A stretch of 64,000 bases of DNA from Candidatus Sumerlaea chitinivorans. GTDB lineage: Bacteria > Sumerlaeota > Sumerlaeia > Sumerlaeales > Sumerlaeaceae. Each line of letters opens with the position of its first letter. The stretch's first letter is position 1. Below are positions 1-64,000 of this stretch, one piece after another. Position numbers and translations under genes: made by a program. The notes below the pieces were generated by a model. The model ran no database searches, was not told where the DNA came from, and saw nothing but the letters and a program-made list of their open reading frames with translations. The stretch is taken from the NCBI GenBank assembly GCA_003290465.1, contig CP030759.1, forward strand, positions 2,232,001 to 2,296,000, given 5' to 3'.

Positions 1-1011
1 GTATTGCTCGACCACGCGGCCGAAAATGGTTACGGCGTCGCAGCGCTCAACGTCAACAATATGGAGCAGATCCAGGCCATCATGGCTGCTGCGGTCGAAA
101 CGAACTCCCCCGTCATCATTCAGGCCTCGCGTGGCGCCCGTTCCTATAGTCAGGACGCCTACCTGCGGCACCTCATTTTGGCCGCGGCCGAGCTTCATCC
201 CAACATTCCGATCGCTATGCACCTCGACCACGGCAATGCCCCCGAAACTTGCTACAGCGCGATCGCCCAAGGGTTTACCTCAGTCATGATGGACGGGTCG
301 CTGATGGCCGACGGCAAGACGCCCTCGGATTACGAATATAACGTTCGTGTGACCCGCGAGGTCGTCCAAGTCGCCCACGCTCTCGGCGTGAGCGTCGAAG
401 GCGAAATCGGCGCTCTCGGTGGCATTGAGGACGGCCACGGCGCCGGTCTGAGCGAAGAGGAAGCCAAGAAGCACCTCACCGATCCCGCGCAAGCTGAGCA
501 ATTCGTCGCGGAAACCGGCGTGGATGCGCTCGCCGTCGCGATCGGCACGAGCCACGGCGCTTACAAGTTCTCCAAGCCCCCCACAGGCGACGTGCTGAAA
601 ATGGACCTCATCGAGGAAATCCATCGCCGTTTGCCCAACACCCACCTCGTGATGCATGGCTCCTCGAGCGTGCCGCAGGAGTTGGTCGAGATCGTCAACA
701 AATACGGCGGCAAGCTGAAACCCGCGTTCGGTGTTCCGATTGAGCAAATCCAGCGCGGCATCAAGCACGGCGTGCGCAAGATCAACGTCGACACCGACAA
801 CCGCCTCGCCATCACCGGCGCCATCCGCAAGGTCTTCGCGGAGCAGCCTGAGAAGTTCGATCCGCGCGACTACCTGAAGCCCGCGCGCGAAGCCATGAAG
901 GAAGTCTGCAAAGAGCGCATGATCGCGTTCGGTCAGGCAGGCCATGCAGATAAAGTCCGCGTTATCTCCTGCCGCGAGATGATTTCCTTCTATATCTCGC
1001 AGAAGAAGTAG
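1..1011 (+). CDS. fba: class II fructose-bisphosphate aldolase, 5' end cut by window edge
   Basis: Zinc-dependent cleavage of fructose 1,6-bisphosphate to DHAP and glyceraldehyde 3-phosphate in glycolysis/gluconeogenesis, cytosolic. The frame is open to base 1, and the first codons read [12 protein letters not shown], which in this family lies a few residues after the start, so only about 8-10 residues should be missing; the TTG at 4 is not a start. Visible family marks are the zinc/catalytic run AMHLDHGN (around residue 73), SVMMDGS, the GxxGGxEDG loop, [13 protein letters not shown] with a metal His, [10 protein letters not shown] and [11 protein letters not shown]. The length fits the 335-355 residue CbbA/FbaA long form. 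A strong terminator follows at 1075, so it ends its transcript. Confidence 0.95.
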
Positions 1012-1074
1012 CGCACGAATTGCGAGTGGTGCGGCGCCGCTGCGCGCCAGCGGAACTGCACGATCAAAGCTTTA

Positions 1075-1116
1075 GGGCGAGCGGCTCAAGCCGAGCTGCT
1101 CGCCCCTTCTTTATTT
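1075..1116 (+). terminator. Rho-independent terminator of the aldolase gene
   Basis: A 13-bp stem (1075-1087 with 1093-1105, one G-T pair) with the 5-nt loop AAGCC is followed by CTTCTTTATTT. It lies 63 nt after the aldolase stop and before the convergent parvulin gene. Confidence 0.85.
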
Positions 1117-1205
1117 CGCGCCCAAGCCACGCGAGCCGTCTTTTTCGCGACAGGGCCTCGTCCCCACAGCCTCCCGCAAGCGCAACCCTCACCGTGCGTC
1201 TTCGG

Positions 1206-3203
1206 TCAGAACTTAAGTTCGACGCGCTTCTCCTTGAAGAGCTCGTCGCGCTCGAGGTCGCGCCCTTTGCGCGTCTGCTCCAGCTCGTACATCCGGCGCA
1301 CCTTAGGCAGCGCTTCTTCAAAGGAGACGACCGGCGCAGGGATCTTCTCCTCGAGCATGATAATCATGACCTCGGAACCATAGAGGAAAGGTTCGGAAAT
1401 CTGCCCCACCTTGAGCTTTGCGATTTCGTTGCGGAACGCGTCACCCCGGAATGATGTGGGCACCACTCCAATGAGCCCACCGCGCGAGCGCGTGGCAATG
1501 GCGTCGCTTTCTCTGCGCGCGTACTCCTCGAAATCCTGCACGGTGCGAATCTTCGATCGAATGTCGTTGAGCTGCTTCTTCGCGCTTTCGATCGCAGCCT
1601 GGCGCTCCGCGTCCGGCAGAAGCAGATTCACGCGCTTCGTGATTTCACGGAGCTTCACTTTCTCAGCCCCAGTGAACTTGTCCAAGTGCTGTTCGTACCA
1701 CGCGCGAAGCTCCTCGTCGGTTGGCGGCTTCCGACTTTGCTCGCGACGCCGTAGCCATTCCGTCGTCACTTCGATGATTTTCTTCGACTCCATTTCGGAG
1801 CGATACACAGGATCTTTCTCTAAACCGAGGGCCTTCGATTCGCGCTTGACCAGCTCCATGACGATTTTCGGCGAGCTCCTTAGGAATTTCAGTCGTTCGT
1901 CGTAATTCATCCCACGCCACGATTTCTGGTAGGGCAGCACCTCACGCTGGAAATCGTCGTACGTATAGCGAAAATCCCCAATCCGCGCGAGCCATGTGGA
2001 CGCCGTCAGAGGATCCGTGCCCCCCGGATCATCGCGACGCAGCGCCTCCGTGTTCATTTCCAGTTTGTACTTCGAGCTTAACCGGTCGAAAAGATTGCGA
2101 CGGGCTGTATCTTCAATCCGGCGTTGGTCCTCGGCACTAAGTTCAATTTTGTTCCGTACCTGTTCAAAGCTCAACGTCTGCGTTTCCGTACGGTCCATAA
2201 TCTTCAGAATGTGAAAGCCATGGGGTGACCGCACCACTTCGGTTATGGACGTCCCACGCGCTTGCTCGACAGCACGCTGGACCTCACTCATCATGTCGGA
2301 TTCGAGTTTGAAGACTTCCTTACGCCGGCTCGCCGGGGCGTCGCTGTGTTTCTCGGCAAGTTCCAGAAAATCCGCCCCAGCAATCGCCTCCGCACGAAGT
2401 TTCTTCGCGAGCGCCTCTTTCGACGTCAGCTCATCCTTCTTGAGGGGCACGAGAAGTTTTTCACCCGCTTGCACCTCACGGTAATCCACTTCCCCCGTCT
2501 CAACCCCCGGCGAGCGACGATAAAAGTGAAATGGATCTTCCCTCAGGATACGGCGCACCGCTTGCGGATCGCCCGCCTCGCGCTTTGCAATCTCCGCGAG
2601 CGTTTCGCCAGACTTCACTTCGTAACTTTTGTAAGCCGACAGATAAATTTCCGCCAGTTTTGTGACCCCCGGCACCGTGTACTTCGTGGCCTTCTCCTGC
2701 TCGTAAAGTTCGCGCATCCGCTCCTCACGCGCCTTTTCGAGCTCCTTGGCGAAGACGCGCTCGTAGTACAGGCGGTTGAAGACCTCTCCTTCGTACTCCG
2801 CAAGTTTCTCCCGGATCGTACTCGTGTTCTCGTCAATGCCTTCGGTCTTGGCTTTTTCATAGAGGAAGCGTTCGTAGAGAAAATCCTTCACTACCTCGCG
2901 GAGGACCGCATCCGAGGCGTTTAGGATCACTGCCGGCGAAAACTGCGCCAACGCGCGTGGCTTGCGAAGTTGGAGCGTTGCCGACAATTCCTCTTTCGTG
3001 AACTGCCCCCCATCGTAGGTTGCGAGCACCTCCGGCAGCCTTGCCAAGCGTTTTGCAAGGGCTCCTTCCATGGATTCCGACGGCGTCGTGCCGCCATCCT
3101 TCGCAACGGTTCCGGTTGTCTCCTCAGCCCAGCCGGACCCTGTGCTCAGCGTCAGCAACGTCACCGCGATGAGGCTCACCAATTGCCGTACCAGTTGTTT
3201 CAT
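1206..3203 (-). CDS. periplasmic peptidylprolyl isomerase (SurA/PpiC-like) with LysM-like insert
   Basis: Predicted exported parvulin-type foldase, probably for outer-membrane or periplasmic proteins. Residues 1-26 form a signal peptide (basic start, hydrophobic core, cut near GSGWAEE). Residues 60-175 are a SurA_N-like helical region. A first parvulin-like domain spans about 180-337 and ends in the typical SPHGFHILKIMDR strand. It is interrupted at about 194-254 by a LysM-like segment (YEVKSGETLAEIA near its start, VQAGEKLLVPL at its end). A second helical section is followed by a second parvulin domain at about 514-620 (EYARRESDA, GGLIG, LKVGQISEPF). A GGAAAGCGGT box precedes the ATG. It lies downstream of the transglutaminase-like gene on the same strand with a 115-nt gap. 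The parvulin assignment is firm; the LysM call rests on motif resemblance. Confidence 0.8.
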   Translation of the reverse strand: MKQLVRQLVSLIAVTLLTLSTGSGWAEETTGTVAKDGGTTPSESMEGALAKRLARLPEVLATYDGGQFTKEELSATLQLRKPRALAQFSPAVILNASDAVLREVVKDFLYERFLYEKAKTEGIDENTSTIREKLAEYEGEVFNRLYYERVFAKELEKAREERMRELYEQEKATKYTVPGVTKLAEIYLSAYKSYEVKSGETLAEIAKREAGDPQAVRRILREDPFHFYRRSPGVETGEVDYREVQAGEKLLVPLKKDELTSKEALAKKLRAEAIAGADFLELAEKHSDAPASRRKEVFKLESDMMSEVQRAVEQARGTSITEVVRSPHGFHILKIMDRTETQTLSFEQVRNKIELSAEDQRRIEDTARRNLFDRLSSKYKLEMNTEALRRDDPGGTDPLTASTWLARIGDFRYTYDDFQREVLPYQKSWRGMNYDERLKFLRSSPKIVMELVKRESKALGLEKDPVYRSEMESKKIIEVTTEWLRRREQSRKPPTDEELRAWYEQHLDKFTGAEKVKLREITKRVNLLLPDAERQAAIESAKKQLNDIRSKIRTVQDFEEYARRESDAIATRSRGGLIGVVPTSFRGDAFRNEIAKLKVGQISEPFLYGSEVMIIMLEEKIPAPVVSFEEALPKVRRMYELEQTRKGRDLERDELFKEKRVELKF

Positions 3204-3318
3204 ACCGCTTTCCTTCGTTGAGTTGCGTGGTCTTGCCGAAAGATGAAAAAGCGCAAGCTACACTCTGCTTTTTTCTCGAATGCAAATGAGCAAGCCGTGT
3301 GCCGAACGCCACATCTCT

Positions 3319-4986
3319 TCATGACATCGGTGCGCTCATGGCTGGATCGGAGCTCGTTTGAGCGCCGCTCGTCGTTTGATCGGTGGCTGCAGGCGCCACG
3401 GCAGGCCCGCTGGTTGCACTCTCGCCCTCTTGTGGCGTGGGCCCCGAAGGTGTCAGTGGCGGCACATATTGGCGGGCCAATTCGGCTGCTCGTTCTGGCG
3501 GAATTGGCTCAATTTCCATATTCCAATTCCATTGATCAAAGTACAAGTTCTTGCCGTCGGCCTCGACCTCCCCGCGCTGGAAGTCCACCGTTTCACTGCG
3601 GAAATCCTCCTTCGGGGGGTAGAGCGGCATGCCGAAATCGCAGTTCGTCGCAAGGCGGAAGTGGTCCATGCTCCCAAACATGAAGTCGCACAGTTCGCGA
3701 ATTTCCGTCTCGCTCAAGACGTCCTGCGCATAATGCACAAGGTTCACCGCCATGTCGGGGTCTGCGGGCAACCAGCCATAGGGCTCCACGTAGAATTCGC
3801 ACCAGTCGTGCATATTATTGCCGCGCGCGTCAAAGCTCTCCCAGCCCGATTGCCAGCGCGCGGGAATCCCGTTCATCCTGCAGAGCGCGATAAATAGCAT
3901 GCCGTGTTGGCCACAATCTCCAGCGCGACGCGACGCGACATAGTGCGAAATGTTATCCAGCGTCGAGTACTCGCGGGCGTACTGGTAGATCGTGTTCTGG
4001 GCAATCCAGTCGTAGATACGGCGTGCGATGAGATACGGGTTTGTCTCCCCGCCCACAATCTCCGAATTCAGTTTCCGCAGAAGCTCATTGGACAAATCGA
4101 GGTGTGGCTTGCGGTCCGCCGCATAGTACGCGTACTCTGGCCCATCCTTGCGGTAAGGCTGGACCTTTGCCGGGTCCACCTCGCTCGCCCGCGCCCAGCA
4201 CCGATAGATAAAGCGGACCTGAAACCGCGTTGGCACGTCCTTCTCCGCCCGTTTCTCAAGATAAATTGTCCGGTGAGGATACTCTGGGGGGGCAACGAGG
4301 TAATCGGTTGGATCCGTGCCTAAGATATAGGCGTCGCTCTGGAAGGGGAACATTCGCACGTAGGGCATCCAGCAGCGCACCAACGCCCCTGCCGGCGCCG
4401 CGTTCGCTTTCACCGTCAGAGTGTAAGTGACCATGAAATCCTGCGGCAGGACAAGAAAGTCGCGCGTGAGCCGGTGCGCCTCTTTGACTCGGCGCGCGTG
4501 GTCATAAAGCTTACGGTACGTAAGATCGGGCTTGCGCGAGCGATCGCGTGCTCGAAGCTCGGGCACCCGCAGGAAGATGTTCGAGACACTCGAGTTCATG
4601 AACACCTTGCGACCGTCAATCACTTGGACATCAAAATGCCCGTCGCGCTCCAACCGCTCGAATTCTTCGCGGCTGAAATCTGGCACACGCTTGCGAATGC
4701 CCTCGAAAACCTCTTCCGCGCTACGCTTGTAATCGAGCCGAATGCGGCGCATGCGCTCGATTTCAAACTCAGCCGCCCGCCGTTCTTCCGCGCTTGCGGT
4801 CGCCGTAGTCTCGTCCAACCAGTGCCTCAGCAGGGAAGTCGCTTTCTCAAACTCCCCTCGCTGGCGCAATTCGATTGCCTCGGCAAGCACCGACCTCTCC
4901 TCTGCCCATGTCACGGCGACACCTCCTCCCGCCAGCAGTAATCCCATAAGTACCCCAGCAAGGATTTGTTTTCCCCGAACATCCAT
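3319..4986 (-). CDS. exported transglutaminase-like (papain-fold) protein
   Basis: A 555-residue protein with an N-terminal signal segment (MDVRGK then LAGVLMGLLLAGGGVAVTWA). Residues 30-120 are helical and charged. Residues 180-265 look like a beta-rich domain. The transglutaminase core follows at about 320-412, with the triad visible as C358 in AGDCGQHG, H393 in NMHDWCEFY and D409 in YGWLPADP. Members of this superfamily act as proteases, amidases or cross-linkers; the sequence does not say which. The C-terminal 50 residues are a Pro/Thr/Ser/Ala-rich tail. The start is supported by an AAGGATGG box about 10 nt upstream. It lies between dCMP deaminase and the parvulin on the same strand, so a periplasmic protein-processing role is reasonable but inferred. 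Confidence 0.8.
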   Translation of the reverse strand: MDVRGKQILAGVLMGLLLAGGGVAVTWAEERSVLAEAIELRQRGEFEKATSLLRHWLDETTATASAEERRAAEFEIERMRRIRLDYKRSAEEVFEGIRKRVPDFSREEFERLERDGHFDVQVIDGRKVFMNSSVSNIFLRVPELRARDRSRKPDLTYRKLYDHARRVKEAHRLTRDFLVLPQDFMVTYTLTVKANAAPAGALVRCWMPYVRMFPFQSDAYILGTDPTDYLVAPPEYPHRTIYLEKRAEKDVPTRFQVRFIYRCWARASEVDPAKVQPYRKDGPEYAYYAADRKPHLDLSNELLRKLNSEIVGGETNPYLIARRIYDWIAQNTIYQYAREYSTLDNISHYVASRRAGDCGQHGMLFIALCRMNGIPARWQSGWESFDARGNNMHDWCEFYVEPYGWLPADPDMAVNLVHYAQDVLSETEIRELCDFMFGSMDHFRLATNCDFGMPLYPPKEDFRSETVDFQRGEVEADGKNLYFDQWNWNMEIEPIPPERAAELARQYVPPLTPSGPTPQEGESATSGPAVAPAATDQTTSGAQTSSDPAMSAPMS

Positions 4987-5159
4987 TTTCGCCCATCCTT
5001 TCGCATCCCGCCATCACGCCGTGCACGCAAGCCTTCGCTTGCATCGTGCAGGCGTGACGCACTCGACCGTCACGCCTTTGGATGTGCGCGACCCCACGCG
5101 GACATGCAAGCCCAAACCCAAGCGCCCCCCGCACCGCCGTGTCCGAATGGGTCTCCGGC

Positions 5160-5660
5160 TCACTCAATCTTGATGAGTTCAATGCCAAGCTGCTGCGCAA
5201 CCTCGAACACTTTCTGCTCGCGGTAGAACTCCCCGTAGAACACTCGTCGGATTCCAGCGTTCGCGATCAGCTTGAAACATTCCCAGCATGGGCTGGCCGT
5301 GGTATAGATGTCTGCGCCTTCGATGCGCACGCCATGACGCGCGGCTTGAATGATGGCGTTTGCCTCAGCGTGGACGGTGCGCACGCAGTGGCCTCCCACC
5401 ATGTCGTGCCCGACGTCGTCGCAATGGGGCAGTCCGCGAATGGAACCGTTGTAGCCCGTGGATAATATGTTCTTGTCACGCACGATCACCGCCCCCACGT
5501 GCTTGCGGTCGCACGTCGAGCGCGAAGCCACCACATGCGCAATGTTCATAAAATAGTGATGCCAGCCGACGCGCCCTTTGCCCTCGAGCTTACGCCCCGC
5601 TTCTTCGGCGCGGCGGTTTTCATCCTCCAAGAACTTCTGGACGTCCTGCGGATCGGTCAT
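5160..5660 (-). CDS. deoxycytidylate (dCMP) deaminase
   Basis: Zn-dependent deamination of dCMP to dUMP, feeding thymidylate synthesis; ComEB-like size and fold. The zinc/catalytic signature is complete: HAEANAI supplies His and the proton-shuttling Glu, and PCWECF supplies the two Cys ligands. DYN-type substrate contacts are suggested by STGYNGSIRGLPHC. The frame is open further upstream to 5705, but the ATG at 5660 has a near-perfect GGAAGGAG box 8-9 nt before it and gives a normal family N terminus (MTDPQDVQKF), so I place the start there; the protein is then 166 residues. Upstream gene of the minus-strand run that continues to 1206. Confidence 0.92.
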   Translation of the reverse strand: MTDPQDVQKFLEDENRRAEEAGRKLEGKGRVGWHHYFMNIAHVVASRSTCDRKHVGAVIVRDKNILSTGYNGSIRGLPHCDDVGHDMVGGHCVRTVHAEANAIIQAARHGVRIEGADIYTTASPCWECFKLIANAGIRRVFYGEFYREQKVFEVAQQLGIELIKIE

Positions 5661-5869
5661 GCGCGCACTCCTTCCTTCAAGCTGTCCCGGCGTCGTCGCC
5701 GCCACAGCGCCCTTGCGCTGCGCACGTCATTTCGCCGCACACCAGTAGACCCATGGTTTGCTTTGTACGGCGCGTCGCCGGAATCATTGACCGCGAAGTT
5801 GCGCACAACATGAGCGCAAAAAGCAAGCGGATAGCACGGGTGTCCGCAGGCTTAGCGATCTGGGTAACG

Positions 5870-7750
5870 TCAATTTTCGGCCGAGTGGAGCCCACCGGCG
5901 CCGGCAAGGAATCGAATGTTGCCCAGCTCCGGGTTTTCAGGATCCGATTGCGCGCAATTCCATAGGCACGCCCCGCAATGCACGCACTTCTCGCGGTCGA
6001 ACGCTGGGGGGCCGCCCTCTTCGCCCGGCATGATCGCTTGCCCCGAGCACATTTCAATGCAAACGCGCGTGCGGCATTGCTCGCAGAGATTTCGGCGCAG
6101 GAACATCACGTGGTCGCGGTAACCGGGCGGCGCCTGCACCTTTCCCCCGATGAGCAGGGCATCCTGATGAGAGACCAGCAACTTCCCATCGAATGGGATG
6201 GGTGGCCAGCCGACGCGGTCCATGAGCGCGTCGTGAAGCGGCTTGCCCTCAGCCGCACATCGCGCACGGATCTCCTCGAGTTCGGGCGGCGAGATTTTTC
6301 CACGGTAGTACTCTTCCAGTGAAGGAATCCGTTTCGCGGGCGGGCGGTGACGCCCCGGCATGTTCAGCAAGCCTTTCGTCAGACCCGTCAGTCCCATGCC
6401 AATGAGCCCGGCCACGAATCCGCGGGTGAAGCCATCTCGGCTTTTCTCTGCGATGCGGGCTTCGCGCTCAAGCCAGCTTGCCCGCCGACGCCGAACGTAG
6501 GCGCGCTCCAGATTCTCGCGCGTGAAGGGACGATTTTGCCGCAGGAGATCCAGAACCGCCTCGGCAAGCAACTCGCCCGTCAGCCACGCCTCGTCCACGC
6601 CACTGCCCGTGAGCACGTTCGTGCTGCCCGACCCCTCACCGATACGCGCATAGCCATCGCCGACCAGATATGGCTCGCCGCGCCGGCCACTCTCGAAAAG
6701 CGTCTTAGCCCCGAAGCTTCGAAGCGAGCCACCTTGTACGTGTTTCCACAGAGCCGGATGCATCAGCCAGTGCTGGAGGTAGCGGTACGCCGTCCGCGCA
6801 GGGTGATCGAGCCACGACGGCACAAAAATCCCCGCGCTGGCAACGCCACCTTCGTACACGTAGAGGAAGCCAAAGATCTCAGGCTCAGGATAACCAAACG
6901 TGTGGATGACCGTTCCTGGCTGAAGCGCGCACGCAGGCGGCAAGTCAATGACCACCTTCATCCCCACCGCCCATTCCGTGCGTGAGTGGCCCTCGGGCAG
7001 GCCAAAGTGCTCATCCAGAGCGCGTCCGACCGGCCCCACGGGCCCATCACCGATCACGGTAAGCGCCGCCCGAATCTCCATTCCTGGCATGTAATTCGCA
7101 TCCGGATTCCCCGCGCGATCGGTCCCCTGATCCACAAGCTGCACGCCCACGACGCGGTTGTCCTCCACGATCGGCTTCTCCACGGGCGTAGCCGGCCAGA
7201 TCTGCACGTTACCGCGCCCCATGATTTGCGAACCGACCCACTGATTGAACTGCCCGATCGCCAATAGCAGCCCGTCGTGTTTGCGCAGGAAGGGAGGAAT
7301 CCAAGGAAGCCGAAGCGCATCGTCCCGCAGAAGCCCGAAACCCCGCGTCGCCCGAATCAGGCGGTCCGCAATCCGCAAGGTTCGCGAGCGGCGACTTGCG
7401 CCAATTGGATCCAGCAGGTAGTACACTTCCTCATGGCGCACCGGCGTCGCAAAGGGCACTTCTTTCGTCAGGTCCGTGTTCGGAAAAGCGGCGCGAATCG
7501 CCCGCGCGCGCGTCACCACTCCCGAGACGCCAAAGCCGATATCGTCGGCCCGCTCGTAGCAGATTACCTGCAGCGGCATGCCGGGCACGGCTCGGCTTTC
7601 AAAACGCGGCGCACCATGCTCGTCCGTCAGCTCCCGATCCAAGCGCGTGAGAAAGCCCGCCGTCGCAGGGCCAAACCCCACGCACACGATGTCCACGTCC
7701 ATGCGCATGCGCTCAACGGGGGCAACTGCAACCTCTCCAACACTTTCCAT
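5870..7750 (-). CDS. electron transfer flavoprotein-quinone oxidoreductase (ETF-QO/FixC family)
   Basis: Membrane-associated flavoprotein that passes electrons from reduced ETF to quinone. The N terminus carries an FAD Rossmann signature (VDIVCVGFGPATAGFL), and the middle has VIGDGPVGPVG and a second nucleotide-contact region (YLVGDGYARIGEGSGSTNVL). The C terminus carries the cluster region with CEQCRTRVC and EKCVHCGACLWNC, consistent with the single 4Fe-4S cluster of ETF-QO plus extra Cys. A longer TTG start exists at 7771, but AAGGAG sits 9 nt before the ATG at 7750, giving MESVGEVAV. It lies 38 nt downstream of a large acyl-CoA dehydrogenase, the usual electron source for ETF. No etfAB is in view. 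Confidence 0.85.
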   Translation of the reverse strand: MESVGEVAVAPVERMRMDVDIVCVGFGPATAGFLTRLDRELTDEHGAPRFESRAVPGMPLQVICYERADDIGFGVSGVVTRARAIRAAFPNTDLTKEVPFATPVRHEEVYYLLDPIGASRRSRTLRIADRLIRATRGFGLLRDDALRLPWIPPFLRKHDGLLLAIGQFNQWVGSQIMGRGNVQIWPATPVEKPIVEDNRVVGVQLVDQGTDRAGNPDANYMPGMEIRAALTVIGDGPVGPVGRALDEHFGLPEGHSRTEWAVGMKVVIDLPPACALQPGTVIHTFGYPEPEIFGFLYVYEGGVASAGIFVPSWLDHPARTAYRYLQHWLMHPALWKHVQGGSLRSFGAKTLFESGRRGEPYLVGDGYARIGEGSGSTNVLTGSGVDEAWLTGELLAEAVLDLLRQNRPFTRENLERAYVRRRRASWLEREARIAEKSRDGFTRGFVAGLIGMGLTGLTKGLLNMPGRHRPPAKRIPSLEEYYRGKISPPELEEIRARCAAEGKPLHDALMDRVGWPPIPFDGKLLVSHQDALLIGGKVQAPPGYRDHVMFLRRNLCEQCRTRVCIEMCSGQAIMPGEEGGPPAFDREKCVHCGACLWNCAQSDPENPELGNIRFLAGAGGLHSAEN

Positions 7751-7788
7751 CTTGCTGTTCTCCTTGCTCAACGATGTCGCAATCCGCT

Positions 7789-10035
7789 TTATGCCGGATA
7801 GTCGAGAGCTTCGGGAATCATGACCTGCGTCACTGCCTCAGCGGCCCGTTCCTTGGCAAGGCGGCACCCCGTGAGACACCCATCGAGCTTGATGCGCATG
7901 CGTTCAAATTGCTCCAGCCCGTCGAAGCGCACGCAGGGCCCCGCTTTGCACGGACGCACCGCCTCATCCAAAATTGCGTGCTCTTCCTCAGCCCCGCTTT
8001 CCAAGCCGGGGATCACACCCTCGAGGTCCTCGAGTTCCGCCTCGTGGTAGCAGCCGCACTCGATGTTTTCATCGTCCCACGCAGGATGGCGGTTGTAGCC
8101 ATGCACAAGCTCGGCACAGATGCGCGCACATTCGCCTGCAGCGCGTGCTGCCTGAACGTGGCACAGATCCGTGAAGAAGTTCACGTAGCCGGCAAGTCCC
8201 TCGGCCAAGGTCGGGCACTCCGGCCCCTTGGCTTCGAGCTCGAGCACGTCAAGGATTTGCTGGCGCGAGGCCAGCAGCCACGCCAAGGCGTCCGCAAGCG
8301 GGAAGGTCACTCCCTGACGCGCGCTCTGATACAAAACGTTGCCATTCGCATCGCGCGCCTGCGTCAGGTGCTGCAATGTCCACAGCCACATCGTCATCGC
8401 TGTCGCCAGCGTGCACGCACCCGTTCCGGGCCGACGCGCCGCAATTTCACGCATCTGGCGAGTCCACAGCTTGAACAGTGCAAGGAACACCGGCGAGGTC
8501 ATCGTCACGGACAGTTGCCGCCGCTGGACCGCTTCCGGTCCCTCGTAGGTCGCCTCCAACTGGGCATCCATCCACTTCTGGCCAAGGAAACCCGGGCAAT
8601 CCTCAGTGATGCCGTAACCACCCATTAGGCTCACGGCATCGCGCATGGCATTGGCGCCAAACCCACACCACAATTTGGAAGCTGGGCACAGGACGTTTGT
8701 CTCGGCGTCGAGCAACACGTATTGCACGAGCGGGTCATTCTTGAGCTCTTCGTAGCGCGCCGCATTGCGCTTTTCTGCCGGCAAAGCTTCCATTTCGATG
8801 AGTTCCAGCGCCTTCTTCTCGACCTCGCGCAAGGCTTTCATCTCCGCGCGTCCGCCGCGAATCCCGCGCGCCGCAAGCAGTTCGTTCTTTTGGCGCTCGA
8901 GTGGATCAAAAACGTCAAAAGCCCGCGCAGCCGCAAAGCCCAAACTGGTGGCCGCCTCGCCCATCGCCCACACGTCCACGAGGCGATGCACCGCGTCCTC
9001 CTTACCCTGCAGACCCAAATCATAGCGGGGTGAGCCGGGGCCAACATTGCCGCCGCGGAAGCGCTGCCGCTGGTACCGGATAATCGGCTCCACCGCCGAC
9101 AGTAGCTTGGCCGCCGTCATCACCGCCACCGTCACACGCGTGCGCCGAAATACCGCTTCAATGATCTCGCTGTGATTGTAGCGCGGCACAATCACGCCAT
9201 CCTTGATGTCGTATCCACCGATGATGCGGCTTGCCGGCACCTGCACGCTAATCACGGGATCGTTCGTGGACGACAGTTGATGCACGAGCTTCTTGGTGGG
9301 CGTACCGCGGTCAAAAATGCCGGGGTCGGTTTCCTCGATGATCACCATACAGGAGGACTTGATCCGCGGGTCTGCCGTCTCCACCGCCGCCGTCACATAA
9401 TTTGCGTAGCCCATATTCGTGATAAAGCGGCCGCGTTTTTCCACCTGAAGGATCGGCTCTTGGCCTTCTTCCCACTTTGCAATGCTGACGCGACCCGCCA
9501 ACACCCCTGTGTCCACTCCGACAAACGGGATTGGCTCCGTGAGAGCGAAGGCCCCGCGCATGGGCTTGCGATCCTCGCCGGGTTGCGCCGGCGCCATCGC
9601 ACGCTGATAGTGGGCGTTTTGCTCAGGCGTTCCGCGCTCGTGGATGGGCGCCAAAGCCAGATTGCTGGCGAGGCTGCAGGTTGCTGCGCCCGCGTCCACC
9701 CACGCGAGCTCGAAAGCGATGAGCGCTGTGGCTAAGTTCTTTGGCCCTTCGATGAACCCTCCGTACTCCGGCTCGAGGAACGCAGCGGTAATGCCAGACT
9801 CGTCAAAGTGCCGCAAGAGTTCCTCTTTTTCGCGCGTCCAATCATGGGTGTTGCGCCCACCGGCCGCCACAAGGCGCGCTACTGGCCCACGCGCAACGGC
9901 GCGGGTGGATTGCACGAGCATTTGCAAGTCATAGCGGTCGGCAAAGCGCCACATGATTTGGCGCACATCGTCGCCCGGCAGGGTGCGAAGCGTCTCTCGC
10001 GTCTGTTTCTCAGGTTGCTCAACAGGTTGCGTCAT
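7789..10035 (-). CDS. acyl-CoA dehydrogenase family protein, long form
   Basis: FAD-dependent alpha,beta-dehydrogenation of an acyl-CoA thioester, electrons going to ETF. At about 748 residues it is much longer than the 380-residue classical enzymes and resembles the extended ACAD forms. Visible landmarks are the substrate/FAD-contact ALTEPIPFVGVDTG, the mid-domain GRFITNMGYANYVTA (the usual K-x-W/Y-I-(T/S)-NG segment is modified), and the C-terminal CGFGANAMRDAVSLMGGYGI helix with EDCPG. A C-terminal extension contains several Cys (HVQAARAAGECARIC, ENIECGCYHEAEL, CKAGPCVRF). GAAGGA lies 9 nt before the ATG at 10035; the TTG at 10041 is too close to that box. Co-oriented with ETF-QO, 38 nt apart, so very probably one operon. 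The acyl substrate cannot be read. Confidence 0.82.
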   Translation of the reverse strand: MTQPVEQPEKQTRETLRTLPGDDVRQIMWRFADRYDLQMLVQSTRAVARGPVARLVAAGGRNTHDWTREKEELLRHFDESGITAAFLEPEYGGFIEGPKNLATALIAFELAWVDAGAATCSLASNLALAPIHERGTPEQNAHYQRAMAPAQPGEDRKPMRGAFALTEPIPFVGVDTGVLAGRVSIAKWEEGQEPILQVEKRGRFITNMGYANYVTAAVETADPRIKSSCMVIIEETDPGIFDRGTPTKKLVHQLSSTNDPVISVQVPASRIIGGYDIKDGVIVPRYNHSEIIEAVFRRTRVTVAVMTAAKLLSAVEPIIRYQRQRFRGGNVGPGSPRYDLGLQGKEDAVHRLVDVWAMGEAATSLGFAAARAFDVFDPLERQKNELLAARGIRGGRAEMKALREVEKKALELIEMEALPAEKRNAARYEELKNDPLVQYVLLDAETNVLCPASKLWCGFGANAMRDAVSLMGGYGITEDCPGFLGQKWMDAQLEATYEGPEAVQRRQLSVTMTSPVFLALFKLWTRQMREIAARRPGTGACTLATAMTMWLWTLQHLTQARDANGNVLYQSARQGVTFPLADALAWLLASRQQILDVLELEAKGPECPTLAEGLAGYVNFFTDLCHVQAARAAGECARICAELVHGYNRHPAWDDENIECGCYHEAELEDLEGVIPGLESGAEEEHAILDEAVRPCKAGPCVRFDGLEQFERMRIKLDGCLTGCRLAKERAAEAVTQVMIPEALDYPA

Positions 10036-10342
10036 GGCCAAACGTCCTTCAGCAGAAAATTGCGGAGGGGAGGCGCAATGAGCCTACCTCCTCAAGCATT
10101 GCTTCTGAGTTCCGTCGGCCAAAAAAAACAGGTGTCAATGCTGAACAAAATCGGACCAGAACCGGCCAAATCCCGACCGTTGGAGGCTTGGGACGTTCAG
10201 AGCAAATGGACTCGGGGTGCTGCGAATCGCCTTTCGTGCGCTACCGCCAAAGGCCACGCTCCCGTGCTGACTTACCAAGTGGGAAGCATCACTCAGGCGG
10301 GACTGCGCTGCAGGCGAGCCATGTCCCCCACTGAGGCTCGGA
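10036..10342. other. intergenic region, nothing convincing seen
   Basis: About 307 bases between the pyrE stop and the acyl-CoA dehydrogenase start, both on the minus strand. It must hold the promoter of the dehydrogenase/ETF-QO operon. I see the GAAGGA box close to that start but no terminator-like hairpin and no credible reading frame. Confidence 0.5.
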
Positions 10343-10936
10343 CTATTTTCGGCTTCCCGGCTTTACGACAGGCTCCCCTTTTGCGCACAGCGGGCACTCG
10401 TGCGGAGGCCACGTGATCGCTTCTGTCCTCAGGTAGGCAGCCACGGGTTCGGGGGGAGCGAAGCGCCCACCCGAGCGATCCACAATGACCGCGTAGCCCA
10501 CGACGTCGGCGCCGGCGGCGCGGGCCAGCTCAGCCACCTCCAGCACACTGCCGCCGGTGGTAATCACGTTTTCAGCGATAAGCACGCGCTCCCCCTCTTC
10601 GAGCCGGAAGCCCCGCCGAAGTTCGAAACGGCCCTCCGGACGCTCCGCAAAGATGTTCCGCACGCCAAGCTGGCGCGCGAGCTCATAGCCAATGAGGATG
10701 CCGCCCAACGCGGGGCTCAGGACCGTGTGCGCTCCCCACACGCGAACCGCCTCCGCCATCGCCTCAGCAATTTGCTCACCCACACGCGGCAGCTCCAGCA
10801 ACCGCGCGCACTGGAAATACTCAGGGCTGTGGAGTCCCGAGCTCAGGAGAAAATGGCCCGACATCAAGGCGCCGCACTCACGCAACAAGCGCAGCGCTTT
10901 CTCCACTGGCACGACTTCTATGCGTTTTCGGTTCAC
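10343..10936 (-). CDS. pyrE: orotate phosphoribosyltransferase
   Basis: Joins orotate and PRPP to give OMP in de novo pyrimidine synthesis. At 197 residues it matches the compact PyrE form. Landmarks are SGLHSPEYFQCARL near the N terminus (orotate contact), LSPALGGILIGYELAR, FAERPEGRFELRRGF (the flexible catalytic loop) and the PRPP-binding VLIAENVITTGGSV. In most relatives that last motif has an acidic pair (ED or DD); here it is E-N. The start is a GTG at 10936 with a short AGGAAAGC leader. The dihydrolipoamide dehydrogenase gene lies upstream on the same strand, 81 nt away. Confidence 0.9.
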   Translation of the reverse strand: MNRKRIEVVPVEKALRLLRECGALMSGHFLLSSGLHSPEYFQCARLLELPRVGEQIAEAMAEAVRVWGAHTVLSPALGGILIGYELARQLGVRNIFAERPEGRFELRRGFRLEEGERVLIAENVITTGGSVLEVAELARAAGADVVGYAVIVDRSGGRFAPPEPVAAYLRTEAITWPPHECPLCAKGEPVVKPGSRK

Positions 10937-11017
10937 GCTTTCCTTCCTATAATTGCCAAAATGGCTGAGGGCGCCGCAACCGCTGACACATGCGACTCCC
11001 AGTTGGTTCGCCGCACC

Positions 11018-12430
11018 CTAAAAGTGGATCACCCGTCCCTCGGCCGCGAGGGCCGCCTCTTTCACGGCCTCGGGTAGTGTCGGATGCGCGTGGCACGTGC
11101 GAGCAAGATCCTCTGCCGTGCCGCCGAACTCCATCGCCACGACAGCCTCCGCGATGAGATCGGAAGCGCGCGGCCCAAAGATGTGCACACCCAATAAGCG
11201 TCCTCGCGGACCTGCAATCACCTTCACAAAGCCGTCGCGCTCGCCCATCGCCTTCGCCCGGCCGTTTGCCGCGAAGGGGAACTTTCCCACCCGCACTTCG
11301 TCGCCATAGCGCTCGCGCGCCTGTTCTTCGGTCAAGCCGACGTATGCCGCCTCGGGCCACGTGTACACAACGCCCGGGATCGCATCATAGTTCACATGTC
11401 CACCCTGCCCAGCCAAAATCTCGGCCCACGCGACGCCCTCTTCTTCGGCCTTGTGCGCCAACATCGGTCCGGCAATGAGGTCTCCAATCGCATAAATGCC
11501 CGGGGCGGTCGTGCGGTAGTGGTCGTCCACCTTCACTCGACGCCGTTCATCGAGCTCGACGCCGGCAGCCTCCAGCCCCAACCCGTCGGTGTACGGACGC
11601 CGCCCTACGGACACCAGTACCTTCGAGCACGCGATGCTTTCGCGTGTGCCATCCGATTTCTCGATCTCGACCACCGCGCCGCCCTCCACCGCGCTTGCGC
11701 TGAGAACTTTCGCGCCCATCTCGAAACGAAAACCGAGTCGCTGCAGGGAGCGAAAGAGCGCATCGCCGACTTCGCGATCCATCATCGGGACGATCTGTGG
11801 CAGCATCTCCACCACTGTCACCTTGGCCCCCAAGCGCCGCCACACGCTGCCCAGCTCAAGGCCAATGAAGCCGGCGCCGACCACCACGAGGTGCTCAGGA
11901 ACTTCCTCAAAGCTCAATGCCTCGGTTGAGCTCACAATCACCGAGCCGTCAAATGGCGCCGTCGGGATCTCGATCGGCACGCTGCCGGTCGCCAGCAGAA
12001 TGGCCTTCGCCGCGGTCAGCTCTTGCTCGCTGCCATCCGTGGAACGAACTCCCACGCGCATCCCGCCTAACAGCCGCCCCACGCCACGCACCACCGTGAC
12101 GCCATTCTTCTTCATCAGGCCGGCAATTCCGCGCGTGAGCTCCTCGACGACTTTGGCCTTGCGCGCCATCATGGTGGGCAAATTGAGCCGGACCTCCCCC
12201 ACTTCGATGCCGTGACTCTTCAGCGATTCCTTCGCATGCCAGAACCACTCGCTTGAATCGAGAAGCGCCTTGCTCGGGATGCAGCCCACGTTCAGACACG
12301 TGCCGCCGAGGGTCGTCTCTTTCTCGATCAATGCCACGCGGAATCCAAGTTGGGCTGCGCGAATTGCAGCCACGTAACCGCCCGGGCCCGCACCGATAAC
12401 AATGACGTCGAAGGGGGTTGTCTCGCTCAT
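11018..12430 (-). CDS. lpdA: dihydrolipoyl dehydrogenase (E3)
   Basis: Flavoprotein that reoxidises dihydrolipoamide with NAD+ for 2-oxoacid dehydrogenase complexes and the glycine cleavage system. All family motifs are present: FAD GAGPGGYVAAIRAAQLG, redox disulfide GGTCLNVGCIPSK, NAD-binding GAGFIGLELGSVWRRLG, second FAD contact YAIGDLIAGPMLAHKAEEEG and the C-terminal catalytic pair in CHAHPTLPEAVKEA. The 470-residue length is standard. GAGG sits 5 nt before the ATG. No E1/E2 genes are nearby. Divergent from the FN3 lipoprotein gene. Confidence 0.95.
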   Translation of the reverse strand: MSETTPFDVIVIGAGPGGYVAAIRAAQLGFRVALIEKETTLGGTCLNVGCIPSKALLDSSEWFWHAKESLKSHGIEVGEVRLNLPTMMARKAKVVEELTRGIAGLMKKNGVTVVRGVGRLLGGMRVGVRSTDGSEQELTAAKAILLATGSVPIEIPTAPFDGSVIVSSTEALSFEEVPEHLVVVGAGFIGLELGSVWRRLGAKVTVVEMLPQIVPMMDREVGDALFRSLQRLGFRFEMGAKVLSASAVEGGAVVEIEKSDGTRESIACSKVLVSVGRRPYTDGLGLEAAGVELDERRRVKVDDHYRTTAPGIYAIGDLIAGPMLAHKAEEEGVAWAEILAGQGGHVNYDAIPGVVYTWPEAAYVGLTEEQARERYGDEVRVGKFPFAANGRAKAMGERDGFVKVIAGPRGRLLGVHIFGPRASDLIAEAVVAMEFGGTAEDLARTCHAHPTLPEAVKEAALAAEGRVIHF

Positions 12431-12790
12431 AGTCGCCTCATCCGAAAAAACATCAAAATCCTTCTTTGGTTACTCAGTTTCTCTTGAACACGGAAAGTCA
12501 GAGCCCAGCCCCGTGGCAAGAAAACTCTTCATTTGGAATCGGGTGAACTTTCCATGGGGATTTTTGAATGGCGCCCCCGAAGAAGCACCGTGCGTCGGGC
12601 TCCGCAGGGTCCAGCCACCACGTTGGACCTGTGATTGTGAATCTTTTTTAGACTGGGGTATGGTTCTTGCCTTTTCCCCAGTTGTGGTGTCTAAAGCATA
12701 TAAATGGACCAGAGTGTGACCGTTTTTCGGACGGCGCACACCTTGTGCCGCATAAGCTGGGTGAAACTGACCGAAAAGGTGGGGTAGACC
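12431..12790. promoter_or_regulatory. divergent intergenic region between lpdA and the FN3 lipoprotein gene
   Basis: 360 bases that must carry promoters for both neighbours. A candidate sigma70-like promoter reading right is TTGCCT (12667-12672), 17 nt, TCTAAA (12690-12695). AAGGTGGGG precedes the ATG at 12791. No convincing gene or terminator. The exact promoter is a weak call. Confidence 0.35.
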
Positions 12791-15646
12791 ATGATGAATA
12801 AACCTGATTCCGAAACTTGCGCAACCTGCCGAACTCCACGCCAAGATCGTGCCCTCTCTACGGGGAGCTGCCGCAATTCGAATGCTGAACGCCCCCACGT
12901 GCTGCGTTGGATCCTGTGGGCAATCGTCGCAGGGGCCTGCGTTGTCGTGCTGTCAGGTTGTTGGGAAAAAGCGGCGCCTCCTGCTGAGCCGACCGCCGCA
13001 GCTCAAGGCGGCAGCGCGCCGCCCCCACCCGAGCCCCTCCGGAACCTGCAGGCGTTTGTCGCAAGCCCGACCGAGGTATTGCTGGCTTGGGACCCACCAA
13101 CCACCGGCGTCACCCACTTGACGATTGAACGAAAAACGGGCACCAGCACGGATTTTGTGACGCTTGTGCCGAAATTGCCCGCAAGCGAACCCGACTACCT
13201 CGACACCGTCGAGCCCGAAACCGAGTATACGTACCGGGTGTTTGCATGGATGGGAGACGTGCGTAGCCCCCAGCCCGCCGGGCCGGTGACCGTGAAAACC
13301 CCACCTCTGCCCCCAGCGCCCCCCGCGTGGATCAAAGCGCAGGCGACGGCTCCCACCCGTGTCGTCGTGACGTGGGGAGAAGCCCCGCGCGCTAAGAAAT
13401 TCGCAGTTTTGCGCACCGACGAAGCAACCCGCGAATTCGTCGTCGTCGAAACCGTCGAGGGCAAACAGACCTTTACGGACGAAAACGTGTCCCCCAAGAC
13501 TCGCTACTGGTACAAAGTCCGGGCAATGAACGACAACCCCGAAACGACCGAATCCAAGACCGTCTCGGTGCGCACTCCGTCGGCGAAACCTGCACCCGAG
13601 CAGGTCCCCACCGCACCGCCCGCCGTCGAGCCGGAGTGGGTCAGTCCTCCGCCACCACCGCCACTCCCCCAACCTGAGATTCGCGACGTCAAGATCACCG
13701 ACGCAGGAGTTCTTCTCCAGTGGCGTGGTCCAACCCGGCGTGGCTACACATACGCCGTCCTGCGCACTTCGCGCCCCAGCCTCTCCTACTTTGTGCTGGA
13801 TTACGTCGAGGGCGCGCTAAGCTACGAGGACCGTCGCGTCAACTGCGGTAGCTCCTACTGGTACAAGGTGCGCCTGTACGCACCCGACGGCCGGTGGACT
13901 GAGAGTGATCCCGTTCAGGTTTACGTTCCGGCCCCGTGGGAAGTGGGCCTGCCGACCTTGCCGCCCATCGTCATCAACCCCCTAGTGGTTGTCGGCACGT
14001 TGCCTCCACCACCACCGCCCTCACATCTTGAGATTACAAACGTCACCGAGGACCGAATCGAACTTCGTTGGCGCCCCGTGCCCTACGCCGAACGCTACTA
14101 CGTCATGCGAAGCGAGCGGCGCGGCGGGCGTGACTTCCACGTCCATGACGTCGTGTATGGGCGGCCACGTTACACCGACCGCGACGTGGAGCCCGACCGT
14201 CAATACTGGTATTTCATCCGCGCGTGGAATCCCAACGGCTACGCCGACAGTGAAATCGTGAGCGCACGGACGGCGCCTTCGTCGCGCCCGACGCCCACGC
14301 CAGCCCCCGAGCCCGAAGCCCCACGCTACGTCCGCGCCACCGCGCTGAGCTCTACGGAAATCAAAATCGAGTGGGGAGAGGCACACAATGCGACCTCGTT
14401 TATGGTTTTGCGAGCGGAGCGCGAGGGTGGCGACTACCTGCCTGTCGAGCGAACGAGCCGATTCTCGGTGGTGGATTCCGGGCTGAGACCAGACCGTACC
14501 TACTTCTACAAAGTGCGCGCGTTCAACGAGACCGGTGCATACGCCGAAAGCCGCACGGTGTCCGCACGCACCTTGCCAGCACCCACGCCGACGCCGTCTC
14601 CATCACCCACTGCTTCGCCAACCCCGACGCCGACGCCGTCGCCTTCGCCTTCACCAACGGCAACGCCCACGCCAACGCCGGCGCCAACCCCATCACCGAC
14701 CGCAACGCCAGAACCCACGGTAACTCCCACGCCAACGGCTTCGCCGAGTCCGACGGAATCGCCGGCGCCGAGCCCAACGCCCGAGCCGTCCCCAACAGCT
14801 ACCCCTACGCCGACACCGACGCCGGAACCCTCGCCAAGTCCCACGCCGACGCGCACCCCACGGCCGCGCCCAACTCCGACGCCCGAGCCTACGCCGGCTC
14901 CTACGGCGACGCCGGAGCCCTCGCCTGTGCCAACAGCGACACCGACTGCAACCCCAGAGCCGACGCCCACAAGCACGCCGACGCCGGAGCCATCTCCGAG
15001 CCCAACCCCAACGCGAACTCCAAGACCGCGGCCGACCATCACTCCGCCACCGGAGCCCACCCCTCCTGAGCCAACAGTCACCCCAACGCGCACGCCTCGG
15101 CCACGTCCAACACGTCCGCCATTCTTGACACCGACGCAGGGGCCATCGCTGACTCCAGTCGCACCCAAAATCCCCATGACCCCTGAGCCGGCCCAGCCCG
15201 TGGAGTCCCCAGCTCCCACGGCCACTGATGCCAGCGAGACCCGCCACCAACCGCGAGAGCGCATAGAGAATCGTTCGAGGACGCTCGAGACGCTGCGCAC
15301 GCGGGAAAGTGTGCGCCCGACCGTTACCTCAACTCGGAAAATCGAGCAGGTGCCCGCGGAACCCACGGTTCGGCCGATCGCGGTAAACGAAGCGACGCCC
15401 GTGCAAGGGACGTCTGGGGTAAACCCCTCGAGGGATCGCCAAGAGCTCTTGCGCACCGTCCGGCAACGGCAATTGGAGCGCGCGACACCCACACCGACTC
15501 CGCCCCCGGGAAGCACAATCCCCGATCGCGTGCGCGCAATCCGCGAACAGCGTGGAGTGCGAACCCCAGCTCAAACGGCCAAGCCAGAAATTCAAGCGAC
15601 CGCAACTCCCTCGCCGACACCTCCATCCGTGGAAACCACGCCGTAG
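12791..15646 (+). CDS. lipoprotein with five FN3-like domains and a long Pro/Thr/Ser linker
   Basis: A 951-residue surface or periplasmic protein of unknown function. A cytosolic start of about 38 residues with a CxxC-like ETCATCRT is followed by a hydrophobic helix ending in the lipobox VVLSGCW. Five FN3-type repeats follow (roughly residues 78-168, 172-262, 295-380, 412-500, 515-602); each has a conserved Trp strand, a (Y/F)xVLR core and a YxYKVRA-type strand. Residues about 603-780 are low-complexity runs of Pro-Thr-Pro-Ser with Arg-Pro-Arg interruptions, a typical extended stalk. The C-terminal 170 residues are Arg/Thr-rich and disordered-looking. AAGGTGGGG supports the start. The downstream gene is a membrane Ser/Thr kinase. 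Confidence 0.75.
14578..15120 (+). repeat. low-complexity Pro/Thr/Ser-coding repeat tract
   Basis: Short CC(A/G/C)AC(G/C)CC-like words repeat here, encoding alternating Pro with Thr, Ser, Ala or Glu. The same composition leaves long but meaningless open frames on the other strand and frames. Such tracts are prone to length variation between strains. Confidence 0.8.
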
Positions 15647-15759
15647 CTTGTTAGGGCGAGAGGTGCACCGTGGCTGAAAGCGCTCCGCAAGCTTTGGCGC
15701 ACAGTTTACGTTGACGCCTTAGCTGCAGCGTGTGCATACTCTGATTCGGAGAGCTACCG

Positions 15760-17337
15760 ATGACTGAGATGCGGCCGGATTCCGAAAGCGGCGGGCTGAA
15801 AATCGAAACTCGAACCATTGGCCGCTACACGGTAGTGCGTTCGCTCGGACGCGGCGGCATGGGGGAAGTGCTCAAGGCGATTGACCACGTCCACAACCGC
15901 CACGTCGCCCTCAAAGTGCTGGACGCGGAAGCCTATCGCGATCCCGAAGCGCTCCGTCGCTTCGAGCGGGAAGCGCGCAGCGCCATGGCGCTCGATCACC
16001 CAAACATCGCACACATCTACGGCATTGAGCACGACCAACGCGGACGCCCTTTCATCGTCATGGAGTATATCGAAGGTGAACCCCTCGACCGCTTCGCACG
16101 CGGTGGCGTTCAGGTGCCCTTCTCTCAGCTTGTGGACTTTGTCATTCAGGCGGCCAAGGGTCTGCAATGCGCCTACCGCCACTCCATTATCCACCGGGAT
16201 ATCAAGCCCTCGAACCTACTTGTCACGAATGACTTTGTGGTGAAGATCATCGATTTTGGCCTCGCGAAGTCGCTGTGGGATCAGTCGTTTCTCACTGCGA
16301 CGGGGATGGTGGTGGGCACGCCTCGCTACATCCCGCCCGAACAGGCAATGGGCCGCACGGTGGATCATCGCTCGGATATCTATTCGTTGGGCGCAACGTT
16401 CTACGAACTCGTCACGCACCAATGCCCTTTCGATGGCGACACACCCATGGCCATCATGCTCAAGCACATCAACGCCCCGCTCGTGCCCCCCTATATGATC
16501 AACCCGCAGGTGCCCGGCGACATCAGCGAGATCATCTGCCGCATGATGGCCAAGGATCCGAACGAGCGCTATCAGGACTATGAGTCACTTCTCCAAGACC
16601 TTGAGGCAGCAAAGCTCCACCGATTGGCAAAGGAGCGCCGAACACATCCCCAGCATGGTGCCGATGAGACTGTGGCACCCACCGTTCTACTCGACGAGTT
16701 AGCGGAGAGCAACGTGGGCGGCTCGCACGCCCCCACGACAGGGTATCTCTCCGAGGGAATTGTGAACATCGAGCCCAACGAGCTGCCCGAGGCGCCTCCG
16801 CCCTCGCGAGCCCGAATCTACATTCTATCGCTTATCGCGCTTTTTGTCCTTGCGATCGTCGTGGTCACTGCGCTCCGGCAGGTCGAGGACACTCCTGATC
16901 GCCAACCCTCGTGGCTCGCTCTCCGGATCCGTGAGTGGGTCCAAGGGAGCCGCAAAAGCGAGTCGCGTACCGTGGAGGACGTCATCCGCGAGGATAACGA
17001 ACGCATCCAGCAAACGGTTCAGCGGATGGAGGGGCTTGCGGTGCGGGCGCTCGAATATAAACGTCAAAATGCCGGCCGCTTGCCGACCGCACGTGAACTC
17101 GTGCGCGCCGGCGTGATTCAGGAAGCTGATGCCGTGGATGGTTGGGGGCACCCTCTCTTGATCACCTCCGAAGAAGGCGGGAAAATTGTCGCCACTGGGC
17201 GAGATGGGATCGAGCGAACCAGCGATGACTTCGTGCTTCCCCTCATGGGAGGCACACGCATCATCCCGCCCCCGCTCTCCCAGAGCGATGCCGCTATCCT
17301 CGCTCAAGAGCGAGAGGGGCAGAGCGCCAGCAAATAA
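15760..17337 (+). CDS. membrane Ser/Thr protein kinase with pseudopilin-like C-terminal domain
   Basis: Eukaryote-like (PknB-type) kinase. Residues 20-290 are the kinase: Gly loop LGRGGMGEV (29-37), ATP Lys in VALKVL (K52), HRDIKPSN (145-152), IDFGLAKS (164-171) and the activation/P+1 region GTPRYIPPEQ. A single transmembrane helix lies near residues 350-370 (YILSLIALFVLAIVVVTAL). The roughly 155-residue ectodomain ends in a stretch (LPTARELV, DGWGHPLLI, ATGRDGIERTSDDF) very like the C-terminal Ca-binding part of type II secretion pseudopilin GspG. GGAGAG 7 nt before the ATG supports the start. The ectodomain probably senses something at the envelope; the upstream FN3 lipoprotein is a candidate partner by position only. 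Confidence 0.85.
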   Translation: MTEMRPDSESGGLKIETRTIGRYTVVRSLGRGGMGEVLKAIDHVHNRHVALKVLDAEAYRDPEALRRFEREARSAMALDHPNIAHIYGIEHDQRGRPFIVMEYIEGEPLDRFARGGVQVPFSQLVDFVIQAAKGLQCAYRHSIIHRDIKPSNLLVTNDFVVKIIDFGLAKSLWDQSFLTATGMVVGTPRYIPPEQAMGRTVDHRSDIYSLGATFYELVTHQCPFDGDTPMAIMLKHINAPLVPPYMINPQVPGDISEIICRMMAKDPNERYQDYESLLQDLEAAKLHRLAKERRTHPQHGADETVAPTVLLDELAESNVGGSHAPTTGYLSEGIVNIEPNELPEAPPPSRARIYILSLIALFVLAIVVVTALRQVEDTPDRQPSWLALRIREWVQGSRKSESRTVEDVIREDNERIQQTVQRMEGLAVRALEYKRQNAGRLPTARELVRAGVIQEADAVDGWGHPLLITSEEGGKIVATGRDGIERTSDDFVLPLMGGTRIIPPPLSQSDAAILAQEREGQSASK

Positions 17338-17365
17338 CGCATCTCCCCCGTTTTCCACTTTCCCC

Positions 17366-18817
17366 TCACTCCTTGCGCCTGAGCACCACCATCTCGAATC
17401 CATCCCACTGCGGAAAGTGGGGCCATGTACGCACAAAACCGTCTGGAGAAGTGAGACGCTGGAGAAGTTGGGCTATTGGGGCGTCTGGCTCGCCTCTCGC
17501 GGCCGCTTCGGTCGCAACCGACCGAATCCCAACCGATTCTTGCGCACGTTCCGCCGACGGCGGCGCCACCGCAAATTCGGGATGACGCTCCAGAAACCTT
17601 AGGACGACCTCCGCATTTTCAGTATCCATGGGCGAGCACGTAGCATAGACCATCCTGCCACCGGGCCCCACCAAGCGGGCAGCCAGATCGAGGACCTCCT
17701 CTTGCACACGCGCAAACCGCGCCAAATGGGCGGGCGTGATCCGCCAGCGGATCTCCGGGTGACGCCGAATTGTCCCCAAGGCCGAACACGGCGCATCCAC
17801 GAGCACAGCGTCGAACGCTTGCGCCTGCTGCTCCGCCACTGCCCGCACTCGCTCATAGTCCCAGATTTCCACATTCGGGGAGCCTAACCGCGCCACGTTC
17901 TCGCGAACAAGCTCCAGCCGCTCCGCGTCCTGATCCGTAGCCACGACCTGCACCTGCCCGCCCGCAAGCTCGGCCAAATGGGTCGTCTTCCCCCCGGGCG
18001 CGGCGCAAAGGTCGAGAATGCGCTCACCCGCTTGCGGCATCACCACGTGGGCAACGAACTGGCTCGCACAATCCTGAACATAGAAGAATCCATCCCGGAA
18101 TTCGGGGGTCGCCACTGCGCGCGAAATCAGCGAGGGATCCGGAAGAACAACCGCCGACGGTAGCTCCGGGCAAGGACTCGCCTGAATCTGGTGACGTTGC
18201 AGTCGCTCGATAAGCTCACGCGCTGAACATTTCAGAATGTTGACCCGCAGCGTGGTCACCGGTTCGTCTCCGAGCGTCGCGAGCAACTCGCGCGTGGGCG
18301 CCTCCCCATACTTGCGCAGGAAAAGCCGCACAAGGAACTCTGGGACAGACCACCGCGCGGATAAGTAGCGAACTGGGTCGCGTGCCTCCGGTTCGCGCGG
18401 CTGCTCCTGCGACACGATCTTCCGCGCCACCGCGTTCAGAAATCGCAACTCGCCCTCTCTCAGCCGAAAAACTCGCCGTCCAAGCTCCACCGTTTCATGG
18501 ACAATTGCGTGGGGCGGGATGCGATCAAACAAAAACCGTTGGGCTGCCGCCAACCGCAGCAACACCCGCACTGGCGGTTTAACTTGGGTTGGCGCAATGC
18601 GCAAGAATGGTCTATACTGCACGTCGAGGTACGAGGCGTATCGAAGGACAGCCAAAGCAAGCGCCGCCGCGAGCCGACGGTCCCGGTCGTCGAGCCCTAA
18701 GCGTGTGGCCTGATGGTCGAGAAGGGCTTGCAGCTCACGGTCGGGAGCTTCCGCCAGCTCCAGCAGAATCAAACAGGCGGCGGTGCGGCCGGGCGAAATC
18801 CCGTGTAGATCATTCAT
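17366..18817 (-). CDS. rsmB: 16S rRNA (cytosine-C5)-methyltransferase RsmB
   Basis: SAM-dependent m5C methylation of 16S rRNA (position 967 in E. coli numbering). Residues 1-140 form the NusB-like RNA-binding domain (LILLELAEAPDRELQALLDH, VLRYASYLD). The Rossmann methyltransferase follows with SAM motif I DLCAAPGGKTTHLAEL, motif IV VDAPCSALGTIRRHPEIRW including the PC Cys, and the catalytic-loop YATCSP with the second Cys. The frame opens at 18835, but AAGG lies 8 nt before the ATG at 18817 (MNDLHG), so I prefer that start, giving 483 residues. Convergent with the kinase gene, only 28 nt apart. Confidence 0.9.
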   Translation of the reverse strand: MNDLHGISPGRTAACLILLELAEAPDRELQALLDHQATRLGLDDRDRRLAAALALAVLRYASYLDVQYRPFLRIAPTQVKPPVRVLLRLAAAQRFLFDRIPPHAIVHETVELGRRVFRLREGELRFLNAVARKIVSQEQPREPEARDPVRYLSARWSVPEFLVRLFLRKYGEAPTRELLATLGDEPVTTLRVNILKCSARELIERLQRHQIQASPCPELPSAVVLPDPSLISRAVATPEFRDGFFYVQDCASQFVAHVVMPQAGERILDLCAAPGGKTTHLAELAGGQVQVVATDQDAERLELVRENVARLGSPNVEIWDYERVRAVAEQQAQAFDAVLVDAPCSALGTIRRHPEIRWRITPAHLARFARVQEEVLDLAARLVGPGGRMVYATCSPMDTENAEVVLRFLERHPEFAVAPPSAERAQESVGIRSVATEAAARGEPDAPIAQLLQRLTSPDGFVRTWPHFPQWDGFEMVVLRRKE

Positions 18818-18964
18818 GCTGCTTGCCTTGCGCATTCATTTTGGTGCGTCTCGATCTCTAAATCACGACTTTGCGCTTGCACTCAAAAGTTCAAACTGTG
18901 AAAAAATTTCACTAAGAATCCATTCGCGGTGGTAAATGGATTCTGTCGCGTCGGAGGTTTAACC

Positions 18965-20074
18965 ATGTCATTTTTACGAAATCCAATTTATCTGACGCGG
19001 CTCTTCTTTGTGCTGATCACCACACTGGTCGGCTACTGGGTTGGCCGCGTACAAGTTCCAAGCCGCGGCCTCGACTATTCCATCGTTGCCTTTTGCTTAG
19101 CCAACATCTTGGTCCTTGTCGAGGTCTCCACCAACCTTATTTCTTCGAAGAAGATTCTCGTCTCGGCGGTGGGACTGCTTTTTGGTCTCGTCATTGCGTG
19201 GTTCATTTATCCAACCATCCCCCCCAGCATCTTCGGCACCGATATCGAGCTCGGTCAGCTGCAAGCACGCATTTTGTGCAATTTGATATTTGGCTACCTT
19301 GGCATTATCCTGGCGGTGAAGCATGCCAACCGCTTTAGCTTCTCGCGGCTGAACTTCATCATGGCGTCGCCGAGCGAAATTGCCCGCATCCTCGACACGA
19401 GCGTCATCGTAGATGGCCGTATCAAGGAGCTCATTGCTTCGAATTTCCTTCAAGGCAACTTCCTCGTTCCGGAATTCGTACTGGATGAACTCCAGCGCAT
19501 TGCCGATTCCGCGGACCCGAAGAAGCGCGCGCGGGGGCGTCGCGGCCTTGATATGCTCGACGAGATCAAAGACGTCACGCCCCGGCTCGCGATCTGGGAA
19601 AAGGACTATCCCGATATCAAGGACGTGGACCACAAACTCATTGCATTGGCGAAGGAAATCGGCGGTGAGCTCGTGACCAACGATTACAACCTCCAAAAAG
19701 TCGCCCAGCTCCACAAGGTGCGTGTCCTCAACATCAATGAGCTCGCGAACCTGCTCAAGCCGTCGGTCTTCGTGGGTGAAACCCTCACCCTCTTTATTTC
19801 TCGCGAAGGTAAGGAGCCACACCAAGGTGTCGGCTATTTGGAGGACGGCACGATGGTGGTGGTTGAGGAAGGGCGCTCCAAGATCGGCACCGAGGTGGAA
19901 CTCATCGTGACCAGCATCCTGCAGACGCCTGCTGGCCGGATGGTCTTCGCCAAGCTTGCCGATCAGCCGCAGACCCCCGTGGACCTACGCGCAGTGCGCA
20001 ACTCGCGTCCCGTGGCGCCGCAAACTCCACCTGCCTCCCCCTCGCCACGGGTTGCGGATCGAGTCGAAGAATAG
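18965..20074 (+). CDS. PIN-TRAM domain membrane protein (YacL-like)
   Basis: Resembles Bacillus YacL: four N-terminal transmembrane helices (about residues 8-110), then a PIN ribonuclease-fold domain (ILDTSVIVDGRIKELI, acidic residues continuing in ELVTNDYNL) and a C-terminal TRAM RNA-binding domain (GETLTLFISREGKEPHQGVG then GTEVELIVTSILQT). Function in the family is poorly defined; nuclease activity is predicted from the PIN acidic residues. An upstream ATG at 18929 exists, but the ATG at 18965 is preceded by GGAGG at 7 nt and gives the normal N terminus MSFLRNPIYL. Divergent from rsmB. Confidence 0.85.
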   Translation: MSFLRNPIYLTRLFFVLITTLVGYWVGRVQVPSRGLDYSIVAFCLANILVLVEVSTNLISSKKILVSAVGLLFGLVIAWFIYPTIPPSIFGTDIELGQLQARILCNLIFGYLGIILAVKHANRFSFSRLNFIMASPSEIARILDTSVIVDGRIKELIASNFLQGNFLVPEFVLDELQRIADSADPKKRARGRRGLDMLDEIKDVTPRLAIWEKDYPDIKDVDHKLIALAKEIGGELVTNDYNLQKVAQLHKVRVLNINELANLLKPSVFVGETLTLFISREGKEPHQGVGYLEDGTMVVVEEGRSKIGTEVELIVTSILQTPAGRMVFAKLADQPQTPVDLRAVRNSRPVAPQTPPASPSPRVADRVEE

Positions 20075-20152
20075 GACCAACGAGGTCCTGTATTTTCTCC
20101 ATCGAGTGGTCCGTGGGACCACCACATCTTACTCTTGAAAACGAGACCAGCC

Positions 20153-20911
20153 ATGAGATCTCGGACAAGCCGACGCAAGTTTCTGCTCACCATTGGAGCC
20201 GCAGCACCCGCTCTTGCCGCCGTCACCTCCAACCTGCTCCACGCGGCCGAAGGCACCACCGGTAGCGCCGCCCAGCAATCGGCGGCCACGGCGTCTACGG
20301 GGGGCCCCTTCACCCTGCCACCGCTTGGCTACGCCTACGAGGCGCTCGAGCCAACCATCGACGCCCAAACCATGCGCCTCCACCACGGCAAGCACCACGC
20401 CGCGTACGTCGAGAACCTCAACAAAGCCATCGCAGCGCATCCGGAGCTTGCCAACTGGAGCCTTGAGAAGCTGCTGACGAACCTCTCAGCCGTCCCCGCG
20501 TCCGCCCAGACCGCAGTGCGGAATCACGGAGGCGGCCACTGGAACCACACCTTTTTCTGGAAACTCATGACTCCCGGCGGGGCCAAGCAACCTTCGGGCG
20601 AGCTCGCCGACGCCATCCAAAGCACCTTCGGCGACTTTGCGAACTTCAAACGCCTCTTCGAAGAAGCCGGCGCCAAGGTCTTCGGCTCCGGGTGGGTGTG
20701 GCTTGTCCGTACCCCCGAAGGCAAGCTTCAAATCACGACCACCCCAAATCAGGACACGCTGATATCTTCGGGCCAGACCCCTATTCTCGGCAATGACGTC
20801 TGGGAACACGCCTACTATCTGAAATACCAAAACCGCCGTGGCGAGTACCTCAAGGCTTGGTGGAACGTCGTGAACTGGGACGTCGCAGCCGCAAATTTCG
20901 CGCAAAAATAA
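20153..20911 (+). CDS. Tat-exported Fe/Mn superoxide dismutase
   Basis: Dismutates superoxide outside the cytoplasm. The mature part is a full Fe/Mn SOD with metal ligands in [28 protein letters not shown] and DVWEHAYYL. Uniquely for this family it begins with a twin-arginine signal: [11 protein letters not shown], a hydrophobic stretch and an AxA-like cut near LLHAAEG, so it should fold with its metal in the cytosol and then be exported. The TTG at 20135 opens the frame earlier, but the ATG at 20153 gives a compact Tat n-region. Ala/Thr/Ser-rich residues 35-55 link signal and enzyme. A second, unsecreted paralogue lies at 38007. Roughly 80 nt after the PIN-TRAM gene. Confidence 0.88.
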
Positions 20912-21087
20912 GGAGGACGCGCCCCCGCGCCGGCTGTGGAGCATCCCCCGATCCTTCCACCTCTCGCCGGCGACCGCGCGTCTAACAGCACAAACCAAGA
21001 CAGTGCGGGCCCGACTGCATCACCGCCTGTCCGGCTCGCCGCTGGCGGGTGAAAGCAAAGCCGTGCTTCTGCGACAGCCTCTGGCGT

Positions 21088-22092
21088 TTAGCTCATCGAA
21101 ATCTCTGAGCTATCGCCGACGTTCAGCCGCATCATGTTGCCGCAGACCTTAGCATTATCGCTGATGATGGAGTCCTGCAGGACTATGTTCGTGACCTCGG
21201 CGCTTTCGCCGATGATCGAGTTGCGCACGATGCACGAGCGCAAGCTCGTCCCCGCCGAAATGCTCACGTACGGCCCGACGATGCTGCTCTCGATCTTCAC
21301 ACTTTCGTCAATCGCCACGGGCATGATGATCACTGACCCCGGATAGCGATCGTTGAGCCGGCCGTACTCCGCAAAGTCCTGAATTTTGTAGTCGAGCAGA
21401 TCCCGATTCGTCAGGAGCATCGTCTCCGGCTTTCCGCAATCGTACCACCCCTCGACCATGAACACGCGCATCTGCTCGCCCCGTTCGAGCATGAGCTGAA
21501 GTGCGTCCGTGAGCTGAATCTCGCCCTTCGTGCGCTTGCCCGAGGCGATGTTCTCGTCCAAGCAGTCGAAGAGCACTTTCGGGCGGCGAACGAAGTAGAG
21601 CCCCACGATTGCCAAGTTGCTGGGCGGAACATCCGGCTTTTCCACCAGCCGCTTAATGTGCCCCGATTTATCCAGCTCCACCACACCGAACCTGCGCGGA
21701 TCCTCCACCTTCTTTACCCCGATGGCCGTCTCCTCGCCTTCGATCACGCTCGCCAAGTCCGCTTTGAAGATCGTATCGCCCAGCACGATGAGCACAGCTT
21801 CGTCCTCGTAGTGGTAGGGCTTGGCCAGACTAATGGCATGGCCGAGCCCCAGCATTTCCTCTTGCTCCACGAAATTCGTGCGGAATTTCACTGTCCGCTC
21901 CACATATTCGCGGATCATCTCTCCCTTGTAGCCCACGATGAACGTCACTTCCTCGATCCCCAATTCCGTTAGGTCATCGAGGATATGCCCAAGAATCGGC
22001 TTACCGGCGACCGGCAGCAGGACTTTCGGCGCCGTGTAGGTGTGGGGACGCAAACGCGTGCCAATCCCCGCCACTGGAACGATTGCTTTCAT
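21088..22092 (-). CDS. sugar-1-phosphate nucleotidyltransferase with left-handed beta-helix tail
   Basis: Predicted to activate a sugar 1-phosphate with a nucleoside triphosphate for envelope or polysaccharide precursors. The nucleotidyltransferase signature is at the very N terminus (VPVAGIGTRLRP then APKVLLPVAGKP). Further landmarks are LGLGHAISLAKPYH, VLIVLGDTIF with the metal Asp, GVVELDKSGHIKRLVEKP and GWYDCGKPETML. Residues about 262-334 form hexapeptide-like turns (SIVGPYVSISAGTSL, SIIGESAEV, SIISDNAKV). The length and layout match RmlA-long/archaeal-type bifunctional-looking enzymes; whether it makes dTDP-, UDP- or GDP-sugar is not readable. GAGGAGC precedes the ATG. Confidence 0.85.
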   Translation of the reverse strand: MKAIVPVAGIGTRLRPHTYTAPKVLLPVAGKPILGHILDDLTELGIEEVTFIVGYKGEMIREYVERTVKFRTNFVEQEEMLGLGHAISLAKPYHYEDEAVLIVLGDTIFKADLASVIEGEETAIGVKKVEDPRRFGVVELDKSGHIKRLVEKPDVPPSNLAIVGLYFVRRPKVLFDCLDENIASGKRTKGEIQLTDALQLMLERGEQMRVFMVEGWYDCGKPETMLLTNRDLLDYKIQDFAEYGRLNDRYPGSVIIMPVAIDESVKIESSIVGPYVSISAGTSLRSCIVRNSIIGESAEVTNIVLQDSIISDNAKVCGNMMRLNVGDSSEISMS

Positions 22093-22488
22093 GCTCCTCG
22101 CCTCAATCAGAGAATAATGCGCGATCCCGCGAAAACGATCTCACCGAATCGCACCTTGACGCTCATCCAACGCTGAGGCGCCACGCAAGCACGTTTTCGC
22201 GCAATCGATGTCCTGTCCCCAGTCGTCTCGCATCCCAGCCTCGGGGGCCGCCCTCCTCTCCCACTATCACGGCCCAACACCGCTGGCACGTTGCGCCCCG
22301 CACTTAGCCACTTTCAGTCAGCTCGCGCCACCTTCCTACCGCCCCCGACCCAACACCACGGACGCGCTCATGAGTGCATGTGAAAAAAGTCGCGAATAAG
22401 TCACATTCCTCGTTGACTTTTCGACGTGTGGGGTCCAGAGGCCAGCTATTCTACTTTCTGACAAAATTAGCCTTGGAGTGAGCGAACC
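22093..22488. promoter_or_regulatory. divergent intergenic region upstream of the porin gene
   Basis: 396 bases. Near the porin side, a TTGACT word (22413-22418) overlaps an inverted repeat: AAAAGTC (22385-22391) and GACTTTT (22415-22421). No clear -10 element at normal spacing was found. The remaining bases contain no credible gene. Confidence 0.3.
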
Positions 22489-24129
22489 ATGAAATATTGG
22501 GTGCGGTGGGAGGCGCGCGAACGTCGAGCGCAGCAGAAGGTTTCATCCTTTGCGTGGAGTCTCAGACATTCCCCGAGGGGCGTTCCAAGGACGCCGATTC
22601 TTCTTGTAGCGCTTCTCCTCGCAAGCGCCGCATTCGCTCAGCAGACCACAACCAGTGAGCTTGTCGCGTCGCCCGCGAAGCGAGAGGCAGTTTCCGCACC
22701 TAACGCACAACCCGCGGCCGAAAAGAAAGCCGAACCGATCGTCGGCGAGGACCGCCAACCCGCAAAGAAGGCGCCCGCCGTGACCGCCGAAACCAAGCAG
22801 GCCCCGAAGCCCGAAGAACGTGAGCACCTCCTGCCGCCGCTCGTCTGGGGGCAAAACGATGAGTGGAAGCTCCAATTCGGCGGCAGCGTCCAATTCCGCA
22901 ACGAGTACCGCCACAACTTCGACATGCGCAGCGAAATCTCCGACAACGACCACCTTTCGTTCGTGCGCACCTATATCAATCTCGACCTCACCTATCGCGA
23001 GATCGTCCGCGTCTTCTTCGAAACCCTCGACGCCCGCGTCTGGGATGAAAACGTCGACCGCATGGCCACCGACCACTGGGACGTTCAGCAATTCTTCGTC
23101 GAGCTCAAGGACGCGCCCAAATCCCCGTGGACCCTGCGCCTCGGCCGCCAACGCCTGCCCATCATCAGTGAGGGCTACGTCTGGGGCCTCCCGCCCGTCG
23201 AATACTACTGGTGGAACTTCGTCCCCGTCTTCGACGGCGCCATGCTCGACTACAAAACCAAGGACGTCCAAACCCACATCTTCCTGCTCCAACCTCTCAC
23301 CTTTGCGCGCATCCGCGACGGCGTGATGACCACCGGCCACGCCAGCGAACTCAACCGCACTTGGCACTACGGCATTTATAGCCAGCTCAAGAAGTGGGCC
23401 CCGCACACCGTGGACCTCTTCTTCCTCGGCCTCTCCGATCAGGACAACGACCGCACATGGCCCGCCCCCAACCTCAGCGAGCAAGGGCGCAACGGCACCA
23501 CCAACCGCTACACCGTCGGCACCGCCCTGCGCGGCCCAATCCGCAAGTACGACAGCGGCACCCTTGGCTATGGCCTTGCCACCGCCTACCAGTTCGGCAA
23601 CTGGTCCAACAACGACATCCGCGCGTGGATGCTCCATGCCGACATCAACTACACGTGGGAGCATCACCCGTGGAAGCCCAAACTCACCCTGCTGACCAAC
23701 ATCGCCAGCGGCGACCGCAAGCCCGGCGACGACGTCAACAACCGCTTCAATCCCCTCTACGGTGCCTCCCACTACGGCTACGGCGTCATCGATTTCTTCC
23801 GCCTGAGCAACATCCGTCAGATCGGCGTCACTTATGCCATCAAGCCCCACGAGAAGGTCAAGTTGGTGGCCGAATACCACCACTTCTGGCTCGACTCACG
23901 CACCGACGCATGGGGCTCACCCATCGGCATGAATTTCGGGCGCGACCCATCCGGCAACTCCGGACGCGACGCCGGCGACGAAGTCGACCTCACCCTCACC
24001 TACACCCATTCGAAGCGCTGGCAGAGCGAGCTCGGCTTCGCCTACTTCTTCCCCGGCAACTTCGCCAAGAAGCAAGGCCGCGACGACGGCGCCCACTTCC
24101 TCTTCCTGCAGACAATCTATAAGTTCTGA
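22489..24129 (+). CDS. alginate-export (AlgE-type) outer-membrane beta-barrel porin
   Basis: Predicted outer-membrane channel. An unusually long basic N-region (about 33 residues) precedes the hydrophobic core ILLVALLLASAAFA and a likely cut at AFAQQ. Residues 50-115 are an Ala/Lys/Glu-rich linker. The rest alternates beta-strands typical of the alginate-export family: EWKLQFGGSVQFRNEYR, the WDEN/arginine-rich LRLGRQRLP strand, EYYWWNF, DYKTKDVQTHIFLL. It ends in FLQTIYKF, the C-terminal aromatic expected by the BAM assembly machinery, so the TGA at 24127 is the natural end even though an in-frame repeat tract follows. GGAG lies 10 nt before the ATG. The real substrate is not readable. Confidence 0.78.
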   Translation: MKYWVRWEARERRAQQKVSSFAWSLRHSPRGVPRTPILLVALLLASAAFAQQTTTSELVASPAKREAVSAPNAQPAAEKKAEPIVGEDRQPAKKAPAVTAETKQAPKPEEREHLLPPLVWGQNDEWKLQFGGSVQFRNEYRHNFDMRSEISDNDHLSFVRTYINLDLTYREIVRVFFETLDARVWDENVDRMATDHWDVQQFFVELKDAPKSPWTLRLGRQRLPIISEGYVWGLPPVEYYWWNFVPVFDGAMLDYKTKDVQTHIFLLQPLTFARIRDGVMTTGHASELNRTWHYGIYSQLKKWAPHTVDLFFLGLSDQDNDRTWPAPNLSEQGRNGTTNRYTVGTALRGPIRKYDSGTLGYGLATAYQFGNWSNNDIRAWMLHADINYTWEHHPWKPKLTLLTNIASGDRKPGDDVNNRFNPLYGASHYGYGVIDFFRLSNIRQIGVTYAIKPHEKVKLVAEYHHFWLDSRTDAWGSPIGMNFGRDPSGNSGRDAGDEVDLTLTYTHSKRWQSELGFAYFFPGNFAKKQGRDDGAHFLFLQTIYKF

Positions 24130-24140
24130 GGACCGCGATC

Positions 24141-24345
24141 GAGCCTGAATGACAACGCACAACTGAGTCTGGATGGGAACTCACAAGCGAGTCTGAACAA
24201 GAGCGCACAACACCGTCTGGATGAGAAGAAACCATCGAGCCTGAACGACAACACCCAATTAAGTCTGAAGGAGAATGCAGAATCGTCTGCTTGAGGATGC
24301 ACAACGAAGTCAGAAACAGAGCACACAAGCGAGTCTGAAAAAGGT
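24141..24345 (+). repeat. degenerate 24-nt tandem repeat, about 8.5 units
   Basis: Units begin at 24141, 24165, 24189, 24213, 24237, 24261, 24283, 24307 and 24331, with period 24 except one 22-nt unit. The approximate consensus is GAGTCTGAATGAGAACGCAC followed by AAGC. One reading frame, the same as the preceding porin gene, stays open through six units and would encode the octapeptide pattern S-L-(N/D/K)-x-(N/K)-(A/S/T)-Q-x until TGA at 24292. After the 22-nt unit the pattern continues in another frame (RLLEDAQR, SQKQSTQA). No start codon or Shine-Dalgarno box is associated. Units abut directly, so this is not a CRISPR. It may be a decayed small gene or a noncoding repeat. Confidence 0.75.
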
Positions 24346-24358
24346 TGTATCACTCCCC

Positions 24359-24397
24359 AAGCTCTCGGCCCCTCCCCCGCCGAGGGCTTCTTTTTTT
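24359..24397 (+). terminator. Rho-independent terminator after the porin gene and repeats
   Basis: An 11-bp stem, AAGCTCTCGGC (24359-24369) with GCCGAGGGCTT (24379-24389), one T-G pair and a C-rich 9-nt loop, is followed by C and seven T. It ends the porin transcript and separates it from the accessory genes. Confidence 0.85.
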
Positions 24398-24566
24398 GTG
24401 GCCATTCCGACAACCCGCCCCCCTCGGTTTCATGCGCACTTGACAAAACGCAGGTCTTGGCAGAGATGACATGGATAAACTTTCAAAATAAGCTTGCGAT
24501 AGCGATTGCTGCCTGTCCAAATCAGGGATGAATCATAGCAATCACGGGGGGCGGAGAAAGACCCAG

Positions 24567-25427
24567 ATGAGTGGTAAGAGAGGTTTTTCGGTAACGATTT
24601 TCATCCCCACGGGTGAACCAGAGGGCTTACGCATTGTGGAAAAAACCAATTGGAGCGGGGTTGGTGTTGTGTTTCCACGCGCTCAATTCCCTCTAGCACG
24701 CCAGCGGAAGGAACTACAATGCGCAGGCGTTTATATCCTTTGGGCACCAAACGAGACCGGCCTTCTGCCACGGGTCTATATCGGTGAGGGGGATCCCGTA
24801 TTGTCCCGTCTCGACCAACATGCCAAGCAAAAAGACTTTTGGACACACGCGGCGGTCTTCACAAGTAAGGACCAGAATCTGAATAAAGCCCACGTCCAGT
24901 ATCTTGAGGCAAGACTTGTGGCATTAGCAAATGACGCAAGACGGGCTGAACTAGACCATGGCAATGTCCCCAAACTTCCTGCTCTTTCCGAAGCTGAGAG
25001 CGCCTATGCAGAAGCGTTTCTTGACGATGTCTTGCTCTGCCTCCCCGTGGTGGGAGTGTCGTTTTTTGAGAAGGCAAAGATCGATGCACCGAAATCCAGC
25101 GATTTAATCATCAGGTCCAAGAAGTGCATCGAAGCGAGAGGCGTTGAAACTCCTCAGGGATTCATTGTCCGCGCTGGCTCTCAGGCTGCTAAGGACGAGA
25201 CACGCTCCCTTTACGAGACCTATAGAAACTTACGCAACTCCCTACTCAAACAGGGGATTCTTAAAGATGAGGGGTCTCACCTTGTCTTCACGCAAGATTA
25301 TCCATTCGAATCACCATCGGCGGCAGCCGCTGTCGTCCTCGGGAGATCAGCCAACGGACTCACGGAATGGAAAGACCCCAAAGGTCGCATGCTCAAAGAA
25401 ATCAGGCAAGCATTTTTCGTGGAATGA
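24567..25427 (+). CDS. GIY-YIG nuclease-like protein with C-terminal DUF4357
   Basis: A 286-residue protein. After an N-terminal beta region (TIFIPTGEPEGLRIVEKTNW) comes a GIY-YIG-type core: GVYILWAP, then RVYIGEGDPVLSRLDQH with the family Arg, then FWTHAAVF and NKAHVQYLEARL containing the late Glu. The C-terminal part (GVETPQGFIVRAGSQA through GLTEWKDPKGR) matches the DUF4357 pattern. Related architectures occur beside restriction and other defence genes; catalytic activity is not proven here. The ATG at 24567 is preceded by GGAG at 10 nt; the ATG at 24528 has a poorer leader. First gene of the lower-G+C block; a hairpin at 25568 may end its transcript. Confidence 0.75.
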   Translation: MSGKRGFSVTIFIPTGEPEGLRIVEKTNWSGVGVVFPRAQFPLARQRKELQCAGVYILWAPNETGLLPRVYIGEGDPVLSRLDQHAKQKDFWTHAAVFTSKDQNLNKAHVQYLEARLVALANDARRAELDHGNVPKLPALSEAESAYAEAFLDDVLLCLPVVGVSFFEKAKIDAPKSSDLIIRSKKCIEARGVETPQGFIVRAGSQAAKDETRSLYETYRNLRNSLLKQGILKDEGSHLVFTQDYPFESPSAAAAVVLGRSANGLTEWKDPKGRMLKEIRQAFFVE

Positions 25428-25567
25428 GTTTAGCAGCTGGAGAGATGATTGTACGCACACATTTTGCGAATTACGGGATATTCAAGGTTGAGGCTACCAT
25501 GTTATGTTGTGAGTTGCAATTACCAACCGTAGGGGGTTGAATGTAAGGATGCGAACTCTGTTGCTAA

Positions 25568-25596
25568 AACGAGTCAGAACAACTCTGTCGTTTTTT
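25568..25596 (+). terminator. possible terminator after the GIY-YIG gene
   Basis: AACGA and CAGA (25568-25578, two unpaired bases between them) pair with TCTG and TCGTT (25584-25592) around the loop ACAAC, and the run continues as six T in total. If real, it separates the GIY-YIG gene from the helicase operon. Confidence 0.4.
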
Positions 25597-25686
25597 GCTT
25601 CAGCAGCTTTTGCCCCGCCACAATTCTCCCAAGTAACTTTCTCCGACCAACGTCGCTAAGAACTACTTGTTAAGGGAGTCACCACG

Positions 25687-28071
25687 ATGAATGCTGATAT
25701 CCGTACCGATATTGATCTTGGATTTATCCAGTATTTGAAGGAGTTTGATGCCCTCCGCGATAACGATGAGATAGCTACGCATGTCGAGTCTGCATCGTTT
25801 CCTGCGTTCGCAACAGACGCTGAAATGAACGAAGTTCTGAAAAAAACCGGACTCGGCTCAAAGCTTTTAGAAGCTTTAAGACGAATGAATATTTCCAAGC
25901 TCTATAAGCATCAGGTTGAAGCCATTTTAGCCATATTAGGTGGCCAAGACGTCGTACTCGAAGCAGGGACTGCAAGCGGAAAGACCCTCAGCTTTAACAT
26001 CCCAGTGGTTTCACAAATACTTAAGGAGAAGTTTAAAGCACACGCCCTTGTCATTCATCCCATGAAAGCCGTTTCAAATGATCAGTACCGCCAATTTACA
26101 ACCCTCACAGAGCACCTCACAGCTCAAGGACTAAATAAGGTGGAAGCTTGGGTTGTGGATGGAGACACAGCAAAGGAGCACCTGGGCTGGTTGAAAGAGA
26201 CGCCTGTTCCAGTTTTGTTCACAAATCCAGAGATGCTTCATTTAACCTTCCTACAGGCTTTCGACAAATGGCGGCCATTTCTTTCAAGGTTACGGTATGT
26301 AATACTCGATGAGATCCATGAGTATCGTGGGTATTTCGGGACAAACGTCGCTTTCTTGTTACGTCGCTTCTTTGCCAAACTCGCTCTTGAAGGCATACGT
26401 CCTCAAGTCATCTTGGCCACGGCTACATGCGGAAATCCGTTGGAACACGCACAACGACTCACTGAACGCAACTGTACATTGGTCCGCTTGCCAAATCGAG
26501 TTAATCCTGAACGGCATTACATCTTTGTGGTACCGTCTCTGCCAGAGCATGATTTTATGACGATTTACAAGCTACGGATTGCGCTCGCAACTCTTGCAGC
26601 TGTTTCGAAAGGGATGTCCACAATCGTTTTTTGTCCCTCTCGGAAAATGGTTGAAGATTTAGCGTCGTGGACTCGTAAGAAGGCACCAGAGTACGGTATT
26701 CCTGCCGAGCTAATCGCTCCTTACAAGTCTGGATACACTTCTGAACAACGCCGGTCGGTCGAAGAGAAGCTTCGCGAAGGCGAGATTAGGGCCGTCTTCT
26801 GCACCAATGCCCTTGAAATTGGTATCGACATTGGCCGACTTGATGTCTGCATCCTCGCTGGATTTCCTGACAGTGTTTTGTCAACTTGGCAACGTATTGG
26901 ACGAGTTGGCCGAAGTTTTGACAAAAAAGCGTACGTGCTGGCGTATGCACTCAATAATCCATTTGATAAGCTATTAGCCGCGCAGCTCGAAACCTTTTTC
27001 ACTAAACCATTGGATCAAATTCTTGTGGCCATCAATAACGAGGAAATCTTCGAACGGCACGTACCATTAATTCGCCACGAATGTGGTTTACCCCATAGCT
27101 CGCGGTCTCCAAACATTCCTGCGGTTATTCGTGATGCTTTTGGTCCGTCCGTAACCCAAATGCTCGCCCAAAAACTAGCAAACCGTAATTTCGCAAAAGG
27201 CATTAAGCCTAATTATGGATCGTTAAGCCTACGAGGTAATTTTGACCATGTTCTTAAACTGGTACACAAAGGCACAGAAATCGGCGAAATTTCCGCAACA
27301 CAGCAATTCCGGGAAGCTTATCTGGGCGCAATTTACCAGCACTTTGGGACTTCCTACAAAGTGATCTCACACTTGGCTGATAGCATCGAACTTGAGCTGG
27401 AGGAATCCTATCTTGCAACAGAAGGCAAGTTTTGGACGAATATAGATCGTTCCGAGACTTTGGCTGGCCGAAGATTTGGCGAACAAGTTGCAACGTATTT
27501 CGGAAAAATCACCGTTTACGAAAATTTTGGCGGTTACCGATTAATTGATACGCGCACACAGTCTTGTCTTGAGGACACAAAGGCCAACAGTGCTCGCCAG
27601 CTTTCCGTTCGTGGGTTTTGGATCCACTTTGAGGACGTTGCTGTTTTTGACCAATCCCTGAATCATGACCAGCAACTAAAGCATTTACTTTTCCATCTCG
27701 AACAACTCCTTCGAATTGGTGCTCCGTTTATCTTGCCTTGTGATCGTCATGATTTTGCTACTCATTCAAGCGCAGACTGCGTATACCTCTACGAGACTGT
27801 ACCCGGCGGAATTGGCATTGCCGAAAAAACACTCGAGATTTGGCCAGAGATTATTCGCACAGCCTTAGACATTGTGGAGAAGTGTAGTTGCAAACGTGGG
27901 TGTCCCAAATGTATCATCCCTCCACGCACACCGGTAGAAGAGACAAAAGTACATAAAGAACATGCTCTCGCCGTGGGGAGGCGACTCCTCGAGCTTTATC
28001 ATCGCTTTGCCTCGGAGTCTCCAATGCGTTTGGATCCCGCGACAGGGGCATGGGTTTCGGAACTTTTATGA
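25687..28071 (+). CDS. DEAD/DEAH-box helicase, MrfA/YprA-like, with C-terminal Cys4 motif
   Basis: A 794-residue SF2 helicase. Residues 72-76 (LYKHQ) are the Q-like motif. Walker A is AGTASGKT (93-100), where the usual second Gly-rich position reads Ala. LVIHPMKAVSNDQ is motif Ia, DEIHEY (208-213) motif II, ATATCGNP motif III, LEIGIDIGRLDVCI motif V and WQRIGRVGRS motif VI. The C-terminal third ends with CSCKRGCPKC (Cys 733, 735, 739, 742), the zinc-binding arrangement of the MrfA/DUF1998-type C-terminal domain. B. subtilis MrfA is a 3'-5' helicase of mitomycin-C repair working with the nuclease MrfB; no MrfB is present. GGGAG lies 8 nt before the ATG. Low G+C codons mark it as foreign to the surrounding genes. 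First gene of a three-gene operon. Confidence 0.88.
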   Translation: MNADIRTDIDLGFIQYLKEFDALRDNDEIATHVESASFPAFATDAEMNEVLKKTGLGSKLLEALRRMNISKLYKHQVEAILAILGGQDVVLEAGTASGKTLSFNIPVVSQILKEKFKAHALVIHPMKAVSNDQYRQFTTLTEHLTAQGLNKVEAWVVDGDTAKEHLGWLKETPVPVLFTNPEMLHLTFLQAFDKWRPFLSRLRYVILDEIHEYRGYFGTNVAFLLRRFFAKLALEGIRPQVILATATCGNPLEHAQRLTERNCTLVRLPNRVNPERHYIFVVPSLPEHDFMTIYKLRIALATLAAVSKGMSTIVFCPSRKMVEDLASWTRKKAPEYGIPAELIAPYKSGYTSEQRRSVEEKLREGEIRAVFCTNALEIGIDIGRLDVCILAGFPDSVLSTWQRIGRVGRSFDKKAYVLAYALNNPFDKLLAAQLETFFTKPLDQILVAINNEEIFERHVPLIRHECGLPHSSRSPNIPAVIRDAFGPSVTQMLAQKLANRNFAKGIKPNYGSLSLRGNFDHVLKLVHKGTEIGEISATQQFREAYLGAIYQHFGTSYKVISHLADSIELELEESYLATEGKFWTNIDRSETLAGRRFGEQVATYFGKITVYENFGGYRLIDTRTQSCLEDTKANSARQLSVRGFWIHFEDVAVFDQSLNHDQQLKHLLFHLEQLLRIGAPFILPCDRHDFATHSSADCVYLYETVPGGIGIAEKTLEIWPEIIRTALDIVEKCSCKRGCPKCIIPPRTPVEETKVHKEHALAVGRRLLELYHRFASESPMRLDPATGAWVSELL

Positions 28072-28125
28072 CCGGTTTGTCAGCACAATTAGCTCCGTAA
28101 TTCCGCTTTTCTGGGAGAGTCGAAG

Positions 28126-28710
28126 ATGAACGAAGCTGACAACAACTTAGCGAAGGCATTCGAACTGCTCGTCGAAGAGCTAAACCGATCCAGCAAAACC
28201 GTCGTGGAGCAGGGAATCGAGGCCATGCGGTTGGGCGACTACGAGAAGGCCCGGCACAGTACCGTCCATGCAGAACGCCTCAGAGAGCTGGAATCAAGAG
28301 TCAGAGCTTTGCAGCATGAATGGCTCCAAATAAAAACTGAAACACGGAGTCCGCGAGACACCAAACTGTTAGCGCTATCGAAACGACCTCGGGTTTCTCA
28401 CCGCCAGGGCGAGCGCACCCCTCACGAAGCATTTCGAAAACCCATCTTGGAGGCTCTTGTGAAACTTGGTGGCAAAGCTCCGGTTAGTGATGTACTCTTG
28501 CTCGTCCGCGAACAGATGCGGCCTTACTTCAAACCTGCCGATTGGGCTCCCTTGGCTTCAAACCCCACCACTTCTCGATGGAGAAATGCTGCCCAATGGT
28601 GTCGACTCTTCCTAGTGCAGGAAGGACTACTGAAAGAGGACTCGCCCCGCGGAATTTGGGAGATCACCGAGGCTGGGCGGGAGTGGCTGAAACATGAAAC
28701 CTCGGAGTAA
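28126..28710 (+). CDS. winged-helix protein resembling the Mrr N-terminal domain
   Basis: A 194-residue protein. Residues 1-75 are predicted helical and charged (MNEADNNLAKAFELLVEEL, LRELESRVRALQHEW), probably coiled coil. Residues about 100-194 match the Mrr_N-type winged helix that usually recognises DNA: ILEALVKLGGKAPVSDVL, SRWRNAAQWCRLFLVQEGLL, then RGIWEITEAGREWL. There is no Mrr nuclease domain. GGGAGAG precedes the ATG by 6 nt. It starts 54 nt after the helicase and overlaps the next gene by 17 nt, so the three genes are expected to be translated from one message. Likely the DNA-targeting or regulatory subunit, by inference. Confidence 0.75.
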   Translation: MNEADNNLAKAFELLVEELNRSSKTVVEQGIEAMRLGDYEKARHSTVHAERLRELESRVRALQHEWLQIKTETRSPRDTKLLALSKRPRVSHRQGERTPHEAFRKPILEALVKLGGKAPVSDVLLLVREQMRPYFKPADWAPLASNPTTSRWRNAAQWCRLFLVQEGLLKEDSPRGIWEITEAGREWLKHETSE

Positions 28711-29698
28711 AAAACTACTCGAGCGCGCTGTCTCCGCTATGGTGGCAGCCATTGATGTCTACAACAAGCCCGATTTTCAGTATCGGGCCGAGTCATTTAC
28801 TATTCTTGCCTTGAACGCGTGGGAGCTCCTATTGAAAGCCAAATGGCTTGAGCTTCACCATAATCGCCTTAGTAGCCTTTTTGTCAGGCAGGGGAAAGGA
28901 GGCAAACATCCACGCTACAAGCGAACGCGCTCTGGAAGCCCCTTCACCCACAGTCTTGACTATCTGGTTAAGAAGCTTACTGAACAAAAGCGAATCGACG
29001 AGGCATGTCGCAGGAATCTGGAAGCGTTAACCGAACTCCGCGACACCGCCGTCCACTTTTACCACCCTAGTCCCAAACTCGTGGAGTCGGTCCAAGAAAT
29101 TGGCATGGCAGCCGTTAGAAATTTCGCAACGGCAGTACACGATTGGTTTAATGAAGATCTTTCTCGCTTCAACTTCTATGTCATGCCACTAACTTTTGTG
29201 CAACCGCCCCAACTCGTTAAGGCTATCGAACTCAACAAATCAGAAGAAAACTTGTTGAAGTATTTCCAGCAACTTGTGCAAGAGTGCGATAAGCCTCAGA
29301 GTATTTCTGCAGGTTCTTCACCCCCCTACTCGGTTGCAGTCAACATCGAGGTTCGATTTGTCGGATCAAAAGCAGTGTCTGGAATTCCTGTTCGCTTCAC
29401 TACGGATCCAAACGCCTTAACAGTCCAGTTGACGGAGGAGGAGTTCAGGGATCGCTATCCATGGGATAACGAAGAGCTGACAAACCAGTGCCGGAAACGT
29501 TATGCCGACTTTAAAGTAAACAAGGAATACCACAAGCTACGCAAGTCCCTTGAGACCAACCCTCGCTTCGCACTTGAGCGGCGACTTGATCCTGAAAAGC
29601 CTCGGCCCAAGAAAATGTTTTACTCAACAGCTATCTTGGATGAGCTCGACAGGCATTATCAGAAGCATAAAGCATCCCAACGTACCACAACTTCGTGA
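28694..29698 (+). CDS. DUF3644 family protein with HEPN-type R-x4-H motif
   Basis: A 334-residue protein. The N-terminal half shows the DUF3644 hallmark AIDVYNKPDFQYRAESF, then ALNAWELLLKAKWL, then a helix carrying LRDTAVHF, in which R116 and H121 form the R-x4-H arrangement of HEPN ribonuclease folds. The C-terminal part (VNIEVRFVGSK, then YPWDNEELTNQCRKRYADF, then LDELDRHYQK) is a separate mixed domain, possibly nucleic-acid binding. Its ATG sits inside the end of the winged-helix gene (GGAG 10 nt before). It ends 6 nt short of the convergent prmC stop, so the island ends here abruptly. RNase activity is inferred from the motif, not shown. Confidence 0.75.
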   Translation: MKPRSKKLLERAVSAMVAAIDVYNKPDFQYRAESFTILALNAWELLLKAKWLELHHNRLSSLFVRQGKGGKHPRYKRTRSGSPFTHSLDYLVKKLTEQKRIDEACRRNLEALTELRDTAVHFYHPSPKLVESVQEIGMAAVRNFATAVHDWFNEDLSRFNFYVMPLTFVQPPQLVKAIELNKSEENLLKYFQQLVQECDKPQSISAGSSPPYSVAVNIEVRFVGSKAVSGIPVRFTTDPNALTVQLTEEEFRDRYPWDNEELTNQCRKRYADFKVNKEYHKLRKSLETNPRFALERRLDPEKPRPKKMFYSTAILDELDRHYQKHKASQRTTTS

Positions 29699-29704
29699 AC
29701 GACC

Positions 29705-30598
29705 TCAGGCCTCTCCCCTCACCCTGATGTGACTAAAGCTCAGCCGGGCGAGGCGGGGGAGGCCGGCGTAGTCGGGGAGGATGGTTTCCACAGTCAGGCC
29801 GCGGACAGCGGCCGCACGGCGCACGAGCTCGCCCTGCGTCGAGCCGATCTCGAAGAGCATGAAGCCTCCGGCCACGAGCCGCTTTGGGCCTTCGTCCATC
29901 AGCCACTCGATCCACCGCATTCCGTCGGGGCCACCAAACAGCGCCTGGTGGGGTTCGTAGCGCACGACGTCGGGCGGAAGGGTGGCGGCTTCGCTTTCCG
30001 CCACGTAGGGGGGATTGCTCACCAGCGCGTGAAAGGGCCCGGCGATCCCTTCGAAATCCGGCTGCACGCGGACCTCCACACGATCCGCGACGCCATGACG
30101 TTCGGCGTTGCGTCGTGCGACTTCCGCCGCTGCAGGGCTTGCCTCCGTCGCCACGACCTCGACCTCGGGCATTTCGGCGGCGAGCGAGACCGCGATCGCG
30201 CCACACCCCACCCCAAACTCGAGTACGCGCAAGGGCTGGCCGCGGCCGAAATGTCGCTCGAGCTCGGTCAAGGCATGCTCGACAAGGAGCTCGGTTTCGG
30301 GGCGCGGGATGAGGACGGCGGGCGTCACCTCGAACTCGCGCGAGCGAAACTCCCGCTTGCCAAGGATATAAGCAACGGGCTCGCGTGCCGCGCGCCGCCG
30401 CACCAGTTCGCGCGCGCGCTCACGCTCGGCCTCCGTCATCGGGCGATCGCGCTCAAGGTACACCTGAAGGCGCGTCAGGCCGAGGGCATGGCCGATGAGC
30501 AGCTCGGCGTCCAAGCGCGCAGTCTCCACGCCGTGCCGCGCGAGGTACTCGGCAGCGCGCATCACGACTTCGCCAATGGTGAGGAGTTTTCCCGTCAT
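29705..30598 (-). CDS. prmC: peptide chain release factor N5-glutamine methyltransferase
   Basis: SAM-dependent methylation of the GGQ glutamine of RF1/RF2. The small N-terminal helical domain (residues 1-80) is followed by the methyltransferase: RPETELLVEHAL, SAM motif I LEFGVGCGAIAVSLA and the catalytic VSNPPYVAE. NPPY with these neighbours identifies PrmC rather than a DNA methylase. AAGGACAACC precedes the ATG. A normal high-G+C gene, in contrast to the adjacent island. A DUF4432 gene lies upstream on the same strand, 38 nt away. Confidence 0.92.
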   Translation of the reverse strand: MTGKLLTIGEVVMRAAEYLARHGVETARLDAELLIGHALGLTRLQVYLERDRPMTEAERERARELVRRRAAREPVAYILGKREFRSREFEVTPAVLIPRPETELLVEHALTELERHFGRGQPLRVLEFGVGCGAIAVSLAAEMPEVEVVATEASPAAAEVARRNAERHGVADRVEVRVQPDFEGIAGPFHALVSNPPYVAESEAATLPPDVVRYEPHQALFGGPDGMRWIEWLMDEGPKRLVAGGFMLFEIGSTQGELVRRAAAVRGLTVETILPDYAGLPRLARLSFSHIRVRGEA

Positions 30599-30636
30599 GG
30601 TTGTCCTTGTGGTCCCTGCACCGTTGCGGTGCGCTC

Positions 30637-31743
30637 CTACACGAGCTGCGAGCCGTAGTGAGGCTCGCCCGGCGCGACCACGGAGATTTCGCGGTCGAAG
30701 GCGGCGATTTCATCGGGTCCCGCCAGCACACCGATTTCCAGATGGAAATCAATCTCCTGCTCAGGCTCGATCATTTGCACCACGCCCAGCGCCTTTTGTT
30801 TTTCCAGCGAGAGCCCGAAGCTATTCGATGGCTCGATGCCCATCACGTAGGTGCCTTCGCCCATCATCTTCCACTGGATGAGGATGGGCAGGCGTGTGGG
30901 GTCGTACTTCACGTAGAGGCCGAGTCCGCCATCGAGCTCGGGGTTGATGACCGCCACCCACGCGCGCCCGTCGGTGCATGGCATCATCTCGTGGTAAAAC
31001 ACCTGCTCGGTGAAGTCCGGGGTCGGGTCCTGACAAAGTCGCCAATGCTCTTTCTCGTCGAACGAATGTTGATCGCGCGGCGTGATCATGCGCGTGGACG
31101 CCGAGACGTACGAGTCGCGCGTCAGCACCGGGAAGCCAGCGTTCACGTGATAGATGATCTGGTACGGCACCGGCTTGTGCCCCTCGTTGACGAGGGTGTC
31201 GTGGATGCGCAGGAAATTATCGCCCGAGCGCGCCTGAATGCGGCGTTTGAGCACGAGGTTATACATGTTCTGCCGCACCTCGCGCATTTCGCCTCGTGCG
31301 AGCAGGAAAAGGTCGTCGCCGGCCCACACCGTATCGTACGACACGTTCGTCGCAGGCAGGTATGAGATGCGCCCATGGGCTCCTTGAGCCTCGTTGTTCA
31401 CCACGTCTGGCGCGCCCACGTTGAGCAGGCCACACGTCGTGAGCAAGCCGCCAAAGAACCCGCGAATCCAACCCCAGCCCTCCGGCTCGTAAAAGGCCGG
31501 CGCCACGATGCCTGTCGGCGACACCCAACAGAGGCTGCGCCCCAAATAATCGGCATACGCGATGTCCATCCCGCGATCAGGCACCACGGTGAAGCTGAAG
31601 CCGCTCGCGGTCTGGAAGACCAAGGCGCGCACACCACGCTCGCGACCGTCATTGAGCTCGCACGACAGGATGCGCGCGAGCTGACGGGTGGAGCCGCAGT
31701 GCTGGAGGAGCTGCTCCCGACTGTATTCTCGTCCGAAAAACAT
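30637..31743 (-). CDS. DUF4432 family, aldose-1-epimerase-like protein
   Basis: A 368-residue protein matching the DUF4432 branch of the galactose-mutarotase superfamily: VPDRGMDIAYADYLG, SPTGIVAPAFYEPEGWGW, FFGGLLTTCGLLNVGAP, GAHGRISYLPA, and later VNAGFPVLTRDSYV and EPSNSFGLSLEK. The His/Glu residues in these segments lie where mutarotase active-site residues are expected. A carbohydrate-binding or epimerising role is likely; the substrate is unknown. AAGGCGG precedes the ATG. Probably co-transcribed with prmC. Confidence 0.8.
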   Translation of the reverse strand: MFFGREYSREQLLQHCGSTRQLARILSCELNDGRERGVRALVFQTASGFSFTVVPDRGMDIAYADYLGRSLCWVSPTGIVAPAFYEPEGWGWIRGFFGGLLTTCGLLNVGAPDVVNNEAQGAHGRISYLPATNVSYDTVWAGDDLFLLARGEMREVRQNMYNLVLKRRIQARSGDNFLRIHDTLVNEGHKPVPYQIIYHVNAGFPVLTRDSYVSASTRMITPRDQHSFDEKEHWRLCQDPTPDFTEQVFYHEMMPCTDGRAWVAVINPELDGGLGLYVKYDPTRLPILIQWKMMGEGTYVMGIEPSNSFGLSLEKQKALGVVQMIEPEQEIDFHLEIGVLAGPDEIAAFDREISVVAPGEPHYGSQLV

Positions 31744-31924
31744 AGTCCGCCTTCAATGATATGTCACAACGTTTCAGGAAACGACCGCCGGCAAGCAAGC
31801 GAAAAGCCGGCGGGCCCCCCGACTGTGCCACGGCATACTTGGCCAGCCACGGTTTGGGTTGTGTGAAGGAACAACGAGCGACGCATCGCACACCGGAGAC
31901 ACACCCGCCCCGTTTATCCACATG

Positions 31925-32905
31925 CTAACTTGTTAGCATTACCTGCTCAGGCTGCCGGCGGGTCAGCTCGAAGAAGAACTGCCTCAGCGTCTTGCGCTGC
32001 GGGATGAATGCGCGCGGCGTTAGCCCACGCTCCACGAGTTCCTCAATCAGGCGTGTGGCAAGGCCCTGCTTCACGCGGATCCAAAGCGCATTCTCGCCTA
32101 AGAGCGCGGCAGCCACGGCCTCGCCCTCGGGCGTCGCGAGGATTTCCACTCCCTCACGCGCCTCAAGGTAGCGCTGCGCCGCCGCGCGCTTCTCAGCGTT
32201 CTCAAACAGCAGCAAGTAGTCTTCCTTGGAAAAGAAGAGGAGCTTGCGCACCTCATCGCATGCCACCAAAACGCCTCGATTGATGACGGCGATGCGGTTA
32301 CAGCCCTCTTCCACTTCGTGGAGCAGATGGCTGGAAATGAAGATCGTGATCCGTTCCTGTGCCACCAAGTTGCGCAGGAGTTCCCACACGCGCACGCTGC
32401 CCTCGGGATCGAGTCCGCTCGTTGGCTCATCGAGCAGGAGGAGTTTAGGCTTCGCGAGCAAGGCCTGCGCGATACCCAAGCGCTGACGCATGCCGTGCGA
32501 ATAATCCTCCACGCGATCGCGCGCCCGATCGCGCAACCCTACCAGCTCAAGCACTTCATCCACACGCGTGCGAGGAATGCCGGGCTGAAGGCGGGCGAGG
32601 ATCTCGAGATTTTTGCGCGCCGACAAGAATTCGTAGAACGCGGGAACTTCGATGAGCATCCCCATCTGCGAGCGCACACGCAGAAAATCCGTGTGTGGTC
32701 GGCCGAAGATCTCAATCTCGCCCCCGCTCGGGTGCACGAGACCCGCGATCATATACATCGTCGTGGATTTCCCCGCGCCGTTCGGGCCGAGGAACCCGAA
32801 AATATCGCCCTCGTACACGTCAAACGAAATCCCCGCCACGGCGGTCACACGGCCAAACCGCTTGCTCAGATTTCTCACTCGTAAGACGACCGGTGGCGTG
32901 GTCAT
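31925..32905 (-). CDS. ABC transporter ATP-binding protein
   Basis: Type 2 (CcmA/BcrA-like) nucleotide-binding subunit of 326 residues. Walker A GPNGAGKST, Q-loop region MGMLIEVPAFYEFLSARKN, signature YSHGMRQRLGIAQAL, Walker B LLLLDEPTSGLD and the H-loop SSHLLHEVE are all present. The C-terminal 100 residues resemble the regulatory tail of exporters of the BcrA/DrrA kind. Its ATG overlaps the radC stop as ATGA, so translation is coupled to radC. No permease gene is adjacent on either side, so it is an orphan ATPase or works with a subunit encoded elsewhere. Confidence 0.9.
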   Translation of the reverse strand: MTTPPVVLRVRNLSKRFGRVTAVAGISFDVYEGDIFGFLGPNGAGKSTTMYMIAGLVHPSGGEIEIFGRPHTDFLRVRSQMGMLIEVPAFYEFLSARKNLEILARLQPGIPRTRVDEVLELVGLRDRARDRVEDYSHGMRQRLGIAQALLAKPKLLLLDEPTSGLDPEGSVRVWELLRNLVAQERITIFISSHLLHEVEEGCNRIAVINRGVLVACDEVRKLLFFSKEDYLLLFENAEKRAAAQRYLEAREGVEILATPEGEAVAAALLGENALWIRVKQGLATRLIEELVERGLTPRAFIPQRKTLRQFFFELTRRQPEQVMLTS

Positions 32906-34425
32906 GTCGGCGCTATCTCTCCATTCTCCGCGAAACTATAGTACTCATCCGCACCCACAATCACATGGTCAAGCACTCGTATGCCAAGCGTTTGGCCGAC
33001 TTCGACCAACCGGCGTGTCAAAGCACGATCCTCGGCGCTGGGTCGCGGATCACCACTCGGATGATTGTGCAGCAGGATCACCGCCGCCGCACTTTCGCGC
33101 ACCGCGTCACGAAAGACGTCGCGGGGGTGGACGATACTTGAGTTCAACGTCCCACGCGAAACACACCGCTGACCCATCAGCCGGTTTTTCGTGTTCAAAA
33201 GCACCACCCAAAACTCCTCCTGGCCCTTGCCCTGAAACAGGGTCCGAAAATGCTCGAACACCGCACGTGGCCGGCTCATCTCCCGCGCGGTAACGCGAGG
33301 ATCACCGGACGCGGCCCACGCCCGCCGCCCCAACTCGAATGCCGCTTTCAGCGACGCTGCTTTCGCTGGGCCCACCCCACCAACTCTCGCCTCGCGAAGC
33401 TTGGCCATGATTTCGCCGGGTGCGGCTGCACCGATTCGCGCAAGGCTCCCGCCGAATGCCTCCAGGATCCCCCGCGCAAGCTCGACCGCGCTCAGCTGCG
33501 GGGTCCCACTCCCCAACACAATCGCCATGAGCTCTGCATCGCTGAGGTCCCGCCCTTCAAGCAGACGCTCGCGCGGACGCTCCGTTTCGCTCCATTCGCG
33601 AATAGGGCGGCGCAGCTTTGGCTGCCTGTTTGCCGACGCATGGCGCGCATGTTCGCAGAGGTGGGCGACCGGGCAGAGATCGCATTTCGGCCGACCGGCA
33701 CAGCGTGCAGTCGCCGCATTTCCCCGCACAGCTCCTGCGAAAAAGGCGAAGAGCATGCTGACCTCGGCCGGCGGCACTGCGGCCAAATGGGCCACTCGAG
33801 CCACTTGCTCCTGAAACTCTTCGCGTGCCGACTTCGTCTTCGGCTGAGCTCGCACCACCCCAAGGCGAAATAGAAACGTCACCGAACGAGCATGCGCAAC
33901 AGCGATCGGATAGCCGATCCGCGCAAGAAAATCCACAGCACTAAGCTCAGTAAGCGAGCGACAACTTGCGCGCACCAACCTGACGGCACCCTTTATATTG
34001 GGTTCGCGAGCCAGCGCATGGAGCAGGCGCCGCAGCTCCTCATCACTTCCCGCCAGCTCAGCAAAGTTCCGACTGCGCTCCTCTTGCTGAAGGGCAGAGT
34101 GGGGCGCCTCGGCTGTGGGCATTGCGACAACCGAGGCGTTCGATTCAGCGACCGAAAGCTCGTCGTGTGCAACGACCTCGCGAGAGTTCCGACGGAGTGC
34201 CTGCGCAACGAACGCCCTGACCGCGCGACGTCCCACGGGGGTATCGGCGGGTTGGCCGAGCAGGCATTGCGCCAGCGCGTCGCGCACCGCCTCGGGGGCG
34301 ACGTCGGGGAATGCGCGGGCCCGCGAGCGCAAGCGGCTAAGTTCCTCGTCCAAATCGGGATTCTGGCTAAGCACGAACGCGCGCACCGCCTCGAGCGCGT
34401 CCACAAATTCGAAGTTGCTGAGCAT
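32902..34425 (-). CDS. radC: RadC (JAMM) protein with N-terminal HhH/Fe-S-like extension
   Basis: Residues about 275-507 are a complete RadC: RPRERLLEGRDLSDAELMAI, a helix-hairpin-helix GGVGPAKAASLKA and the metalloprotease-like JAMM motif LLHNHPSGDP with Asp459. In front of it lie roughly 270 extra residues. These include helical segments and a Cys cluster, C242-x5-C248-x2-C251-x5-C257 (CAGRPKCDLCPVAHLC), very close to the 4Fe-4S loop of endonuclease III-type glycosylases (C-x6-C-x2-C-x5-C). The frame continues upstream to 34614, but MLSNFEF at 34425 is the most natural start; the Shine-Dalgarno evidence is weak (GGAGG at about 14 nt). Function in repair is only assumed for the family. Confidence 0.8.
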   Translation of the reverse strand: MLSNFEFVDALEAVRAFVLSQNPDLDEELSRLRSRARAFPDVAPEAVRDALAQCLLGQPADTPVGRRAVRAFVAQALRRNSREVVAHDELSVAESNASVVAMPTAEAPHSALQQEERSRNFAELAGSDEELRRLLHALAREPNIKGAVRLVRASCRSLTELSAVDFLARIGYPIAVAHARSVTFLFRLGVVRAQPKTKSAREEFQEQVARVAHLAAVPPAEVSMLFAFFAGAVRGNAATARCAGRPKCDLCPVAHLCEHARHASANRQPKLRRPIREWSETERPRERLLEGRDLSDAELMAIVLGSGTPQLSAVELARGILEAFGGSLARIGAAAPGEIMAKLREARVGGVGPAKAASLKAAFELGRRAWAASGDPRVTAREMSRPRAVFEHFRTLFQGKGQEEFWVVLLNTKNRLMGQRCVSRGTLNSSIVHPRDVFRDAVRESAAAVILLHNHPSGDPRPSAEDRALTRRLVEVGQTLGIRVLDHVIVGADEYYSFAENGEIAPT

Positions 34426-34647
34426 TCTCTCGATTCCGCCCTCCCAGCTTTGCCATGCGCTGCCCCTGTGGCGCAAGGAAAACTCCCACGAATAAGAGAC
34501 GAGCACAGATTTGCGCTTCAGGAACACTGAATGCGCCCACGTGGGCAGGTGCACATGCGCGACAGGAAGCTTCGCGCAGTTCCGCATTCGTGCAGCGACA
34601 TTAATTATGGGCACCCCTCGTCCAACCGATGGACCGAACGTGGGGCC

Positions 34648-36207
34648 TTATCGGCTTGCCAGCTCCAAATCCGCGACCGTTACTTTGCCCGCCTCGACAC
34701 GCACAGTTCGCACCGTGGGCTGCGCACCGCTCCCACTCACCGATAGAGTGTGGGAGCCCGGTGCCACGCGCGCGAATGCGTAAAAGCCCGTACCGTCGGT
34801 CCATGTGCTTTCGCCATCGAGCGTCACCTGCGCACCATCCACCGGCTTTCCGTTGCGTCGCACCACGCCGCGCACAAGGCCCTCGGTGGGACGCGCAAGC
34901 CACGGCGCCACCGGCACCCGCGCGGGTTGGGTGAACACCTGCGAACGCAAGGTCTGGAAAAATTCCACATCCGGCGGTGGTGGGCTCCCCTTGCGCGTCT
35001 CCGCGTAGCAATACGTCGCGATTCCCGCAATCCCGCGCATCGAGCGCGTGGCGCGGATCTGCGCCAGCACATCAGGGAGCGTGTTGAGCGTTTCTCCGTC
35101 CACGCCGTTGACGCCGAAGCGACCCGATTGCGCTGCCACTTGCCCAAGAAAAGCGGCCCACTCGCGATGCGCCCGCGCTTGCGACGCCACACTTTCGCGC
35201 TTGTAGTTCATGGGGACCGCAATGTCGAGGATGCCCGCGCGCAACATCTCTGGCCAATCCTGAAAGATTTTGCCGTAGGCATCGGTGCGTTCGAATCCTC
35301 CGCTTACAGTACCCCATGTGATAGTTGCCGCCGAGACTTTCACATCCGGCCGCCACTCGCGCACGTGCGCGTAGACCTTTCGCACAAGGTGAAAGATCTG
35401 TCGTCGGCGAAATTCACACCACTGCGGGTCGTTGGGTGCCGGCTTGCCGCTTCGGCCGTAAAGACGATTGAATCGCTCGATCGCGATGGGATGATACCCC
35501 CAGACGTTGCCTGCCCCTTCGGTCTCGGGATAGCGAATGTAATCAAAGTGGATGCCGTCGACGTCATAGCGCGTCACGAGGTCACGCACCACCTCGAGCG
35601 TGTAATCGAGCACGGCGGGAACCCCCGGGTCGAGGTAGTAGCGTCCGGGGTTTTCCCCCTTGTCCTCTTTCTCGCCCCGAATCGTCTGGCTCAGCCACTC
35701 GGGATGCCGCTGGAAGACGTGCCGTGGATTCTTCCACGTGTTGTCGAACGGCATCCGGCAGCGATAGGTGACCAGCCACGCATGGACCTCCAGCCGCTGC
35801 TCGCCGGGGCGTGGATTGTGAGCCCGCTCAAGGATATAGGCCAGTGGATCGAAATCTGGTGCGATCGCCTCATTCTTGGGCTCCACGCGGGAGTTGTAGA
35901 AGGCGTCGCAGGCCTTGCGCACCTGCACGATCAGCGCGTTGTAATTTGCGCGGCGCGCCTGCGCCAACATCGTCTCGATTTCCTGAGGGGTGCGAAGGCC
36001 CGGATGGAAGACGTCCACCCAAAGCATCCGGTACTCACTTGAGGGCGCTCCCGAAACATGGCCCACGCCGAAAGGCATTAGCGCGAGTACCACGAAGCCA
36101 AGCCTCGCGCCCACGCGCTTCGCTTGCTGAAATAACGCCCAACCCGCCGCAAAAAACCACAGGGGGGCGCCTTGTCGGGTGCGTGCAAAGCGGTTCAAAG
36201 GTTTCAA
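34648..36207 (-). CDS. exported GHL10-family glycoside hydrolase-like protein
   Basis: A 519-residue protein with a long signal region (basic start, then LGFVVLALMPFGVGHVSG). Residues 55-400 match the glycosylhydrolase-like 10 (DUF187) barrel: YRMLWVDVFHPGLRTPQEIE, LIVQVRKACDAFYNS, the RYDVDGIHFDYIRYPE strand with acidic residues, VSAATITWGTVSGGF and ILDIAVPMNYKRES. Residues about 440-519 are a carboxypeptidase-regulatory-like beta sandwich (GVVRRNGKPVDGAQVTLDG). The start is a TTG with AAGGAG 8 nt before it. Probably acts on cell-wall or extracellular glycan; the substrate is unknown. Expressed toward radC, 222 nt apart. Confidence 0.82.
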   Translation of the reverse strand: MKPLNRFARTRQGAPLWFFAAGWALFQQAKRVGARLGFVVLALMPFGVGHVSGAPSSEYRMLWVDVFHPGLRTPQEIETMLAQARRANYNALIVQVRKACDAFYNSRVEPKNEAIAPDFDPLAYILERAHNPRPGEQRLEVHAWLVTYRCRMPFDNTWKNPRHVFQRHPEWLSQTIRGEKEDKGENPGRYYLDPGVPAVLDYTLEVVRDLVTRYDVDGIHFDYIRYPETEGAGNVWGYHPIAIERFNRLYGRSGKPAPNDPQWCEFRRRQIFHLVRKVYAHVREWRPDVKVSAATITWGTVSGGFERTDAYGKIFQDWPEMLRAGILDIAVPMNYKRESVASQARAHREWAAFLGQVAAQSGRFGVNGVDGETLNTLPDVLAQIRATRSMRGIAGIATYCYAETRKGSPPPPDVEFFQTLRSQVFTQPARVPVAPWLARPTEGLVRGVVRRNGKPVDGAQVTLDGESTWTDGTGFYAFARVAPGSHTLSVSGSGAQPTVRTVRVEAGKVTVADLELASR

Positions 36208-36332
36208 CGTTTGATCTCCTTCGTGAATTTCGATTGAGGATGCGCGCGTCTGTTGCCCGCTTGCGCCGAGAGGACGCCTCGCCTGTTTGAGCGCAAACGC
36301 CCAATTTCCCGCGGCGGGGGACTCGTCCCGCC

Positions 36333-36839
36333 TTACTCCTGCGGAGGCTCCTCCTTCGGCGGTTCAGGCGCCTCCGGCTCAAGCCACTTCACGACCCACG
36401 ACTCCGGCACAGTGTACTGCGTGCCGTCCTTATCTTTCACCTCGAAGACCTTCCCGCCGTCCGGATGATGCCACACATCTACAACGCGCCCACGCGTCAG
36501 GCACTTGCCCTTGAAGACGAGCTCGCGCCCGACTTCTTTTTTCATGATGTAGCCAATGCACGCCTCGGCCGTTTCGCGGTCGTATTTCGCGGTGTAGTAG
36601 GTCTTCATCGCCTTGAGGCTCGCCTCCTCGTCGAGATTCAGGCAAAAGTACTGTTTGCCCTGAATTGCGCACATGCGCTCAAGAATATCCGTGACTTCCA
36701 GCGTGCCCTCGCCCGGCCCCATTTCCTCGGTGAGTTGGCGAATCGCCTCCTGCGCCAGCATTTGTGCTCGCGATTTCTTGATGACGTAGTACTTGTCGTA
36801 ATATAGCGATTCGGTAATATCTGGTCGTTTCTTTGGCAT
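36333..36839 (-). CDS. small conserved-looking protein of unknown function
   Basis: A 168-residue cytosolic protein I do not recognise. The ATG at 36839 has AAAGGTGG 5-8 nt before it, so the extra 24 residues opened by an earlier codon are excluded. The first half is helical (SLYYDKYYVIKKSRAQMLAQ). A middle region has two Cys (MCAIQGKQYFCLNLDEE) and one more at EACIGY. The second half looks like a small beta barrel of KOW/SH3 type (LTRGRVVDVWHHPDGGKVFE, YTVPESWVVKWLE). The tail is Pro/Glu-rich. No signal peptide or membrane helix. It stands alone on the minus strand between panD and the glycosidase. Confidence 0.6.
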   Translation of the reverse strand: MPKKRPDITESLYYDKYYVIKKSRAQMLAQEAIRQLTEEMGPGEGTLEVTDILERMCAIQGKQYFCLNLDEEASLKAMKTYYTAKYDRETAEACIGYIMKKEVGRELVFKGKCLTRGRVVDVWHHPDGGKVFEVKDKDGTQYTVPESWVVKWLEPEAPEPPKEEPPQE

Positions 36840-37234
36840 CGGCCCCACCTTTCTCATTCCTTTGCATGAGGGATTGGCGGCGGGCGAAACGCCTGCCCGC
36901 AACCGCCGCAATTAGGAATGCAACCCGCCCGTGGCTTTCAACGAGAATCGTTCTCGCTCGTGCGGGAGAATAAAACGCGGTAGGAATTCGTGTCGATAAG
37001 TCCTTCAATTGGAATCATTTGTAGGCATTTGGGCTTTGTGCCCCGCTACGCCCTGCCATCTTCCCCGCACGGTTCCCCTTCAGCGCATCGGGGACGCAAA
37101 CGCACACCAGTGAGAGATGTCCACCAGCCGGCATGACTCCCCCACGCATTCCTCCACAAATGAACCTACTGCGATGCATAGGAATCTGCCCGGGAGGGAA
37201 AACCACACAGTATGGGGTTTGCTGGGCGAGGCGG
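36840..37234. other. intergenic region with one short dyad
   Basis: About 395 bases between two minus-strand genes. The only structure I see is CGAGAA (36942-36947), TCG, TTCTCG (36951-36956), roughly 100 nt upstream of the unknown gene; it could be an operator. No credible gene or terminator. Confidence 0.35.
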
Positions 37235-37627
37235 TTAGTCCTCGAACGACACTCCAGCCGGCTCAGTGACCCGCTCGACGCGCACGACGCGATTTGCTGC
37301 GTTGACGTGCACCACGCGTGGCACGTGGCGTCGCGCTTCCTCCTCCGTCATCATCGCGTAAGAAATGATGATTAGCACGTCGCCGGGTTGGGCAAGCCGC
37401 GCAGCCGCCCCATTCATGCAAATGGTGCCGCTTCCTCGCTCCCCCTCGATCACGTACGTTTCCAGCCGCGCGCCATTATTGTTGTTCACTACCTGCACGC
37501 GCTCGTTCGGCAGCAGATCCGCAGCGTCCATGAGGTCGCGATCAATGGTGATCGAGCCAACATAGTTCAGGTTGGCTTCCGTCACCGTCGCGCGGTGGAT
37601 TTTCGATTTCATCATGAATCGCCACAT
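37235..37627 (-). CDS. panD: aspartate 1-decarboxylase proenzyme
   Basis: Makes beta-alanine from aspartate for pantothenate and CoA; self-cleaves at Gly-Ser to create the pyruvoyl group. The motif is YVGSIT, and [14 protein letters not shown] with DVLIIISYA are conserved family strands. From the ATG at 37627 ([15 protein letters not shown]) the protein is 130 residues, the normal PanD size, and AAAGGCGG precedes it; the longer frame to 37765 is not needed. No panB/C neighbour in view. Divergent from the cytosolic SOD gene. Confidence 0.92.
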
Positions 37628-38006
37628 AGGTTGCCGCCTTTCGCCTGAGGTACATACACATGCCAGTCGGTTTTCAATCGCCCTGAGGCCGCCAAGCACC
37701 GCCCCAAGTGAGTCCGGGGCTCCTCTCCCCCCGCGGGAAGGCCGGTCTATTCGCCTGCACGCCAATAAGCGTGCGCGTTCACCGGCCTCGCTTCTCGGGC
37801 CCTAAATTCCCCTGCAAGAGAACTCCCAACTGGCGTTCAACAGATCTGCGTTCTTAAAGACGTCGAAATCCCGCACAATCGTTGAATGAAAAAGCGGGAC
37901 AAAAATAGTACACAATGAAACATCAAGTAAGTCCGCTCAAGCGGACTCGCATCTGGGGTGAAAAACGAAACAGACTGACACAATCTTGTCAGAGGAGAGA
38001 AAATCA
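37628..38006 (+). promoter_or_regulatory. promoter/leader of the cytosolic SOD gene with two inverted repeats
   Basis: A sigma70-like candidate is TTGAAT (37882-37887), 18 nt, TAGTAC (37906-37911). Downstream are two perfect dyads: AGTCCGCT-CA-AGCGGACT (37930-37947) and CTGACA-6 nt-TGTCAG (37975-37992). The second ends one nucleotide before the GAGGAG Shine-Dalgarno box (about 37993). Either could be an operator or a leader hairpin. The left part of this gap, toward panD, shows nothing else. Confidence 0.45.
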
Positions 38007-38618
38007 ATGCCACACGAAGTTCCCCCCCTACCCTACGCGTACAACGCACTCGAACCCTACATTGACGAACAAACGATGATCCTGCACCACGATAAGCATC
38101 ATGCCGCCTACGTTACGAACCTCAATGCGGCTCTTGAGGGATACCCCGATTTGCAGTCAAAGTCGATCGAAGAGCTGATTCGCAACTTGTCCGCCGTTCC
38201 CGAAGCCATCCGCACTGCGGTTCGCAATCATGGCGGCGGGCACCTCAACCACACGATTTTCTGGGACATCATGACCCCCGGCGGCGCGAAGCAGCCAGTC
38301 GGCGAGCTTGCCGAGGCCATCAACGCCACGTTCGGGAGTTTCGAGAATTTCAAGAAACAGTTTAACGATGCCGGACTCAAGCGCTTCGGCTCAGGCTGGG
38401 CTTGGCTAATCGTCACGAATGCCGGCAAACTCGAAGTGGTGTCCACCGCCAATCAGGACAGCCCACTGAGCGAAGGTCACCACGTGGTGATCGGCAACGA
38501 CGTTTGGGAACACGCCTACTATCTCAAGTACCAGAACCGCCGCGGTGAGTATCTCGAGGCGTGGTGGAATGTGGTCAACTGGGATAAAGCGCTCGAGCGC
38601 TTCAAGGCGGCAAAATAG
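38007..38618 (+). CDS. cytosolic Fe/Mn superoxide dismutase
   Basis: Full-length 203-residue SOD beginning at [17 protein letters not shown], without signal peptide. Metal ligands are visible in [24 protein letters not shown] and [19 protein letters not shown] and the [15 protein letters not shown] region look more like Mn-type or cambialistic enzymes. The ATG is preceded by GAGGAGAG 7 nt upstream; the earlier TTG lies within the hairpin and is rejected. The paralogue at 20153 shares the C-terminal half closely but is Tat-exported, so the cell covers both compartments. Followed by a strong terminator. Confidence 0.93.
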
Positions 38619-38688
38619 TCTCCTCCCGAGAACGGTGGAAGCCTCCCCTCGTCCACCGCTTCTCCTCCCCGCACCCCTACAAAGGAAG

Positions 38689-38721
38689 CCCCGCGGTGCA
38701 AGCCGCGGGGTTTCCATTTTT
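38689..38721 (+). terminator. Rho-independent terminator of the SOD gene
   Basis: The 8-bp stem CCCCGCGG (38689-38696) with CCGCGGGG (38703-38710) and loop TGCAAG is followed by TTTCCATTTTT. It lies 70 nt after the stop and before the convergent argF. Confidence 0.85.
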
Positions 38722-38815
38722 AGGAGAACGTTCGTGTGGCGTTCTTACTTTCGTGGAGTGCTCCACACTTCGCCTGAACTGCCTCAGAAGCTTTCGCTGG
38801 ACGCGCCAATGCGCC

Positions 38816-39769
38816 TTAGCGAACCCCCAGCGAGGCTGCGGTGCTTTCGGCCATGCCTAAGCACTCGAGGATAATCGCTTTCTGAATGTGCAGTCGGTTT
38901 TCCGCTTGGTCGAAAATAATGGACGCCGGCGAATCCATCACCTCGTCGGTGATCTCTTCGCCGCGATGCGCCGGCAGATCGTGCATCACAAACGCGTTGG
39001 GTGCGGCCAATTTCATGAGTTCAGCGTTGACCTGATAGGGCACAAAAACTTTGCGGCGCTCCTCGGCCTCGTGCTCGCGTCCCATGCTCGCCCACACGTC
39101 CGTATAGACAGCGTGGGCGCCGCCCACAGCCTCCCGCGGATCCGTCGTCACAATGAGTTTCCCGCCATTGACCGCATGCCGGCGTCGGGCTTCCTCGACG
39201 ATCGTAGGCGCTGGAGCGTACTGCAGCGGCGTCGCCACCCGGATCTCCACTCCAAGATTTGCCGCCGTGATCATCAACGAATGACACACATTGTTACCAT
39301 CTCCAACATACGCGAACACAAATTCCGACCACTTCACCCCTTTCTCGTAAAGGGTGAAAAAGTCGGCCATAGCTTGGCAGGGGTGCTCATCATCACTCAG
39401 AGCATTCACTACGGGGGGCGCCGTCGCGGCTGCCAAATCCTCAATGTCTTTCTGAGCGAAAACACGTGCGATGACGATGTCCACCCACCGCTCCAGATTC
39501 TTCGCGACGTCATACACGCTCTCGCGCTGGCCCATGCCAACCTCAGCGGGCGACAGGTACATGGCGTATCCGCCCATTTGCTGCAGGGCTAGCTCAAACG
39601 TCACGCGGGTGCGCAGCGACGGCTTTTGAAAGAGTAAAACCCCCGACATGCCGCGCAGCACGTCCAAATACTCTCGCTTCTTTGCACGTGCCTTGATGGC
39701 CGCCGCCAGCTGAAAAAGCTCCATCGTCTTGCGACCGTCGAAATCGGTCGCGCGTAGATAATCGCGCAT
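38816..39769 (-). CDS. argF: ornithine carbamoyltransferase
   Basis: Forms citrulline from ornithine and carbamoyl phosphate. The carbamoyl-phosphate motifs are KPSLRTRVTF (S-x-R-T-R) and DDEHPCQAMAD (HPxQ). The C-terminal substrate motif reads MHDLPAHRGEE, whereas the canonical OTCase motif is HCLP, so the usual Cys is Asp here. DNA codons at 38980-38990 confirm this. Other features (FDQAENRLHIQKAI) are standard, and 317 residues is normal. It follows argD by 6 nt with GAGGTAAG before its ATG, so both belong to one arginine-synthesis operon, which supports the OTCase role despite the substitution. Confidence 0.85.
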   Translation of the reverse strand: MRDYLRATDFDGRKTMELFQLAAAIKARAKKREYLDVLRGMSGVLLFQKPSLRTRVTFELALQQMGGYAMYLSPAEVGMGQRESVYDVAKNLERWVDIVIARVFAQKDIEDLAAATAPPVVNALSDDEHPCQAMADFFTLYEKGVKWSEFVFAYVGDGNNVCHSLMITAANLGVEIRVATPLQYAPAPTIVEEARRRHAVNGGKLIVTTDPREAVGGAHAVYTDVWASMGREHEAEERRKVFVPYQVNAELMKLAAPNAFVMHDLPAHRGEEITDEVMDSPASIIFDQAENRLHIQKAIILECLGMAESTAASLGVR

Positions 39770-39775
39770 GCTTTC

Positions 39776-41038
39776 TTACCTCACAGATGTGTTCGAAGAC
39801 AAAGTGTTGGGTTGTGGCGCCGCGGCCGCTTGCCCGCCGCGCACGTGCTCAAGGCGCAGCACCTCGCCGAGAACGCTTGCCGCGCGGTCACATTCTTCTT
39901 GCGTGACGGTCAGGGGCGGCAACAGGCGCAGCACATTCCCCATCGTGCAGTTGATGATGAGCCCGCGTTTGAGGCACTCCTTCACGACTTCCGCGCCCGG
40001 ATGATCGAGGACAATCCCGACCATGAGTCCAAGCCCTCGGATCTGTTTCACGTTCGGACAATCGGCCAGTTGCTCCGCAAGACGCGTGCGGAAGTACTCA
40101 CCCATTTGTTCCGCGCGTTCAGGGATCCGTTCGCGCGTCATCGTCTCGATCACGGCCAACGCGGCAGCGCACGCAGGCGGGTTCCCGCCAAAGGTCGAGC
40201 CGTGCGTTCCCGGCTCCAGCACCTGCGCGACTTCCTCGCGGGCCAGCATCACCCCAATGGGGTAGCCATTGCCAAGTGCCTTGGCCAACGTCATAATGTC
40301 CGGCTCGATGCCGTAAACTTGATAGGCAAAGAGTTTCCCGCAGCGCCCCATGCCGCACTGCACTTCGTCAAAGATGAGGAGCAGGTTGCGCCGCGTGCAC
40401 TCTTCGCGCAGCTCGCGCAGAAAGTCTTCGCGCGCCGGCACCACGCCGCCTTCACCTTGCACGGGCTCAAGCATGACCGCGCACGTGCGTTCGCTCAGCG
40501 TCCGCCTCACGCTTTCGATGTCGTTGAAATCAGCGTACACGAAGCCGGGCACCAAGGGTTCGAATCCCTTCTGAACCTTCTCTTGCCCCGTGGCACTGAT
40601 CGTGGCGAGGGTGCGCCCATGAAAGGAATTGCGCATCGTAACGATTTCGTAGCGGCCCTCACCAAACTTTGTCTTTGAGTAAAGACGCGCAAGCTTGATG
40701 GCCGCCTCGTTTGCCTCGGCCCCGCTATTCGCAAAAAACGCACGATCCGCAAAGCTCAGCTCACACAGCCGCGCAGCAAGCTCGATTTGGGTGGGAATCA
40801 AATAAAAGTTCGAGCAATGCATGAACTCGGCGATTTGCCGGCTGAGCGCTTCGACCACCGCCGCCGGGCAGTGCCCCAAATTGTTCACGCTGATGCCCGA
40901 AAGAAAGTCGAGGTACTCGTTGCCCTCCGCGTCCCACACCCGCGTGCCGGCGCCACGCACCAGCACCAAATCACGCCTCCCATAGTTTGGTGTCAGGTAT
41001 TTTTCTGCCAGCTCACGATACTCGCTTGGAGTTCTCAA
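39776..41038 (-). CDS. argD: acetylornithine aminotransferase (class III)
   Basis: PLP-dependent transamination of N-acetylglutamate semialdehyde in arginine synthesis; the coupling to argF favours this over other class III substrates. Landmarks are the PLP phosphate-contact ANSGAEANEAAIKLAR, FHGRTLATISATGQ, LIFDEVQCGMGRCGKLFA, and ALGNGYPIGVMLA just after the Schiff-base Lys (TLAKALGNG). The 420-residue length is slightly long because of a C-terminal tail (QAAAAPQPNTLSSN). The start is a TTG at 41038 with a distant GGAGAG. Confidence 0.88.
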   Translation of the reverse strand: MRTPSEYRELAEKYLTPNYGRRDLVLVRGAGTRVWDAEGNEYLDFLSGISVNNLGHCPAAVVEALSRQIAEFMHCSNFYLIPTQIELAARLCELSFADRAFFANSGAEANEAAIKLARLYSKTKFGEGRYEIVTMRNSFHGRTLATISATGQEKVQKGFEPLVPGFVYADFNDIESVRRTLSERTCAVMLEPVQGEGGVVPAREDFLRELREECTRRNLLLIFDEVQCGMGRCGKLFAYQVYGIEPDIMTLAKALGNGYPIGVMLAREEVAQVLEPGTHGSTFGGNPPACAAALAVIETMTRERIPERAEQMGEYFRTRLAEQLADCPNVKQIRGLGLMVGIVLDHPGAEVVKECLKRGLIINCTMGNVLRLLPPLTVTQEECDRAASVLGEVLRLEHVRGGQAAAAPQPNTLSSNTSVR

Positions 41039-41350
41039 TTTCGCTCTACACTCTCCAAATGAACTTGTGATCGCACACTGCCGCGCGGACAGTCCAACAC
41101 CGCCGCTCGCAAACGAGAAGGCACGAAAACAACCTTTTCACTATCGGCGCTCAAGTCAAAAATTCGCACGAAGGGTTCCCAACCATTCGCGAAGAGACAT
41201 TTGCCCGCCATGAGGAGCGACACCCAGCCGGTTGGGTTGCCACCCCTCCATAGGCTGCGGAGTGACTGTTTTCTGTTGAATCTTCAGCTTTTGTTGTACT
41301 ACAAAATAGAGCGCAACGGTTAACCATTCCAAATGAATGGAGGTTAGGAG
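41039..41350 (+). promoter_or_regulatory. promoter and leader of the small secreted protein gene
   Basis: 312 bases between argD and the small gene. A good promoter candidate is TTGAAT (41276-41281), 18 nt, TACAAA (41300-41305). In the predicted leader, CCATTC (41324-41329) and GAATGG (41335-41340) form a hairpin that abuts the very strong Shine-Dalgarno run GGAGGTTAGGAG (41339-41350). The rest, toward argD, shows nothing. Confidence 0.5.
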
Positions 41351-41584
41351 ATGATGAAGAAGGTTGCGTTGCTTGCAATGGCAGTTGCGATGTTGGCTCT
41401 CCCGCTTACCACCGAGGCAAAAACCCACAAGAAAAAAGCCGTGGTGTGCAAACCCGCACCAGCGACTTGCGTAGCGCCTTGCTTCAATCCGCTCGCCCCA
41501 GTGGGAGCGGTCTTTGAGGCTGTGGGTGACGTCTTTGAGGCTGCTGGAAAAGGCATCACGGGAATCTTCCGCTGCCCGGAATAA
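41351..41584 (+). CDS. small secreted Cys-containing protein
   Basis: A 77-residue protein I do not recognise. Residues 1-23 form a clear signal peptide (MMKKVALLAMAVAMLALPLTTEA). The mature part of about 54 residues is Lys-rich at first (KTHKKKA), has four Cys (33, 40, 44, 75) in a KPAPATCVAPCF context suited to disulfides, and an amphipathic segment FEAVGDVFEAAGKGI. It could start at the ATG at 41351 or 41354. It has the strongest Shine-Dalgarno sequence in the window, a good promoter, a 9-bp hairpin in the 3' leader (41607-41629) and a strong terminator, all pointing to a stable abundant message. Confidence 0.7.
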   Translation: MMKKVALLAMAVAMLALPLTTEAKTHKKKAVVCKPAPATCVAPCFNPLAPVGAVFEAVGDVFEAAGKGITGIFRCPE

Positions 41585-41662
41585 GCCCCACAGCACGCTA
41601 AGGCGTTCTGCGAGGTCTGACCTTGCAGAGCAGTGTGAGATGCTAAGTCTCATCGAAGAGAT

Positions 41663-41694
41663 GGGGCAGCCGCTTTTGCGGTTGCCCCTTTTTT
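41663..41694 (+). terminator. strong Rho-independent terminator of the small secreted protein gene
   Basis: The 11-bp stem GGGGCAGCCGC (41663-41673) with GCGGTTGCCCC (41678-41688), loop TTTT and one G-T pair, is followed by six T. Confidence 0.92.
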
Positions 41695-41847
41695 GCAACT
41701 CAAGTTCAGCTGAAGACTTGCTATAGGTCAGCAGAAAAAGCTCCGCCCGCCGACTTTCTCAACAACATGCGCAAAACAAAAACTCCCGCAGTCGGTAACT
41801 CCGCACGATGTTGATTCATTCTTGAGGATTCGGAGGCGAAGGCGTCG

Positions 41848-42765
41848 GTGATTTCTCCGTGGCAGGCGATCGTTCTTGGTGCCCTTCAGGGCTTGACCGA
41901 GTATCTTCCCATTTCCAGCTCCGCCCATCTGCTGATTGTCCCGTGGCTCCTTGGCTGGGAACCGTTTCACAATCAGATGGCGTTCGACGTCGCGCTCCAC
42001 TTTGGGACCTTGCTGGCGGTGCTCATTTACTTCTTCTTCGATTGGCTGCTGATCATTGCTTCATACATTGGGGACCTCCGCCAGCGCCGGTGGTTAGGAG
42101 GCGCTCGCGGCTCGCTCTTGCCCAAGATCGTCGTTGCGACAATCCCCGGCGCCGCCGTAGGAAAGCTTTTCGAAGACCCGATCGAGAAATTCTTTTACAC
42201 GCACCACTACAACCTTTGGCTCATTGCCGGCACGATGTCGCTTTTCGGTCTCGCGCTCTTTATCAGTGAGCGAGTCGGAAAGCAAAAACGCGAGATCACA
42301 GAGCTCACTTACCGCGACGCACTCCTGATCGGTTGCGCTCAAGCGCTTGCCATTATCCCAGGCGTGTCGCGTAGCGGCATCACCATCCTCGTGGCCTTAC
42401 TGCTTAGCTTGAAGCGGCCTGCCGCAGCACGCTTCTCATTTCTTTTGGCGACCCCCATCACCTTTGGCGCTGTGATACTCAAAGCCAAGGATCTCACGCC
42501 GGCGGACCTCAACCTCTCTCTGGGGCTTGGAATCCTATCGGCAGCGATTGTCGGCATGCTCGCGATTCGTTTCCTTCTGACGTATGTCCAGAACCGACGT
42601 TACGACCTATTCGTTTACTACCGCTGGGTCGTTGCTGCGGTAATCATCGCGGTGTGGTTCCTGCGCGGTCCTGTTCCCGAGCAGCGTGCGGTGCCGGCGG
42701 CGCCCACTCCGGCCCCACAAACCATGGCCCCCTTCCACACTTTTAACGTCCTTGCACAAAAATAA
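41848..42765 (+). CDS. uppP: undecaprenyl-diphosphatase
   Basis: Membrane phosphatase recycling undecaprenyl pyrophosphate, the lipid carrier of peptidoglycan and other glycans; also gives bacitracin tolerance. Family signatures are QGLTEYLPISSSAHL near the N terminus and PGVSRSGIT in the middle. About eight hydrophobic helices are visible. The start is GTG with a purine-rich GGAGGCGAAGG leader. At 305 residues it is some 30 longer than usual because of a Pro/Ala-rich soluble tail (RAVPAAPTPAPQTM). Convergent with htpX, sharing a terminator hairpin directly at its stop. Confidence 0.93.
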   Translation: MISPWQAIVLGALQGLTEYLPISSSAHLLIVPWLLGWEPFHNQMAFDVALHFGTLLAVLIYFFFDWLLIIASYIGDLRQRRWLGGARGSLLPKIVVATIPGAAVGKLFEDPIEKFFYTHHYNLWLIAGTMSLFGLALFISERVGKQKREITELTYRDALLIGCAQALAIIPGVSRSGITILVALLLSLKRPAAARFSFLLATPITFGAVILKAKDLTPADLNLSLGLGILSAAIVGMLAIRFLLTYVQNRRYDLFVYYRWVVAAVIIAVWFLRGPVPEQRAVPAAPTPAPQTMAPFHTFNVLAQK

Positions 42766-42796
42766 AAGTCCGGTGCGCTGCGCCGCACACCGGACT
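42757..42796 (-). terminator. terminator hairpin between uppP and htpX
   Basis: AGTCCGGTG (42767-42775) pairs perfectly with CACCGGACT (42788-42796). On the minus strand the stem is followed by TTTTATTTTTG, so it serves htpX best. For uppP it lacks a T tract. Confidence 0.75.
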
Positions 42797-42849
42797 CTAT
42801 CGTGTAGCCGTCGGTGGGTAGCTGCTTGGGCTCCCAGCCAACGTCTGCG

Positions 42850-43740
42850 TTAATGCATTCTCCCAATTGAAAGCTCGCGCGCGAGCTGACGCAGCCGGGC
42901 AATCCGCTTGTGGGTGGGCGGATGCGTGGAGAACCACGAAGCGACCTCCTCGCCCGAAAGCGGGCTCACGATCCAGAGGTTTTCGGTCGCGGCCAGCTCT
43001 TCCATCGGCATGCGCTGAGCAATCAGCTCCAACCGCTCGAGTGCGCTGGCAAGCCCCTCCGGGTTGCCAGTTGTGCGGGCAGCAAATTCATCCGCTGCGT
43101 ACTCACGCGACCGCGAGATGGCCATCTGCACAAGCATCGCGATGATCGGGGCGAGGATCGTCATCAGAATCACCAGGATCAACCCGAGCGGATTGGAATT
43201 GCCCTCGCTGTCGCGCCGACCTCCCCCCAGCAGCAAGCCCCACCGCGCGCTGGAGCTCGCCATGCTGATTGCCGCGGTAAGGGTTGCTGCAATCGTCGCT
43301 ACCAACGTATCGCGGTGACGAATGTGACCCAGTTCGTGGGCCAGCACCCCTTCAATCTGCTCGGGCGTCATCGCACGTAGCAGTCCTTCCGTCACCGCAA
43401 CCGCAGCGCGCTGCGGGCTCCGCCCCGTGGCAAATGCATTCGGAACCTCCACCGGCACAAGGTACAGCGGAGGCTTCGGAATCCCAGCGCGCTGCGCCAG
43501 CCGGCCCAGCATTTCATGGAGCTGCGGGGCTTCTGACTCGCTCAGAGGCCGCGCGCCGTACATTGCCAGCACGATCTTGTCCGAAAAGAAGTAGGTCACC
43601 CAGTTCATCACGATTGCGATGAAGAAGAAGATCCAAACAAACCTGCCTCCGCCACCGAGGAAATAATCGAGCGCCCATCCAAACCCCGTCAGAATGGCGG
43701 TCATCAGGAGCAGCAGAAGGTAGGTTTTCATCATGTTCAT
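42850..43740 (-). CDS. htpX: M48 zinc metalloprotease HtpX
   Basis: Inner-membrane protease that helps degrade misfolded membrane proteins. Zinc motif LAHELGHIRHRD (HExxH), the third-ligand region SREYAADEFAAR and four hydrophobic segments (two at residues 5-55, two around 155-210). 296 residues is the usual size. GAGGTG precedes the ATG. No neighbouring regulator. Confidence 0.93.
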   Translation of the reverse strand: MNMMKTYLLLLLMTAILTGFGWALDYFLGGGGRFVWIFFFIAIVMNWVTYFFSDKIVLAMYGARPLSESEAPQLHEMLGRLAQRAGIPKPPLYLVPVEVPNAFATGRSPQRAAVAVTEGLLRAMTPEQIEGVLAHELGHIRHRDTLVATIAATLTAAISMASSSARWGLLLGGGRRDSEGNSNPLGLILVILMTILAPIIAMLVQMAISRSREYAADEFAARTTGNPEGLASALERLELIAQRMPMEELAATENLWIVSPLSGEEVASWFSTHPPTHKRIARLRQLARELSIGRMH

Positions 43741-44255
43741 CGTTCACACACCTCACGCTTTCTTCTTGTGGCGCCAGCCTTGTCCAGCCAGACAAGGCAA
43801 GCCACCAGCTACAAGCTTTCGCAAAATAGTTATTTCTCGCTCGAAGAGAGTCTTCTTAGAAATCGGTATGGGCTTGTCCGATTTTTGGTCGGCCCTTTCC
43901 ACCCGCTTTTTCCGCGTTGTGATGGCGGGCGCGGCTTTACTCCTGCGGCTTGGGGAACAAAGAAATGAGTCACGTGGCCACGGGCGCCGGCGGTGTGGAC
44001 AGACAGAATGGGAAACCCGCTTGCTCCCCGCAGCCCGCGAAGCCCAGAGCACGCCCCCGCAGTCAAATCCCTTTTCAGCAACCTTTCATTTTGTAGCAGG
44101 CACAGCACAGCCCCCCTCTTCCCACGGCTCATGGGGCTGCGGTCCATCTGCCGAGAAAAGATTGGGCACAATCGCAGTCGGCAATTGCGCATACGCCTTC
44201 GAGCCGCTCGCCCCTACGGCGTCAAAGGCTACCCACGAACTGCCCTACACTCTTC
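43741..44255. other. intergenic region, no gene seen
   Basis: 515 bases between htpX and the peptide-binding protein, both minus-strand. Open frames here are short, Pro/Arg-rich and lack start signals. One hairpin, AAATCGG (43860-43866) with CCGATTT (43878-43884), has no gene feeding it on the plus strand. It should include the htpX promoter. Confidence 0.5.
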
Positions 44256-46277
44256 CTATTTCACATAGATCTCCTCGGCATTCCAGAGCAGTTCGTGGCT
44301 CAGCGCCGTGGGCTTGATGTTACCGAAAGTGTTGCGGACAGCGACAAACACCTTCGACGTCCAGAGCGGCAAGATCGGCAACTGTTCCGCCATGATCTCT
44401 TGCATCCGGAAGTAGATGCGACGCTGTTCTTCGATGTCGAGCGTGGCGTTGAATTCCCCCGCCAATTTATCGAGCTCGGCCTCCCACGGCGTCGCGGGCT
44501 TTTCCTGTCGCGGGTTGAACAGATGCGTGCGTCCGCTCGATAGATAAACATTCATGGACGTTGCGGGGTGAACTCCGCCCCCGCCCAATCCCAACAGACA
44601 CGCTTCGTACTCAAACGTGCTGTCAAGCTGCGTCACCAACGCGTTGAAATCCATGAACTGCGGGCGCCCCTCGACGCCCACCTGCGCCCAATCCTGCTGC
44701 ATGAGGCTTGCCACCCGCTCCCGGACTTTGTTGCCCTTGTTGGTGATAAACGTAAAGCTCACCTTGTTGCCCTCTGCGTCCTCGCGGATGCCATCGCCGT
44801 TGCGGTCACGCAGGTCCATTTCATCCAGTAGGGCTTTTGCCCGCTCGGGGTCATAGGGATAGGTGGGTAGGTTCGGGTTGAACCAGAAAGTGTTTGCCGG
44901 CGTCTCCAGTCCCCACACGCTCACCGCCAGCCCACGCAGCTCCGTCCGGATGATGCTTTCCTTGTCGATTGCATGAAGCATGGCTTTGCGGAAGCGCGCG
45001 TCCTTGAACCACTTCTGCTTCACGGGATCCACGAAGGGTCGGCCACTCTGCGGGTTGTTTCCTTCCTTGAGATTGAACCAGAACAGATTCGCCCCATCGC
45101 TCGGGCCGCAATCATAGAGCGTATAGTTGCCCTTCGCCTGCCCGTCGGCGAGGTCGGGAATTGCGTCGGGACGCGGCCGCACAATCCCGTCAGCGCTCCC
45201 GCCCGTAAACCGCGCCAGCATCTGGTCCATGTCCGGCGCATACGTAAAGATCAGCGTGTCGAGATAGGGCAATTGGGTACCGTTGCGATCGTACTTATAG
45301 TAGTGGGGATTCCGCTCGAGAATCACCCGCTCCCCGGGCACATACTGCTTAAGCCGGAACGGTCCACTGCAGACGATTTTCTCAGGAGCCACATTGATGC
45401 CCATCGCGGTATCAAACTGCCCCGCCTTATAAGCCTCCTCGTAGGCTTTCTTGGACACAGGCCCCCACCCCATCATCGCGAGGAAGGAACCCGTGGGCGC
45501 AGCCAACTTCACGCGCACGGTCAAGTCGTCCACTTTTTCAAACTCAAACGGCTTGCCCGCAACCTGCATGATGTCGCGAATTGGCGTCGAAATGTTCGGG
45601 TCGTAGATGATCTGAGCAGTGAAGAGAATATCGTCGGCCGTAATGGGCGAGCCGTCCGACCATTTGAGCCCCGACCGCAACCGCAGGATCCAGCAACGCT
45701 TGTCCTCCTCCATGTACCACTCCTTGAGGAGGCCGGGGACGTAGATCCGCCGCTCGTTGTCGTAGCCGATGAGCGACTCAAACATGCGGCCGATAATGTC
45801 CGAACTCGAGCTTTCGTTTGTAGTGATCGGATTGAAGCTTTTAGGCCCTTCGCCGAAGCTCACAAACGTAAAGCTTCCGCCACGCTTTCCGGGCTCGATC
45901 TCGGTCACGACTTCGGCATCGGGGAATGGCAGTGGGACTCCGGCCGGCGCGGGCTGAGCCCGATGCTCGAGGCTCATGCTGGTCGGTGCACTCCGCGGCT
46001 TCACCACCACAATGTTCGACGGCACGGTCGGCATCGTTGCCGCCCCACTGGTCGCTGCGACGTTAGCCTCTGAAGCTGCAGTGGCAGTCGTCGCGGTTTG
46101 GATCGTCGCGCTTTCTGCAGCAGGAGGCACCGCTTCGTGGACGTTTTCGCGCGGAGCACACGCCGTCAGCCCCACCGCAACCCCAACCGCAACCAAGAGC
46201 AGGCGGGGATGCCCTGCCCGATGCTTTGCTGGCGCACAAGCTGAGTCACTTTTCTGAGACGCACTTGCCATCCACAT
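44256..46277 (-). CDS. peptide/nickel-type ABC transporter substrate-binding lipoprotein (SBP family 5)
   Basis: Periplasmic solute receptor for oligopeptides or a related ligand. A signal with lipobox ([15 protein letters not shown]) is followed by an Ala/Thr/Pro-rich linker of about 80 residues. Family 5 features then follow: SFNPITTNESSSSDIIGRMFESLI, LAESW-like LLKEWYMEEDKRCWILRLRSG, KWSDGSPITADDILF, FLAMMGWGPVSKK, CSGPFRLKQYVPGERVILERNPHY and PYDPERAKALLDEM. At 673 residues it is about 100 longer than typical DppA/OppA, mostly from the linker and inserts. AAGGAACGACC precedes the ATG. No permease or ATPase genes are adjacent. Confidence 0.85.
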   Translation of the reverse strand: MWMASASQKSDSACAPAKHRAGHPRLLLVAVGVAVGLTACAPRENVHEAVPPAAESATIQTATTATAASEANVAATSGAATMPTVPSNIVVVKPRSAPTSMSLEHRAQPAPAGVPLPFPDAEVVTEIEPGKRGGSFTFVSFGEGPKSFNPITTNESSSSDIIGRMFESLIGYDNERRIYVPGLLKEWYMEEDKRCWILRLRSGLKWSDGSPITADDILFTAQIIYDPNISTPIRDIMQVAGKPFEFEKVDDLTVRVKLAAPTGSFLAMMGWGPVSKKAYEEAYKAGQFDTAMGINVAPEKIVCSGPFRLKQYVPGERVILERNPHYYKYDRNGTQLPYLDTLIFTYAPDMDQMLARFTGGSADGIVRPRPDAIPDLADGQAKGNYTLYDCGPSDGANLFWFNLKEGNNPQSGRPFVDPVKQKWFKDARFRKAMLHAIDKESIIRTELRGLAVSVWGLETPANTFWFNPNLPTYPYDPERAKALLDEMDLRDRNGDGIREDAEGNKVSFTFITNKGNKVRERVASLMQQDWAQVGVEGRPQFMDFNALVTQLDSTFEYEACLLGLGGGGVHPATSMNVYLSSGRTHLFNPRQEKPATPWEAELDKLAGEFNATLDIEEQRRIYFRMQEIMAEQLPILPLWTSKVFVAVRNTFGNIKPTALSHELLWNAEEIYVK

Positions 46278-46811
46278 GGTCGTTCCTTCTTCTTAGAAAT
46301 CTCAGTTTAGCCGATGTACCAATCTTGGGCCGCCTTGTGCCATTTGGCGAATCTAAAGGCAAAAGAATTGCGCTGGGGTACGCTTCGCCACAGCAAAATC
46401 GCGCCGCGCTCCTTCTCAGCACAGTATGAGAACCCTTCGTGCCTAAGACAAGAGTACCAAGGTGCAAAGTTGGCTACGCGAGTGAACAAACCCATTCAGT
46501 TGCCATGGCTACAAAGAGGGAAGCGGAGCGACTCTCAAGGCTGGGCCTCACGCCAAAGACAGCATGACGCTTAGCGCCCCATAGTCACGCAACTGGCTAC
46601 CCGCCAACCCCTCGCCTTGAGGTTTTGATTGCCATTCACGTTGAGCTCATCCCCCCAGGTCCTTCTTGACGCATAGCGGGGATGCCCCCATCACACGTAC
46701 TCATTGACAGAACCTAATCGCCGCGAACGAAGCTACCCGTTAAGGACCGCGAGCCCGCGTGCGACGAGCCGTCCACGGAAGGGATTCGCCAAGGGAGGGG
46801 AACCCATCCAG
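46278..46811. other. intergenic region between divergent genes, nothing convincing seen
   Basis: 534 bases. It must carry promoters for the binding-protein gene (left) and the membrane-protein gene (right). No terminator, tRNA-like fold or start-signal-supported frame was found. Confidence 0.5.
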
Positions 46812-47684
46812 ATGACGTGGCCATCCGACGACATCGAGAAACCTCTGTACCCGCGTTTTCCGAGACGTGGATCCCATCCGTTTCTTGCTTTCGCGCTTTT
46901 TGCCCTTGGCCTCACATGCCCGGCATTCGCGTACGCAAGCTGGACTTCCGACGACGTCAAAGGCCTCCTCGGGCTTGGTGCCATAGCAATGGGCTTTTTG
47001 CTTGTTTTGCTCTGGGCGGCCAGTATCGCCGAGGCCGAGCGAAAACGCGTGGCGGAGTTGCCTGAATTTGCCCAAGAGTTCGGCTTCCAATACGTGGAAG
47101 GGCCCGAATACGAAATACCGCACGAGTTTCCCTTCCTCCCCCACCTTGACGACGGCATCCGTGTGCGCGCGGAGAACATCATTTACGGCCAATTCGAGGA
47201 CCATTGGTTCATAGCTTTCGACTACCTTTACGAAACGATGCATAAGGACAAAGACGGGAAAATCTACTTCAGGACCACCAGCTTCGGCGTTTTCGTTTTC
47301 GAGTTGGACTTTCCATGCTACCCGCTGGCAATTTCCTCGGAGGCCTCACGCGGTTTTCTCGAACGCCTGTTCGACTCCGATGATATTGATTTCGAATCCG
47401 TTGAGTTTAACCGCAGATTTTACGTCCGGTCGTCAGACCGAAAGTGGGCGTACGACATCATTCACCCGCGGATGATGGAGTTCTTGCTCGAGTATTATCG
47501 GGACTGGATGGGCACGATCATATTGTCGGGGAACCAAATCCGAATCATCAACACGAACCGGCTACGCTGTGCCACGGAATACAAGGCGCTTCTGTACTTC
47601 ACCCTTGGGATCGTACAGCTGATTCCCAATTACGTGCGGCAGCAGCAACTTGCCCTGCTCGAGGATAGCGCTTCTGACGGATGA
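46812..47684 (+). CDS. membrane protein of unknown function, paralogue 1
   Basis: A 290-residue protein. Residues about 16-75 contain two hydrophobic helices (HPFLAFALFALGLTCPAFAYA and GLLGLGAIAMGFLLVLLWAA). A cytosolic-looking domain follows (ELPEFAQEFGFQYVEGPEY onward) with IDFESVEFNRRFYVRSSD and RKWAYDIIHPRMMEFLLEY. That block is nearly repeated in the gene at 48123, so the two are paralogues. The ATG at 46812 follows GGAGGGG at about 13 nt; an upstream TTG is less likely. Possibly DUF3137-related, which often sits beside LemA, but I am not certain. Both lie just upstream of lemA. Confidence 0.6.
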   Translation: MTWPSDDIEKPLYPRFPRRGSHPFLAFALFALGLTCPAFAYASWTSDDVKGLLGLGAIAMGFLLVLLWAASIAEAERKRVAELPEFAQEFGFQYVEGPEYEIPHEFPFLPHLDDGIRVRAENIIYGQFEDHWFIAFDYLYETMHKDKDGKIYFRTTSFGVFVFELDFPCYPLAISSEASRGFLERLFDSDDIDFESVEFNRRFYVRSSDRKWAYDIIHPRMMEFLLEYYRDWMGTIILSGNQIRIINTNRLRCATEYKALLYFTLGIVQLIPNYVRQQQLALLEDSASDG

Positions 47685-48122
47685 GGCAACAGAAGTACCC
47701 ACCAAGGTTGTGTTCGAAAGTCACGACACGTGAATTCTGCAATCGCGTAACCGAAATCGGGACGACCGGATCGCACCACTCCGGGCAAAACGGCCTAAAG
47801 CGCGACCGCATTTCCCAACACGACTGCAGACCAATCCATGGCCGTCCCCGTGACATCTCTTTTGTATAGAAATGGGTGAGTTGTTTGGGGCAAAGTCCCA
47901 CCACGAGGAGACAGAGCGTGACCGTTCGCAGCGTCCCCAGATCTTCCGCGCGCGGGTAATAGACTTCGGGATAGTTCTGCGAGCCAATGAATCCTGCACC
48001 CTCCACCTGGTGATCACCCTCAGGGATGAAAAAGTGGAGTAGGAAATGCGGCTGCTTCAAGCCTTGCCACAGCAACTCAACCGTGGCACCAAAGAACCGA
48101 CTTCGTAAGTGAGGCGTGCCCG
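47685..48122. other. gap with a possible degraded minus-strand coding remnant
   Basis: 438 bases between two plus-strand paralogues. On the minus strand a frame without stops runs from about 48122 down past 47700, with protein-like composition and codon third-base bias (for example GGAGFIGSQNYPEVYYPRAE-like text around 47950-48000), but it has no start codon with a ribosome site and runs into both neighbours. It may be a gene fragment or chance. The promoter of the gene at 48123 should also lie here. Confidence 0.25.
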
Positions 48123-48974
48123 ATGAAAAAAGTCATTTTTGGAATCATGACAGGGCTCACGTTGGGGGGTGTCGCCCTGCAATTCCATTATTCCGCGAAG
48201 CCTTCAGGATCACCGAGTGGCTATGTGTTTCATCCCTTCCACCTATTCTTAGCTTTTCTCGCGTTGGCGATCCTTGCCGCTATTGTGTCCTGGCAGTTGG
48301 AGGAGAAACGCCGCCGAGCTCTAAGGGAATTTGCCTTAAAGCACGGGCTCACCTTTCGGCGGGAACACAATACGAAGATTCGCGAAGAATTCCCTTGGAT
48401 CAGCGAGCTCCACCGAGGCGAAAACCGCTATGCCTATAACATCCTGACCGGTGAGTGGGAATCGCATCCCGTTCTTGCCTTTGACTACCACTACCAGATC
48501 ACCACCCACAGCAAAAATGGCTCCCACACGACCCACTACAATTTCACCGTGGTCACTATGGACGTGGGGTTCCCGGTTTCCGATCTACTCATCCGTCGGG
48601 AAGGGCTGTTCGATAAACTGGTGCAGGCGGTTGGGTTCGAGGATATCGACTTCGAGTCCGCAGAGTTTAGTCGCAAGTTCCTCGTCAAGTCGAAGGATCG
48701 CAAATGGGCGTATGATATCATCCACGTGCGACTGATGGAATTCTTGCTCGAGACTGATCCCAAATTCGCCATCCAAATGGGAGGCACCTCGGTCGCGATT
48801 TACAATGCCCGAAAGCGCGTGGCACCTGAGGAATACGCCGACCACTTCGAGTTTTGCCGCAAGTTTGTGGAATTTATTCCCGCCTACGTCCGCGAGCAGC
48901 GCCTGAGCGAGGCTTCCGCCCGCTCGCCCGAGCAGGCCATGCCCAACCGTGAAGCTTCAAGCCTGCAAGCCTAA
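48123..48974 (+). CDS. membrane protein of unknown function, paralogue 2
   Basis: A 283-residue protein. An N-terminal hydrophobic stretch (VIFGIMTGLTLGGVALQF) and a second helix (FHLFLAFLALAILAAIVSW) precede a soluble domain. EDIDFESAEFSRKFLVKS and RKWAYDIIHVRLMEFLLE match paralogue 1 almost residue for residue. It differs by a Ser/His-rich loop (TTHSKNGSHTTHYNF). No catalytic motif recognised. The ATG at 48123 has only a weak ribosome site. The next gene is lemA, so a LemA-linked envelope function is suggested by position only. Confidence 0.6.
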   Translation: MKKVIFGIMTGLTLGGVALQFHYSAKPSGSPSGYVFHPFHLFLAFLALAILAAIVSWQLEEKRRRALREFALKHGLTFRREHNTKIREEFPWISELHRGENRYAYNILTGEWESHPVLAFDYHYQITTHSKNGSHTTHYNFTVVTMDVGFPVSDLLIRREGLFDKLVQAVGFEDIDFESAEFSRKFLVKSKDRKWAYDIIHVRLMEFLLETDPKFAIQMGGTSVAIYNARKRVAPEEYADHFEFCRKFVEFIPAYVREQRLSEASARSPEQAMPNREASSLQA

Positions 48975-49147
48975 CGCGCGCCGAAGTCCTTCAAGAGGGA
49001 CACGCGCCGGAATTAAGGACGTGTCGTAGCACTTTTTCAATCCGCGCTTGAAGAAAGGCCCATGCGTTCGCCTCTCGGACCTTTGTCGCCTCCAGACTTC
49101 GCACCCCAGCTTGATCGAGATTCCCGATATTTTTCAGTGGAACTTAC

Positions 49148-49876
49148 GTGGCGAAACGCTTCAAGGTTTGGCAAACCATGAGATCTATGCTAACGATTCG
49201 AAGAGCTTGGGACTTGATTGTGGCCACAAGCACGTACTGGTGGCTCGAAGCCGCCGCACACGCACAGCAGTGGCCGGCCCCCTACGCACGTTCGCACCAA
49301 GAAGTGGGGGGAGGGCGCATTGTCGGGTACATCGTCATCGGGATTCTGCTCTTCATCCTCATCTGGATCATCGCGACTTACAACGCCTTCGTGCGCCTAA
49401 AGAACTACTGTCGGGAAGCGTGGGCGGGAATCGACACGGAGCTGCGGCGCCGTTACGATCTCATCCCCAACCTTGTCGAGGTCGTCAAAGGTTACGCCAA
49501 ACACGAGCGCGAGGTCTTGGAGGCAGTCATTCAGGCCCGGGCTCGGGCGGTAGCAAATCAGGGGCGACCGACTTCACAGGCGGCGGACGAAAACCAGCTG
49601 GTTCAAGCATTGGAGCGACTGCTCTTACTTGTGGAAAATTACCCTCAACTGCGCGCGAATGAGCAGTTTTTGGCGCTCCAACGCGAGCTCGTCAATACGG
49701 AGGACCGCATCCAAGCCGCCCGCCGTTTCTACAATGCCAACGTCCGCGAGCTCAATACGCGCATTCAGGTTTTCCCCTCGAACATCATCGCATCTCTCTT
49801 TGGGTTCACCCCTGAAGAATTCTTCGACGTTGCGGAGCTCCATGTGCGCCAAGCTCCGGAGGTCAAAATGAGCTGA
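49148..49876 (+). CDS. lemA: LemA family protein
   Basis: LemA proteins are membrane-anchored helical bundles of uncertain function. The hydrophobic helix IVGYIVIGILLFILIWIIA is followed by the family core: YNAFVRLKNYCREAWAGID, RRRYDLIPNLVEVVKGYAKHE, then ENYPQLRANEQFLALQREL, EDRIQAARRFYNANVRELN and the conserved FPSNIIASLFGF end. The N terminus is longer than usual, with a second hydrophobic patch ending AHAQQ. The start could be the GTG at 49148 or the ATG at 49181 or 49190; none has a strong ribosome site. Confidence 0.85.
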   Translation: MAKRFKVWQTMRSMLTIRRAWDLIVATSTYWWLEAAAHAQQWPAPYARSHQEVGGGRIVGYIVIGILLFILIWIIATYNAFVRLKNYCREAWAGIDTELRRRYDLIPNLVEVVKGYAKHEREVLEAVIQARARAVANQGRPTSQAADENQLVQALERLLLLVENYPQLRANEQFLALQRELVNTEDRIQAARRFYNANVRELNTRIQVFPSNIIASLFGFTPEEFFDVAELHVRQAPEVKMS

Positions 49877-50090
49877 CCGCAGCCCAACACATCGTGTGAG
49901 ACGTGGAAGGCAAACGCCGACCGAACACCCCACTTTTCCGGCCACGCGCACTGTGTTGGCACGTCGTCCAGCCGGATGGCCCTTTACCCGTCCAGCTTTC
50001 TGGTTCGTTTCTTGCTCGCATGAGAGTTGAAATGGAACTTCGAGCCAATCACTATTGGAACCGATACGTTGCTTGCGTGGAGCGATCTTC

Positions 50091-50840
50091 ATGGATAAAC
50101 TGAAACCCCGTATGCAGCCCTCGAATGCTCAGCCGAATGGGAACCCCACGAGAGTTTCAGCCCTTGGGCACATCCCACGGACCGCCGCGGGAGTGATTTT
50201 CGTGGCGTTGGCCGGCGTGCTTCTCACTTTAGGCCTGCTCACCATCAGCGGTTGCCAACGGGAGAAGGTCGTTGAGCCGCTGAAGAAGCCCGAGGAAGTG
50301 CGCGCCGCTATGGAAAAAGAAAAACAGGCCAAAACACAAAAACCGAAGCCGACCCGACGCCCCTCCCGCGAGGGGCGACAGGCCCGCGCTACCGCCACTC
50401 CTCCCCCCGCCGCGCCGTCGCCCACCGTGGTCGACATGAGCCCCATCGTCATCGAAGCCGCCAGCATGGCGACAGATAAAGCCACGACGGATCCTCAGGG
50501 GGGCAAAAAACTCACCCGAAACGGATTTTTACAAATCGACAACGTCAACATCCCGTACCCAGTCACAAAAGTTTTGCTGGAAATGAAGGGCACCCCCGCG
50601 GGTAATGTGTGGCCGGAAGTGGACCTCAACATGTATAATCGCACCGAAAAAAAGAACTTCTTTCCTTGGAAACGCGACTACGTGACCACCTCAACGTTCC
50701 ATGTTTACCAGGGCGTCCAGAACCCACCTCTGCCGCCCGGAACGTATTTGATCACGTTCCGTTACTACAATGACGATGGCGGATCGGTCCCGAACGAGGA
50801 CCGCTCGGTAACCTTGCGACGGATCATGATTCAGCCGTGA
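50091..50840 (+). CDS. lipoprotein with C-terminal beta-sandwich-like domain
   Basis: A 249-residue protein of unknown function. GGAG 8 nt before the ATG at 50091 fixes the start. Residues about 30-55 are a signal anchor ending in the lipobox LLTISGC. Residues 60-115 are Lys/Pro/Ala/Thr-rich (disordered stalk). Residues about 145-249 look like a carbohydrate-binding-module-type sandwich: KVLLEMKGTPAGNVWPEVDL, DYVTTSTFHVYQG, PGTYLITFRYYNDDGG. No catalytic residues seen. It overlaps the next gene's GTG, so it is translated together with the GT39 protein and may bind its product or acceptor. Confidence 0.6.
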   Translation: MDKLKPRMQPSNAQPNGNPTRVSALGHIPRTAAGVIFVALAGVLLTLGLLTISGCQREKVVEPLKKPEEVRAAMEKEKQAKTQKPKPTRRPSREGRQARATATPPPAAPSPTVVDMSPIVIEAASMATDKATTDPQGGKKLTRNGFLQIDNVNIPYPVTKVLLEMKGTPAGNVWPEVDLNMYNRTEKKNFFPWKRDYVTTSTFHVYQGVQNPPLPPGTYLITFRYYNDDGGSVPNEDRSVTLRRIMIQP

Positions 50841-52546
50841 GCCCTCACAAAATGGATTTTCGCTCCTTGATTCAGCGCCTCACGAAGCTGCGTCTGCCCG
50901 GGTTTAGCGCGACAAGCTCCAAGTCCGCCCGCTGGAAAGCACTCGAACCTCCCACCTCCGACCATTTGCTGGTGGGCGGCCTCATGCTAACGTCGTTCCT
51001 CCTGCGGCTTTGGATCGCAAGTAAGCAGGAACTTTTTCAGGACGAAGCCCTTTACTTTTTCATTGGTCAACGCCTGCCTTGGACGTTTAGTCCCCATCCG
51101 CCCGGCACTCCCTTGCTGGCTTATCTGGGCAGCGTGCTCCTGGGCCGACATGAATTTGCAATTCGGTTCATGAATCTCGTTTTTCTCACCGCCACCATCC
51201 CGCTCATTTTCATGCTTGGCCGCGAACTTGGCAGCCTTCGCATCGCGCGGTGGGCCACAATTGCGTTTGTACTCACTCCGTTTTACTTTGCAATCGGTAC
51301 CATTTGCACCCCAGACGCCCCCCAACTCTTCTTTTGGGCGTTGGCCATGTATTGGCTGTGGCGAGCTACAAACTCCAAATCGCGTCCAAGCTTCATTGCT
51401 GCCGGTGTCGCTCTCGGGCTCGGCCTCTACTTCAAGTACATTCTGATTCTTGTGCTGCCTTCCTACGCGTTGTTTCTCTTGCTGAGCGGCAAGTGGAAAC
51501 AAGCCTTGCGGGACCGCGACCTCTGGTCATTCCTCGCAATCGCCGCACTGCTGTTTCTGCCCTTCGCCCTTTGGAGCGAAGCGCGCGAAGGTTGGCCAGC
51601 TCTTCGCTATCACCTGCAGGACCGCCAAACGTTCGTCCTCCCGACTCTTAACAACATCGGCGAATATCTCGGCGTTCATCTGCTTTACTACTCGCCACTG
51701 CTTTATTTAGCCGCCGTGGGCGGGGCGCTATATTGTGGGTGGGTCGGACTCCGCAACGCAAACCGCAAGTGGCTGTTTCTCAGCTCTTTCTTCGTTGTTC
51801 CATGGCTTTTCTTTTTACTTATTGCTGCGTTCACGCGCCGCATCCTGAGCCGTGAGCAGTGGGATGCTCCCGCCTACATCGCGGGCCTCATTGCTGCGGC
51901 GATCCTTTTCGATCGGGTGTTGAGCGCCTTGCCGCCGAGCCCGATCCGCCGGCGTGTTCAGGAGCTTGGGATTGCTGCAGTTGCTCTGGGCGGACTTCTC
52001 ATCGCGGGAGCTGCAGCCGAGTCCGTGGCCGAATTGCCGAGTCACCTCTTAGGCCGGCCCCCTTTCTTCAGCTCCATGGCAGGCTGGCGCACCATGGCTC
52101 GCGCGGCGGATCGGCATCTGGAGGAGGAAATGGCCACGGGGGCCTCCCCCTACCTTCTCGGGAATTCTTTTCTGCCGGTGCTGCAATACGCGTTCTACGG
52201 AAAGTACTCGCCGAAGCTCTTTACGCTCAATCACAGTCAAAACCGCAAATACGGGCTGACGCACTTTTTAGACCGTGCGGGGCTGAGCGCGCGCCATCTC
52301 GCCAGTGTGGGGCAAGCTCCCGCTTTGTTTGTCGCGGAATCGGACGATTTCGATGAGACTTCTCAGCGATTGATTGAGCTCGAACAGAAGCTAAAAAATC
52401 ATTTCGCCGAGGTCACGCCGCTTCCACCGGCCGAGGAACGAGACGGCAACCGGATCCTAAAACAATTCCTCTTTTTCCGATGCCGAGGCCTCCTGACGTC
52501 GCCGAATCGGACCGCCAGCCCCCCATCCGGCAATGCAACCCCTTAG
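50837..52546 (+). CDS. GT39-type membrane glycosyltransferase
   Basis: Integral-membrane, lipid-phosphate-sugar-dependent glycosyltransferase of the PMT/ArnT type. About ten hydrophobic helices occur from residue 45. The first periplasmic loop contains the catalytic-acid motif QDEALYFF followed by HPPGTPLLAYLG, as in the family. FAIGTICTPDAPQLFFWALAMYW is the characteristic second conserved segment. GTG start overlaps the preceding TGA by 4 nt. The soluble C-terminal 120 residues may bind substrate. Likely decorates lipid A, a protein or a polysaccharide; which is not readable. Confidence 0.82.
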   Translation: MSPHKMDFRSLIQRLTKLRLPGFSATSSKSARWKALEPPTSDHLLVGGLMLTSFLLRLWIASKQELFQDEALYFFIGQRLPWTFSPHPPGTPLLAYLGSVLLGRHEFAIRFMNLVFLTATIPLIFMLGRELGSLRIARWATIAFVLTPFYFAIGTICTPDAPQLFFWALAMYWLWRATNSKSRPSFIAAGVALGLGLYFKYILILVLPSYALFLLLSGKWKQALRDRDLWSFLAIAALLFLPFALWSEAREGWPALRYHLQDRQTFVLPTLNNIGEYLGVHLLYYSPLLYLAAVGGALYCGWVGLRNANRKWLFLSSFFVVPWLFFLLIAAFTRRILSREQWDAPAYIAGLIAAAILFDRVLSALPPSPIRRRVQELGIAAVALGGLLIAGAAAESVAELPSHLLGRPPFFSSMAGWRTMARAADRHLEEEMATGASPYLLGNSFLPVLQYAFYGKYSPKLFTLNHSQNRKYGLTHFLDRAGLSARHLASVGQAPALFVAESDDFDETSQRLIELEQKLKNHFAEVTPLPPAEERDGNRILKQFLFFRCRGLLTSPNRTASPPSGNATP

Positions 52547-52564
52547 GCCCCTTGCGAGCCGAGC

Positions 52565-53818
52565 TCACTTCTCGTTAGGAGTTGCCGGGTTCCTGAGGGT
52601 TTCAAAAAGCTTTCCAAACGGATTCTGGATGGGAGCAGGCGTGGGCTGGGGTGGCGGCGCTTTGCGTGAGGGCGAGAAAATGCCGCCGGGCGCAAAAAGC
52701 TGAAGCAGAACCACCAGCGCGACTCCCCCCAAAAACGTGTAGATCATCACCTTCATCAGCTTGCGGGCGCGCCGCGTCACTGTCTCCACGGCTTCCCGCA
52801 CGTAGGGGGCAAGTTTGAGGCGCATTTGCCCCTCGATCTCCTGCCCCACCATGGCCTGCACGTGCTTGGGTAACTGCGTATCGATGGCGTTTGCGACCTC
52901 GCGCTCTACGATTTCTTGCGTTAGCTCGCGCGCGATCTTTGGAACGATCTTTTGCGCTGCGGCATCAATGACAGTGACCACTCGTTGCGAGGCCTCAGGA
53001 ACAAGGTTTTCTGCCTCCTTCTGTACGCGCCGCTGAACCTCTTTTGGCAGCACCTGCTCGATCGCCTCTCGCACGCGCTCGCGGGCCAGATTGGGCAATA
53101 CGCTGTCGGCCACGCGCCGCACGGCTCGCTCCGTCTCGTCGCGCAGGACCGCATCGATCGCTTCCGAGATTTTCCGCTCCGCAAGCTTCTCGACCATGCT
53201 GCGGGCCACCTCTTGCACTGTCATCTTCACGAGCTCTTCCTGCTTTGCCGCGCTTAACTGCGTGACCCGCTCATCCACTTCTTTTCGGGCGCGCTGGTCC
53301 ACCTGCGACACCACCAGCTGGAGCGCTCGCTCAATAATGATCTGTGTTTTCTGCTCCACGGCCTGCTGAATATAGGTCTCCGCCAGCCGCTTCATCATGG
53401 CATCGGCAGCTTGCCGGAGGTGCTCACGGCTTCGCTCAAGGATTTGTTTCTCCTCGAGCATCGTTTGCACTTTCTTCAGTAGCGTCTCGGGCTCAAAGGG
53501 CTTCTTGAGCCAACCATTTGCTCCCAGTAAGGTCAGGCTTTCGTTCTTCGGAATCTCTGTTTCATGAAATAGCAGGAGGATGGGCAATTGGTGGAGGGAG
53601 TCGTCGCTGCGCAGGAGGCGGGTGGTGTCGAGGCCGGACATCTCGGCCATTGCATTATCCAAGATCACCAGATCCACACCTTCGAGATCCGGAAAGCCGA
53701 CCGCCGCGACGCCATTCGAGGCCACGGTGACCTGATAACCGTTGGGTTCCAACGTGGCGCGCACGAGCTCCTGAACTGCAACCGAATCATCTACGACGAG
53801 TATGTGTTCACCGGCCAT
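52565..53818 (-). CDS. membrane-anchored response regulator with amphipathic helical array
   Basis: Residues 1-120 are a receiver domain: acidic D10 and D11, phosphoacceptor D54 in VILDNAM, and Lys in WLKKPF. The conserved Thr/Ser after strand 4 reads Phe (PILLLFHE), so signalling may be non-standard. Residues about 125-355 are long amphipathic helices punctuated by LP/VP dipeptides every 16-24 residues (VLPNLARERV, VLPKEVQRRV, LVPEASQRV, IVPKIAREL), reminiscent of apolipoprotein arrays. A single transmembrane helix follows (VMIYTFLGGVALVVLLQLF) and then a Pro-rich tail. There is no DNA-binding domain. It lies 19 nt downstream of the DUF4388 gene, in the same operon. Confidence 0.82.
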   Translation of the reverse strand: MAGEHILVVDDSVAVQELVRATLEPNGYQVTVASNGVAAVGFPDLEGVDLVILDNAMAEMSGLDTTRLLRSDDSLHQLPILLLFHETEIPKNESLTLLGANGWLKKPFEPETLLKKVQTMLEEKQILERSREHLRQAADAMMKRLAETYIQQAVEQKTQIIIERALQLVVSQVDQRARKEVDERVTQLSAAKQEELVKMTVQEVARSMVEKLAERKISEAIDAVLRDETERAVRRVADSVLPNLARERVREAIEQVLPKEVQRRVQKEAENLVPEASQRVVTVIDAAAQKIVPKIARELTQEIVEREVANAIDTQLPKHVQAMVGQEIEGQMRLKLAPYVREAVETVTRRARKLMKVMIYTFLGGVALVVLLQLFAPGGIFSPSRKAPPPQPTPAPIQNPFGKLFETLRNPATPNEK

Positions 53819-53837
53819 CGTTCGCTGCTAACGCTCC

Positions 53838-55187
53838 CTATGCATAGATCTTGTCGGCGTACTCCTGAAAATAGAAGTCCTCGCTGTGCTGAATTTTGGA
53901 GCGCTGGCGATAGTCCTGGCAAAACTCGGTGAAAAGTTTCTGTGCTACTCGCGTCCCCATCCGCTCCGCCGCCTCAACGAAGATCAGCTTCATTAGCCGC
54001 GCCAGCGCATCGAGTGTCTCATTCATCACCCCTTCAAACGGCCCTTTGGTGCCGACCACCTGCGCGTAGCGCTCAAACTCGCTCGCATCGAGCTTGTTGC
54101 CGCGCGCCGTCACGAGGTCTGCTTTCGGAAAACTCATGAGCACTTGGCGCCAGTAACGTTCCACGAGCCGATCGTCGCGCTCACCACGGTAAAACTCAGG
54201 TTCATCGCAAAGCTGTCTCATCAGAGCATTGATCATCGAAGCCACAAAACCGACCGGCGTCAGAAATTCCATCACTGGGGCCGGTTCGCGCTTGAGCTGC
54301 GGAGCTTCTCCTGTTTCCTCTGCTACTTTCCGCCGAACAAACATAGCCAGAATCCGCGCCGACGTTGAGCCCGTCGACTGCTGAGGAGCGTCCGGGGTTT
54401 TCGCCTTGGGGACAATGTTCTCTAAATCGAGCGCTGAATACGTTTCGGGCAAAAGCTCTTCTTCTTCCGGCATGCGGAGGCCAATGTAGCCCGCCGCCAG
54501 CAAGGCGTTGAGGATGCGGTAGGTCTCGAACTTGCCCACCCCGCTGCGGTTTGCGATCGAACCCACATTGTACACGCCGTTGATAAGCGACAACACCTTC
54601 CATTCGCTGTCGCTAAACTGCATCTCCTCGCGCGCACTATCGAACGCCAACGGCCGCACATAGGGGATAGCCTGATCTCCGGGAATGTTTCGCACGATTC
54701 GGACCCACTCATCCAGTCGGCGCGTCCCCTCGATGATCAGCGGCTCCACATCCAACTCCACCAAAACGTCCGGCGGATGCCCCTCATCCCCGTAATCAAA
54801 TTTGAACGACCCTTCCTGCAGCGAGAAAAGGTCCCACATTTCTTCCTCAAGCTGGAGCCGAATGGCCTGCCGGAGCTGGTCGCGCGTCAAGACCCCACGT
54901 TCAATTAGGATTTGTCCCAGAGGGGGCGGATTGGGAAGCGTCCGCTGGTAGCGAAGGGCCTCCTCCACATCCTGCCGAGACACGAGCCCCTGATTGACCA
55001 GCATTTGCCCGATCTTGCGCGGCCGCCCCAAACTCGACGAATTGACCAGTTTCCCCCCACGCAAATGAAGCTGAACCGAGTAGTGCCCATGCGACACCGT
55101 CAGCGTGCCCGTAAGTTTCCCCATGCTTAAAAACTGGAGAATCTCCGGCAAGCTAAGTGTCGGGTTGAGCCTACCCTCAAGCTCCAT
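53838..55187 (-). CDS. DUF4388 domain protein, signalling-associated
   Basis: A 449-residue cytosolic protein. Residues 1-55 are the DUF4388 (PATAN-like) start: MELEGRLNPTLSLPEILQFL, GTLTVSHG, VQLHLRGGKLVNS. Residues 60-125 contain two related helical units (IGQMLVNQGLVSRQDVEEAL and LGQILIERGVLTRDQLRQAI) as in GspE-N/MshEN-type domains. A winged-helix-like segment lies near 195-240 (WKVLSLINGVYNVGSIAN, ETYRILNALLAAGYIGL). The last 150 residues are helical. DUF4388 proteins commonly accompany two-component and GTPase signalling, in keeping with the receiver protein downstream and the Hsp70-kinase gene transcribed divergently. Confidence 0.8.
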   Translation of the reverse strand: MELEGRLNPTLSLPEILQFLSMGKLTGTLTVSHGHYSVQLHLRGGKLVNSSSLGRPRKIGQMLVNQGLVSRQDVEEALRYQRTLPNPPPLGQILIERGVLTRDQLRQAIRLQLEEEMWDLFSLQEGSFKFDYGDEGHPPDVLVELDVEPLIIEGTRRLDEWVRIVRNIPGDQAIPYVRPLAFDSAREEMQFSDSEWKVLSLINGVYNVGSIANRSGVGKFETYRILNALLAAGYIGLRMPEEEELLPETYSALDLENIVPKAKTPDAPQQSTGSTSARILAMFVRRKVAEETGEAPQLKREPAPVMEFLTPVGFVASMINALMRQLCDEPEFYRGERDDRLVERYWRQVLMSFPKADLVTARGNKLDASEFERYAQVVGTKGPFEGVMNETLDALARLMKLIFVEAAERMGTRVAQKLFTEFCQDYRQRSKIQHSEDFYFQEYADKIYA

Positions 55188-55397
55188 CGCTCTCGTCTAC
55201 ATCCTCCTACTGGTCAGTCGGCTGCCTAAAGGTCATTCAGTGATATATTCTTATGGCGTTGCAATGGAAAAACGGTTGAGCATAGCGCGTCGGCGCTGCT
55301 CGACTATACCCGAATGGGTGTTCGTGAATTGGGTTTTCTTGCACTCACCATTTATAGGACGAAGTGAGAGACGATCTCAAAGGACATTCTTCTTTCT

Positions 55398-58300
55398 ATG
55401 GCTAACGATATTGTTATCGGCATTGATCTGGGAACAACCAATTCCGTAGTTGCGGTTGTTGAGGGGGACGAGCCCAAGGTCTTGACCAATGCCGAGGGAT
55501 CCACGCGCACCCCCTCCGTCGTCGCGTTTCCCGATCCAAACGGACCTCCGCTCGTCGGCGAGCTGGCAAAGCGCCAAGCCACGATTCATCCGCAAAACAC
55601 CATCTTTAGCATCAAACGCCTCATGGGGCGTTCGCTTGCCGACGTTCAAAACTTGGGCATCGAAGTGCCCTACGACCTCGCCGAAGAGGACGGCCAACTT
55701 GTGGTCCGTATTGGCGAAACTTGCTACACTCCGACTCAAATGTCGGCTTACATCCTCGCGAAGCTCAAGAAGACCGCGGAGGAGTACTTTGGCGAGCCAG
55801 TGGATAAGGCCGTCATCACTGTGCCCGCGTATTTCGACGACCTTCAGCGCCAAGCGACCTACGAAGCAGGTGAACTGGCCGGCCTTCAAGTCCTGCGGCT
55901 GCTCAACGAACCCACGGCCGCCGCGATGGCTTACGGCCTTGGCCGTAGCCGTGACGAAAGAGTCGCTGTCTACGATTTTGGAGGGGGAACGTTCGACCTC
56001 ACCCTCCTCGATATTTCGAACAACGCATTTGAAGTCCTTACCTCAGTGGGCGACACCCACCTTGGCGGCGACGACATCGACGCCCTCATCGTCAACCACC
56101 TCCTCCGAGCGATCTGCCAGAAAGTCGGTCACGATTTTTCTCCCGACGCGATGGTCAGACAGCGCCTGAAAGAGGCGGCGGAGCAGGCTAAATGCGAGCT
56201 CTCATTATCGCGCCAAGCCACGATCTACCTACCATTCCTCACCTACGTTGGCAGCGAACCCGTTCACTTGGAATACGTGCTGACGCGCGATGAACTCGAA
56301 CGCATGATTGCCCCACTGGTGGAGCGCACGATCGAGTGCTGCAAAAAAGCACTTCAATCCTGCAACCTCACACCCGACGATATTGATCGCGTCGTCATGG
56401 TCGGCGGCAGTTGCCGAATCCCCTACGTGCAGGATCGCGTCGAGGACTTCTTTGGAATCGCCCCGTTCAAAGGCATCAATCCGGACGAAGTGGTGGCCGT
56501 AGGAGCTGCCATGCAAGGCGCCATCCTTGTCGGCCGCCTCAAGGAAGTCGTCCTGCTCGACGTCACCCCCCATTCCTTGGGGATCGAAGTGGAGGACGGA
56601 AAAGTTTCCCGCATCATCGAGAAGAATTCCACTATCCCAATTAAAGCGGCGAAACTCTTCACCACGACAGAGGACAATCAGGAAATGGTCATCGTCCACG
56701 TCCTCCAAGGCGAAGGCGAGACCGTGGAGAATTGCCGCTCCCTCGGCAAATTTGTCCTGACCGGCATTCAACAAGCAAAAGCGGGCCTCCCACGCATTCA
56801 GGTAACCTTCCACATCAATGCAGATGGCATGGTCGAGGTCTCGGCCGAGGATCTCGCAACTCGTCAGCAGAAAGCGATCTCACTGGCAATTGCTCCCGGC
56901 GATGAAGAGCCGCCACGTGAGCGCAAGCGCAGGGGAACACGGCGTCAGCCGGCGAAACAGCCCACTTCCCCCGAGGTGGTGGCTGCGCCGCCCCCTCGCA
57001 CCGCCGAGAAAGCCAACGCACAGATTCACGTCGAACGGTTCCATACGGCGGCATTCCGGCCGTTGCGCAAAGGCGACACGGTTGCGCGCTCGGACGAGCA
57101 CGCTTCCCATGCAACCAAACAGCCGGCATCGCCGACAGGCACCCAACAGCCCTTGCCCGACACTGCCGACAAAACATGGCCAGAGATTCCGCATCCGTCA
57201 GAACTTGAGCTGACACCGACCACGGCTCAGCTATTAGAGCAGTTAGCGAGCGGGGAGGCGAGTGCCACTTCCCTATCCGCCGAAGTAGTGAAAGCCGCCC
57301 AAGCAGAGCTCGAAAACCTACTCGCTACGACCCCCGGTAACCAAGCGGCCCGCGAGTGGCTCATTCGCCTTCTTGTGCTCAACGGAGATATCTCTGAGGC
57401 CACGAGGGAGCTGAGGGAGTGGCTGCAGCAACCCGCATCGTTAAATCCTCGCGCGCTTTTGCGATGCGTTGAGTATCTCGAACAAACGACCGCTCCATCC
57501 GACGCAATCGTTGAAATCCGATTGCGGGCGCTCAGTGCCCTCGGTCGCTACGAAGAAGCGCTTGAGCTCATTGACAACCTTTACCGGGGAAAAGATGTTC
57601 CGCAGGAGATCCTCCAACTGGAAGCTGACCTCTGCAAAAGCGCTCTCATAGTCTCGCCCTCCCCCAAGATTGAGTTTCGGTTAGGACGTGCGCTGGTTCG
57701 CTTGGGTCACATCGAACAAGCCGTGCCTTATTTCCAGTCGTGTAGTAGCGCGTCGGAGCTTCGCAAATCTGCCAATCACGCCCTCGCGCTTTGCTACTGG
57801 AAAAAGGGCTTGCTCTACCTGGCGTGGCAAAAGCTCCAGGCCATGGAGCCCGACGACGAAGTGAAAGATATGATGTACCGGCTCGCGCTGGATATGATCC
57901 AGTCCGGCGACCTTCAAAACGCACGGGAAGTTCTCGAACGACTGGAGGGTTTGGAGCCAAATTATCGCGACGTGAGAGCCCAACTCGCCCGGTTGCGGGA
58001 AAATTCCACGAGCCAACTTGCCGCCCCGACTTCCATCGCAGAGGCGAATGAGGCATTTGCAAACTCGCGCTTTATGATCCTTGAAGAGATCAACCGAGGC
58101 TCTATGGGCGTCGTGTATCGCGCGCGGGATAAGATCCTCGATGAAATCGTGGCTCTTAAAGTTCTCAACGACTATCTTGCAAACGATCCCAATGCGGTGG
58201 AGCGGTTCAAGTCCGAGGCTCGTGCCGCCAAGCGCCTGTCGCACCCCCATATCGTGCGCATCCATGATATGTTCGAGATTGGCCCCAAGAAGGTCCTCTC

Positions 58301-58847
58301 CATGGAATACATCGAAGGCCGCGACCTGAAAACCATCCTCCACGAGCGCGGCCGCTTGGAGCCCACAGAAGTTGTTCGGATCGCGAAAGCAGTGGGCGAG
58401 GCTCTCGCATACGCGCATGAACTGCAGATCATCCACCGCGACATCAAACCGGCAAACATCATGGTCACGAACACGAATCAGGTGAAAGTTACCGATTTTG
58501 GAATCGCGAAAATTCTGCAGGCGGGCCGCGAGGTTACGCGGTCGGGATCCCAGATCATCGGCACCCCCCTCTATATGGCACCCGAGCAAATTCGCGGCGA
58601 CCAGGTGGACGCTCGAACCGATATCTATTCGCTTGGCGTCACGCTTTACGAGCTACTCAACGGTCTGCCGCCGTTCTATGAAGGGAACATCGAATACCAT
58701 CATTTGCACACCACGCCGCCTCCCTTTACAATTGAGCTGCCCATGGAACTTGCTCAGATCATCTTGCGATGCTTGAGCAAATCTCCCGACAGCCGATTCC
58801 AGAGTGCCCCCGAACTACTCGAAGCACTCGAGAGTGTGGAGCTATAG
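55398..58847 (+). CDS. Hsp70 - TPR-like - Ser/Thr protein kinase fusion protein
   Basis: One uninterrupted 1149-residue polypeptide. Residues 1-375 are an Hsp70 ATPase domain (IGIDLGTTNSVVAV, VITVPAYFDDLQRQAT, LNEPTAAAMAYGL, YDFGGGTFDLTLL, VMVGGSCRIPYVQ). Residues 385-495 are the substrate-binding beta domain (DVTPHSLGIEVEDG, VTFHINADGMVEVSAED). The alpha lid and EEVD-type tail are absent; instead a Pro/Lys-rich linker (about 495-610) leads to a TPR-like helical region (about 615-885, e.g. LGRYEEALELIDNLYRG). Residues 892-1149 are a kinase with K in VALKVL, HRDIKPAN (about 1014), DFGIAK (about 1033) and GTPLYMAPEQ. The Gly loop reads NRGSMGVV, with Asn for the first Gly. Divergent from the DUF4388-receiver operon. 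No frameshift or stop supports a genuine fusion. Confidence 0.93.
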   Translation: MANDIVIGIDLGTTNSVVAVVEGDEPKVLTNAEGSTRTPSVVAFPDPNGPPLVGELAKRQATIHPQNTIFSIKRLMGRSLADVQNLGIEVPYDLAEEDGQLVVRIGETCYTPTQMSAYILAKLKKTAEEYFGEPVDKAVITVPAYFDDLQRQATYEAGELAGLQVLRLLNEPTAAAMAYGLGRSRDERVAVYDFGGGTFDLTLLDISNNAFEVLTSVGDTHLGGDDIDALIVNHLLRAICQKVGHDFSPDAMVRQRLKEAAEQAKCELSLSRQATIYLPFLTYVGSEPVHLEYVLTRDELERMIAPLVERTIECCKKALQSCNLTPDDIDRVVMVGGSCRIPYVQDRVEDFFGIAPFKGINPDEVVAVGAAMQGAILVGRLKEVVLLDVTPHSLGIEVEDGKVSRIIEKNSTIPIKAAKLFTTTEDNQEMVIVHVLQGEGETVENCRSLGKFVLTGIQQAKAGLPRIQVTFHINADGMVEVSAEDLATRQQKAISLAIAPGDEEPPRERKRRGTRRQPAKQPTSPEVVAAPPPRTAEKANAQIHVERFHTAAFRPLRKGDTVARSDEHASHATKQPASPTGTQQPLPDTADKTWPEIPHPSELELTPTTAQLLEQLASGEASATSLSAEVVKAAQAELENLLATTPGNQAAREWLIRLLVLNGDISEATRELREWLQQPASLNPRALLRCVEYLEQTTAPSDAIVEIRLRALSALGRYEEALELIDNLYRGKDVPQEILQLEADLCKSALIVSPSPKIEFRLGRALVRLGHIEQAVPYFQSCSSASELRKSANHALALCYWKKGLLYLAWQKLQAMEPDDEVKDMMYRLALDMIQSGDLQNAREVLERLEGLEPNYRDVRAQLARLRENSTSQLAAPTSIAEANEAFANSRFMILEEINRGSMGVVYRARDKILDEIVALKVLNDYLANDPNAVERFKSEARAAKRLSHPHIVRIHDMFEIGPKKVLSMEYIEGRDLKTILHERGRLEPTEVVRIAKAVGEALAYAHELQIIHRDIKPANIMVTNTNQVKVTDFGIAKILQAGREVTRSGSQIIGTPLYMAPEQIRGDQVDARTDIYSLGVTLYELLNGLPPFYEGNIEYHHLHTTPPPFTIELPMELAQIILRCLSKSPDSRFQSAPELLEALESVEL

Positions 58848-59251
58848 CTGCACCGACCAATGACGGGGTGGGCACCCTCTGCCTCGGAATTCAGGTTTTA
58901 CCTGCCAACACAGCGCCACCGCCCCTTTTGCCACACCTGCAGCCCCCGCGGAAGGAACGCCTTAGCCATGCAACGCGGCCCATGCGGCCGACAGCCATGT
59001 TGGCCACTTTTCAAGTGCGGCTCACCTGTAACGAGAACGGTTTTCACGTCGCCCTTCGTAGGAGGGCTTCCACCGGCTCCCTTCCTAAGTTGGCTTGCCA
59101 TAGCGGTCAGCCGCGGCGCTCGTGACACGAATGTGACAACCTCTCGCGAAAAACGAATAACTTTTCTCAAGATTGTAAAAACACTGTTCGCGACCGGCGC
59201 GGACATGAAAGTGCATCTGGTTGCTCCGCTGCAACCTCTGGGAGTAAAATA
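58848..59251. other. intergenic region, nothing convincing seen
   Basis: 404 bases between the fusion gene and the DHH gene. Near the right end GTGACA (about 59130) and AATAAC are spaced roughly as a weak promoter, and GGGAG precedes the ATG at 59252. No terminator hairpin with a T tract and no credible gene. Confidence 0.45.
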
Positions 59252-60307
59252 ATGAATCCGAGTGCGCCGAAATCAAACAACGGCTGGCCGAGTGAACCAC
59301 CTGTGGTAGAGGAAATCTGTCGCGTCATCCGCGCCAATTCCCGATTCCTGATCTGCGGTCATGCCCGCCCCGACGGCGATTGCTTGGGCTCGTGTCTGGG
59401 CCTGTACGGAATCCTTCAGGAGATGGGGAAAACGGTCCGCTTTTTCACCCCCGGCCCAATCCAAGAGTTTTTTCACTTTCTGCCTAACATCGAGCACACG
59501 ATCACCACACCGCCTCAACCTATCGAAGGCGAGATCGTCATTTACGTGGACTGCGGCGACTTTGACCGCGTGGACGAGCTTTATCGCCCCGCAGGGTTTG
59601 TGATCAACATTGACCACCACCTAAGTAACGCAACATTTGGAGCGCTGAACTGGGTGGATACAGAGGCAGCAGCCGCCGGCGAGCAGATCTATCGCCTCGC
59701 CCGCGCTCTCGAAGTGCCCATTTCACGAAATGTGGCCACTTGCCTCTTTACAGCGATCATGGCCGACACCGGCGGCTTCCGTTTTTCCAACACCGACCAA
59801 AACGCTTTCCGCGCGGTTGCTCATCTTGTGGAGTGCGGCGCCAACCCCGCCGCCATCGCCGAAGCCGTTTTCGAAAACCGAAAACCCCAAGCGGTTTGGA
59901 TCACAGGCCACATCTACCAAACCCTGAAATACGAGTTCGACGGGCGCTTTGTGTGGAACGAGATGCGCCGTGATCTCTACGAGGCCGCCGGAGGAGACGA
60001 GTTCGAACCCGAAGGGCTCTGCAGTGACATGCGGGCCATCGCGGGTGTCGAAGTGTCCGTGCTCTTCCACGAGACGCCAGAGGGTTGGTGTCGCATTGGG
60101 CTGCGCAGCAAGGGCAAGGTCAACGTCAGCGAGCTCGCCCGAATGCTTGGCGGGGGTGGCCATCACAATGCCAGCGGCGCTTACGTGAAGGAACCTTACG
60201 AAAGCGCTCGCGATCGCGCACTCGAAACCATTCGGGCCTATCTCGCCGCGCGGTTCGAGCAGCCCGACGCCTTAACCGCCGCGACTGCCGTGGCGCCCAA
60301 GGAGTAA
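59252..60307 (+). CDS. DHH-DHHA1 phosphoesterase, NrnA-like (nanoRNase / pAp phosphatase)
   Basis: Manganese-dependent phosphoesterase that in this family degrades 2-5 nt RNA (nanoRNA), pAp or cyclic-dinucleotide products. DHH motifs are HARPDGDCLGS (motif I), YVDCGD (motif II), NIDHHLSN (motif III) and ADTGGFRFSNT (motif IV); the DHHA1 end is LGGGGHHNASGA. At 351 residues it is slightly longer than Bacillus NrnA. GGGAG lies 7 nt before the ATG. Convergent with the glutamate dehydrogenase gene. Confidence 0.88.
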   Translation: MNPSAPKSNNGWPSEPPVVEEICRVIRANSRFLICGHARPDGDCLGSCLGLYGILQEMGKTVRFFTPGPIQEFFHFLPNIEHTITTPPQPIEGEIVIYVDCGDFDRVDELYRPAGFVINIDHHLSNATFGALNWVDTEAAAAGEQIYRLARALEVPISRNVATCLFTAIMADTGGFRFSNTDQNAFRAVAHLVECGANPAAIAEAVFENRKPQAVWITGHIYQTLKYEFDGRFVWNEMRRDLYEAAGGDEFEPEGLCSDMRAIAGVEVSVLFHETPEGWCRIGLRSKGKVNVSELARMLGGGGHHNASGAYVKEPYESARDRALETIRAYLAARFEQPDALTAATAVAPKE

Positions 60308-60425
60308 GCAGCTCGCTTCCGACGACGCTGGGGGATGTCTAACGTGGGCACAAATCGCATCAGCATTGCGCCATGTCAGCCTTCATTTGTGCGGCCCGAC
60401 CCTCGGGGTGCCGCCGAATCAACGT

Positions 60426-61868
60426 TCACGGATAAAGCCCACGCATCATGGTCGCATCAGCCACCGCCTTGACACCGATCATTTGCGCAGCCGTGCGCAG
60501 GTCACATTTCTCTCGCTGCGCCATGTCCCAGACGCGGTCAAATGCCCGCTCCATGACGTTACGCAGTTGCGCATTCACCTGCTCCTCACTCCAGAAGAAG
60601 GATTGCAGGTCCTGCACCCACTCAAAATAGGAGACGGTCACGCCTCCGGCATTTGTGAGAATGTCGGGCAGAACCAGTATCCCACGCCGTTGTAGGATCT
60701 TGTCGGCCTCGGGGGTTGTGGGGCCGTTCGCCCCTTCCGCGACAATGCGCGCCTGAATGCGATCTGCGTTCACGACGGTGATTTGGTTCTCCGTCGCGGC
60801 GGGCAGCAGCACATCGCACTCAAGCGTCAGGAGGTCACTGTGTGAAATCGGCTCTGCCCCCGGGAACCCCACGATCTTGCCCGTGCGCTCGACGTGCTGG
60901 ACCAAACGAGGAATGTCCAGCCCCTTGGGGTTGAAGATGGCTCCATAACGGTCCGCAACCCCGATGACTTTCATCCCGTATTCTTCATGGGCAATGATGG
61001 CGGCATGCATACCGACGTTTCCAAAACCTTGGATGACGAGGCGGGCATTGCGAGGCCGCATGCGCAGCTTCTTCATCGCGCGTTCCACGACGATGAGTGC
61101 GCCGCGCCCCGTGGCCTGCTTGCGTCCATGCGATCCGCCGAGACTCAGTGGCTTGCCCGTCACCACGCCGAGCACCGTCACGCCTTTGCCCATGCTGTAG
61201 GTGTCCATCACCCACGCCATCGTTTGCTCATTCGTGTTCATGTCCGGCGCCAAGACGTCGAGGTCGGGGCCAATATGCGGGCTCAGCTCGAAAGTGTAGC
61301 GACGCGTTAGGCGCTCCACCTCGCCGATGCTCAGCGCACTCGGATCGCAACACACCCCGCCTTTTGCGCCACCAAACGGGATATCCACGACCGCACATTT
61401 CCACGTCATCCACATTGCAAGGGCAGCCACCTCGCTCACCGTCACCTCGGGACTGTAGCGGATACCGCCTTTGCCGGGACCACGGCTCGAGTTGTGGAGC
61501 ACACGGTAACCCTCGAACAACTCAATCCGCCCGTCGTCCATCCTCACCGGAAACGTCACGGTGACGATGCGCTCAAAGCGCCGCAGCATGTTAAGCGAGT
61601 TCTGATCCATGCCAAGACGCTCCGCCGCACAGCGCAGCTGCTCGAGCGCCATCTCGAGGGGCTCCACCGCGCCTTCTCCCTGAGGCACAAAACGTTTCAT
61701 CGGCGCCACCGAGAGGCGGCCACTCCCTTTCCCACACTCCTCAATCAGCATGACGAGACCTCCCACCAGCTCGTTGTGAGCCCACTCCTGATAGTCCAAA
61801 ACGTAAGTTGCAAGCTTCGAACGAAGAGAACGGGCGCTGAACAAAGTGCAGACCACCGTGTAGACCAT
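60426..61868 (-). CDS. Glu/Leu/Phe/Val-type dehydrogenase, probably glutamate dehydrogenase
   Basis: Interconverts glutamate with 2-oxoglutarate and ammonia. The catalytic stretch is PGKGGIRYSPEV followed by DIPFGGAKGGV; Rossmann LVIQGFGNVGMHAA binds the nicotinamide nucleotide; EGANGPTTPEAD and NAGGVTVSYFEWVQD are standard. The hexameric 415-residue family core is preceded by about 60 extra residues. AGAGGAGGG just before the ATG at 61868 strongly supports that long start. Glutamate rather than Leu/Phe/Val as substrate is the likelier reading but not certain; cofactor preference is not readable. Confidence 0.88.
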   Translation of the reverse strand: MVYTVVCTLFSARSLRSKLATYVLDYQEWAHNELVGGLVMLIEECGKGSGRLSVAPMKRFVPQGEGAVEPLEMALEQLRCAAERLGMDQNSLNMLRRFERIVTVTFPVRMDDGRIELFEGYRVLHNSSRGPGKGGIRYSPEVTVSEVAALAMWMTWKCAVVDIPFGGAKGGVCCDPSALSIGEVERLTRRYTFELSPHIGPDLDVLAPDMNTNEQTMAWVMDTYSMGKGVTVLGVVTGKPLSLGGSHGRKQATGRGALIVVERAMKKLRMRPRNARLVIQGFGNVGMHAAIIAHEEYGMKVIGVADRYGAIFNPKGLDIPRLVQHVERTGKIVGFPGAEPISHSDLLTLECDVLLPAATENQITVVNADRIQARIVAEGANGPTTPEADKILQRRGILVLPDILTNAGGVTVSYFEWVQDLQSFFWSEEQVNAQLRNVMERAFDRVWDMAQREKCDLRTAAQMIGVKAVADATMMRGLYP

Positions 61869-62056
61869 TCAGCCCTCCTCTCGAGGTGTCTCGGCAGTCC
61901 GCTGTCCGCATCGTGGCATAAGCCCCGCGTGTTGAATGTATGTATTGCTTGGAGCAGTGAGCCCAAAGCGCGACGAGAATCCAGAGCCGCATTCATGATC
62001 AGCGGGAAGGATTCCGGCGAGAAGGGCCCACTTACGTTCCGAGCCTCGGTTGCGGA

Positions 62057-62097
62057 TTCGCAAACCCGAAGGCGTGGCAGTACAATATTGAGTTTCT
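62057..62097 (+). promoter_or_regulatory. possible lon promoter with almost no leader
   Basis: TTCGCA (62057-62062), 18 nt, TACAAT (62081-62086), then ATG at 62098. Transcription would begin about 62092-62098, and no Shine-Dalgarno box is visible, so the message may be leaderless or nearly so. No heat-shock CIRCE element seen. Confidence 0.35.
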
Positions 62098-64000
62098 ATG
62101 GCAAAACAAACCAAGGCAAAAAAATCAGCCCTCGAAATCCCAACGCAACCCCAAGAAGCCGAGTGGGTGGCTCAACGCAGTGAGTTACTGCCAACAATCA
62201 CCCTGCGGGACTTCGTGATTTTCCCCTCATGCATGGCTCCTCTCTATGTTAGCCGTCCGAGGTCGGCTGCGGCTTTAGAGGAAGCGACCCAAGGCAACCG
62301 ACGTGTTTTCCTTGTCGCCCAGAAGTTTCCCGACATCGAGAACCCAGCGGGCGACGACCTCTACAGCGTTGGAACCATCGGTGAGATTCTTCAGGTCATG
62401 CCTCCGGCCGATGGCATGTTCAAAATACTGGTGGAAGGGCAAACGCTGGCCCGTGTGCTCGGCTATCAGGTCACGGACCGCATCATTGAGGCGATGGTCA
62501 TGCCCCTCGCTGTTCAACCCACGCCAGAGAGCGAACAACTCACAGCTCTTGTGCGCGTCGCCGTCAATCTCTTCGAGCGATACGTTTCGCTTAGCCACCG
62601 CATTCCCGACGAAATTTTCCTCACCGTCCGGAATCTTGAGGACCCACTGGTCATCGCGAATTTGATCTCGCACTACATCAACATCAAGACGGCCGAGAAA
62701 CAGGAGTTGCTCGAGGAGCTGAACGTCGAACGTAAGCTCCGTAAACTTGTCGAAATCCTCAAACGAGAAAATGAGCTGCTGGCCCTTGAGGAGCAAATCA
62801 CCCAGCAGGTTGCCCATCAAATTGCGAAAAATCAGAAAGAGTATTTCCTCAACGAGAAGCTGAAAGCCATCGAGCACGAACTCGGCATCCAAAGCGACGA
62901 GGACGAGGAGATCGAAGAACTCGAAGAGCTGATCGCGCGCTCGCGTATGAGCCGCGAAGCTCGGGAGAAGGCGGAACGCGAACTGAGCCGGTTGGCCAAG
63001 ATGGCACCCATGAGCCCCGAAGCCACGGTGTCGCGCACCTACATTGAATGGCTACTCGATCTGCCGTGGGGCAAATTTACGCGCGACAAGACCGACATCG
63101 CGAAAGCGCAGCAAATCCTCGACTCGCAGCACTACGGGCTTGAAAAGGTCAAAGACCGCATCCTCGAGTTTCTGGCTGTCCACCAGCTCACGAAACATGT
63201 CACGGGACCCATCCTGTGCCTTGTCGGCCCACCCGGCGTAGGCAAAACTTCGTTGGCCCGCTCAATCGCGCAGGCTCTTGGACGCAAATTCGTGCGTGTG
63301 TCGCTCGGCGGCATTCGCGACGAAGCCGAGATCCGGGGCCATCGCCGAACGTACGTCGGTTCGCTCCCCGGCCGCATCATCCAAGGCATGAAGAAAGCTG
63401 GGTCGATGAACCCGGTCTTCCTTCTGGACGAAGTGGACAAAATGTCCTCCGACTTCCGCGGCGATCCGGCGAGTGCACTGCTCGAGGTACTTGACCCCGA
63501 GCAAAACAAGAACTTCAGCGATCATTACCTCGAGGTGGATTTCGATCTCTCTCGCGTTCTTTTCATCACGACCGCGAACACAGTGGAGGGAATCCCCCTG
63601 CCACTGCTCGACCGCATGGAACTCATCCGCATCCCCGGCTACACCGAGTACGAAAAGCTGAAGATTGCGGAGATGTTCCTCGTCCCCAAGCAGCTCAAAG
63701 CGCACGGCCTGAACAACCGCCGGGTGAAATTTGAGACGGAGGCCATTCGCACGATTATTACTGCGTACACACGTGAGGCGGGCGTCCGCAACCTTGAGCG
63801 CGAGATTGCGCGCATCTGCCGTCGTGTGGCACGCGAAATTCTTGCCAAGGGAACTACCTCCGGGCGCCGAGGCGGCATCACGATCACGCCCGATAAGGTA
63901 CGCGAGTACTTGGGGCCTGTCCGCTACCGCGATCTCGAAGTGGACAAGAAACCCGCCGTAGGCGTCGCGACGGGCCTGGCGTGGACCGAGGTCGGCGGGG
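62098..64000 (+). CDS. lon: ATP-dependent protease Lon, 3' end beyond the window
   Basis: AAA+ serine protease for damaged and regulatory proteins. The first 634 codons are present. Residues 25-225 are the LON substrate-binding domain (LLPTITLRDFVIFPSCMAPLYV), followed by long coiled-coil helices (QKEYFLNEKLKAIEHELG). The AAA+ module follows with Walker A GPPGVGKTS (about 378), Walker B FLLDEVDKMS (about 441), DPEQNKNFSDHYLEV and the arginine-finger region LDRMELIRIPGYTEYEK. The window ends at ATGLAWTEVGG, the first strand of the protease domain, so the catalytic Ser-Lys pair is not visible. Translation from ATG 62098 (MAKQTKAKKSAL). Divergent from the glutamate dehydrogenase gene. Confidence 0.93.
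   Translation, partial: MAKQTKAKKSALEIPTQPQEAEWVAQRSELLPTITLRDFVIFPSCMAPLYVSRPRSAAALEEATQGNRRVFLVAQKFPDIENPAGDDLYSVGTIGEILQVMPPADGMFKILVEGQTLARVLGYQVTDRIIEAMVMPLAVQPTPESEQLTALVRVAVNLFERYVSLSHRIPDEIFLTVRNLEDPLVIANLISHYINIKTAEKQELLEELNVERKLRKLVEILKRENELLALEEQITQQVAHQIAKNQKEYFLNEKLKAIEHELGIQSDEDEEIEELEELIARSRMSREAREKAERELSRLAKMAPMSPEATVSRTYIEWLLDLPWGKFTRDKTDIAKAQQILDSQHYGLEKVKDRILEFLAVHQLTKHVTGPILCLVGPPGVGKTSLARSIAQALGRKFVRVSLGGIRDEAEIRGHRRTYVGSLPGRIIQGMKKAGSMNPVFLLDEVDKMSSDFRGDPASALLEVLDPEQNKNFSDHYLEVDFDLSRVLFITTANTVEGIPLPLLDRMELIRIPGYTEYEKLKIAEMFLVPKQLKAHGLNNRRVKFETEAIRTIITAYTREAGVRNLEREIARICRRVAREILAKGTTSGRRGGITITPDKVREYLGPVRYRDLEVDKKPAVGVATGLAWTEVGG

Follow-up and report, generated by a model that had tools for sequence, protein, structure and literature searches.

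The locus lies in a window of 64,000 nucleotides from Candidatus Sumerlaea chitinivorans, probably strain BY40, whose genome is described as the phylum's first complete one (PMC8092238). The source genome consists of one contig of 3,289,105 bases. A single open reading frame on the plus strand (55398-58847; ATG at 55398, TAG at 58845-58847) encodes 1149 amino acids with no internal stops, and its length is far above chance expectation. The gene and its parts are:

55398..58847, + strand: complete gene for HSP70 core, disordered linker, TPR region and Ser/Thr kinase (one ORF; same architecture in 28 genomes)
55413..56543, + strand: Hsp70 nucleotide-binding domain, aa 6-382 (Pfam HSP70, identity to DnaK, invariant ATPase residues)
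56544..56567, + strand: interdomain linker of the VVLLD type, aa 383-390 (conservation in the 21-member alignment)
56568..56885, + strand: beta substrate-binding domain, aa 391-496 (invariant pocket positions, end of the Pfam match, structure model)
56886..57215, + strand: disordered linker replacing the lid, aa 497-606 (low pLDDT; Arg/Lys-rich tract at its start)
57216..58007, + strand: TPR-like helical solenoid, aa 607-870 (Pfam TPR_19/TPR_14, modelled helices, profile matches in paralogues)
58065..58838, + strand: PknB-like Ser/Thr kinase domain, aa 890-1147 (Pkinase match, PknB as nearest structure, invariant motifs)
58092..58109, + strand: glycine-rich loop NRGSMG, aa 899-904 (Asn in place of the first GxGxxG glycine in every member)

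The initial annotation had read this gene as a lidless Hsp70 core, TPR-like helices and a complete kinase in one frame, and the open reading frame, Pfam and AlphaFold2 bore it out in every part. Pfam HSP70, TPR and Pkinase all matched within the single chain, no stop separates the parts in the 1149-codon frame, and the domain order was the same in all 21 aligned fusion sequences. AlphaFold2 modelling of the whole chain with 21 homologues (mean pLDDT 76.7, pTM 0.54) gave a DnaK-like core up to residue 495, a solenoid, and a kinase fold starting at residue 892, with no lid; a separate model of the TPR and kinase parts reached a mean pLDDT of 86.5 and a pTM of 0.50. These pTM values mean that the orientation of the domains to one another is not predicted, while the parts themselves are well folded. 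Fold searches with the models returned Hsp70 and kinase structures only and barely probed the TPR part.

The Pfam HSP70 match spans residues 6-499 (E 5e-183) and covers the profile up to position 499 of 599, the start of the lid. The core, made up of nucleotide-binding domain (NBD), linker and beta substrate-binding domain (SBD-beta), is ∼50% identical to E. coli DnaK, and the modelled Hsp70 half superposes on the DnaK structures 7kzu and 4b9q (Z ∼56, rmsd 1.8). The ATPase residues D10, T13, K73, E171, D193, T198 and D200 were invariant in 21/21 fusions, as were R167 and N170, two positions at which E. coli DnaK contacts J-domains. In the linker VVLLDVTP, L386 was present and position 388 was Asp or Glu in every one of the 21, and the linker region as a whole is near-invariant (mean major-residue frequency 0.88); the substrate-binding pocket positions F421, T424 and V431 were also unchanged throughout. 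The lid, however, is missing. Its helices were absent from the AlphaFold2 model, in which residues 496-595 were coil with pLDDT < 50, and the same organism's own DnaK (L001) has a normal lid beyond the equivalent point. Where the lid would begin, the fusion carries an Arg/Lys-rich tract (residues ∼506-525) whose net charge over 20 residues is +5 to +12 in 19 of the 21 members, and the disordered tether of ∼100 residues is long and variable among them. The protein is an Hsp70-core protein and not a DnaK: it has the NBD, linker and SBD-beta but lacks the helical lid. It scored 645.9 bits against TIGR02350 (NCBIfam prok_dnaK), below the cut-off of 822.55, but passed the looser PRK00290.1 (663.7 versus 648), so that an automatic pipeline could label it DnaK.

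Pfam TPR matches fall within residues 632-866 (TPR_19, E 2e-11, 44.4 bits against a curated cut-off of 25; TPR_14, 38.5 against 23.5). The second half of this region (residues 755-870) is conserved and common to the propeller-TPR-kinase paralogues described below, and the N-terminal half varies among the 21 aligned fusions. Pkinase matched residues 894-1141 (E 1.6e-56), and the nearest solved structure in the fold search was PknB. K921, E940, H1013-R1014-D1015, N1020, D1033, G1035 and P1062-E1063 were invariant in 21/21 fusions, and the Hanks motifs (the Lys of VALK, the alpha-C Glu, HRDxKPAN, DFG and APE) are kept, the sole deviation being DLG in L011; the fusion kinase is therefore not a pseudokinase. 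The residues examined in ATPase, linker and kinase are all invariant or close to it, and the protein has two apparently intact enzymes. In the GxGxxG loop the first Gly is replaced by Asn in all 21 fusions (NRGSMG) and the second and third are kept, whereas the FG-GAP-TPR-kinase paralogues retain Gly at the first position. NRGSMG also occurs in Thiotrichaceae-type kinases, which were retrieved by that same motif, and hence is not unique. Against the PASTA kinase model NF033483 the fusion scored 308.7, below the 450-bit cut-off and through the kinase domain only, and Pfam gave no PASTA match. Nor does it have the PknG-type order of rubredoxin, kinase and TPR, since its TPR region precedes the kinase and there was no Pfam rubredoxin match.

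Our survey of the phylum Candidatus Sumerlaeota covered 39 genomes from the organism's own class and a single genome from a different class. The one-frame fusion was present in 27 of the 39 and in the genome of the other class, which makes 28 with the window included; four of these were truncated by contig ends. In five further genomes, one half stood at a contig end, the two halves lay on different contigs, or a stretch of N separated them. The gene was missing from seven of the 39 class genomes (G004, G012, G017, G020, G022, G025 and G027), three of them > 90% complete, and the fusion is thus not indispensable. Named matches assign the family to Candidatus Sumerlaeota (formerly BRC1). A junction profile, which requires near-exact short motifs and so does not scan exhaustively, matched the fusion among 84,980 genome representatives in 29 records, from Sumerlaeota only; six other matches were to kinase sequence alone. 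In ∼345 other bacteria we found no HSP70 of comparable score inside a frame of > 770 aa, a screen that would miss weaker or re-ordered HSP70/kinase fusions, as the plasmid matches below show. The fusion is kept across nearly the whole phylum. That a sequencing or assembly error joined two adjacent genes is vanishingly improbable: the gene does appear split in G003, though the assembly has a stretch of N at the break, and the same one-frame fusion recurs in 28 independent genomes, window included, which rules out a split gene or frameshift. The same genomes answer the concern, raised in the initial annotation, that the halves might always be separate genes in homologues; they are not.

In the Hsp70 tree the fusion Hsp70s formed one clade (SH-aLRT 97, a quick support method), apart from DnaK, a second DnaK-like paralogue and HscA. 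The fusion from the other class branched first, which would fit an origin of the fusion before the class split. The Hsp70 and kinase halves gave correlated pairwise distances (r = 0.90; 0 of 2000 permutations as high), and the lowest identity among fusions in the Hsp70 half was 44%. The single clade and the correlated distances together indicate that the fusion is ancestral and has been inherited as a unit. The kinase clustered with those belonging to another conserved family of Sumerlaeota (support 88, again by a quick method), and these paralogues (L025, L121-L130 and L135) have the TPR-kinase chassis in common with the fusion. P0002, the paralogue scanned with Pfam, consists of an FG-GAP propeller, a hydrophobic membrane-like segment, TPRs and a kinase; its propeller is predicted to be periplasmic and stands at the input end of the chassis. 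Because the paralogues hold a predicted propeller where the fusion has its Hsp70, the Hsp70 position is an input position in Sumerlaeota, and the Hsp70 core most likely serves as an input, for sensing or for docking. The most economical scenario has a DnaK duplicate losing its lid and joining a TPR-kinase chassis that already existed. The kinase chassis of Sumerlaeota accepts different input domains.

How does this protein compare with known systems? Canonical DnaK/Hsp70 differs in having a helical lid and C-terminal tail, which the fusion lacks, and in not being joined to TPR and kinase. The P0002/L025 family of Sumerlaeota has a homologous TPR-kinase chassis with the kinase likewise C-terminal, but its input end carries a membrane segment and the propeller predicted to be periplasmic, and its loop is the canonical GRGxMG. 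Mycobacterial PknG is, like the fusion, a soluble kinase with TPR; it carries a rubredoxin domain in front of the kinase and its TPR at the C-terminus, and has no Hsp70. Closer in content is Pirellula sp. gi|32474490, catalogued by Krupa and Srinivasan 2005 (PMC1262709), a single bacterial chain that combines a Ser/Thr kinase with an Hsp70 homologue; by that published description, however, the kinase precedes the C-terminal HSP70, one species is given and function was not studied. The Streptomyces anulatus plasmid protein WP_228183974.1 (P0004, L137) joins a kinase and an HSP70 core in one chain of 807 aa, and its Pfam HSP70 match likewise ends before the lid, but the kinase comes first, no TPR was found, and the protein is a single plasmid record in the collection. 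The Halomicrobium plasmid protein WP_012807418.1 (P0003, L136; 1158 aa) shares the order of HSP70 core then kinase, yet has a GrpE domain between the two and an extra SBD-like fragment in the lead, carries the kinase motifs HLD and DWG, and is archaeal; this HSP70-GrpE-kinase type was present in three Halomicrobium plasmids. WP_228183974.1 is annotated 'Hsp70 family protein' and WP_012807418.1 only GrpE. The labels 'DnaK', 'Hsp70 family protein' and 'GrpE' conceal HSP70/kinase fusions. At the E. coli locus yegI (kinase)-pphC (PP2C)-yegD (Hsp70 homologue) an Hsp70 homologue and a eukaryote-like kinase are also genetically linked, but as separate genes, and YegI is a membrane protein without conserved kinase motifs (PMC13232886).

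The initial annotation had also held that no characterised bacterial protein has this order. That part stands for the open-access literature searched, in which we found neither a description of nor a characterised protein with the order HSP70-TPR-kinase, but HSP70/kinase fusions as such are known from Pirellula, Streptomyces and Halomicrobium. The order and its phylum-wide conservation appear undescribed; what is new here is the order with TPR, the replacement of the lid by a basic disordered tract and the phylum-wide conservation, whereas Hsp70-kinase coupling itself recurs. Its recurrence in other lineages and in other orders suggests a repeatedly useful coupling.

We tentatively propose, with confidence just short of even, that the fusion is a soluble proteostasis-sensing kinase in which the nucleotide and peptide state of the Hsp70 alters kinase activity. 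The Hsp70 core would bind ATP and, with J-proteins, catch exposed hydrophobic peptide segments. Lid-truncated DnaK favours fast binding and release over holding; by analogy, lid loss should have the same effect in the fusion, and with this fast exchange the protein would report unfolded protein rather than store it. The nucleotide and peptide state would then be relayed through the conserved interdomain linker and the flexible tether to the TPR-kinase chassis, where a change of orientation, dimerisation or relief of inhibition could alter kinase activity, and the kinase would phosphorylate targets that adjust the stress response. Of this scheme, we infer that the Hsp70 binds peptide and couples to J-proteins and that the kinase is active, as well as which way regulation runs and every target. 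The protein may in this way convert chaperone state, e.g. the presence of unfolded protein, directly into phosphorylation. Such a conversion of chaperone occupancy, already suggested in the initial annotation, is plausible, with indirect backing from the intact catalytic and allosteric residues and from the paralogous chassis. Because the models leave the orientation of the domains undefined, they show no allosteric route by which the Hsp70 would reach the kinase, which counts against the sensor reading.

The long variable tether fits loose recruitment as well as allostery. Alternatively, the kinase could be constitutively active and reach its targets through the Hsp70, which would act as an arm that docks on Hsp70 clients. 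Nascent chains, proteins that have misfolded or aggregated, or particular folded substrates would then be phosphorylated, and occupancy would select the targets of the kinase without switching it. The disordered tether of variable length, the absence of defined interdomain packing and the intact SBD-beta would all suit such an arm, and RNA, ribosomes or acidic membranes are possible ligands of the basic tract that most members carry behind the SBD. We nevertheless consider it rather unlikely, as the strictly conserved full ATPase machinery and near-invariant linker are more than a static dock needs, and the paralogous chassis carries a predicted sensor at the same end. In a reversed flow of information, the kinase would sense via its TPRs and phosphorylate the attached Hsp70 core, or DnaK, DnaJ or GrpE, to control chaperone activity. 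Phosphorylation does control Hsp70 activity, e.g. by LegK4 acting on the substrate-binding domain (reviewed in PMC6747476), and TPRs are protein-binding modules, here with a variable N-terminal half. But the N-terminal domain of the paralogues, as a predicted periplasmic propeller, cannot be the cytosolic target of their kinase. DnaK lid truncations are poor general chaperones, as this lidless Hsp70 would be, which leaves reversed flow distinctly unlikely. Still less probable is a structural or dimerising role for the Hsp70 half, in which it would neither bind peptide nor cycle ATP: the missing lid could be read in this way, but the catalytic, linker and pocket positions are invariant in 21/21 fusions despite identities down to 44%.

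The sensing kinase can be placed in a wider frame, which we hold somewhat more loosely than the sensor reading itself: the fusion would be an unfolded-protein-response kinase of the cytosol, contained in one protein and ancestral to Sumerlaeota. Its lidless Hsp70, as it cycles through ATP and peptide binding, would directly gate the kinase in cis, and actinobacteria, planctomycetes and haloarchaea would have counterparts whose domains are ordered differently. In the usual view of bacteria, misfolded protein is sensed through titration of DnaK off regulators such as sigma-32. Fusing a chaperone core to a kinase in cis would solve the problem differently, with a logic nearer to that of the eukaryotic unfolded protein response but within one soluble polypeptide. 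In that response Hsp70 occupancy is coupled to kinase output through BiP with PERK/IRE1, in trans and across a membrane; the likeness is in working only, as the architecture is not homologous. Since the protein is conserved and its two enzymes are apparently intact, recombinant protein allows a direct test of whether Hsp70 occupancy can switch the kinase in cis.

No conserved operon or partner gene was found around the fusion gene. Its neighbours differ between families, with DUF4388/response-regulator genes beside it in close relatives only, and thus indicate no pathway or target. The Sumerlaeota papers PMC8092238 and PMC10866078 make no mention of Hsp70 or DnaK. We rejected a role as an anti-phage defence gene, as the PADLOC matches were generic kinase-domain matches and inheritance is vertical. 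The source genome had 10 kinase-domain matches and one PP2C-type phosphatase match, so that phosphorylation signalling is present but not extreme.

The TPR-kinase chassis of the HSP70/kinase fusion protein is shared by a Sumerlaeota paralogue (locus L025), which is kept across the class and is encoded in the window's own source genome:

L025:1912-6759 (contig C1, ~1.936-1.941 Mb), paralogue of 1616 aa

Here, an FG-GAP propeller is followed by a membrane segment, a long TPR region and the kinase. Outside Sumerlaeota, HSP70/kinase fusions were found on plasmids:

L136:7965-11441, WP_012807418.1, archaeal protein of 1158 aa, Halomicrobium mukohataei plasmid pHmuk01
L137:5725-8148, WP_228183974.1, named 'Hsp70 family protein', Streptomyces anulatus plasmid

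The Halomicrobium protein is ordered SBD fragment, HSP70 core, GrpE and kinase, and in its kinase HLD replaces HRD and DWG replaces DFG; its sole annotation is GrpE. The Streptomyces protein begins with a Ser/Thr kinase, with HRD and DFG-type motifs intact, followed by HSP70, the Pfam match of which stops short of the lid.

In the window, the fusion gene is flanked as follows:

52565-55187 (-), response-regulator gene and DUF4388 gene, divergent from the fusion gene
58860-59252 (+), ORF of 130 aa, with the fusion gene on one side and an NrnA-like DHH gene on the other

The divergent pair, whose DUF4388 protein carries an MshE-like c-di-GMP-binding motif, adjoins the fusion gene in close relatives only (L048 and L060). 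The 130-aa ORF had no match in Pfam or NCBIfam and no relative among the compared neighbours, and is probably not a real gene.

Kinase matches in the whole genome numbered ten, and the window holds a second Ser/Thr kinase gene:

~15826-16575 (+), kinase gene (locus L087), 530-aa frame

Kinases at L076, a record titled Klebsiella pneumoniae MAG, closely resemble those of an uncultured proteobacterium (L077); probably, the Klebsiella label is wrong or the bin is contaminated.
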